From Bacteroidia bacterium (GTDB lineage Bacteria > Bacteroidota > Bacteroidia > Bacteroidales > Prolixibacteraceae): DNA of 37,090 nt. Below the pieces are notes generated by a model. It saw only the letters and a program-made list of their open reading frames with translations, was not told where the DNA came from and ran no database searches. The DNA is taken from positions 1 through 37,090 of the forward strand of contig JAPLDT010000036.1 of the NCBI GenBank assembly GCA_026391315.1. Reading direction: 5' to 3'. Below are positions 1-37,090 of this stretch, piece after piece; the stretch's first letter is position 1; each line of letters opens with the position of its first letter. A program made the position numbers and the translations under genes.

Positions 1-779
1 ACAGGGCTATCCACACTGATACGGAACTATCTAAAAAAGACATTGTAATTGAGGAGAATGAAGCGCTGCTTCGTTTTTCTGGTGGTGATGCAAGAAAGTT
101 GCTTAACGTACTGGAGCTGGTTCTGAATGCCTCTGGAGAAGAACAAATTGTAGTTACCAACGACATGGTAACTGAGCGATTGCAAGAAAATCTCGCGCTT
201 TACGACAAGAATGGCGAGATGCATTACGACATCATATCCGCATTCATCAAAAGCATTCGCGGCGGTGATCCGGATGCTGCGGTATATTACCTTGCCAGGA
301 TGCTGGAGGGTGGAGAAGATGTGAAATTTATTGCCAGACGGTTGCTGATTCTTTCGGCAGAAGATGTAGGACTAGCCAACCCAAATGCCTTGCTACTGGC
401 GCAAAGCACGTTTGATGCAGTTCATAAAATTGGCATGCCTGAATCGAGGATCATCCTTTCGGAATGTACCATTTACCTGGCTACTTCACCAAAAAGCAAT
501 TCTGCATATGGAGCCATCGATGAGGCATTGGCAGAGGTAAAACTTTCAGGACACCTTCCGGTGCCTTTGCACCTGCGCAATGCCCCGACCAAACTGATGA
601 AAGATTTGGGGTATGGCAAAGAGTACAAATATGCGCACTCCTACGAAGGTCATTTTGTAGATCAGGATTTTCTTCCGGAGAAAATTAAAGAGAAACGATT
701 TTACAAGCCACAGCAAAACCCTACCGAAGAAAAAATCCTGGAGAGATTACGGCTATGGTGGAAAACACGATTCAGTTAG
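1..779 (+). CDS. rarA: RarA/MgsA replication-associated recombination ATPase, C-terminal part
   Basis: This is the 3' part of a gene that begins before the window; the frame is open from base 3. RarA (MgsA) is a clamp-loader-like AAA+ ATPase that acts at stalled replication forks. The Walker motifs lie outside the window. The visible part starts at the end of the AAA+ module, where the sensor-2 type motif SGGDARKLLN sits (bases about 81-110). The RarA C-terminal helical and tetramerisation region follows, with typical strings such as IKSIRGGDPDAAVYYLARML and SEDVGLANP-like (here AEDVGLANP). The end of the protein (YAHSYEGHFVDQDFLP) also matches the family. No neighbour appears to share an operon with it. 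Family assignment is firm; only the N-terminus is missing. Confidence 0.95.
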   Translation, partial: RAIHTDTELSKKDIVIEENEALLRFSGGDARKLLNVLELVLNASGEEQIVVTNDMVTERLQENLALYDKNGEMHYDIISAFIKSIRGGDPDAAVYYLARMLEGGEDVKFIARRLLILSAEDVGLANPNALLLAQSTFDAVHKIGMPESRIILSECTIYLATSPKSNSAYGAIDEALAEVKLSGHLPVPLHLRNAPTKLMKDLGYGKEYKYAHSYEGHFVDQDFLPEKIKEKRFYKPQQNPTEEKILERLRLWWKTRFS

Positions 780-901
780 CCATACAAATGATAATCAAAT
801 AGTTGATTGTATGTTTAGCGCTCATTTATGCCGATAATCCAAGCCTAATTCTCCCTCAAAAACCTTTCAAAACACTCATTCCATATGTCTTAACAATATT
901 T

Positions 902-946
902 AACTAACTTCTTAGTACTATAACTAATAAATTAGTTGTATATTTG
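902..946 (+). promoter_or_regulatory. Tandem BlaI-like operators and promoter of the blaI-M56 unit
   Basis: Two 16-bp sites of the form AACTA-N6-TAGTT lie at 902-917 (last base differs, TAGTA) and 922-937 (perfect arms). Their starts are 20 bp apart, so they sit on the same DNA face. One base after the second site comes TATATTTG (939-946), a match to the Bacteroidota -7 box TAnnTTTG. The same arrangement recurs at 2987-3031. BlaI/MecI repressors are known to bind short palindromes over their own promoters, so autoregulation by the downstream repressor is the natural inference. This promoter would give a leader of about 260 nt before the repressor start codon. That leader holds a 16-codon open frame at 989-1039 (M-M-R-T-K-K-L-F-L-A...) of unknown meaning. 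Confidence 0.75.
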
Positions 947-1055
947 TTTTGTATTAATCGTTTTGCGCAAAACATCCTAAAAATTTGAATGATGAGAACA
1001 AAAAAATTATTCCTCGCAACGCACGATCTGAGAGTTTAGATTTTTTTTAGACTTT

Positions 1056-1075
1056 AAAACTAATTTTTTAGTTTT
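1056..1075 (+). promoter_or_regulatory. Third AACTA-N6-TAGTT operator-like site in the blaI leader
   Basis: AAAACTAA and TTAGTTTT form perfect 8-bp arms around TTTT. The inner 16 bases (1058-1073) match the AACTA-N6-TAGTT form seen upstream. A second possible -7 box, TAATTTTG, follows at 1098-1105, so this may mark a second regulated promoter. Alternatively, the AT-only hairpin followed by T residues could act as a weak attenuator in the leader RNA. Nothing in the sequence decides between these. Confidence 0.5.
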
Positions 1076-1212
1076 TTAACGAAAGAAATAGTTATAATAA
1101 TTTTGATTCCACATTTCCATTTTTTAACTTTGTTTGCAGGTCATTTTAACTGATAATGAATCATATTATTTGCTAAATGGCAATTGCGATAAATTAAATA
1201 AGCACTCTACGA

Positions 1213-1587
1213 ATGAAAGAACTGACCCGCGCTGAAGAGCAACTGATGCAAATACTCTGGAAAATGAAAAAAGGGTTTATCAAAGACCTGATTGACAAGA
1301 TTCCTGAGCCAAAACCTGCATACAATACGGTTTCAACTTTTATTCGGATTATGGAAAAAAAAGGATTTGTCGGACATACCGCATATGGGAAAACGCACGA
1401 GTATTATCCATTGATCTCTAAGAAAGAGTATACCAAACTATTCATGAAAGGATTGATCAAAAATTATTTTAGTAACTCTTTTCAGGAAATGGTCTCTTTC
1501 TTTGCCAAAGAGGATAAAATGAGCATAAGTGAGCTTGAAAAGCTATTACAGGAGGTTAAAAAAGATTTGGAAAGCGAAAAAAAGTAA
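1213..1587 (+). CDS. BlaI/MecI/CopY-family winged-helix repressor
   Basis: The 124-residue protein has the size and layout of the BlaI/MecI family. An N-terminal winged-helix domain begins MKELTRAEEQLMQILWKM and has a recognition-helix region around residues 34-60 (PAYNTVSTFIRIMEKKGFV). The wing follows (YGKTHEYYPLIS). The C-terminal 50 residues form a charged helical dimerisation part. In this family a partner M56 protease triggers cleavage of the repressor and derepression of the operon. The next gene, four bases downstream, encodes exactly such an M56 protein. The operator-like sites upstream of this gene and of the TPR gene suggest it controls both units. There is no sign of a beta-lactamase, so a link to antibiotic resistance should not be assumed. 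Confidence 0.92.
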   Translation: MKELTRAEEQLMQILWKMKKGFIKDLIDKIPEPKPAYNTVSTFIRIMEKKGFVGHTAYGKTHEYYPLISKKEYTKLFMKGLIKNYFSNSFQEMVSFFAKEDKMSISELEKLLQEVKKDLESEKK

Positions 1588-1591
1588 AGTC

Positions 1592-2887
1592 ATGAGCACA
1601 ACAGTTATAAATTTTGTATTTGAATCAGGTGTCAGCCTGATCATCTTCACATTGGTTTACTTACTGTTCCTCCGCAAGGAGACTTTCTTCATGCTTAACC
1701 GGATCTATTTGATGGCAGCGGTTCTATTCTCCGTCTTGCTTCCTTTCATTCATTTTCAAGCGAATAGCACGTTGCCATCCGTCATGTTGGGCGAAGTCAC
1801 TGTCACGGCTATGAGATATCAGAATCTGCTGCAAACTGTAACCGTTTATGGAAGCAGGATATCCGGTACATTTGAGCAAACAATCCGGTCAATCGGGTTG
1901 ATCAGGTTTATCTACCTGTCGGGGACAGCATTTTTTCTCCTTCTGTTTTTATGCCGGTTATTGCAGATTACCTTGTTGATACTGCACAACGAAAGTGAAC
2001 GAAAAGACGGGATCAGGATTGTAAAAATCGACCGTGACACTACTCCATTTTCTTTTTTCAATTTCGTTTTCATCAACAGGAATTATTTGGATAGTCCCGG
2101 AATGAAAGAGATGGTTGCTCACGAAACCGAACATGTCAGACAAGGACACTCCTTCGATGTACTGATTTTAGAGTTGTTAACTATTTCACAATGGTTTAAC
2201 CCTTTTATCTGGCTTTTAAAAAGATCTATAAGGGAAAACCATGAATTTCTTGCCGACCACGGCGTATTAAAACCTGGTGTTAGCTCAGCGGCCTACCGAT
2301 TGTTGTTATTGGGCCGCTCTTTTGAGCAGCAACCAGTGATTGCAAATAATTTCAATTACTCCTTAACCAAAATTCGTATCAAAATGATAACTCAAATAAA
2401 ATCATCCAAAACAGCTGCCTTGAAACTTTCGCTGGGACTTATGGTAACTGCCGCATTACTCATGAGTTTTGCCTTCGACAAAGAGCAATACCCCATTCAA
2501 GACAACACGTCTGTCAATCAATCAACTGAAACGGTAGCAAGCAATCAACAAAAGGCAACACAAACAAAAGATCAGATTTTTACGATTGTAGATCAGATGC
2601 CTGAGTTCCCGGGCGGAGAATATGCTTTAAGGACCTACATCGGGAAAAACATCAAATATCCGGATGATGCCGTGAAAGCTGGAATCAAAGGTAAAGTGTT
2701 TGTATCGTTTGTTATTGATAAAAATGGAAACGTGATGAATCCCAAAATTGTCAGAAGCGTAAGCCCCAGTATCGACAAAGAGGCGCTCCGGGTTATTGGC
2801 ACTTTGCCCAAATGGACTCCTGGTAAAAATAAAGGCAAAATTGTGGCTGTTTCGTACACAGTCCCAATCAGTTTTGCATTGAAATAA
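1592..2887 (+). CDS. BlaR1-type M56 membrane metalloprotease fused to a TonB C-terminal domain
   Basis: The start at 1592 is preferred over an upstream ATG at 1529, because it follows the repressor stop by four bases and gives the usual M56 N-terminus. The 431-residue protein has membrane segments near residues 7-27, 38-55, 104-132 and 280-296. A zinc protease motif HETEH lies at 177-181, with a third ligand region NHEFLAD near 216-222. After the last membrane segment, a linker leads to a TonB C-terminal fold (about 335-431) that contains YPDDAVKAGIKGKVFVSF. In BlaR1 this position holds a penicillin-sensing domain, so the input here is different. TonB domains contact TonB boxes of outer-membrane receptors; a receptor-like barrel is encoded in the next unit. 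Signal sensing and repressor inactivation are inferred from the family. Confidence 0.9.
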   Translation: MSTTVINFVFESGVSLIIFTLVYLLFLRKETFFMLNRIYLMAAVLFSVLLPFIHFQANSTLPSVMLGEVTVTAMRYQNLLQTVTVYGSRISGTFEQTIRSIGLIRFIYLSGTAFFLLLFLCRLLQITLLILHNESERKDGIRIVKIDRDTTPFSFFNFVFINRNYLDSPGMKEMVAHETEHVRQGHSFDVLILELLTISQWFNPFIWLLKRSIRENHEFLADHGVLKPGVSSAAYRLLLLGRSFEQQPVIANNFNYSLTKIRIKMITQIKSSKTAALKLSLGLMVTAALLMSFAFDKEQYPIQDNTSVNQSTETVASNQQKATQTKDQIFTIVDQMPEFPGGEYALRTYIGKNIKYPDDAVKAGIKGKVFVSFVIDKNGNVMNPKIVRSVSPSIDKEALRVIGTLPKWTPGKNKGKIVAVSYTVPISFALK

Positions 2888-2898
2888 TCCTGAACTGC

Positions 2899-2946
2899 TT
2901 ATTCCGTTCTGGAAATGGTTAATTCCGGAACGGAATAAATTTTTTC
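2899..2946 (+). terminator. Rho-independent terminator after the M56 gene
   Basis: A 14-bp stem (TTATTCCGTTCTGG at 2899-2912 with CCGGAACGGAATAA at 2925-2938, one G-U pair) has a 12-nt loop and is followed by a T run (2940-2945). It separates the repressor/protease unit from the next promoter. Confidence 0.85.
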
Positions 2947-2986
2947 CAAATTTTAACATAACATTGTGCTTGGTTTAACACAATTT

Positions 2987-3031
2987 AACTACTATCATAG
3001 TTGCACGACTAATTAAATAGTTCTATATTTG
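2987..3031 (+). promoter_or_regulatory. Tandem BlaI-like operators and promoter of the TPR-receptor unit
   Basis: AACTACTATCATAGTT (2987-3002) and GACTAATTAAATAGTT (3007-3022) both fit AACTA-N6-TAGTT, with one mismatch in the second. They are 20 bp apart, and TATATTTG (3024-3031) follows after one base. A TTG at 3001-3003 lies 20 bp upstream of that box, about where a -33 element is expected. The geometry is identical to 902-946, so control by the same repressor is likely. Confidence 0.75.
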
Positions 3032-3087
3032 AATTGGCTTTACCTACAACCTTATAAAACGAAGGGAACTTAACCAATTCTTTTAAC

Positions 3088-4326
3088 ATGTTTAGAATAT
3101 TGAAAATATCAGTTCTGATTTTTCTGCCATTTTATTCATTTGCCCAGAAAATTGATCAACTGAATCAAAACACTCAGAACAGCAAAGAATTGCATGTAAT
3201 TGATTCATTACTATTAAAAAATGAAGCTAACCCCGATCTTTACCTGAAACAGGGAATGATTCTGGAAAAAGAATATAAATATTCAAAAGCTCTGAAATCT
3301 TTTGAAAATGCCTACCTGTTCGACTCTACCAACACAATCATTATCAGCGAACTTGCCGAAACAAATAACAATCTCGGCAATTACCGCCAGGCCCTACCCT
3401 ATTATAAAAAACTATTTGATCTTGACACTTTAAATACCATAAATGCGATCAGGCTTTCCAGGGCATTTTTTAACATCAGAAATTACCAAGAGCCTTATCA
3501 AATTCTTCTCAGCGTTTATCAACGCGACAGCAGCAATGTTTATGTAAGCAAACAACTCGCCTTTTCGGCCATGCGAACCGGTAACGACAGCCTGGCCATT
3601 GAACTATACAGGAGAATTATCCCTCAAAACCCAACAGACCTAAATAACTACACCAACCTTGCCTCTCTGTACCAAATACAGAACTTGTATGATCAAGCAT
3701 TTGAAACACTTGAAAGTGGAATATCTGCCTTCCCGGAAGAGACCTTTCTTCTCAACAGACTTGGAGACCTGCATTACTCCAAAAGAATCTACAAAAAAGC
3801 AATTGTACCCTACGAAAAGCTTCTTGCAACAGGGGATTCCTTACCTGGTGTGATCAAAAATCTTGGGATCAGCTATTATTACGAAAAGGAGTTCAAAAAA
3901 GGGATCGAATTGCTTGAAAAGAGTCTAATGCTTGTACCAAATGATCCGGTAGCCGGCCTTTTTATCGGGTTATGCTACAAGAATCTGAAAGATAACAATC
4001 AGAGCCTGGTTTACCTTAATTTTGCCGCCAAAATTGGTATACCCTCTTATATGTCAGACATATACAATCAATTGGGCAATATCTATACCGAAAAAAAAAT
4101 ATATGGAAAGTCTGTTGAGTTTCTTAAAAAAGCTTATCAATTGGATTCAACCAAAGTCGATATCCTATTTAAAATAGCCAACAACTATGATCTCTGGTTA
4201 ACAAAAGACAAATCCCTGGCACTACGGTACTACAATGCCTATTTAAAATCAGAAAAAGAGAAAAGTGATTACCATCAGCAACTTACCAGGTATGCCCTGG
4301 ATCGAAAACAAAAAATCAAGAAGTAA
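3088..4326 (+). CDS. Exported tetratricopeptide-repeat protein
   Basis: The 412-residue protein begins with a signal peptide (MFRILKISVLIFLPFYSFAQ, likely cut after residue 20). The rest consists of consecutive helix pairs of the TPR type, for example near residues 48-80 (LYLKQGMILEKEYKYSKALK), 86-120, 185-215 and 325-355 (YNQLGNIYTEKKIYGKSVEF). Such repeats usually serve as protein-binding scaffolds; a periplasmic location is inferred from the signal peptide. It is the first gene of a two-gene unit, 32 bp ahead of the outer-membrane barrel gene, and sits behind the tandem operator promoter. It may help assemble or regulate the receptor. No enzymatic motif is visible. Confidence 0.88.
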   Translation: MFRILKISVLIFLPFYSFAQKIDQLNQNTQNSKELHVIDSLLLKNEANPDLYLKQGMILEKEYKYSKALKSFENAYLFDSTNTIIISELAETNNNLGNYRQALPYYKKLFDLDTLNTINAIRLSRAFFNIRNYQEPYQILLSVYQRDSSNVYVSKQLAFSAMRTGNDSLAIELYRRIIPQNPTDLNNYTNLASLYQIQNLYDQAFETLESGISAFPEETFLLNRLGDLHYSKRIYKKAIVPYEKLLATGDSLPGVIKNLGISYYYEKEFKKGIELLEKSLMLVPNDPVAGLFIGLCYKNLKDNNQSLVYLNFAAKIGIPSYMSDIYNQLGNIYTEKKIYGKSVEFLKKAYQLDSTKVDILFKIANNYDLWLTKDKSLALRYYNAYLKSEKEKSDYHQQLTRYALDRKQKIKK

Positions 4327-4358
4327 ATGAAGAATTAATCCATTTCAAATTAAACAAG

Positions 4359-6845
4359 ATGACAAAAAAAAACCGAAACCTAAAAACAGCTATTTTCATT
4401 TTCAACTTACTCAGTTTTACATTTCTCTCCAACCACCTTCTGGCCTCCTCACCATTGGGGAAATTCCAGGTAAAAGGTGTTGTTACAGAATCAGAATCGG
4501 GAAAGACTATCCCCTATTCTACCATTACAGTTCAAAATAACAAAGGCATCATCAAGCGTCTGGCCAGCGATGTAAACGGAAAATTTGATTTTACTGTCGA
4601 TTCCATTGGAAAGTATGTAATTGTAATACAATCCATTGGATTTCAATCAAGCAGAAATAACATCAGTATTGATGCAAAAACCATAAAGACTGAACTTGGA
4701 ACCATTAAACTATTGACCGGAAGCGAAAAAATCGGAGAGGTTGAAGTGGTTGCCCAGAAACCACTGGTAAGGACTGAGGTGGATAAAATCATCTATAGTA
4801 TTGAAGCCGATCCGGAGGCAAAAACCACAAATGCCCTTGAAATGCTCCGAAAGATACCGCTTGTAACGGTTGATGGAGAGGACAATATTCAAGTTAAAGG
4901 GGCCTCAAATTTCAAAATATTATTGAACGGCAAGAACTCTTCCATGTTGTCACAAAATCCCAAAGATGTATTAAGAAGCCTGCCGGCGAATACCATCAAA
5001 GACATTGAAGTCATCACCAATCCCTCCTCTAAATATGAGGCAGAAGGCACCGGAGGGATCATCAATATCATCACCACCAAAAAACAACTGGATGGTCTAA
5101 TGGGAAGGGTAAATGCTGGAGTTGATTCCCGGGGAGGTTACAGCGGGGGGATTTATGCTACCTCAAAAATCAAAAAATTCGGATTTTCACTCAATTACTC
5201 ATACAACAAATTTATTCAGCCAACAAATGAAAATTACTCGAGCCGCGAAAATTTGTTGAGTACAACCAACAGATATTCTGAATCTTCTGGATTCAATAAA
5301 TACAATGGTACTTCCAAAATGGCTATGGGAGAGGCAAGTTATGAAATAGATTCCCTAAATCTTATTAGTCTTTCATTCTGGGGGTATACAGGTGATTATA
5401 CGTCAAACGGAGAACAGAATACACGTGATTTTGATGTAAACAATACGCTTACCAGACAGCTCAACAACCTATCAAATTCAACAAACAGCCGCGGAAGTCT
5501 TTCCGGCAATATAGATTATCAACGTACGTTTAAAAAGCCGGATAAATCATTTACTGTATCCTATAAACTTGACAGGTCGCCCATGAATACGGACGGTGAG
5601 AACGCAATAGACGGAATACTCAACTACAACTCCTACCGCCAACGATCTGCCAATGATGCTTCAGGTACCGAGCACACTTTTCAACTAGACTATTATGATC
5701 CGCTGACAAAGATGCACCAGATCGAAAGCGGGGTTAAATATATTTTGCGGCAAAACATTAGCAATTCGAATATTCTTCGCTATGATGCAACACAGAATGA
5801 GTGGATCCAGGATATAGCCCGTAATAACAAGCTAGATTATGACCAACATATTTTTGGGGTCTATGCCGGATATGTAATAAAATTCAAGAAGGTTAGCATC
5901 AAAACGGGCTTGAGGGCCGAAGGAACCTTTAACGATGGTTATTTTAGTTCAATAAAGGATACGACATTTAGAAACAGGCTGTTCAATATTATTCCTTATT
6001 TAACTATCTCAAAAAATTTGGACAAGGGTCAGAATGTCAAATTATCTTATACACAAAGGCTTTCCAGACCAAGTATTTACTATCTGAATCCATATATCAA
6101 CGATACGGATCCATTAAATATCAATTATGGCAACCCTAATCTTGATGCAGAAGTCTCACATACTTTCGACCTTTCATACGGAAAATTCTCAAATAAATAC
6201 AACATTAACCTTAGTTTGAATGGCGCCCTGACGAATAATTCGATCGTATCGCTGCAAACCATTAACGCTTCAGGCGTAAAGACAACTACCTATAAAAATA
6301 TTGGCAAAAACCAAAATTTCGGCGGTTATCTCTATGGTTCCCTCAAGCCAAACAACAAATTCACTATCAGTACAAATGTAGGGATCAGATACACCATTCT
6401 CGAAAGCAATGACGGCCGCAACCTGAAAAATGAGGGATTTTCCTACAACGGGTCACTCAATATGCGTTATACGCTGTGGAAAAACGGGTCTATCTCCGGC
6501 TATGGCGGAGTTTACTCGCCAAGTATCATGCTGCAGGGGAAATCCTCTATGTTCTGGTTTACAAATATCAATGCTTCACAGGAATTATTCAAAAAGAAAT
6601 TCACCGCAACACTTTCTGTATCAGACCCATTCAGGAGCGAAGTCAAGTATGAATCTACCATTAACGATCCAACATTTAATCAAAAAAGTACTTACCTTTA
6701 TTCGAACAGGATGATAAGGGTGAACCTCTCCTACCGGTTTGGACAGATAAAAGGTGAAATTAAAAAAGCAAAACGCGGAATTAAAAACGACGACGTTAAA
6801 AGCGGTGAAAGCGGCACAGGAGGAGGGCAAAGTACTCAGCAATAA
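4359..6845 (+). CDS. Outer-membrane beta-barrel receptor with carboxypeptidase-like regulatory and plug domains
   Basis: The 828-residue protein has a signal peptide (about 1-29, ending LLASS). Next come a carboxypeptidase-D regulatory-like beta-sandwich (about 37-122, with VKGVVTESESGKTIPYSTIT), a TonB-receptor plug (about 125-240, with VEVVAQKPLVRTEVDKIIY and ITNPSSKYEAEGTGGIINII) and a long beta-barrel. This order fits the Bacteroidota family-3 outer-membrane barrel proteins (PF14905), related to TonB-dependent receptors but distinct from SusC. The last 30 residues are a charged, Gly/Ser-rich tail instead of the usual terminal aromatic strand, which is odd. The substrate cannot be read from the sequence. 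Co-regulation with the BlaI/M56-TonB pair suggests a signal-linked uptake or envelope-stress role; that is inference. Confidence 0.88.
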   Translation: MTKKNRNLKTAIFIFNLLSFTFLSNHLLASSPLGKFQVKGVVTESESGKTIPYSTITVQNNKGIIKRLASDVNGKFDFTVDSIGKYVIVIQSIGFQSSRNNISIDAKTIKTELGTIKLLTGSEKIGEVEVVAQKPLVRTEVDKIIYSIEADPEAKTTNALEMLRKIPLVTVDGEDNIQVKGASNFKILLNGKNSSMLSQNPKDVLRSLPANTIKDIEVITNPSSKYEAEGTGGIINIITTKKQLDGLMGRVNAGVDSRGGYSGGIYATSKIKKFGFSLNYSYNKFIQPTNENYSSRENLLSTTNRYSESSGFNKYNGTSKMAMGEASYEIDSLNLISLSFWGYTGDYTSNGEQNTRDFDVNNTLTRQLNNLSNSTNSRGSLSGNIDYQRTFKKPDKSFTVSYKLDRSPMNTDGENAIDGILNYNSYRQRSANDASGTEHTFQLDYYDPLTKMHQIESGVKYILRQNISNSNILRYDATQNEWIQDIARNNKLDYDQHIFGVYAGYVIKFKKVSIKTGLRAEGTFNDGYFSSIKDTTFRNRLFNIIPYLTISKNLDKGQNVKLSYTQRLSRPSIYYLNPYINDTDPLNINYGNPNLDAEVSHTFDLSYGKFSNKYNINLSLNGALTNNSIVSLQTINASGVKTTTYKNIGKNQNFGGYLYGSLKPNNKFTISTNVGIRYTILESNDGRNLKNEGFSYNGSLNMRYTLWKNGSISGYGGVYSPSIMLQGKSSMFWFTNINASQELFKKKFTATLSVSDPFRSEVKYESTINDPTFNQKSTYLYSNRMIRVNLSYRFGQIKGEIKKAKRGIKNDDVKSGESGTGGGQSTQQ

Positions 6846-6866
6846 TTCAGGTACTGTGTAACTTAA

Positions 6867-7784
6867 TTAGCTGATATTCTGAATATCATATGGTGTTTCC
6901 TGATAAACATAGTAATTGAGCCAGTTCATGAAAAGGAGGTTGGCATGGGATCTCCAGCTCAGAATTGGCCTTGATTCCGGATTGTCGTGAGGGTAATAAT
7001 TCTTTGGAACCTCAATGGGCAGACCCTTTTCCGAATCGCGTTTGTACTCTCTGTCCAAAGTTCTCAGAGAATATTCAGGATGTCCGGTGACAAATATTTG
7101 CTTGCCATTTTCGGCTATGGCCATGTAAACACCCGCCTGATCTGACACAGAGAGAATTTTAACGCCGGGAACAGAGGCAAAATCCTTCGCTTTCAATTCT
7201 GTATGACGGGAGTGAGGCGCCCTGTAAATATCATCAAAACCCCTGAAAAGAGGAAGTTTCTTGTCGGTAACAGTATGATCAAATACACCAAACATCTTCT
7301 TACCCAAAGGATATTTGGGTATTCCGTAATGGTGGTAGAGTCCGGCCTGTGAGGCCCAACAGATAAACATGGTAGAAGTAACATGCTGATGGGCCCAGTC
7401 AAATATTTCGCGGATCTCATCCCAATAGTCTACCTCTTCAAAAGGCAGATGTTCGACTGGTGCGCCTGTGATGATCATTCCGTCAAATTTCTTCTTTTTA
7501 ATCTGTTCGAAAGTCAGGTAGAACGATTTCAAATGATCTTTTGAGGTGTTTTTTGGGGTATGCCCTTCAATCTGCAAAAAATCAATCTCTATCTGAAGCG
7601 GAGTGTTGGAAAGCAACCGAAGCAGATCTGTTTCGGTTGCAATCTTCAATGGCATCAAATTTAGAATCACAATCTTTAACGGACGAATATCCTGGTGCTC
7701 GGCCCTTGTCTGGTCGATCACAAAAATGTTTTCTTCTCTCAACAAATCGATGGCAGGTAATCCATCCGGCAGATTCAAAGGCAT
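6867..7784 (-). CDS. metA: Homoserine O-acetyltransferase, MetA type
   Basis: The 305-residue protein matches the MetA family in length and motifs. The catalytic Cys142 lies in FICWASQAGL, and His235 and Glu237 lie in FVTGHPEYSL. Residue 111 is Glu (TGAPVEHLPFEE). In characterised family members Glu111 goes with acetyl-CoA use and Gly111 with succinyl-CoA use, so this enzyme probably makes O-acetylhomoserine. This fits the neighbouring metY, whose enzyme uses that substrate. It is the last gene of the minus-strand lysC-metY-metA unit. The 126-bp gap to metY holds an inverted repeat (AATACCCA at 7841-7848 and TGGGTATT at 7884-7891). It also holds a possible -7 box on the minus strand (7901-7908), so metA may have some independent expression. 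Confidence 0.95.
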   Translation of the reverse strand: MPLNLPDGLPAIDLLREENIFVIDQTRAEHQDIRPLKIVILNLMPLKIATETDLLRLLSNTPLQIEIDFLQIEGHTPKNTSKDHLKSFYLTFEQIKKKKFDGMIITGAPVEHLPFEEVDYWDEIREIFDWAHQHVTSTMFICWASQAGLYHHYGIPKYPLGKKMFGVFDHTVTDKKLPLFRGFDDIYRAPHSRHTELKAKDFASVPGVKILSVSDQAGVYMAIAENGKQIFVTGHPEYSLRTLDREYKRDSEKGLPIEVPKNYYPHDNPESRPILSWRSHANLLFMNWLNYYVYQETPYDIQNIS

Positions 7785-7910
7785 AACTCAAAATTTTATA
7801 ATGTCATGTGTATATAATTTGTTTTTCAATTGCCACATGGAATACCCACATAATCATTTTCGGTAAGTGTGAAAATTTTCTCATGGGTATTTCAATGTTT
7901 CAAAAATAAC

Positions 7911-9224
<1,314 letters not shown>

Positions 9225-9254
9225 TTAATTGATTATTGATTTAAATATTTGTTT

Positions 9255-10628
9255 TTACTTTTCAAAAAATTCACGGTGTATTGCTTTGACAGCAGCAGTT
9301 CTGTCAGACAATTGGACCAGATAATAACTGACAATGGGTGAGGCCCCGGAACAACTCATCACCACATTAATGCTTTCGGAGGCCAGGGCAGTAAATATTC
9401 TTGCCGCGATACCATAATTGTCTGTAATGCCATGACCAACAGCAGCCACAATTGCGATGCCATCCTCTATCTGCAGCTTACCGACCGCAGAGAGTTCAAT
9501 AGCGCTCACAACGGCAAAGGCATTTTGCAAATCTTTTTTAGCAAGAAGAATGTTGATTGAAATCTGCGAGGTCAAAACAGAACTGATATTGATACCTGCC
9601 AGGTGAAGCGCCGTGGTTACCTTGGCCAAAATACCCGGTTTGAGTCCTACACCGGGACCTTTTAATTTCAGCAATCCAAAATCATCACTGTAGGTCACAC
9701 TTTTGACCACTCCGTTCAAGACTGATTTTTCATGACTGATAATGGTCAATGGTTTAGCTACATCCAATGTTCCGTAGATATTGAAGATACGAACGGCAAT
9801 ATGAGGATCGATAAGGGGTTCAACCGTTCTGGGGTGCAAAATTTTGGCTCCAAAATAGGCAAGTTCTGCGGCCTCATTGTACGACAATTTTTCGATCAGT
9901 ACCGGGTTGCTTACCAGTTTCGGATCTGAACTGAGAAAACCATTTACATCCTTCCAGATATCAAGAGAGGTGGCTCCCACGCATCTGGCAAGGGCTGCAG
10001 CGGCATAATCACTTCCACCCCGGCCGAACAAAGTAGTTTTTTGTTCTTGGGATACCCCGTAAAAACCAGGGGCAACAAAGATCACCTCTTCACTCAGCGA
10101 CTCCCTCACCCTGCTTGTTGAAAGGTGAAAATCAGCAGTTGCATTCCCAAATTCACCATCCGTAGTCAATCCGATGGTTTCAGGAAACGCAATTTTTGAT
10201 TCCAAATTTTGGGAGTTCAGTATCCCATTCAGGAAAATTGCTGACAATCTCTCACCATAGGAAAGAACATGGTCTTCGAGCGCTTTTGAGGCATCGCCGG
10301 TCAGCGCGATTCCCACCAGATAATTTTTTAGTTCATCCAACTGGTCCTGAATCAATTTTATAGTTTTTGACCGGAGTTCAGTATCCTGGATGAAATAGTT
10401 TAAAGGGCCTATTTTAAGATCGTAAAGGTATTGCACACTCTTTGTAGCTACTCCTTCATCGTGACGGGCTTTTTCCAGTGCATCGACCAGAAAATTGGTC
10501 ACTCCATAAAAGGCGGAAACTACAACAATCAATGGTTGATTGTAATTTTTTACTACTTGAACGATGCGGTGAATCTCTTCATTGCTTCTAAGATTTGATC
10601 CACCGAATTTCACTACAATTTTCGGCAT
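9255..10628 (-). CDS. lysC: Monofunctional aspartate kinase with C-terminal ACT domains
   Basis: The 457-residue protein begins MPKIVVKFGGSN, the nucleotide-binding start of the aspartate kinase fold. It also has FGRGGSDYAAAALA and SYNEAAELAYFGAKILHPRT, both characteristic of the family. The last about 150 residues hold two ACT-like segments (VGLKPGILAKVTTALHLAGI and VGHGITDNYGIAARIFTAL), which normally bind an inhibitory amino acid. No homoserine dehydrogenase part follows, so it is monofunctional. It is the first large gene of the operon with metY and metA, which suggests supply to the methionine branch. A leader with a Met-rich short open frame lies just upstream (10719-10832). The symbol lysC is used by family convention; the isozyme class is not certain. 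Confidence 0.93.
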   Translation of the reverse strand: MPKIVVKFGGSNLRSNEEIHRIVQVVKNYNQPLIVVVSAFYGVTNFLVDALEKARHDEGVATKSVQYLYDLKIGPLNYFIQDTELRSKTIKLIQDQLDELKNYLVGIALTGDASKALEDHVLSYGERLSAIFLNGILNSQNLESKIAFPETIGLTTDGEFGNATADFHLSTSRVRESLSEEVIFVAPGFYGVSQEQKTTLFGRGGSDYAAAALARCVGATSLDIWKDVNGFLSSDPKLVSNPVLIEKLSYNEAAELAYFGAKILHPRTVEPLIDPHIAVRIFNIYGTLDVAKPLTIISHEKSVLNGVVKSVTYSDDFGLLKLKGPGVGLKPGILAKVTTALHLAGINISSVLTSQISINILLAKKDLQNAFAVVSAIELSAVGKLQIEDGIAIVAAVGHGITDNYGIAARIFTALASESINVVMSCSGASPIVSYYLVQLSDRTAAVKAIHREFFEK

Positions 10629-10686
10629 TGTATAAAATTAAAGATATAAAACGTGATGAATTAGTCTTTTCAGACAGGGATTGGAA

Positions 10687-10720
10687 AGCCTTCAAACAGG
10701 ATAAAGCCCGAGAGAAGGCT
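10687..10720 (-). promoter_or_regulatory. Stem-loop right after the Met-rich leader frame
   Basis: Read on the minus strand, AGCCTTC (10720-10714) pairs with GAAGGCT (10693-10687) across a 20-nt loop. The first arm overlaps the leader stop codon, so a ribosome held on the last Met codons would cover it. A shorter 4-bp stem (AGCC with GGCT inside the loop) would compete for the same arm. A second small hairpin, GTCT-GAAA-AGAC, follows downstream. No long T run is present, so whether any of these terminates transcription is not clear. Confidence 0.45.
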
Positions 10721-10832
10721 ATTGCATAGACATAGACATGGTGCGCATAGAAGAGATAATGCCGGTAAAAACACAACATGGCTGTTGGGTCTTTGTAACA
10801 TTTTTAACATCTGTGTAAATCAATCCAATCAT
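10719..10832 (-). CDS. Candidate leader peptide of the lysC-metY-metA operon
   Basis: An ATG at 10832 opens a 37-codon frame that ends in TAG at 10719-10721. It starts M-I-G-L-I-Y-T and its last nine residues are M-R-T-M-S-M-S-M-Q, so four of nine codons are Met, next to the stop. The start lies about 20 nt downstream of the transcription start expected from the -7 box at 10859-10866, and lysC begins 90 nt after the stop. Short peptides rich in the regulated amino acid, followed by alternative hairpins, are the hallmark of ribosome-mediated attenuation. All three operon genes serve methionine synthesis. The match of codon content to pathway is the main support; no homologue could be checked. 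Confidence 0.5.
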   Translation of the reverse strand: MIGLIYTDVKNVTKTQQPCCVFTGIISSMRTMSMSMQ

Positions 10833-10858
10833 CTTGCGCGAATAATTTTTACTGATTG

Positions 10859-10890
10859 CAAACATAAACACTCCAAATTACAATTCCAAA
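10859..10890 (-). promoter_or_regulatory. Promoter of the lysC-metY-metA operon
   Basis: On the minus strand, TTTG (10890-10887) and TATGTTTG (10866-10859) are separated by 20 bp, a good fit to the Bacteroidota -33/-7 pattern. The start of transcription would be near 10853, just ahead of the leader frame. Confidence 0.6.
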
Positions 10891-10973
10891 TGTTTTTGAA
10901 TCATTCTAAATAATTTTTTGTTAAATTTTAAACTGCTTCTAAAAAATAGTGACATTTCAGTCAAACAATGCCC

Positions 10974-11001
10974 TTTGGGAAACTGTATTTGTGTAGTTTT
11001 G
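10974..11001 (+). promoter_or_regulatory. Likely promoter of the GH20 gene
   Basis: TAGTTTTG at 10994-11001 fits TAnnTTTG and lies 25 bp before the ATG at 11027. A TTTG at 10974-10977 is at 16-bp spacing, shorter than usual, so only the -7 box carries weight. It diverges from the lysC operon promoter. Confidence 0.5.
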
Positions 11002-11026
11002 CTAGTAAAATATAAAAGTATTTACC

Positions 11027-12649
11027 ATGAAAAAATATTTTAGTCTTGCGATTATCTCTCTTCTAAGCATCGGATTCTGGTCGTGCCAGGCCGAGATTAG
11101 GAGACCTGACGTTCAGATTATACCTATGCCAGCCTCACTGACCAACATGGAGGGAACATTTTCCATTGGATCTCAGACAAAGATTCTGATCAACAGTGAA
11201 AATAAAGAGATGCAAAGGGTGACATCTTACCTGACAATTCATTTGGAAGATTTTTACCAAATTAAGAGCAAGGTAACTTTTTCAGGAGCTCCCGAAAAGA
11301 AAACCATTTTCATCAAATTAAATACGGGACTTTCCATCTCGAAAGAGGCTTACAATCTGGTCGTTTCTTCAAAAGGAATCATGCTGGAATCCCCCTCGCC
11401 AAACGGCCTCTTCTATGGCATTCAAACATTGCTCCAACTAATGCCTCCCATCAAACAAAAATTGTCGGAAGTAGTTGTTCCTGCTGTCGTAATCAGGGAT
11501 ACACCCCGGTTTGCCTGGAGAGGTTTGCACCTGGATGTTGGTCGTCATTTTATGCCAAAGGAGTTTATTTTGAAGTATCTGGATTACATGGCAATGCATA
11601 AGTTTAATACTTTTCACTGGCATCTGACCGAAGATCAAGGTTGGAGGATTGAAATCAAAAAATATCCAAGACTGACTGAAGTTGGATCCATCCGGAAAGA
11701 GACACTGGTTGGCCATTATGGAAGTAAGAATTATGACGGTACCCCTGTCGGTGGATTTTACACACAGGATGATATCAAAGAGGTAGTGGCCTATGCCGCT
11801 GATCGTTTCATCACCGTTGTTCCGGAAATTGAAATGCCAGGTCATGCGCTGGCTGCTTTGGCTGCATATCCCGAATTGGGATGCACAGGGGGACCTTACG
11901 AAGTAGGCACTACCTGGGGCGTATTTGACGACGTCTATTGTGCCGGTAACGCGAAGACCGATACTTTTCTGATGAATGTTTTGAAAGAGGTAATCCCGCT
12001 ATTTCCGGGAGAATATTTTCACATTGGGGGTGATGAATGTCCCAAGACACGTTGGCAAAAATGTCCATTGTGTAAAGAAAGAATGAAGGCGGAAGGACTT
12101 AGATCAGAGAATGAACTACAAAGCTTCTTCGTTGAGCGGATAGAAAAGTTTTTAAATGAAAACGGAAAAAAATTGATCGGTTGGGATGAAATCCTTGAAG
12201 GTGGTCTGGCTCCCAATGCCGCTGTTATGTCGTGGAGAGGTGAGAAAGGGGGAATTGCTGCTGCCAAAGAGCATCATTTCGTCGTAATGACGCCCGGTGA
12301 ATACTGCTATCTTGATCACTACCAAGCGGATCCAAAAAATGAGCCACTGGCAATCGGCGGATATCTGCCTCTTAAGAAAATTTACAGCTATGAGCCCGTG
12401 CCAGCCTCTCTTACTGAAGAGGAATCCAAATATGTGATGGGTGCCCAGGGAAATGTATGGACTGAGTACATGAAAACGCCGCAGCAGGTCGAATACATGG
12501 TATATCCGCGTGCGGCGGCATTGGCAGAAGTAGTTTGGTCGCCCAAAGGATCTAAAGATTTCGAAAATTTCAAGAGTCGCCTGATCAGGCTTACCAAATT
12601 TTACGATATACTTGGTATAAACTACTGCAAGACAGAGTTTAAACAATAA
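11027..12649 (+). CDS. Beta-N-acetylhexosaminidase, glycoside hydrolase family 20, probable lipoprotein
   Basis: The 540-residue protein starts with a lipoprotein-like signal (MKKYFSLAIISLLSIGFWSC, Cys20 as the lipid-bearing residue; the lipobox is loose). A GH20 accessory domain (about 28-158) precedes the catalytic barrel (about 162-520). The catalytic pair Asp336-Glu337 lies in FHIGGDECPKTRW. Family strings include RGLHLDVGRHFMP, FHWHLTEDQGWRIEI and VVPEIEMPGHA. GH20 enzymes remove terminal GlcNAc or GalNAc from chitin fragments, glycans or peptidoglycan by substrate-assisted catalysis. The envelope location is inferred from the signal. The gene stands alone between its own promoter and a strong terminator. 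Confidence 0.95.
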   Translation: MKKYFSLAIISLLSIGFWSCQAEIRRPDVQIIPMPASLTNMEGTFSIGSQTKILINSENKEMQRVTSYLTIHLEDFYQIKSKVTFSGAPEKKTIFIKLNTGLSISKEAYNLVVSSKGIMLESPSPNGLFYGIQTLLQLMPPIKQKLSEVVVPAVVIRDTPRFAWRGLHLDVGRHFMPKEFILKYLDYMAMHKFNTFHWHLTEDQGWRIEIKKYPRLTEVGSIRKETLVGHYGSKNYDGTPVGGFYTQDDIKEVVAYAADRFITVVPEIEMPGHALAALAAYPELGCTGGPYEVGTTWGVFDDVYCAGNAKTDTFLMNVLKEVIPLFPGEYFHIGGDECPKTRWQKCPLCKERMKAEGLRSENELQSFFVERIEKFLNENGKKLIGWDEILEGGLAPNAAVMSWRGEKGGIAAAKEHHFVVMTPGEYCYLDHYQADPKNEPLAIGGYLPLKKIYSYEPVPASLTEEESKYVMGAQGNVWTEYMKTPQQVEYMVYPRAAALAEVVWSPKGSKDFENFKSRLIRLTKFYDILGINYCKTEFKQ

Positions 12650-12678
12650 AAAAAAGCCGGCAAAACCGGCTTTTTTTT
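12648..12678. terminator. Bidirectional terminator between GH20 and coiled-coil lipoprotein genes
   Basis: GCCGG and CCGGC form a GC stem with a CAAAA loop, extended by A-tracts on the left and T-tracts on the right (AAAAAAGCCGG at 12650-12660, CCGGC plus eight T at 12666-12678). It can serve both convergent genes. Confidence 0.92.
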
Positions 12679-12691
12679 ATCTGTTGGATGA

Positions 12692-13561
12692 TTATTTAAC
12701 GCTGATCACCAAAACTTTTGACAAGCTCCAGAACTCAGCCTGGTTAAGAATAACAAGATTGTCGGCTGATTTCTCACCTTCAATTTTATACGAACTGGCA
12801 GGATGTGTACTGATCACAGTTGCTTTCTTCTTCATGATTGGAATAGAGGTAACTTTAGTAATGTCAACTTTGGTCATCAAAGACTTGTCGATATTGCTGT
12901 TTACATCTTTCGCTGTTCCTAGGAAACCCTCTTTCTTGATGATGTTCTTCTCCTTAAGTTCCTTGACAGTACCAATGATGAAGTAGGCTGTGTTTAGCTC
13001 AGCTGTCTTCTCCTCAATCACCTTTTGTTTGTCCTTGTTTTCGTTGCTAAGATTGGAAACATCGGTATTCAAGGTGGTAACCTGGGTATTCAGATTTTCA
13101 ACCTTGATATTCATTTTGCTTAGTTCCTCTTTCAAATTGGCAATCTGTCCGTCCTTTTCAGTAATTTGACTGTTAAGGTTTTTGATCATTAATTCAAGCT
13201 CAGCAACATGCTTGCCTGATTTCTTCAGCTTTGCAGAGAGATCAGCAACCAAAAGCCTGTTTTTCTGCAACAAAGAGTAAATGTAATTGATATCGCTTTG
13301 AATTTGCTCTTTGCGGTCACCTTTTACTTCAAATCCACCTTTGGCTGTCTTGTCGATAATCTTCTCCTTTTGTTTGATGGAATCAAGATTTGATTGAATT
13401 GAATTGAATGCATCAACAAATTCTACCAGATTGGCATCTTTTGAACTACCTGCCATCATCAGGCTGTCATTCTTAGCCTGCAGTCTTGCAATCTCCTTGC
13501 GATTACATCCGGTTGTACCAATTACAACGCCAATAAGTAACAAATAAATAACTTTTCTCAT
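12692..13561 (-). CDS. Coiled-coil lipoprotein of unknown function
   Basis: The 289-residue protein starts with a lipoprotein signal (MRKVIYLLLIGVVIGTTGCN, Cys19). Residues about 22-185 form a long coiled coil with many Lys, Glu, Leu and Asn heptads (for example LKKSGKHVAELELMIKNLNS). The last about 100 residues look globular (TAYFIIGTVKELKEKNIIKK and SYKIEGEKSADNLVILNQAE). The architecture resembles envelope proteins of Bacteroidota of unknown role; I do not recognise a named family. A -7 box TAAATTTG on the minus strand (13707-13714) lies about 146 bp upstream. The gene converges on the GH20 gene and shares its terminator. Confidence 0.8.
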   Translation of the reverse strand: MRKVIYLLLIGVVIGTTGCNRKEIARLQAKNDSLMMAGSSKDANLVEFVDAFNSIQSNLDSIKQKEKIIDKTAKGGFEVKGDRKEQIQSDINYIYSLLQKNRLLVADLSAKLKKSGKHVAELELMIKNLNSQITEKDGQIANLKEELSKMNIKVENLNTQVTTLNTDVSNLSNENKDKQKVIEEKTAELNTAYFIIGTVKELKEKNIIKKEGFLGTAKDVNSNIDKSLMTKVDITKVTSIPIMKKKATVISTHPASSYKIEGEKSADNLVILNQAEFWSLSKVLVISVK

Positions 13562-13706
13562 TTCTGCTTTTTTTAAATTATATAATACCCTCCATTAATA
13601 ATCAAAACCTGATAAAATTGACACAATTTTGAAGGAGAATTGTTACATAACTATTTTAATTTATTACATAGTTCACACATTCCCGCTACTTCAAAAAAGT
13701 ACGGTG

Positions 13707-13714
13707 CAAATTTA
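13707..13714 (-). promoter_or_regulatory. -7 box upstream of the coiled-coil lipoprotein gene
   Basis: TAAATTTG read on the minus strand fits TAnnTTTG. No clear -33 element was found at the usual distance, so this is a moderate call. Confidence 0.4.
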
Positions 13715-13802
13715 CGAATAAAAATGCAAAATTCCATTACATCATAAACAAATATGGGAATTCAATCAACCAAACCAAGCGAATCTGCCATGAACTACTT
13801 AT

Positions 13803-14579
13803 TCACTCAATGAAGGATTCATGGGTAAGCATCTGTTTAATGTCATTGAATATAACAGAGGTCTTTCTGACAGATACCGGGATTTTTGTTCCGCTCTTGA
13901 GGAGAACGTAGCTCTCTCCCGATTTAACGAATTTGCGGATGTAGTAGATATTGACAAGGTAGGATTTATGGGTCCTATAAAATTGATTCTTTGGCAAATA
14001 GGATTCGAGCTCCTTCAAGGATTTTGATACGACAAACTCCCTTCTGGCATGGGTGAAAATTGTTGCATACGACTGATCTGCAATAATATATTCAATATTT
14101 TTGGTGTTTTCCATAACAAAACCACTATCAACATCAAATATCAGATTCTTACCAGGCACCTCCGCAGTACCCAAAATATTGATCCGGTCTTCCAACTCGA
14201 GCTGTTGCTGTTCCAACCGGATCATTTTCTCAACTTTCTTGACAACATTCTGTAAATCAACGAAATTAACTGGTTTCAAAAGATAGCCGGCTACTGGTTT
14301 GTTGATAGCATCTATGGCATACTGATCATGCCCTGTAACAAGTACAATCTTTGTTTTTTGGGAAAGCTGATGGTCGAAAATCTCCATCCCGTTACCATCA
14401 GGCATTTCAATATCAAGAAAGACCAAATCCGGACTTGTACGTTTGATCAATTCGATACCATCTGCCAGATTCATGGCTTTTCCAACAACTTTTAGCTGAA
14501 CGGAAGTAAAATTATCCAGCAGATAAGATAGGAGATTCAGGGCAAGTAATTCATCATCGACAACAACAACTGATAGCAT
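13803..14579 (-). CDS. LytTR-type response regulator
   Basis: The 258-residue protein has an N-terminal receiver domain (1-120) with the acidic pair Asp8-Asp9, phosphoacceptor Asp56 in LVFLDIEMPDGNG, and the conserved Lys of YLLKPVNF. A LytTR DNA-binding domain occupies about 150-250 (YIIADQSYATIFTHARREFV, FYRTHKSYLVNIYYIRKFV). Such regulators bind DNA after phosphorylation by a sensor kinase, usually a LytS-like histidine kinase in this phylum. No kinase gene lies next to it, so it may pair with a distant kinase. The region upstream (14580-14692) contains no clear promoter box. Confidence 0.93.
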   Translation of the reverse strand: MLSVVVVDDELLALNLLSYLLDNFTSVQLKVVGKAMNLADGIELIKRTSPDLVFLDIEMPDGNGMEIFDHQLSQKTKIVLVTGHDQYAIDAINKPVAGYLLKPVNFVDLQNVVKKVEKMIRLEQQQLELEDRINILGTAEVPGKNLIFDVDSGFVMENTKNIEYIIADQSYATIFTHARREFVVSKSLKELESYLPKNQFYRTHKSYLVNIYYIRKFVKSGESYVLLKSGTKIPVSVRKTSVIFNDIKQMLTHESFIE

Positions 14580-14692
14580 AACGATTAAGGGTTAAGGTTA
14601 TGAACGGTCAAAAAGGAACGATTGCTTTTGAAGGTTGGTTAACAAAGATGAGAAAAAATTGTTATGATACCAAGTTTCTATCCATATTATTA

Positions 14693-16318
<1,626 letters not shown>

Positions 16319-16352
16319 TTATTTACGCTAAAAACTGAAAAATTACGGACTG

Positions 16353-16360
16353 CAAAAGTA
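16353..16360 (-). promoter_or_regulatory. -7 box upstream of the ABC-F gene
   Basis: TACTTTTG on the minus strand fits TAnnTTTG and lies about 47 bp upstream of the ABC-F start codon. No clear -33 element was seen. Confidence 0.4.
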
Positions 16361-16452
16361 CATATTTAAAACTGAAAATTTATTGATCTTTGTCTCTATT
16401 GAAAAGGTGGTTTTTTGGAATGGAAATTCATCTCTCACTTGCATTACATCCA

Positions 16453-16484
16453 TTGGCAGAAATTCATAAACTTTTGTAAATTTG
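16453..16484 (+). promoter_or_regulatory. Promoter of the nitroreductase gene
   Basis: TAAATTTG (16477-16484) fits the -7 box, and TTG (16453-16455) lies 21 bp upstream. The start codon follows 25 bp after the box. Confidence 0.55.
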
Positions 16485-16509
16485 TGGTCGCAAAAACGGA
16501 CTAAAACAT

Positions 16510-17031
16510 ATGGATTTCAAAGATCTTGCCCAAAGGAGATATTCAGTCAGGAGCTATCAATCAACGCCTGTAGATCATGAGCAACTTTTAAAAGTGATCG
16601 GGGTTGCTCTGCTGGCACCTTCCGCTGTTAATTTTCAGCCATGGAAATTTGTTGTTGTGACTGACCCGGAACTCCTTGCCCGGCTTCACAGTTGTTATCA
16701 CCGCGAATGGTTTAAATCAGCACCGGCTTGTATTGTCGCCATTGGTGATCATGACAAGGGATGGCACCGACCTACAGATGACAAGGATTATACCGATATT
16801 GATGTAGCTATTGCCATTGATCATCTGATGTTGGCTGCTACCGAGATTGGTTTGGGAACATGTTGGATCTGCCACTTCAATGCAGAAAAATGTGCAGAAA
16901 TTTTTGATCTTCCCGCAAATTTTGAGCCTATTGCCATGATTCCGATCGGCTATCCCAGTTCTGAAACAGGACCCGAAAAGAAACGAAAAACGTTGGATCA
17001 GACTGTGCTTTGGAACAAATTTGAAGCGTAG
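16510..17031 (+). CDS. Nitroreductase-family FMN oxidoreductase
   Basis: The 173-residue protein has the compact nitroreductase fold markers. The N-terminal RRYSVRSYQSTPVDHEQL contributes FMN-phosphate contacts, followed by LLAPSAVNFQPWKFVVV. A central helix segment reads DVAIAIDHLMLAATEIGLGTCWICHF, and the C-terminal part is PIAMIPIGYPS. Such enzymes reduce nitro compounds, quinones or flavins with NAD(P)H as homodimers; the natural substrate cannot be read from the sequence. It has its own promoter and converges on the broken nitrilase gene, with stop codons only a few bases apart. Confidence 0.92.
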   Translation: MDFKDLAQRRYSVRSYQSTPVDHEQLLKVIGVALLAPSAVNFQPWKFVVVTDPELLARLHSCYHREWFKSAPACIVAIGDHDKGWHRPTDDKDYTDIDVAIAIDHLMLAATEIGLGTCWICHFNAEKCAEIFDLPANFEPIAMIPIGYPSSETGPEKKRKTLDQTVLWNKFEA

Positions 17032-17032
17032 G

Positions 17033-17813
17033 TCAGCCTACTATCTGATAAGTATCCTCATCCCTTGCAACAGGAAATTTTTCCCTGAACCTGTTTAACT
17101 CTTTCAGCGACAGGGTGCAGGTAGCTGACACTTCAGATCCATTTGCCAAATCGCAGACAATTAGCCCTTTCGCATCAATTACCGTACTTTCACCGGCATA
17201 AATTACACCCATCCCGTCAATTCCTGTACGGTTGATACAGGCCATATATAGCTGATTTTCAATGGCTCTGGCCTTTGTCAATGTTTGCCACACAAGATTT
17301 CTCTTTTCCGGCCAATTGGCAGTAAACAGGATCAGGTCGGCATCTTTAATTGAGCGGCACCAAACCGGAAAACGAAGATCGTAACAGATGAAGAGGGCGA
17401 TTCTCCATCCTTCATATTTGACAACCACTTTTTTTGTTTCCGCAATCAAAATAGTGGTGTTCGTCACCCATCGAAAACAGGTGTTTTTTGTCATAGCACT
17501 CTATCTGCCCGGATGGCATCACAAAAAGAAAACGGTTATACAATTGATCGTTCTCTTTGATGATCAAGCTTCCGGCGATAGCCGAGTGGCATTTTTTTGC
17601 ACACGAAAGCATCCAGTTGACACTTTCTCCTTCCATGGATTCGGCCAAATCACTGGCATTCATCGAAAAACCAGTGGTAAACATCTCCGGCAGGAGAATC
17701 AAATCTGTCTGACCGGTTAGTGGCTCAAGCAATTGATCCAGTTTCATTCTGTTTGAAACCGGACTTTCCCAAACCACATCAAATTGAACCAACGAAATCC
17801 TAATCAGATCCAT
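17033..17813 (-). pseudogene. Nitrilase-family amidase (YafV/omega-amidase-like), frameshifted
   Basis: Two overlapping minus-strand frames (17412-17813 and 17033-17494) together make one carbon-nitrogen hydrolase of about 255 residues. The first carries the catalytic Glu (LPEMFTTGFS, Glu43) and Lys (YDKKHLFSMGDEHHYF). The second carries the catalytic Cys (FICYDLRFPVW) and the end of the fold. The frame changes in a run of seven A (T on the plus strand, 17429-17435); six would restore GNKKVVVKYEG. All three catalytic residues would be present in the joined protein, so it may be a recent mutation, a sequencing error, or slippage. The best match is the omega-amidase/YafV branch, which acts on alpha-keto acid amides such as 2-oxoglutaramate and is linked to methionine salvage by-products. 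It sits 25 bp after the acyltransferase gene. Confidence 0.85.
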
Positions 17814-17838
17814 GATTGAATGTTGTTACTTTCTGAAG

Positions 17839-18414
17839 TTAATCCAAATCGTTACCGTAGTTCATCCCTTCGGGATTTTTTCCAACAATGCCGTGGTCTT
17901 TGTACCACTGTCTGATACGTTTCAAATCAGCCTGAAGATCGTCTGTTAATTCAATCTTATCGGTGTATCCGATCCGTTTGCGTCCCCAGTCGAAAAAGGC
18001 CATGTAAACCGGAATGTTTGCAGTACGTGCAATGGTGTGGAAGCCACCCTTCCATTTGGCAACCGGCTTTCGGGTTCCTTCAGGAGCTATGGCCAGGTGC
18101 ATCACTTCGCGTTTTTCAAACTCAGAAATAATTTGCTTGACAAGACTTGCTCCCTTCGAGCGATCGACAGGAATTCCGCCCATCCAGCGAACGAAATAAC
18201 CCAACGGCCATACGAAAAACTCCTTTTTAACCATGGTATTGGATTTTCCGCCAACAGCCCGGTAATAAACAAATGAGAGGATAAAGTCCCAGTTGGAGGT
18301 ATGAGGTATGCCAAGCACAATGGCTTTGGGTTCAGGTATGACGCCGCCTACCGCTTTAAATCCAAAAATGCGCAACAACAATTTGCAAATGATTCTAACC
18401 ATAGACTCGTTCAA
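17839..18414 (-). CDS. 1-acyl-sn-glycerol-3-phosphate acyltransferase-like protein (PlsC family)
   Basis: The 191-residue protein has the acyltransferase H-x4-D motif in HTSNWD (38-43), the GGIPVDR motif (78-84) and the acyl-phosphate-binding PEGTRK (110-115). It lacks long membrane segments and is shorter than typical PlsC, like the small lysophospholipid acyltransferase-like proteins of Bacteroidota. It probably acylates a lysophospholipid or related lipid at the inner membrane. The substrate is not defined by the motifs. A -7 box (TATTTTTG, minus strand 18432-18439) lies just upstream. The broken nitrilase gene follows 25 bp downstream on the same strand, so they probably form one unit. 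Confidence 0.9.
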   Translation of the reverse strand: MNESMVRIICKLLLRIFGFKAVGGVIPEPKAIVLGIPHTSNWDFILSFVYYRAVGGKSNTMVKKEFFVWPLGYFVRWMGGIPVDRSKGASLVKQIISEFEKREVMHLAIAPEGTRKPVAKWKGGFHTIARTANIPVYMAFFDWGRKRIGYTDKIELTDDLQADLKRIRQWYKDHGIVGKNPEGMNYGNDLD

Positions 18415-18661
18415 TTTATTTCAAAGTTAATCAAAAATAACATTTTTAGCGAAAAGGGAGCCTGCTCTTGGGCATTCAATCGCTATTTATTTTTTTAATA
18501 CCACGGGCGATCCTATGAATTGTACTCCTTCTGTTTTCTTGCTACTTTTAACGCGAAATCAAACCGTCTGATGAAATCGCCATGATTTTTCAATCACCAA
18601 TCGAGATGATAATTACCTCATGGCTATTCCATTTGGCAAATGAAAATCGAATTATTATCAA

Positions 18662-21139
18662 ATGAATATTTATCCGGAAAACTTCGAAAATAAAATTGGC
18701 TTCGACAAGATCAGGGAGTTGTTGAGCAGTCGCTGTCTGAGCGAAATGGGGAAAGAGCACGTGGCAGCCTGCGACTTTACTTCTGACGCTGATCTTATTG
18801 AGAAACAGCTGGATGAGACCGTTGAGTTTCAGAAGATCATCCGGGATGAGTTCAATTTTCCAACAGGATATTTCATCGATATGCGGTCGGTTCTTCGAAA
18901 ATCAAAGATTCAGGGAACATTCCTGGAGGTTTTTGAACTCTTCGACCTGAAAAGATCGCTCGAAACCCTCCGCTCTATTGCCAATTTCTTCAAGGAGAAG
19001 GAGCAGGAGCTTTTTCCGCGGCTTTATCTGGTTGTGAAAGGGATTCAGATCTATCCATTTCTTTATGACCGCATAGATCAGATCCTAACGAAATTAGGAA
19101 CTATCAAGGATAATGCTTCGCCGGAGCTGGTGAAAATAAGGCGGGAGATTCTCTCTTTGCAGGCGGGCATCTCGAAGATCATGGCTAAAATACTCAAACA
19201 TGCACAGGCAGAAGGTTTGGTTGAAAAAGATGTGACAGTCTCGATCCGAGACGGAAGAGCCGTCATTCCGGTTTTGTCGAGTAACAAGCGAAAGATGCGG
19301 GGCATCGTTCACGACGAATCCGCTACCGGACGTACCTCCTACATCGAACCGGAGGAGATTGTAGAGACCAATAACCGTATCCGGGAGCTTGAATCGGCCG
19401 AACGACGGGAGATTGTGCGGATACTCACCAAATTTACAGACGAACTGAGACCCTATGCCGAGGAGCTCGAAGGTTCTTATGAAATTCTGGGTATTCTCGA
19501 CTTTATACGTGCAAAAGGGTTGTGGTCAAACGAGAGTAAGTCTGTCAAACCATTGCTTAAATACGACACCGAACTGAATTGGATAGATGCCAGGCACCCG
19601 CTTCTGGAACGAAATCTCGCCAGGGAAAAAAGGAAGATTGTACCACTCAATATCAAGTTATCAAAGGATGACCGCATCCTGCTGATCTCCGGTCCCAATG
19701 CCGGTGGCAAATCGGTCTGTCTGAAGACCGTAGGATTGCTTCAATACAGCATTCAGTGCGGAGTGCCCATTCCGTTGCACCTGGACAGCGTCGTCGGCAT
19801 CTTTGACAAAATTTTCATCGATATCGGTGACAACCAGTCGCTCGACAACGACCTGAGCACCTACAGTTCACACCTGAGCGACATGAAATTCTTCGTCAGA
19901 AATTGTAATCCCAAATCACTGGTTTTGATTGATGAGTTTGGCACCGGAACTGAGCCCATGCTGGGAGGAGCCATTGCCGAATCGATACTGAACCGGATCA
20001 ACAACCTGGAAAGTTACGGTGTCATTACCACCCACTATACCAACCTGAAGCATTTTGCCTCCTCTGTGCCGGGAATTGTGAACGGAGCGATGCTGTACGA
20101 CTCCAACAAAATGGAGCCGCTATTTCAACTTCAGATTGGCAAACCCGGAAGTTCCTTTGCCTTCGAGATAGCCCGTAAAATTGGCCTGCCCGAAGATATC
20201 CTGCAGGAGGCTACGGATAAGATTGGCAAGGACCACATCGATTTCGACAAGCACCTCAGGGACATTGTCCGGGACAAACGCTACTGGGAGACCAAACGTC
20301 AGAATATCCGGCAATCGGAGAAGAAGCTGGAAGATCTCACTTCCACTTACGAGGAGAATCTCTCGGAGGTTAAGAAGCTAAGAAAAGAGATCCTCGATAA
20401 GGCCAAAAAAGAGGCCACGGAGATACTGGCCTCCTCCAACAAAATTGTGGAACAGACCATCCGGGAGATCAAGGAGGCTTCAGCCGAAAAGGAGAAGACG
20501 AAGGAGGTCAGGAAAAAGCTGGAAGAGTTCAAAGAGGTTTTATCCACTGCCAAAGATTCTGAGGATGAACAGATTGTCCGTAAGATGGAGAAAATCAGGC
20601 AACGGGAGATCTCGAAGCGGGAGCGTCCGCAAAAGGAGGAGCCCATAAAAGCTGTAGTCGAACAGCCTGCTAAAAAGGATGAACCCGAAGTTGGAAGCTG
20701 GATCAAAATCCAGGGGCAGGAAGCACCAGGCATCATCCTTGAGATCCATGGCACCAATCTGGTGGTTGCCTTCGGGCAGTTGCGCTCTGTGGTGAAACGC
20801 GACAGGGTTGAACTTATCTCCCACAACGAAGTAAAGAAAACCAGGGAAAATTACACCACCTCCCAGGTCAACAGGGAGATCAACGACAGAAAGCTCAATT
20901 TCAAACCCAGAATCGATGTACGCGGCATGCGTGCCGAGGAGGGACTTCAGAAAATTCAGGAGTTTATCGACGAAGCCATCATGGTCGAAGCCCACGAACT
21001 GCATATCCTGCATGGAAAAGGGAACGGCATTCTGAGGGAATTGATCCGCGCCTATCTCAAATCGGAACCTGCCGTCAAGAAGTTCAGGGATGAGCATGTG
21101 CAGTTTGGCGGATCGGGGATTACGATTGTGGAGATGTGA
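18662..21139 (+). CDS. mutS2: MutS2 ATPase/nuclease
   Basis: The 825-residue protein has the MutS2 layout without a mismatch-recognition domain. A helical clamp region (about 1-290) leads to an ABC-type ATPase with Walker A GPNAGGKS (344-351), Walker B VLIDEFGTGTEP (421-432) and the conserved THYTNLK. A long Lys/Glu-rich coiled coil follows (about 510-640). The C-terminal Smr domain (about 750-825) contains IDVRGMRAEEGL and HGKGNGILRE. MutS2 proteins act on branched DNA or collided ribosomes through the Smr domain. The usual Smr motif is HGKGTG; here Thr is replaced by Asn. The 248-bp gap upstream holds no other gene. Confidence 0.95.
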   Translation: MNIYPENFENKIGFDKIRELLSSRCLSEMGKEHVAACDFTSDADLIEKQLDETVEFQKIIRDEFNFPTGYFIDMRSVLRKSKIQGTFLEVFELFDLKRSLETLRSIANFFKEKEQELFPRLYLVVKGIQIYPFLYDRIDQILTKLGTIKDNASPELVKIRREILSLQAGISKIMAKILKHAQAEGLVEKDVTVSIRDGRAVIPVLSSNKRKMRGIVHDESATGRTSYIEPEEIVETNNRIRELESAERREIVRILTKFTDELRPYAEELEGSYEILGILDFIRAKGLWSNESKSVKPLLKYDTELNWIDARHPLLERNLAREKRKIVPLNIKLSKDDRILLISGPNAGGKSVCLKTVGLLQYSIQCGVPIPLHLDSVVGIFDKIFIDIGDNQSLDNDLSTYSSHLSDMKFFVRNCNPKSLVLIDEFGTGTEPMLGGAIAESILNRINNLESYGVITTHYTNLKHFASSVPGIVNGAMLYDSNKMEPLFQLQIGKPGSSFAFEIARKIGLPEDILQEATDKIGKDHIDFDKHLRDIVRDKRYWETKRQNIRQSEKKLEDLTSTYEENLSEVKKLRKEILDKAKKEATEILASSNKIVEQTIREIKEASAEKEKTKEVRKKLEEFKEVLSTAKDSEDEQIVRKMEKIRQREISKRERPQKEEPIKAVVEQPAKKDEPEVGSWIKIQGQEAPGIILEIHGTNLVVAFGQLRSVVKRDRVELISHNEVKKTRENYTTSQVNREINDRKLNFKPRIDVRGMRAEEGLQKIQEFIDEAIMVEAHELHILHGKGNGILRELIRAYLKSEPAVKKFRDEHVQFGGSGITIVEM

Positions 21140-21826
21140 GAGAATGACGGAGAGACGGAGAGACGGAGATGAGGGAAAGACTGGGGGACTGGGAGACTAG
21201 GGGACTGAACCGAGAATTGAGTTGAAACGGGGAAACGGTGAAACAGAGAATCGGTCCCTGAACGAAGTCGAAGGGTTGAAGCGTTGAAGGGGCGAAGGAG
21301 AATTATTGAAACTCCGTAGTTTGGTAGTCCCGTCAGGGACGGCCAATGTTGTAGCCCGGGGTGGAGCGAAGCGGAACCCGGGGTTGAAGAATGATAGGAG
21401 ACCACCGTCCGGGATAGCATTTTGCAAATAGAAATTAAATTGGATCGGACGGAATAAAGGACCGAAAAGAAGAGAGAAGAAAGAAACGGGGAAACGGAAA
21501 GACGGAGAGACAATGAAGGGACGAGCTCAACTCCGGGTTAAGCCACGTAGTGGCGAAATATTGGTAGCCCCGGGTGGAGCGAAGCGGAACCCGGGGTTGA
21601 AGAATGATAGGAGATCATCGTCCGCGGTAGCATCTTGAAAATAGAAATTGGTAAGGATCGGACGGAATGAAAGACCGTTGAAAAGGGAGAAGATAGAAAC
21701 GGGGAGACGGATATGACGGAAAGACTAAGGGACAGGGGGACTGGGAGACAAGGGGAACTGAACTTCTGAAAATTGAATTGAAATGGGGAAACGGAGAGAC
21801 GACTGCAATAATTATTAATACTACAA
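21140..21826 (+). repeat. Purine-rich intergenic zone with two diverged copies of a repeat of about 150 bp
   Basis: This 690-bp gap has no credible gene. One copy runs from about 21351 to 21512 and a second from about 21564 to 21727. Both start with a GTAGCCC block and the hairpin-forming GGAGCGAAGCGGA flanked by CCGGG-rich arms (in the second copy CCCCGGGT and ACCCGGGG). Both continue through GAAGAATGATAGGAGA and GGATCGGACGGAAT. Outside them, a shared block GGAAAGACT...GGGGAAACGG occurs at about 21174-21240 and 21720-21797. The plus strand is strongly G/A-rich, with many GGGGAGACGG-like units. A palindrome GTCCC-GTCA-GGGAC is at 21327-21340. Long open frames on the minus strand here are low-complexity by-products of the purine bias. 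Confidence 0.75.
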
Positions 21827-22930
21827 ATGAAGACCATTATTTTTTACCTGACCATGCTGTGCGTGGTTAGCTTCGCACTTGCAAATAAGGCGGAATCACA
21901 AAACATGAAAGCCAATACCGGCGGAGGTTCTCCGGATCCTCAACTGAGCCAGAAGGACAATGATTACCTTGACCGGCAGTCGGCAGTATTTCTCGATTCG
22001 GTGCAGGCCATTTTGGCAAAATATCCTCCCGTTCTGAAAGAGGGCAAAGAGCGGGGTTATGCCAAACTGCTGCTGGATGCCGTCTTTCACGAAAAATTTG
22101 CGGCTTTCAGAAAATCCGCCCAGGATTTCTACCACGCACAGAACGGCAAACTTATCCAGGAATTGGAAGGCCTAAAAGTGTCATCTGGCGCAAGGGTTTG
22201 GAAAGTCTATGACATGGGTTTCATTGTCAGGACAAGCAGCGTCACCATGGCATTCGACCTGGTGAGCGGTATCACCTCCGGATCGAAGGAGTTTGCACTT
22301 TCTGCAGGGGAACTTGTACGGATCGTCAAACAATGCGACCTGCTTTTCATCAGTCACAAACATGCAGACCATGCTGAAAAGGCTGTCGCAGAACTGTTTC
22401 TGCAGGCAGGAAAACCTGTTATTTCGCCCGCCCAGGTCTGGCCACAGGATTCAATTTTCTCCCGCATTCTGCATCCTAAACCTATTGCAGAGAAAGTTCA
22501 TCAAATAAAACTCGCCGGAAACAGGACGCTGGAGGTGATTTGCTATCCCGGCCATCAGGGGAAATCCATCGACAACAACGTTTCCCTGGTTACTACACCC
22601 GATGGCATTACCGTTGCCCATACGGGTGACGAACTCAACGAGGGAGATTTCATGATCGATTACGATTGGATGGACCAGGTGGCCAAACACCACAAAGTCG
22701 ATATCCTGATGCCCAATGCCTGGACCATGGATATCCTCCGGGTTACCAAGGGCTTTAACCCCAAACTGGTGCTGCCGGGACACGAACTGGAGCTTGGGCA
22801 CACTGTTTGGGACCGTCTGCCGTATTGGGGGGATGATGCCTATCTGGAACTTACCTACAAACAGTTGAAAGCATCCAAATACCCAGTTGTGGCGTTGATA
22901 TGGGGGGAGTCGATTAAGTACATTCCATAA
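21827..22930 (+). CDS. Exported metallo-beta-lactamase-fold hydrolase
   Basis: The 367-residue protein has a signal peptide (MKTIIFYLTMLCVVSFALAN). A helical N-terminal segment of about 100 residues precedes an MBL fold. The zinc motif HKHADH lies at 177-182. Further metal-site candidates are His in CYPGHQGK, Asp in VAHTGDELNEG and His in LPGHELELGH. The fold places it with UlaG/RomA-like MBL proteins, not with true beta-lactamases. The substrate is unknown. The gene begins right after the purine-rich repeat zone and is followed by short palindromes. No operon partner is evident. Confidence 0.85.
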   Translation: MKTIIFYLTMLCVVSFALANKAESQNMKANTGGGSPDPQLSQKDNDYLDRQSAVFLDSVQAILAKYPPVLKEGKERGYAKLLLDAVFHEKFAAFRKSAQDFYHAQNGKLIQELEGLKVSSGARVWKVYDMGFIVRTSSVTMAFDLVSGITSGSKEFALSAGELVRIVKQCDLLFISHKHADHAEKAVAELFLQAGKPVISPAQVWPQDSIFSRILHPKPIAEKVHQIKLAGNRTLEVICYPGHQGKSIDNNVSLVTTPDGITVAHTGDELNEGDFMIDYDWMDQVAKHHKVDILMPNAWTMDILRVTKGFNPKLVLPGHELELGHTVWDRLPYWGDDAYLELTYKQLKASKYPVVALIWGESIKYIP

Positions 22931-22960
22931 ATCAAATTCAAAACCTCACTATCGGTTAAT

Positions 22961-23024
22961 CCCCTGACGGGGAAGCTGGAACTCCGGAGCTTCCTTTTCT
23001 ATTGATATTGATGCCCTGACGGGC
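22961..23024. repeat. Cluster of short palindromes with TGAC loops
   Basis: Three hairpins follow each other: CCCC-TGAC-GGGG (22961-22972), GGAAGCT paired with AGCTTCC (22971-22977 and 22988-22994), and GCCC-TGAC-GGGC (23013-23024). The same type occurs at 21327-21340 in the opposite orientation, and a decayed copy (GATGCTCTGACAGCCAATTT) is near 24549-24568. They look like a dispersed palindromic repeat family. Confidence 0.6.
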
Positions 23025-23121
23025 AATTCGTTGATAAATTTCAAATCAGGCTTTTGGTGTGACACATGAGCCCATTTTCCCGGCAGGGAATAAACTGATT
23101 ATGCGTTCCTGTCCCTCAATT

Positions 23122-23445
23122 TTATATTAGTGGTTTATCTTCACTCTTCACCTCATAGTGCTGGGATTCTTTATCAAAATGAGAAAGCAACATTTGAGCT
23201 TCCTTCGGAACGACCGCTTTTTCATAGTCTTCGCCGGCAAATATCCTAACAGCATCGATTGAGTCGAACCACATGATTGTTATGAATTCAACCTCGTTTT
23301 CAAGATTACGTTTCAGCAATTGAATGCCTTTGTATCCTTCAATTTTACGGCTCTTAATACCAACGAATATTTCACGCTTAAGAAGGTCCTCGTATGCATC
23401 CGCATGATCAAATGTGGTATAACCGTGCCAAATTCTACTAATCAT
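23122..23445 (-). CDS. Small ABM-like (dimeric alpha/beta barrel) protein
   Basis: The 107-residue protein has the sequence pattern of the antibiotic-biosynthesis-monooxygenase fold. It starts MISRIWHGYTTFDHADAYED, has a central IEGYKGIQLLKRNLENEVEF strand-helix part, then ITIMWFDSIDAVRIFAG. These small dimers include heme-degrading and quinol monooxygenases, but many have no known activity. No catalytic residues can be assigned here. It lies on the same strand as the SDR gene upstream, separated by about 210 bp of structured intergenic DNA, so an operon is doubtful. Confidence 0.75.
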   Translation of the reverse strand: MISRIWHGYTTFDHADAYEDLLKREIFVGIKSRKIEGYKGIQLLKRNLENEVEFITIMWFDSIDAVRIFAGEDYEKAVVPKEAQMLLSHFDKESQHYEVKSEDKPLI

Positions 23446-23491
23446 ATTTTGGGTTTTTAATGTTTTGTTTAAAATCCTTTTGTCCTTTTAA

Positions 23492-23626
23492 GGGGGTAAA
23501 ATCTCTTGTGCAATTTTACCTCCGGTTTACATGATGAAGCGTTGGGGAAACCAGAGCTGCGTTTGTATCCGCCGTGACAAACCTTGCTGCGGGTGATACT
23601 GATATAAACCCTCTGAAATCCCAATG
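23492..23626. repeat. Structured intergenic element with nested inverted repeats
   Basis: The stretch between the ABM-like and SDR genes holds no gene but much pairing. An 11-bp stem (GGGGGTAAAAT at 23492-23502 with ATTTTACCTCC at 23513-23523, one G-U pair) is followed by a wider nested structure. In that structure, GTTGGGGA near 23541 pairs with TCCCAATG near 23619, and GTATCCGC near 23565 pairs with GCG-GGT-GATAC near 23589. GCTAA-CACCA-TTAGC follows near 23640. It resembles folded recombination or transfer sites, but no defined site type could be assigned. Confidence 0.4.
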
Positions 23627-23657
23627 TTTTATGAGCGTATGCTAACACCATTAGCTG

Positions 23658-24368
23658 CTATATGTTATGGTCTTTTGGTAAAATCATTAGTCTCGGAATT
23701 CTTACATGGTCAGGTTGATTAATTATAAATTTTACAGTATCCACAATATTGTCAACAGTTAACGGGTCGTGAATATTCATGCTCTCTTTAGGATGAACTT
23801 TCCAATCGTTATGCAACTCTGTCATAACCAATCCAGGCTCAATACAGCTAATCTTGATATTAGTTCCTGTCAACTCCATTCGCAGGGCTTCTGAGAATGC
23901 TTCCATTGCAAATTTTGTTGCAGCATATCCACCAGCTGTTGGTCTCACTTTTGTCCCGAGAACACTTGAAATATTTATAACATGTCCAAATCCCTGATTC
24001 TTAAATCGCTTTAGTATCTTATAAGTCAATCGAAATGTTGTCTCTACATTTAATCGAATCATTGAGGTCAATTTATCTATGTCAATATCCTCAATAGTTC
24101 CTACCTCTAATGATCCAGCGCAATTAAATAAGAAATCACATTTTCCATATTTGTCGAAAATATAATCCACAATCGAATCCTGGAAGTCTGGCAAATTCAG
24201 ATCTCCGGAAAATAAGTCATTTGAATCTAATCTCAATTCAGTTAGCTTATCCAATCTACGTGCAGTTGCAATTACCTTAAAATTATCCGCATGTAAAGCC
24301 CTCGCAATAGCGAATCCAATCCCACTACTCGCTCCAGTTATCAGGCAAATTTTATCATTATTAATCAT
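23658..24368 (-). CDS. Short-chain dehydrogenase/reductase
   Basis: The 236-residue protein is a classical SDR. It has the NAD(P)-binding TGASSGIG (11-18), the NCAG motif (82-85), catalytic Ser near 134-135 (INISSVLG) and the Tyr148/Lys152 pair in YAATK. The Ala-Arg-Arg after the second strand (ATARRLD) favours NADP(H). The C-terminal part (EPGLVMTELHNDW) also fits the family. The substrate is unknown. It is flanked on both sides by long gaps with repeats, which suggests a mobile or recently arranged neighbourhood. Confidence 0.92.
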   Translation of the reverse strand: MINNDKICLITGASSGIGFAIARALHADNFKVIATARRLDKLTELRLDSNDLFSGDLNLPDFQDSIVDYIFDKYGKCDFLFNCAGSLEVGTIEDIDIDKLTSMIRLNVETTFRLTYKILKRFKNQGFGHVINISSVLGTKVRPTAGGYAATKFAMEAFSEALRMELTGTNIKISCIEPGLVMTELHNDWKVHPKESMNIHDPLTVDNIVDTVKFIINQPDHVRIPRLMILPKDHNI

Positions 24369-24575
24369 GTATGGGGTGTCTTTTGCTATTGGTACCGTTT
24401 TTATATATACTATTAAACCCTACCTATACGACGAACGGGTTCTGTAAATGTAAGGCTTCTGCCAGTGCATATCAGTAAAAGTAGTGAAATAATATGTCAA
24501 AATTTTTGGATTAATTTTGATTAAGAAATAGCATTTCCCATGAAGCTTGATGCTCTGACAGCCAATTTATTGGTC
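24369..24575. other. Gene-free stretch upstream of the SDR gene
   Basis: No open frame or RNA gene is supported here. The only recognisable item is the decayed TGAC-loop palindrome near 24549-24568. The 21-bp tandem array starts immediately afterwards. Confidence 0.5.
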
Positions 24576-24806
24576 CTTACGTTCGATTTATAAGGTCGTA
24601 CATAAGACTTATCACTTCTTACATACGTTGGAACAATTCTTACATGCATTGGAATGCTCCTTACATACGCTGGAACGATCCTTACGTGTGTTGGATGGCT
24701 TCTTATATGTGTTGGAACGGTGCTTACATATGGTGGAAGGAATCTTACTTGCGTTGGAACAGGCCTTACCTATGTTGGATCGAATCTGACGTATGTTGGA
24801 AACAAT
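24576..24806. repeat. Degenerate 21-bp tandem array, 11 units
   Basis: Units start every 21 bp at 24576, 24597, 24618 and on to 24786, with no phase change. The last nine are clear; the first two are decayed. The consensus of the conserved part is CTTACATATGTTGGAA (16 bases), followed by five variable bases. CTTAC and TTGGAA are nearly invariant, while the spacer bases differ in every unit, so this is not a recent expansion. Because 21 is divisible by three and no stop occurs, two plus-strand frames stay open (a Trp-rich one and an L-T-Y-V-G-x-x one). Neither looks like a normal protein. There are no spacers of CRISPR type. The array ends about 250 bp before the gene at 25060. Confidence 0.85.
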
Positions 24807-25059
24807 CGTGCGGGCAATTTTTGTGGGAGTATAATCTGAATTCTGTCTGCTGATTTTTACTTTGAAAGCGCGTCCAAAAAAGCGTGCGAATGACTATTTA
24901 CTTTTTGAAACGACCCGGATTTTGGTTTAATCATACTGTTCTTCAATGGCTGACAAAAAATAATTGGTTGAAAATTCGTTTTTTAATTTTTTTTCCCGTA
25001 ACTTATATACATTAATGGTTCTACCTAAACATTTATTAATCCCTTAAAAAATTTCCATT

Positions 25060-26004
25060 ATGAAAGCAAGACAAGCAAGTAAGTTGAGCATGTATTTGGC
25101 GGTTAAAGATTTTTTAGTTACAAATGCTGCTATTGCTACCCCTCTTCCGAACTATTCGGGCTTCTCTACCGCATTTTTGAGCGCCATTACTCAAATCCAA
25201 ACACATGGTGAACAACAAATGTTCGACAAATCAGGGCTTAGGGCCAACAAGGATCAATTGAGAAGTACCCTTGTTATGCTTGCTGCGGATACCTCGCGCA
25301 AGTTACAGGCTTATGCCAGATACGTCAACAACCAGTTATTGCTTAGCGAAACAAAGTTCTCAGAAAGTGAACTGAGAAATGCTTCTGATAATGTGCTCAG
25401 AGATTATGCCCAAGGCGTTTACGACCGGGCGCAGACAAATCTGACCGCTTTAGCTATTTATGGCATTACTGCTTCCACTCAAACATCGTTTGTGAATGCT
25501 ATTAATGCCTATGTCGTTGCTATTCCCAAGCCACGTATTGGGACTACTGAAACCAAACAAAGTACATTGCAGCTTGCAAGCGCTTTTGAAGCTGCCGATG
25601 GGGCTTTGGGTAATATTGATGCGATTGTAGAGATTGTAAAACTTGCACAACCCAACTTTTACAGTGGTTATAAATCGGTTCGGAAACTGATTGAAACAGG
25701 GAACGGCTCGCTGGCCGTGAAAGGGGTGGTTACCGATGCAGTGAGTGGCGCCCCGCTTAAAAACGTAAGTCTTTCGTTTGCATTGGATGGCAACGGTACC
25801 AAGCTAAAAGCTTCCACAAGTGCATCTGCACTTGTCAAAAAGAGCGCCGCTAAAGGTGGGTTTAACATTAAAACCCTTGCTGCCGGGATGTATAACGTAA
25901 CCATCCGAAAAAACGGATACGCTGATCAGGTTGCTACCATTGCCGTTTCGGATGGGGAGTCGAGCGTATTGAATGTAAAAATGTCGGGATTGGGATTAGT
26001 GTGA
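25060..26004 (+). CDS. Protein of unknown function with a C-terminal carboxypeptidase-regulatory-like domain
   Basis: The 314-residue protein has no signal peptide and no long hydrophobic segment. Residues 1 to about 212 are predicted helical, with many Ala, Thr and Asn (MKARQASKLSMYLAVKDFLV at the start, LSAITQIQTHGEQQM further on). I recall similar sequences only as uncharacterised Bacteroidota proteins. Residues about 220-312 form a carboxypeptidase-regulatory-like beta-sandwich (LAVKGVVTDAVSGAPLKNVS, LAAGMYNVTIRKNGYADQVA). That domain is usually found on secreted or outer-membrane proteins, so its use in an apparently cytosolic protein is odd. It stands alone: a tandem array lies upstream and a palindrome cluster downstream. 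Function is unknown. Confidence 0.8.
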   Translation: MKARQASKLSMYLAVKDFLVTNAAIATPLPNYSGFSTAFLSAITQIQTHGEQQMFDKSGLRANKDQLRSTLVMLAADTSRKLQAYARYVNNQLLLSETKFSESELRNASDNVLRDYAQGVYDRAQTNLTALAIYGITASTQTSFVNAINAYVVAIPKPRIGTTETKQSTLQLASAFEAADGALGNIDAIVEIVKLAQPNFYSGYKSVRKLIETGNGSLAVKGVVTDAVSGAPLKNVSLSFALDGNGTKLKASTSASALVKKSAAKGGFNIKTLAAGMYNVTIRKNGYADQVATIAVSDGESSVLNVKMSGLGLV

Positions 26005-26115
26005 TTAAAGGATTGTTGGATTGGCAAGGCCCTGCGAAAGCGGGGTTTTGTTTTTTAATTGTACTGAATGGATTAAGAAACTGTTTAATTTTAGTTCAAA
26101 TGAAATAAACTATTC

Positions 26116-26296
26116 AACCCTTTCGGGGTTGCCGATTCAATTGTTTCATTTTCCGTGGGTTCCACCCACGGTTATTCACATTAAACCCTTTTCAGGGTTT
26201 TTCGAATCGAAAAGTCCGAAGGACTTGAATATGAATAGCCCCCGGTAAAACCGGGGGCTAATGATAGACTAAGATCAGGAACCCCGGAGTGGGTTC
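26116..26296. repeat. Cluster of six short palindromes
   Basis: Six hairpins lie in line: AACCC-TTTCG-GGGTT (26116-26130), CCGTGGGT-TCC-ACCCACGG (26153-26171), AAACCC-TTTTCA-GGGTTT (26183-26200), AAGTCC-GAA-GGACTT (26212-26226), TAGCCCCCGG-TAAAA-CCGGGGGCTA (26236-26260) and GAACCC-CGGAGT-GGGTTC (26279-26296). They fill the gap between two convergent genes. Some may stop transcription, but most lack T runs, so they look like dispersed palindromic repeats stacked at one site. Confidence 0.8.
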
Positions 26297-26326
26297 AATA
26301 ATTCTGCTAATAAATTCAAACAGTCT

Positions 26327-28768
26327 CTAGGCTACCTTTTGCTGGTAGAGGTATTTTTGGAATTCAATAAACAGGGAGCTTATTTTAACCACATCACCCA
26401 ATTCTGCTTTTGCATCTTCTAACGATTGGTATTTATTTGTAAGCAATATTGGTAATTTATCCTGGTCGAGCTCTTCGACACCTGTTTCGACATATTTGCT
26501 CAATACAAATTCAATAAATTCCTTCTGCTTGTCGTTTAAAAGGGCAAATATGGTCGCTTCGGCTGCTTTTACCCTTGCCTGGCGGGTCATAGGTTTCACA
26601 TCGCTGTTGAATACATATTCCAATACATCAAAGAGGTCGCTTTTTTCGGCATCAATTAATCGTTGCAGCGCAGCCAACTCCTCTTTTCCGTAACCTGCTT
26701 CGTCCAGTTTTTCGAGCAAGGTTTTACGTGTTAAAGGATTGCTCCATATTGCCCTTAACTCTTCTTCGCTTTTGAAAAAATCGGGAAGTGTACCGAATAA
26801 ATTGTTTAAAAATTCCTCAGCCGAAATTGGTTTGCCATCAGCATTCCAAAATGAGGTAGAGATCATGTGTTGTATTTCCCGCTCTTTGCCGTCTTTCAAC
26901 TTTACTTTGACTTTCTTAATGCAAATGCAAGGTGTTTGACCACACTTATAACAGGGTGGCGGCGGTTCCTGTGGACATTTACAAGGTAATTGCCCACAAA
27001 TGGGACAGGGCTTTGGTGTTTGTTTCTCACATATACACGGATTTTGACCACATTTGGGACAAGGGTCATCTCCAACCGGTTCGCCATCCCATTCGGGATC
27101 GGCAAAATGGTGGTAGGCATTGACAAAATCGTAGATGGTGAAAAACTCTTTGCCATCAAACAGACGTGTACCACGTCCGACGATTTGTTTAAACTCAATC
27201 ATTGAGTTGACCGGGCGCAGTAAAACAATGTTGCGGATGTTTCGGGCATCGACCCCTGTTGAAAGCTTTTGCGAAGTAGTAAGAATGGTTGGAATAAGTT
27301 TTTCATTGTCCTGAAACTCCCGTAAAAACTGCTCACCAATGGCGCCATCGTTGGCGGTAACACGAACACAATAATTAACGGAGACAAAGTCTTTTTTACC
27401 AGAGACAAGGCGTGCCTTGTCTCTACATTGGTTAACCAGGTCACGAACTGCAGCGGCGTGATCCTGGGTGGCGCAAAAGATAATCGCTTTTTCTTTCTGA
27501 TTGGCTTCGTCCATGTATATCTGAACCCGCTTTGCCTCCCGTGCTTTTATCTCTATAATTCTGTTAAAATCGGGTTCGGTGTAGAGTTTTCCCTCTTCAA
27601 TTTCACCTTCGATAATTTGGTCATCGCTGGTATAAATGTAATCGTCGATGGTTGTTTGGATGCGCTTGACTTTGAAGGGTGTCAGGAAGCCATCGTTGAT
27701 ACCTTCTTTGAGGGAATAGATATAAACAGGTTCGCCGAAATATTTGTAGGTATCGATGTTGTCTTTGCGTTTTGGGGTGGCGGTTAAGCCCAATTGAACG
27801 GCGGGTTCGAAATATTCCAGAATTCCTCGCCAGTTGCCTTCGTCGTTGGCCCCTCCCCGGTGGCACTCATCGATGATAATGAAATCGAAAAAATCGGCGG
27901 GATACCCGCCAAAATAGGGAGCGGGTTTGCCTTCGTTGTCCGTACCGCTCATAAAGGTTTGAAAGATGGTAAAGAAAATGCTGCCATTGACCGGAACACG
28001 GTTATTTTTTCGTATTTCGTCGGGTTTGATGCGCACCAAAGCATCTTCGGCGAAGGCAGAAAAAGCATTGTATGCCTGGTCGGCTAAAATATTGCGGTCG
28101 GCTAAAAAGAGGATTCTTGGACGACGCGCTTCGACCCCGCCCTGCAGCCCTGCCCTGTCGCGCAGGTTCCATCTTGTATGGAAAAGTTTCCACGCTATTT
28201 GAAAAGCGATGGCCGTTTTGCCTGTTCCGGTTGCTAAGGTTAGAAGAATGCGTTGTGTATTGTTGGCAACGGCTTCCAAAGTGTTTTTTACGGCTATTTC
28301 CTGGTAATAGCGAAGCTGCCAGGTACCACCTTTGTCTTCGTAAGGAACGGCGCTAAATTTTTCCCTCCACTCGTTTTGTACGGCAAATGTTTTTTTCCAA
28401 AGTTCCTCGGGGGTAAGGTAGTTGGCAACCAGACCTTCTTTGCCTGTTTTCAGGCAGATACTGTAAATTTCTTTGCCATTGCTGGCGTAGGTGGTTTCGA
28501 GGTGGAGTTTTTCGGCGTATTGTTTGGCCTGGGCGACCCCTTCGCCGACTCCCAGCTGGTCGCTTTTGGCCTCTATGACTGCCAGTTTGATGCCTTTGTA
28601 GACAAGCACGTAATCGGCTGTTAGCTTTTTGGAGCGGATGCCACCCGTTTGTATTTTACCGGCGGTAATAGGATATTCACGCAATATCCTGGAGCCTTCG
28701 ACAACGCCCCAGCCGCAAAATTTGAGCTGAGGATCGATTAGTTCGGCACGGGTTTCGGCTTCGTTCAT
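26327..28768 (-). CDS. hsdR: Type I restriction endonuclease subunit R (EcoEI-like)
   Basis: The 813-residue protein has an N-terminal nuclease domain with the PD-(D/E)xK pattern (ADYVLVYKGIKLAVIEAKS: Asp52, Glu66, Lys68). Next are SF2 helicase motifs (LATGTGKT, 178-185; DECHRGG, 300-306; LTATPKR; IVGRGTR) and an EcoEI-type C-terminal domain. HsdR cuts DNA at a distance after ATP-driven translocation, together with HsdM and HsdS. Two oddities stand out. Residues 449-456 (R-D-K-A-R-L-V-S) are encoded exactly by a 24-bp palindromic repeat. Residues 570-616 form three 18-residue units of C-x2-C-G-Q-x-x-C-x-C. A GC-rich stretch encoding RDRAGLQGGVEA (about 203-214) may be another insertion. It is the last gene of the operon, 35 bp after the DUF3843-like gene. 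Confidence 0.95.
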   Translation of the reverse strand: MNEAETRAELIDPQLKFCGWGVVEGSRILREYPITAGKIQTGGIRSKKLTADYVLVYKGIKLAVIEAKSDQLGVGEGVAQAKQYAEKLHLETTYASNGKEIYSICLKTGKEGLVANYLTPEELWKKTFAVQNEWREKFSAVPYEDKGGTWQLRYYQEIAVKNTLEAVANNTQRILLTLATGTGKTAIAFQIAWKLFHTRWNLRDRAGLQGGVEARRPRILFLADRNILADQAYNAFSAFAEDALVRIKPDEIRKNNRVPVNGSIFFTIFQTFMSGTDNEGKPAPYFGGYPADFFDFIIIDECHRGGANDEGNWRGILEYFEPAVQLGLTATPKRKDNIDTYKYFGEPVYIYSLKEGINDGFLTPFKVKRIQTTIDDYIYTSDDQIIEGEIEEGKLYTEPDFNRIIEIKAREAKRVQIYMDEANQKEKAIIFCATQDHAAAVRDLVNQCRDKARLVSGKKDFVSVNYCVRVTANDGAIGEQFLREFQDNEKLIPTILTTSQKLSTGVDARNIRNIVLLRPVNSMIEFKQIVGRGTRLFDGKEFFTIYDFVNAYHHFADPEWDGEPVGDDPCPKCGQNPCICEKQTPKPCPICGQLPCKCPQEPPPPCYKCGQTPCICIKKVKVKLKDGKEREIQHMISTSFWNADGKPISAEEFLNNLFGTLPDFFKSEEELRAIWSNPLTRKTLLEKLDEAGYGKEELAALQRLIDAEKSDLFDVLEYVFNSDVKPMTRQARVKAAEATIFALLNDKQKEFIEFVLSKYVETGVEELDQDKLPILLTNKYQSLEDAKAELGDVVKISSLFIEFQKYLYQQKVA
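27401..27424. repeat. Palindromic repeat inside hsdR, read in frame
   Basis: AGAGACAAGGC and GCCTTGTCTCT are perfect inverted arms around GT, and TACA follows on the plus strand. The element is 24 bp, eight codons of hsdR, and keeps the reading frame. A related palindrome sits in hsdM. Confidence 0.85.
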
Positions 28769-28803
28769 GGTAATTGGTTTAATTCGCTATATGACTGGTT
28801 AAC

Positions 28804-30429
28804 TTACTTTTCCGCTGTTCCAACCAAAGTAACTGAGGGTTTAGAATGATAGTTTTCCTTTTTCCAAAAGCGAAGTAAGAAATCAATATCATTCAAATAT
28901 CTTTTGCCTTCCTCATTTTCAAAGAAAGGGAGGTTGGTTTTGCAATTATTGATACAGTACATGGCCAGCTCGCTTGAAATGCTTTCATCCATCAGCAAGC
29001 GAAAAATATGATCCTCACTTTCCTCTTCCTTGAAATAGGAATTATCGGGCAATGGAAATGCCGAATTAACATCAAAAGCCATTTCGATGCCACTTTTGGG
29101 ATTAAAAAACAGCAACCCGGATTCTGCTATCTCCGAAAAATCGTGTGATTCGTCTTCATTCTTTCCAAAGTAACCCTCCTTTCGGGCTCTTTCCCGGGCT
29201 TCTTCAAAATCTTTTTCTGAATGTGTTAATGACTTGTTGTAAAAAAGAGTGAACTCTTTCATGTAGTTCTCCATTTCTTCGGAGGCCATAAAAGCTATTG
29301 GAGCGCCATGGTTATAATCCAGAAATACTCTTTGCTGCAATTCAATGGTTTCTTCGGTTTCTTTGCTTTTGTGATCCAGAAAATCGACAGCCCTTCTGCT
29401 TTCCAATGAGTTCTTTTCATCCAGGACCAAATCGGCATTAAATTCGGTTTGGAAATAAACGCCTGAAAACCACCATTCATCTCTCCATTTTACAATTCCC
29501 ATAAAAACGATGGTATCAACTTCTTTTAAGTTGGAAGAATGGTCGAATGATTTCTTACACAGCTTAAACTTTTTACCCGAAGATATGTGTTCGAGCGAAA
29601 TATTGAATTCATCCTGCCCTTTGTAAATGAAATAGCCCCTGATTCTTTGCGAACTATTCAAAAAATCGGGGTAAAGGGGATGGTCCGTTCCTATTACTTC
29701 GGCTGCCCACTCCTTGCCTTGCAAACTCAACAAACGGGTATGGCTTTTATGAAGCGATGAATCCCTGTTTTCGTTGAGAATTGCCAAGAGGTTTTTATTG
29801 TCGCCACCATCTTCAACTATTTCCTCTTCCTGTTCTTTTAGCCGTAATAGGGTGTCGGGGAAAAACAGGTAAGTTTTAAACAGAATGGTGTCGATTAGAT
29901 ATCGGGCAGAATAAAAGTCAGTATCGTCTTCATTGCTTGTATAGATCGATTTCAGCAGCCTATTTTCAGGGGCATTGTCCCAGGCATTGTCAAAAACAGC
30001 AAAGACTTTTTCGGCGGTTTTGGTGATAAAACCGTTAAACGGAGCTATAAATTTTTCGGTTTGAATGGTATTTAAGAAATACCAAATCAGGAAACTTACG
30101 TCTTGCGGGTTTATTTCGTCCTCGTAATATTCATCCAAATCATAGAAAGGCAATTGTTTGTTATAAAGGCGTTTGTGGATGCGGACGAAGCTGCCGTAAA
30201 CATTGGTTTGCGAGATCATGTCTTCGAACCAGGCACAGAGGAAACAGCTGAGTAAATCAATATCCTCCTTGTGGATGTACATCAAAAACACCAATGCGGT
30301 TTGTTCTGAGAGGATGGTTTGTTTTACCTCGTTGCTCAGCCTCAAATAGTAACTGTCGGTTTTGGTTTGATGCTGGTAAGGTTTCATGGCCAGCCAGTCG
30401 TGAATGTATATTCTTTCGTTTGCTTTCAT
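28804..30429 (-). CDS. DUF3843-like protein inside the type I RM operon
   Basis: The 541-residue protein starts MKANERIYIHDWLAMKPYQ, a start I associate with the Bacteroidota DUF3843 family; this name is from memory and unverified. The N-terminal about 170 residues are helical and aromatic-rich (FLCAWFEDMISQTNVYGSFV). The middle has a mixed part with WAAEVIGTDHPLYPDFLNSS and FMGIVKWRDEWWFSGVYFQ, which resembles a small beta domain. The C-terminal part is rich in acidic residues, with a Glu/Asp-rich stretch near 455-475. No nuclease, helicase or methylase motif is visible. It begins five bases after the hsdS stop and ends 35 bp before hsdR, so it is translated as part of the RM operon. A role in restriction, such as control or immunity, is inference from position only. 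Confidence 0.7.
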   Translation of the reverse strand: MKANERIYIHDWLAMKPYQHQTKTDSYYLRLSNEVKQTILSEQTALVFLMYIHKEDIDLLSCFLCAWFEDMISQTNVYGSFVRIHKRLYNKQLPFYDLDEYYEDEINPQDVSFLIWYFLNTIQTEKFIAPFNGFITKTAEKVFAVFDNAWDNAPENRLLKSIYTSNEDDTDFYSARYLIDTILFKTYLFFPDTLLRLKEQEEEIVEDGGDNKNLLAILNENRDSSLHKSHTRLLSLQGKEWAAEVIGTDHPLYPDFLNSSQRIRGYFIYKGQDEFNISLEHISSGKKFKLCKKSFDHSSNLKEVDTIVFMGIVKWRDEWWFSGVYFQTEFNADLVLDEKNSLESRRAVDFLDHKSKETEETIELQQRVFLDYNHGAPIAFMASEEMENYMKEFTLFYNKSLTHSEKDFEEARERARKEGYFGKNEDESHDFSEIAESGLLFFNPKSGIEMAFDVNSAFPLPDNSYFKEEESEDHIFRLLMDESISSELAMYCINNCKTNLPFFENEEGKRYLNDIDFLLRFWKKENYHSKPSVTLVGTAEK

Positions 30430-30434
30430 ACAAA

Positions 30435-31613
30435 TTACAGTTCTCCGTTAAACGCCTTTTGCAACACGCTCTTTTTCATCTCTTCCAAATTTAAAAGTTT
30501 TTGCTGATAAATGGCTTCTAATCTTTTGGTTTCGGCGGAAAGGGCGTTGAGTTTGGAGACGATGGTTTCTTGGTCGGTCAAGGATGGTAATGGAACCTTG
30601 AATTCTCTCATTGTTTTTAAAGAAACATTTTTAATTGTTGCACCTGTTGCTTCTTTATGAGCATAATTCAAAAAATATGGACTAGAGATAACATATTTAA
30701 CAAAGTTCTTATCAACACCTTCCTTTAGATTAAAATAGCAAGCACTTTTGCCTAAAATTATTTTTTCATTATTGTAAAAAGCAACATTACCTAATGTACC
30801 ATTGATAGATACTAAAACAGTGTTGTTGTTTAGATTTTTTTTATACTTGTTATATTCTTCAACTGAAACTCTTTTAGTGCCATCCTTGTATAGAATTACC
30901 CCATTGTTGAGATTATTGCCATTAATAAAATAATAATCGCCATTCTCTGTATACTTTGGTGTTCCATGAAGTCCATCACCTAAATGTGATGTTATTTCAA
31001 CCAACATCTTTACCTTCCAACCCTCACCTTTTTTCTCAAACACCCCCTGCAAATAACTCTCAAAAAGCTCTTTGGCATTTTGGAGGTTGCGTTGGGCGTT
31101 TTCTTTGGCTTTGGCCAAGGCGGCAAAGGTTTGGTCAAGAATGGAGACGATGTGGAGTTGTTCGGGGAGAGGGGGAAGGGGAATAGGATACTCTTTTATC
31201 ATTGGTACTGTCAACTGCGGAATTGATGAACCACTATGAGCGAAATCAATACCTCCTATAACATACTTCAAAAATTCCAAGTCAAGAATATTTGTATTTG
31301 GGGTTACAACGATTAATCTTATTGCTGGATAAAAGGATTCTTTTCTTATTTCGGAATAACCAATAGTACCCCTTGCTGAAATAGTAATGCTAGGTTTTGT
31401 CACTCTTGCAACATTGGTATATCCGTACAATCCTTTGTCTTTTTCACCATTTGAAAAAATGGGAATTCTGAAAATATTAGTTTCCTTCTTGGATGAATTA
31501 TCCTTGGGTACATCACCCCCAGCAAATAAATATTCACAAACTTCCCCTAACTTCTTTATTTCCCAACCCTTCGGTACGCTCAGAACATCGTCTTGTTTTA
31601 TCAATTGCTCCAT
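30435..31613 (-). CDS. hsdS: Type I restriction-modification specificity subunit S
   Basis: The 392-residue protein has the duplicated HsdS layout. Target-recognition domain 1 covers about 15-150 (WEIKKLGEVCEYLFAGGDVP to IPQLTVPMIKEYPIPLPPLP) and a conserved helix about 152-195. Domain 2 covers about 200-345 (ending LKTMREFKVPLPSLTDQE) and a second conserved helix about 348-392. HsdS chooses the DNA target for both methylation and cleavage. The domain-coding parts are more AT-rich than hsdM, as expected for exchangeable specificity modules. Its ATG directly abuts the TAA of the four-helix-bundle gene. No second hsdS gene or inverted copy is present in the window, so phase variation by inversion is not supported. 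Confidence 0.95.
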   Translation of the reverse strand: MEQLIKQDDVLSVPKGWEIKKLGEVCEYLFAGGDVPKDNSSKKETNIFRIPIFSNGEKDKGLYGYTNVARVTKPSITISARGTIGYSEIRKESFYPAIRLIVVTPNTNILDLEFLKYVIGGIDFAHSGSSIPQLTVPMIKEYPIPLPPLPEQLHIVSILDQTFAALAKAKENAQRNLQNAKELFESYLQGVFEKKGEGWKVKMLVEITSHLGDGLHGTPKYTENGDYYFINGNNLNNGVILYKDGTKRVSVEEYNKYKKNLNNNTVLVSINGTLGNVAFYNNEKIILGKSACYFNLKEGVDKNFVKYVISSPYFLNYAHKEATGATIKNVSLKTMREFKVPLPSLTDQETIVSKLNALSAETKRLEAIYQQKLLNLEEMKKSVLQKAFNGEL

Positions 31614-32171
31614 TTAATTGTTTCCTTTTTTACGTTCTTCGATTCTGAGACGGGTCATCCTTTCGCGGAAGCCACCCTCTTTGATAAAGGCTTCGCCCAG
31701 CACATTGATTTGGCGGCGCAGCAGGTAGGTGGATTGGTTTATCAGGCTGATGGCCATGTTGGCGATGGTTTCGGGCGGGCGGGTCTGTGCAAGTTGCACA
31801 TAAAAGGCGCCGTCGTTGTGTTCTTTGCCGAGCTTTCGCATGGCCGTTACCTCTTTGGAATTTGCCTCCCAGATAGCGTGGTTGCGGGTGCGCAGATAGT
31901 CTTCGTAATCGAGCAGGAGTTCATCGAGACTGGCTTTGGCCACGTTCATCAGTTTGATTTCGGTCTCTTTTGAGGTGGCCGAGGCGGCGCTGCCCTCTGC
32001 AATATTTTGCTTGCCCGATCGGGCAGCTTGTACCATTTGGTCGATGGTGCGGTCGCCTCTTTTCAGGTAGTTGGCACAGAAATAATAGGTTAAGTCGTAC
32101 ACTGCTTCGGCTTTTTGGTAAGAGATTAGTTTGCGGTATCCGCCAGAGGGAGGGAGTAAGGGGGTGGGCAT
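31614..32171 (-). CDS. Four-helix-bundle protein (S23/IVP-like) inside the RM operon
   Basis: The 185-residue protein has the pattern of the 23S-rRNA-intervening-sequence/four-helix-bundle group: YRKLISYQKAEAVYDLTYYF, then QMVQAARSGKQNIAEGSAAS (the QNIAEG block is characteristic), then KLMNVAKASLDELLLDYEDY and a C-terminal helix with NMAISLINQSTYLLRRQINV. Such bundles bind nucleic acid or partner proteins; the related Avd protein of diversity-generating retroelements binds reverse transcriptase and RNA. No retroelement is present here. It sits between hsdM and hsdS and abuts hsdS without a gap, so the expression of the two is tied. Its job in the RM complex is unknown. A palindrome TGCCCGATCGGGCA lies at 32012-32025 within the QAARSGK coding part. 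Confidence 0.85.
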   Translation of the reverse strand: MPTPLLPPSGGYRKLISYQKAEAVYDLTYYFCANYLKRGDRTIDQMVQAARSGKQNIAEGSAASATSKETEIKLMNVAKASLDELLLDYEDYLRTRNHAIWEANSKEVTAMRKLGKEHNDGAFYVQLAQTRPPETIANMAISLINQSTYLLRRQINVLGEAFIKEGGFRERMTRLRIEERKKGNN

Positions 32172-32209
32172 TGGTGGGAGGTTTTAGATTGTTGATATCA
32201 TCAGGGTTT

Positions 32210-32255
32210 TGCCTGCAGGACTTGCACGACCTGCAGGACTTGCAAGACTTGCGGG
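32210..32255. repeat. 9-bp tandem repeat between hsdM and the four-helix-bundle gene
   Basis: On the minus strand about five units of GCARGTCNT follow one another right after the hsdM stop (for example GCAAGTCTT, GCAAGTCCT, GCAGGTCGT). The array fills most of the gap before the next start codon. Confidence 0.6.
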
Positions 32256-32257
32256 TA

Positions 32258-33763
32258 TTAAGAGGATGAGAGTACTGTTGCCATTAGTTTTTCCAGGATT
32301 GCGGCGCTTTCGGCATCGAGGGTTTTCATCTCGGCCAGGATGGCCGAGGGGGTGCGCAGGGCTGTTTCTTCCTTTTTGTTGGGGTTTTTGGCTGAAAGGT
32401 CATATTGCTGGGAATTTGCATTTGGAGACGTTGCATGCAACGTCTGTACATCTACGCTCCAGGAATTATCGGAGGGGGCAAAGGTTTTTTGGAGTTCGAC
32501 GAATTCGGCTAAATCTGCTTCGTTGAGTGAATTGGTTTTGCCAAGGTTGCGGTCGAGGTTGAGTTGATAATACCAGACCTTGCGGGTTGGCGCTCCCTTT
32601 TCGAAAAACAGCACTACGGTTTTTACCCCGGCACCGGTAAAGGTACCGCCGGGCAGATCGAGCACGGTATGGAGGTTACAGCTTTCGAGCAGTTGTTTGC
32701 GGAGGCTTACGGAAGCGTTATCGGTGTTGCTTAAAAAGGTGTTTTTGATAACTACACCGGCCTTGCCTCCGGCTTTGAGTATTTTAATGAAATGCTGTAA
32801 AAAGAGAAAAGCGGTTTCGCCGGTTTTAATGGGGAAATTTTGCTGCACTTCGGCACGCTCTTTTCCACCAAACGGCGGGTTTGCCAAAACTATATCGTAC
32901 CGGTCTTTTTCCTGAATGTCGGCAAGGTTTTCGGCAAGGGTATTGGTATGCACAATGTTTGGGGCTTCGACGCCATGCAGAATCATGTTCATGGTGCCGA
33001 TGATATAAGCCAGCGATTTTTTCTCTTTGCCGTAGAAGGTGTGTTTCTGTAATGTTTCGTAATCTTTGGTAGAGAGATGAGGGCGACCGTCAAGGTTGCC
33101 CCTGCCGTGGGTCAAATATTCGAAGGCTTCGCAAAGAAATCCTGCGGAACCAACGGCGCCATCGTAAATCTTATCGCCGATAGTTGGGGCGACGACTTTC
33201 ACGATAGTCTTAATGAGTGGGCGTGGGGTGTAATACTCGCCGCCGTTGCGCCCCGCGTTGCCCATGTTTTGAATCTTAGATTCGTACAAATGGCTCATTT
33301 CGTGCTTTTCGGCATGGGTGCGGAAACGAAGTTCGTCGATGAGGTTAATCACATCGCGCAGGGCATATCCGCTTTGCAGCCGGTTTTTCAATTCGCTGAA
33401 GATCTCGCCGATCTTGTATTCGATGGTATCAGCGCTTACGGCATCGGTCTTAAACTTTTTGAGATAGGGAAAGAGTTTGTGGTCGACAAACTCTTTGAGG
33501 TCATCTCCTGTTAAGGCATTGTGATCTATTTTACCATTGTCAAGTTTTGGGGCGGCCCAAACGTCCCATTTAAACTCAGTCCGGATGATTGGGTTGTAGG
33601 TTTTTCCGGTTAATTCGGCGACGGTAGCTTTGTCTTTTTCCAAATCGTCGAGGTACTTTAAAAACAGCACCCAGGAGGTTTGCTCCACATAATCCAATTC
33701 ACTTCCGCAACCGGCGTCCTTGTGCAGTATGTCATCAATATTCTTGAAAGTCTGTTCAAACAT
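32258..33763 (-). CDS. hsdM: Type I restriction-modification methyltransferase subunit M
   Basis: The 501-residue protein has an N-terminal HsdM helical domain (1 to about 150, MFEQTFKNIDDILHKDAGCG). The N6-adenine methyltransferase core has the SAM-binding motif as DGAVGSAGFL (201-210) and the catalytic motif NPPFGG (295-300). GGEYYTPRPLIKTIV before motif I is typical. Motif I departs from the textbook DPACGTGGF form but is intact in its glycines. Residues 441-446 (T-L-H-A-T-S) lie within a 20-bp perfect palindrome, a probable in-frame repeat insertion in the C-terminal tail. HsdM transfers methyl groups to adenine at sites chosen by HsdS. It is the first gene of the operon; no clear -7 box was found upstream, where three palindromes lie. 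Confidence 0.96.
   Translation of the reverse strand: MFEQTFKNIDDILHKDAGCGSELDYVEQTSWVLFLKYLDDLEKDKATVAELTGKTYNPIIRTEFKWDVWAAPKLDNGKIDHNALTGDDLKEFVDHKLFPYLKKFKTDAVSADTIEYKIGEIFSELKNRLQSGYALRDVINLIDELRFRTHAEKHEMSHLYESKIQNMGNAGRNGGEYYTPRPLIKTIVKVVAPTIGDKIYDGAVGSAGFLCEAFEYLTHGRGNLDGRPHLSTKDYETLQKHTFYGKEKKSLAYIIGTMNMILHGVEAPNIVHTNTLAENLADIQEKDRYDIVLANPPFGGKERAEVQQNFPIKTGETAFLFLQHFIKILKAGGKAGVVIKNTFLSNTDNASVSLRKQLLESCNLHTVLDLPGGTFTGAGVKTVVLFFEKGAPTRKVWYYQLNLDRNLGKTNSLNEADLAEFVELQKTFAPSDNSWSVDVQTLHATSPNANSQQYDLSAKNPNKKEETALRTPSAILAEMKTLDAESAAILEKLMATVLSSS
32426..32445. repeat. 20-bp perfect palindrome inside hsdM
   Basis: AGACGTTGCATGCAACGTCT is its own reverse complement. It is followed by GTACA on the plus strand, which resembles the TCTCTACA tail of the hsdR palindrome. 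It is read in frame within the C-terminal tail of HsdM. Confidence 0.85.
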
Positions 33764-33838
33764 TGGCTATTGTCTTATTTTTTTAAAGTCCTAAAATTAA
33801 CATTTCTGCACCAATGTCATTAAGTTAAGATAATTGTT

Positions 33839-33911
33839 TGACTCCTCCGGAGTCACATGTTTATAGAAATGCTTGATTTTCTATAAACATACGACCCCTG
33901 GCTGGGGTCGT
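33839..33911. repeat. Three palindromes upstream of hsdM
   Basis: TGACTCC-TCC-GGAGTCA (33839-33855), ATGTTTATAGAAA with its exact complement TTTCTATAAACAT (33857-33869 and 33878-33890) and ACGACCCC-TGGCT-GGGGTCGT (33891-33911) lie end to end. The stacking is like that at 26116-26296 at the other end of the RM operon. Confidence 0.8.
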
Positions 33912-33958
33912 ACATATTATTAACAAAACGCCAATTCATGTTCGTAAATGCAAAAATT

Positions 33959-34285
33959 CTATAATGCTGTCGCAATGGCCGTCGTTACCGCTTTTCCTAC
34001 TACCTCCATGGCGGCATTGGCAGCTTTTTGTGCCATGGCTTTCGAAATAACGGCAATCGCATTTAGCTCTGCTTCTGCAATCAGCTTTTCATCCAACAAC
34101 CTTGATTCAAATTTTTCCTGGTTTAATTCGCCGGTGATTCGCAGTTCAGCGAGAAGTTTAAGTCTTTCTTTATTGCGTTGAAGAAATTGATCGGCTGTGG
34201 GTTTAACCTTCTCCCAATTATCCCCGACTGATCCTTTCATTGCCGATAACATATCAGCCATTACGCCATTGATATCGAATTTCAT
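33959..34285 (-). CDS. Small helical protein of unknown function
   Basis: The 108-residue protein is mostly helical, begins MKFDINGVMADMLSAMKGSV, and ends in an Ala-rich segment (about 75-108: AVISKAMAQKAANAAMEVVG) that could pack in a bundle or touch a membrane. It has no signal peptide. It follows the lipoprotein gene by 23 bp on the same strand, so the two are probably co-transcribed. I do not recognise the family. Confidence 0.65.
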   Translation of the reverse strand: MKFDINGVMADMLSAMKGSVGDNWEKVKPTADQFLQRNKERLKLLAELRITGELNQEKFESRLLDEKLIAEAELNAIAVISKAMAQKAANAAMEVVGKAVTTAIATAL

Positions 34286-34308
34286 AATCGTTCGTTTTAA
34301 ATTGTTAA

Positions 34309-34785
34309 TTATTGAGGAGGATTACTGACCATTTCTTTGCCTTTTTCGGCCACTTGCATGGCATAGAACAGATCGCTAAAAGTTTTCTGGTTTAATTTGA
34401 TCAGTCCATCGCTTAGCGTATTGTCCTTTTTATGCTCCGCTTTGTATTTCATCCATAACTGAATGGTAATCTCGCAAATTCTGGTAGAATTTTCATTGAG
34501 CGGACGGATTCTGTTTTTGCTTAACAAGGAATTCAGTTCCACTTCAATGTTCACATATTGCTCTGAAAATTTGTTGAATGCGCGACCTCCCTTTTCGGCG
34601 GAGGTGGTGTCTAACATTGATAAATAGAACTTATCCACGGCTTTGGAGGTGTTCTCAATCTGTTCGGCTATTTTGGCATCATAGCCCGGAATGAAAGTAA
34701 CTTTACATGCATTCAAAGCCAGGAGACTCAAAATAACAACAGATAAAAGGATTCTTTTTGAATAAACATTGATTTGTTGCTTCAT
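34309..34785 (-). CDS. Small lipoprotein of unknown function
   Basis: The 158-residue protein has a clear lipoprotein signal (ILLSVVILSLLALNAC; Cys about residue 27). The mature part is helical and charged (IAEQIENTSKAVDKFYLSML), with a repeated amphipathic look but no recognised domain. It is the first gene of a two-gene unit with the small helical protein downstream. A membrane-anchored partner with a cytosolic partner is one possible reading. No promoter box of the TAnnTTTG type was seen upstream. Confidence 0.7.
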   Translation of the reverse strand: MKQQINVYSKRILLSVVILSLLALNACKVTFIPGYDAKIAEQIENTSKAVDKFYLSMLDTTSAEKGGRAFNKFSEQYVNIEVELNSLLSKNRIRPLNENSTRICEITIQLWMKYKAEHKKDNTLSDGLIKLNQKTFSDLFYAMQVAEKGKEMVSNPPQ

Positions 34786-34933
34786 GGAATTTGTTTTTAA
34801 GGGTTAAACAGATTTGGGTGATGGAGGGTGGTTAAAGTCAGTCCTGGTTCGGATGTAGTGAAGAATTGATTTAAATCAGTTTGTTATGTTATTTTATTGT
34901 TCGTTCTATTTCACTTACTTAACTGCGAAAATA

Positions 34934-35506
34934 TTATTTTGGTTTTACTACGTCCAATGTGTCTGTACTGCCAGTTTTGTTATTGTTCACATCTTTAAAT
35001 CCAGATTTGCAATCAAGAGAATTATCAAATTTGCTATTAGCGGTATTATTCCTGTCGTTGGTTATTATTACCTCATAAGGTGGTTGCGGGTTGTGATTGT
35101 ACATGATCGGGATGACTATTGAAGATATTGCGATTGCGACTGAAATTAAAGAAATTACAGTCGCAGTTGTAGATGATTTTCTGGTTCTTTCAAGTTCCAA
35201 GAAGTCAATATATTTATTGATCGCATCACCTTTTATGAATGATTTTTCAGAATTATGTTTTCTGACTCTTGTTTCAAGGTTTCTTTCATTGATGCGGAAA
35301 TCCGAATTGGTAGCAATACCTTGAGCGACAATTAAACTTTCTATGTTACCGTTATAGAAATTTGAATAAAACCAAATAGCATAATTTGTTTCAAAAGTAA
35401 TATTGGACAAGTCAATATTCAATCTTTCAACAACTTCATTAAATGAGATTCCATTTGTATTTTCAAATCCTAATCTCAAAGTCTCAAAATATATGCTCTT
35501 GCTCAT
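34934..35506 (-). CDS. Unknown protein with one membrane segment
   Basis: The 190-residue protein has an N-terminal soluble part of about 110 residues (MSKSIYFETLRLGFENTNGI; NYAIWFYSNFYN; RVRKHNSEKSFIKGDAINKY). One membrane helix follows (about 112-135, TATVISLISVAIAISSIVIP), then a polar Asn/Asp-rich tail. There is no signal peptide, so the N-terminal part is likely cytosolic. It stands alone in AT-rich DNA between the lipoprotein pair and a structured intergenic element. The family is not recognised. A membrane-tethered effector or sensor of an accessory system is possible but not shown. Confidence 0.65.
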   Translation of the reverse strand: MSKSIYFETLRLGFENTNGISFNEVVERLNIDLSNITFETNYAIWFYSNFYNGNIESLIVAQGIATNSDFRINERNLETRVRKHNSEKSFIKGDAINKYIDFLELERTRKSSTTATVISLISVAIAISSIVIPIMYNHNPQPPYEVIITNDRNNTANSKFDNSLDCKSGFKDVNNNKTGSTDTLDVVKPK

Positions 35507-35561
35507 TAAATTTAGTTTTTATAACAATCAACTATAGTTAGATGCGCTTTAACCTTGTTTA

Positions 35562-35692
35562 TAACGTCCCGTAGCTACGCGCAGGGCGGGATTTAACCAA
35601 TAAACTGCCTGCGGAGAGCTGCTTTCAATTTACTAATTTTCTGACAGCGAAGTTCGGAACCTCGGCTTGTGGGTAATTTGCTGTAGGCGTTA
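35562..35692. repeat. Structured intergenic element bounded by TAACG and CGTTA
   Basis: TAACG at 35562-35566 and CGTTA at 35688-35692 bound a GC-rich island of about 130 bp in AT-rich DNA. It contains GTAGCTAC (35571-35578) and several imperfect long-range pairings. It looks like the intergenic palindromic elements found around small accessory genes in this phylum, and loosely like integron attC sites. The core bases do not fit attC (see rejected items). Confidence 0.4.
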
Positions 35693-35704
35693 GAGTTTTA
35701 ATAC

Positions 35705-36961
35705 TCATATCTTATAATAAATTGCTTGTTTCAATTCTATATTTTTAGAAGAATTGTTTTTCATATGTGCATGATATTCTAAAATTGCAGATTTGTTTTG
35801 GACGTAACCTGAATAACCTGAATATTTTAAAATTAAAATACTCACCAAAAATTGCATTTCAAATGCTCTCGTTAGATTATCAATTAAGAATCCAAATTTT
35901 TTTTCGTCTGGTATTGAGCCATGTAGGTACTTGTTTCTATATTTAGTAACTTTTATTAGATAAGCTGGTAAATCAATATTATTAGAATTAAAGGCTTCTA
36001 TTGTTTTGTCAATAAGAGTGGGGTTGTTAATAGAACTAATCTTTTTTTCTATCAAAAATTCTTTTTCACCTTCAGTTAAATAACTGTCTTCTTTGATTAT
36101 GTCTTTTAACTTTTTTAAAAGATTCCCCTTTTTTAGATTTTCATCATTTATTGGTTTAGGTGGTTTCTTGGAACTTAAAATCGCAGTTGAAATTGTTTCC
36201 AAACCTGAAGAAAATAAAACACCTTTTGCTAAAGGTGAAGGGGCTTTCAATCCTTCGTTAACTATATTAATGGATCTCGAATAGGCTTCAATATTTAAAT
36301 AATTACTACATATATTTTCGAAGACGATTTTAGGAAATTTAATATTCCCTTGAGAAGGAATTCTACTATTGAAAATTGGATATGACTCTATAAATGAATT
36401 CTCCGATTTTGTCAAAAATATTGTTTGTGTGAATTCTTTGAAGGTATCAGATTCTGAAGATAAATAATATACTTCGTTTCCAACTGTTTCTCCAAAAACA
36501 AATCCAAATGCAACAAAGTAAGAATCCACGATACTTTTAAATTTTTCAAATTCCACTTTTGAACTAGAATCAATAAAAATAAATTCTCCCTTTTCAAAAT
36601 TTATCCTAAAAGCCTCGACTTTTAAATCACTTATTATTAATTGGTTATAACTAACGCCATATAATACAACATCCTCTTGATCAGTTTTTAGATCAATTGC
36701 TCCTTCAATGCAAGCAACCTTTCCAGAGTCCTCTATTCGTTGAACAACCCTAAAATATTGTTTTTTTGTACTGTTTGGGATAGACTCAATAATTGAGGTT
36801 AATCTTCCGGTGGTTTTTTCTTCTCCTAAACTAATGGAACAATTTTGTAAAGAATCTTTAAAAAAACGGTAATTTTTATTTTCACCAATGAGACTACAGG
36901 TATCAAAAAGTGAAGTGTAGTCTGTGGAAATCCCAAATTCACTTCTATCTATTGGGAGGTT
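35705..36961 (-). CDS. HEPN-like protein, possible abortive-infection factor, start codon unclear
   Basis: The frame is open from 36961 to the stop at 35705 (418 codons), but no ATG occurs in it. The first conventional alternative start is GTG at 36556, which would leave 283 residues. The upstream part reads like real protein (for example RFFKDSLQNCSISLGEEKTT and VVLYGVSYNQLIISDLKVEA), so the gene probably extends there with a rare start, or has lost its 5' end. Near the C-terminus YRNKYLHG carries R-x4-H (Arg342, His347 of the long reading), the catalytic signature of HEPN ribonucleases, in a helical setting. The order, a beta-rich N-terminal part and a C-terminal HEPN domain, resembles ApeA-type proteins, which protect against phages. 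The placement near a type I RM operon fits a defence island. A frame upstream ends in TAG at 36962-36964. Confidence 0.6.
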   Translation of the reverse strand, partial: NLPIDRSEFGISTDYTSLFDTCSLIGENKNYRFFKDSLQNCSISLGEEKTTGRLTSIIESIPNSTKKQYFRVVQRIEDSGKVACIEGAIDLKTDQEDVVLYGVSYNQLIISDLKVEAFRINFEKGEFIFIDSSSKVEFEKFKSIVDSYFVAFGFVFGETVGNEVYYLSSESDTFKEFTQTIFLTKSENSFIESYPIFNSRIPSQGNIKFPKIVFENICSNYLNIEAYSRSINIVNEGLKAPSPLAKGVLFSSGLETISTAILSSKKPPKPINDENLKKGNLLKKLKDIIKEDSYLTEGEKEFLIEKKISSINNPTLIDKTIEAFNSNNIDLPAYLIKVTKYRNKYLHGSIPDEKKFGFLIDNLTRAFEMQFLVSILILKYSGYSGYVQNKSAILEYHAHMKNNSSKNIELKQAIYYKI

Positions 36962-36964
36962 CTA

Positions 36965-37090
36965 TAAATTAATATTTTGATATTCAGATAATTAATAGTA
37001 TATTAGCCTTACTGAATACAAAGTTAGAAATTCTATGGGCAACATTTATAAATCACAGGGTAAAAAGGGTTTGTTTGATGAACATTTTTC
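36965..37090. other. AT-rich end of window with a possible promoter for the HEPN-like gene
   Basis: No gene is supported here. TAACTTTG on the minus strand (37019-37026) fits the -7 box and lies about 60 bp before the open frame of the HEPN-like gene. It is the only recognisable signal. Confidence 0.4.

Follow-up and report, generated by a model that had tools for sequence, protein, structure and literature searches.

A candidate methionine-responsive leader-peptide attenuator upstream of lysC-metY-metA in the Prolixibacteraceae

The lysC-metY-metA locus and its leader

The window, by which we mean the whole stretch of 37,090 nt that was analysed (contig JAPLDT010000036.1, from a Bacteroidia bacterium of the family Prolixibacteraceae), carries on its minus strand the genes lysC (aspartate kinase, 457 aa, 9255-10628, with its ATG at 10628), metY (O-acetylhomoserine sulfhydrylase, 433 aa, 7911-9212) and metA (homoserine O-acetyltransferase type, 305 aa, 6867-7784). 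An earlier reading of this DNA, made from the letters alone (the sequence-only reading), had named the three genes in this order, and model searches agreed with it: MetY scored 670 bits against TIGR01326 (cut-off 495.1) and MetA 486 bits against NF047918 (cut-off 460.5). The fit of MetA to an acetyltransferase model, above the cut-off, suits MetY as an O-acetylhomoserine sulfhydrylase. Among relatives with a similar lysC locus, the genus-named records were Tangfeifania and Mariniphaga, both Prolixibacteraceae. The window's own genome has three further aspartokinase-type matches (L002, L003 and L004, one of them in an 843-aa frame), and these would fit a role of the window lysC as a dedicated methionine isoform. 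By eye, no Met leader was found at a metH-like gene of this genome (L331) or at a second gene with an S-methyltransferase domain (L332). Elsewhere in the window, the minus strand at 12692-13561 matched NF052320, 'Cbp1 family collagen-binding glycoprotein adhesin', with 260 bits (cut-off 90).

The sequence-only reading had also described, upstream of lysC, a promoter-like pair, a Met-rich leader frame and a hairpin, and we found each of these on the minus strand. The promoter-like pair at 10859-10890 consists of a -33 element TTTG (10890-10887), a 20-nt spacer and a -7 box TATGTTTG (10866-10859), and fits the Bacteroidetes consensus of -33 TTTG and -7 TAnnTTTG as given in PMC7366714; a TAnnTTTG box lay upstream of the leader in 89 of the 97 family rows examined. 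The putative leader ORF (10719-10832) has 37 codons, with its ATG at 10832 and a TAG stop at 10721-10719, and its tail MRTMSMSMQ, which adjoins the stop, is specified by the control codons ATG CGC ACC ATG TCT ATG TCT ATG CAA (10722-10748), of which four are for Met. A longer reading of 48 aa from 10865 was set aside, since its start falls inside the -7 box. From the leader stop to the lysC ATG the distance is 90 nt.

Two RNA helices are predicted in this leader, both on the minus strand. Hairpin B (10687-10720), whose first arm overlaps the stop codon and which lacks a following U-run, comprises an outer stem of 7 pairs (10720-10714 with 10693-10687) and an inner helix of 4 bp (10710-10707/10700-10697). 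Helix A would pair the leader start region with the part of the tail that precedes the last Met codons: its 5' strand (10828-10839) surrounds the leader start codon and its 3' strand (10743-10757) lies in the tail, ahead of the final Met codons. Both strands were placed by analogy with the family, in which swap tests support the helix. The last three Met codons of the window leader lie within the linker separating the two helices. The 91-nt stretch 10640-10730 of the window folded at -19.1 kcal/mol (z -2.67, with 4 of 200 shuffles as good), and a longer stretch of 146 nt did not stand out (z -1.34, matched by 20 of 200 shuffles).

Conservation of the leader frame and predicted structures in the family

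A covariance model of the leader element, R1, was built from 26 copies; at E 0.01 it had matches in 96 of the 120 family genomes. Two genomes, G403 and G017, were subtracted because their only matches were judged spurious, and 94 genomes with credible copies remained. With LysC, MetY and MetA as queries, the next gene was LysC in 90 of the 94 copies and MetY in the other four (L091, L095, L098 and L106); these four cases indicate that the element tracks methionine synthesis and not lysC as such, and its recurrence in 94 of 120 family genomes, always ahead of one or the other gene, argues that it is more than chance. The sequence-only reading had named a lack of conservation of the leader frame in close relatives as grounds for refutation; this outcome did not arise, since the Met-rich frame is conserved. 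Family matches at E 6e-4 or worse (L132-L137) were judged spurious, with no methionine gene after the five that were inspected (in L136 the matched letters are identical to those of L135). Of the 26 family genomes without a credible match, 12 were checked: 9 have only distant aspartokinases (no more than 32% identity), the best of which sit in long frames of fused size, and the other 3 (G017, G036 and G366) carry this lysC behind a variant leader. In a phylum sample of 296 genomes, R1 left only the window's own genome once L138, a hit judged spurious and with no methionine gene downstream, was rejected. Three family genomes without an R1 match (L188, L191 and L193) show an even more Met-rich uORF, ending ..MMMRMLxRMSK-stop, before metY, and the stretch right after this uORF looks, by eye, complementary to the Met codons.

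Met occupied codon positions -2 and -4 relative to the hairpin in all 93 of the anchored family copies, a count that is partly circular because the R1 model contains these bases; L119, in which the codon there is CTG, was left unanchored. In the aggregate, Met accounted for 355 of the 930 last-ten codons of the anchored copies. For a test of frame, 97 family rows were taken, of which 8 had no promoter box and 89 were scored. Read from the first ATG past the box, MxM codon pairs were in frame in 88 of the 89, the exception being L086; for L019 the test is trivial, since its first ATG is itself in the tail and the start is probably GTG. In 88 of 89 rows no more than 46 nt separate the -7 box from the first ATG, which leaves no room for an aptamer in most family copies. 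The leader peptide upstream of its Met tail was weakly constrained, with a pN/pS of 0.57 and 798, 906 and 947 substitutions at the three codon positions (six genera, pairs at least 72% identical), and strong purifying selection upon it was not found in these six genera. Weak constraint upstream of the control codons is usual for leader peptides. The TAG stop was lost in five copies (L103, L107, L119, L121 and L124), where the frame extends 15-33 nt into the hairpin.

Hairpin B was the strongest local structure among fold windows placed relative to the stop (mean z -4.84, 17 genus representatives), the next strongest having z -1.76 (10 nt earlier and overlapping) and -1.31 (80 nt upstream). The sequence-only reading had further called for a search for co-varying stems, and two helices, A and B, co-evolve in the family. 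The inner helix of B gave 10 two-sided cells against 3.3 in shuffles, and its covariation score was above all 500 shuffles; the number of covarying pairs was 3, a count reached in 111 of 500 shuffles. The outer stem gave little covariation (0 of 6 pairs in one alignment) because it is nearly invariant; a two-sided change in it was seen in L114, L115 and L116, and L029, whose leader is outside the 94, carries a different paired stem. No terminator-like site was found in 10500-11020 of the window, where the sequence-only reading had already noted the lack of a long T run, and TTTT occurred in the next 8 nt after only 5 of 93 family hairpins (mean 2.5 T). For these two reasons an intrinsic terminator was rejected. 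Several other Bacteroidota SAM-I loci do show plain hairpin-plus-U-run terminators.

Helix A was assessed by a swap test, in which pairing partners were exchanged between genomes. With one sequence per genus (13), native pairings averaged -13.63 kcal/mol versus -8.80 for swapped pairings, and with 40 sequences -14.28 versus -9.71; in neither case were any of 20000 permutations as low. Restricted to the window's genus and g15 (17 sequences), the test had 24 of 20000 permutations as low. The native partner was the best of its row in only 11 of 40, 5 of 13 and 1 of 17 sequences, respectively. Dinucleotide shuffles gave a modest signal (mean z -1.15, 21 family sequences), and in the window alone helix A did not stand out from shuffles (z -0.81; 38 of 200 were as low). 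By these comparisons the predicted helix A is supported across the family, yet is weak in the window's own sequence. In a scan of 278 window pairs, covering the leader and the lysC start, only A and B went beyond z -6, and the two helices co-occur in the predicted folds of several representatives. For the pair e+66/G-22 (z -3.9), the two members coincide partly or wholly in 27 of 30 sequences. No competing antiterminator partner for hairpin B was found among the 278 pairs, and sequestration of the lysC start by the leader was rejected because the same scan gave no strong co-evolving pairing.

SAM-I riboswitches, Met-rich leaders and exchanged control codons

At the Rfam gathering score, SAM-I (RF00162) had no match in the window and 0 in its genome, and no family of Rfam 15 matched the window at that score or L001, the locus that holds the leader, at E up to 1. 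Rfam was applied to part of the family loci, and SAM-I was present in L011-L014, L104, L113, L256 and L333. At the order level, with the threshold at E 0.05, 48 of 295 genomes had R1 matches. We inspected 26 of these loci outside the family (L142-L167), with genes called by tblastn with LysC, MetY and MetA and from the first ORFs: 6 precede a methionine gene, 19 do not, and L147, at a contig edge, was left unjudged; 20 listed rows without a locus lie outside the 26. The six copies precede metY (L142, L145 and L156) or lysC (L144) by tblastn, and metH (L143) or metX (L146) by eye. Their hairpins are different from those of the family, and SAM-I lies directly upstream in five of them (L142, L144, L145, L146 and L156), with none reported in L143.

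When 198 genomes of the order were searched for SAM-I itself, 54 of them proved to carry it, at 61 sites in all. When gaps under 100 nt between riboswitch and gene were excluded, 49 of the 61 were kept, and 23 of these contained an ORF (15 aa or longer) whose final 16 residues include MxM, versus 0.21 expected from shuffles; one of the 23 (L256, in G016) belongs to the window's family. The distance from aptamer to ORF start is 9-16 nt in 22 cases and 39 nt in the remaining one. At six other SAM-I sites a metH-like gene, judged by eye, starts 12-20 nt after the aptamer, which suggests that the leader ORF occupies the place of a directly regulated gene. Across 44 SAM-type loci, ATGNNNATG occurred in frame with the post-aptamer ATG 24 times, versus once in each of the other two frames. 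Among the SAM-type loci, a hairpin placed right at the stop was not general (mean z -0.81, weak support, from the 32 of 39 kept after omission of L201, L208, L220, L221, L233, L248 and L251). Nor was helix A supported there, 1425 of 5000 permutations being as low; its tests omitted the same seven loci, L222 and short leaders, with 28 kept for shuffles and 30 for swaps.

We also read by eye 40 SAM-I loci (30 from the class and 10 from the wider phylum) out of at least 207 phylum genomes with SAM-I, and only L293 and L308 showed a similar tail. In these two, uORFs with the motif RMCM appear, by eye, between the SAM-I site and an outer-membrane-protein-like gene. Four loci of the same class (L304, L307, L315 and L320) share a leader ORF after SAM-I, MK..S.LY.GYE.LN.IFEE..., that is not Met-rich, and the start of the gene after it resembles, by eye, an outer-membrane receptor.

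At a few loci the control codons themselves are different. Three congeneric genomes (L013, L014 and L333) have a leader after SAM-I that reads MIT...SML, with Thr and Ile codons and, in 2 of the 3, Asn codons as well, and they keep the TAGCCTTC hairpin before lysC. Thr, Ile and Asn are other amino acids of the aspartate family. In L233 the leader tail is SCCCFCCC-stop, with six Cys codons in place of MRMQ, and its congener L244 ends FFYMRMQ-stop; both leaders follow SAM-I and lie ahead of a metY-like gene. The Thr/Ile and Cys exchanges are better explained by stalling that is specific for the codon than by a fixed arrest peptide or by an RNA motif alone, and the swapping of control codons at the same place, in these few loci, fits codon identity as the signal.

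Proposed mechanism and comparison with known systems

We think it fairly probable that the element is a methionine-responsive leader-peptide attenuator of lysC-metY-metA, which would act by ribosome stalling and would not be of the classical type. The attenuator proposed in the sequence-only reading stands to that extent, namely in its conserved Met frame and its tie to methionine genes, and the layout of classical amino-acid attenuators that was claimed for it does not, as there is neither an intrinsic terminator nor a competing hairpin partner among the 278 window pairs. When Met-tRNA is plentiful, the ribosome would clear the tail and depart, helix A would reclose the leader start and hairpin B would form; the untranslated RNA behind this hairpin would then be terminated early, most likely by Rho and/or pausing, which we propose for the last step in view of the missing U-run. 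Under a shortage of methionyl-tRNA, the ribosome would stall on the linker Met codons between A and B, hold the leader start open and cover the 5' arm of B, and RNA polymerase would reach lysC-metY-metA. Since a ribosome that lingers at the stop would mask the hairpin arm as well, the two states are distinct only to the extent that release is fast. What sequence comparison establishes is the anatomy, the reading frame, the family-wide helices and the link to methionine genes; the stalling, its direction, the last step and the action of hairpin B we infer.

In related families, the SAM-I aptamer may gate the leader start in place of helix A, closing it at high SAM, and SAM-I plus leader would give serial SAM and methionyl-tRNA input. 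It is quite possible, although we put this more tentatively, that many methionine genes across the order are run by a two-stage device in which SAM-I gates the start of a Met leader and stalling gates the operon, with the aptamer swapped for helix A in the window's family and the codons exchangeable. For the aptamer we infer loss from the window's family, not gain elsewhere.

The leader might instead alter the translation of lysC, by reinitiation, coupling or mRNA protection, and not its transcription. We hold this to be rather unlikely; our confidence in it overlaps with that in the preferred explanation because both share a stalling core and differ in the last step alone. The dearth of U-runs after the 93 family hairpins speaks for it, and so do the six metH-like genes that start so closely behind SAM-I, where translational gating looks likely in these organisms. 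It is opposed by the lack of a strong co-evolving pairing between the lysC start and any leader segment in the scan and by the distance from leader stop to gene, which varies from 82 to 157 nt across the 30 scanned sequences. For the last step, transcription with Rho or pausing is more likely and translation less likely.

Arrest by the nascent peptide, for which TnaC is the precedent, would have a C-terminal MxMxMR-stop peptide stall the ribosome on methionine or SAM, with charged tRNA not the signal. The rigid Met residues at -4 and -2 and the C-terminal Arg of 76 of the 93 copies exceed what codon counting needs (these are bases in the search model), and ends like MPLMPMCMR or MPSMSMCMR recur across several families. 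Yet the last residue does vary (R, Q, H, C or L), position -3 varies freely among the 93 anchored copies, tails of Thr/Ile or Cys occupy the same place, and the five copies without the stop add residues after the Met tail. We judge this explanation improbable. On a further view the Met codons would only reflect an RNA motif (AUGCGAUAGCCUUC), structured or bound by protein, and the ORF would not be translated, which we think very improbable. In its favour, TAGCCTTC/GAAGGC is nearly invariant in the family and the upstream peptide is poorly conserved. Against it, the reading frame is constant when measured from a start codon that was placed independently, neither helix contains the last Met codons, and L142, L144, L145 and L146, which belong to other families, retain the Met tail next to hairpins of different sequence.

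The attenuator that we favour can be set beside several known systems. Classical amino-acid attenuators, as in the trp, his, thr and ilv leaders, share with it a short leader ORF, cognate control codons before a biosynthetic operon and a downstream hairpin. The present element differs from them in its Met codons, in a family-wide helix that would pair the leader's own start and in a stop codon inside the stem; also, no U-run terminator and no competing antiterminator were found, so that it fails two defining classical features. Methionine control in bacteria is usually described through SAM riboswitches, T-boxes or repressors. SAM-I (the S-box, RF00162) likewise serves methionine genes and lies directly upstream of Met leader ORFs elsewhere and at some family loci, whereas it was not found in the window or its genome, and where it forms a composite it is followed by a leader ORF in place of a terminator. 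A Met-codon leader without a U-run terminator would add a likely Met-tRNA sensor to methionine control; its riboswitch-bearing and riboswitch-free forms would offer a natural case of one device in two versions, and the leader is a testable regulatory part for a phylum in which RNA-level control is poorly charted.

A full-text literature search, which covered few subscription papers, gave no description of such a Met-leader element in the titles or the starts of abstracts among the matches listed. The Cys leader ORFs of actinobacterial cys operons (PMC1262725) have no obvious terminator, and Rho was suggested by the authors; they share with the present element this lack and the run of control codons adjoining the stop, and differ from it in phylum and amino acid. 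The co-evolving hairpin, the start-pairing helix and the SAM-I partners in relatives set the present element apart from those leaders. The SAM-I riboswitch of Xanthomonas also binds uncharged initiator tRNA, according to PMC7270179, and so shares the bringing together of SAM and Met-tRNA information on one methionine leader; the difference is that its expression platform binds the tRNA directly, and the main text of PMC7270179 is without the words open reading frame, uORF or leader peptide. The actinobacterial Cys leaders (PMC1262725) and the dual-input SAM-I of Xanthomonas (PMC7270179) are the nearest described relatives that we found.
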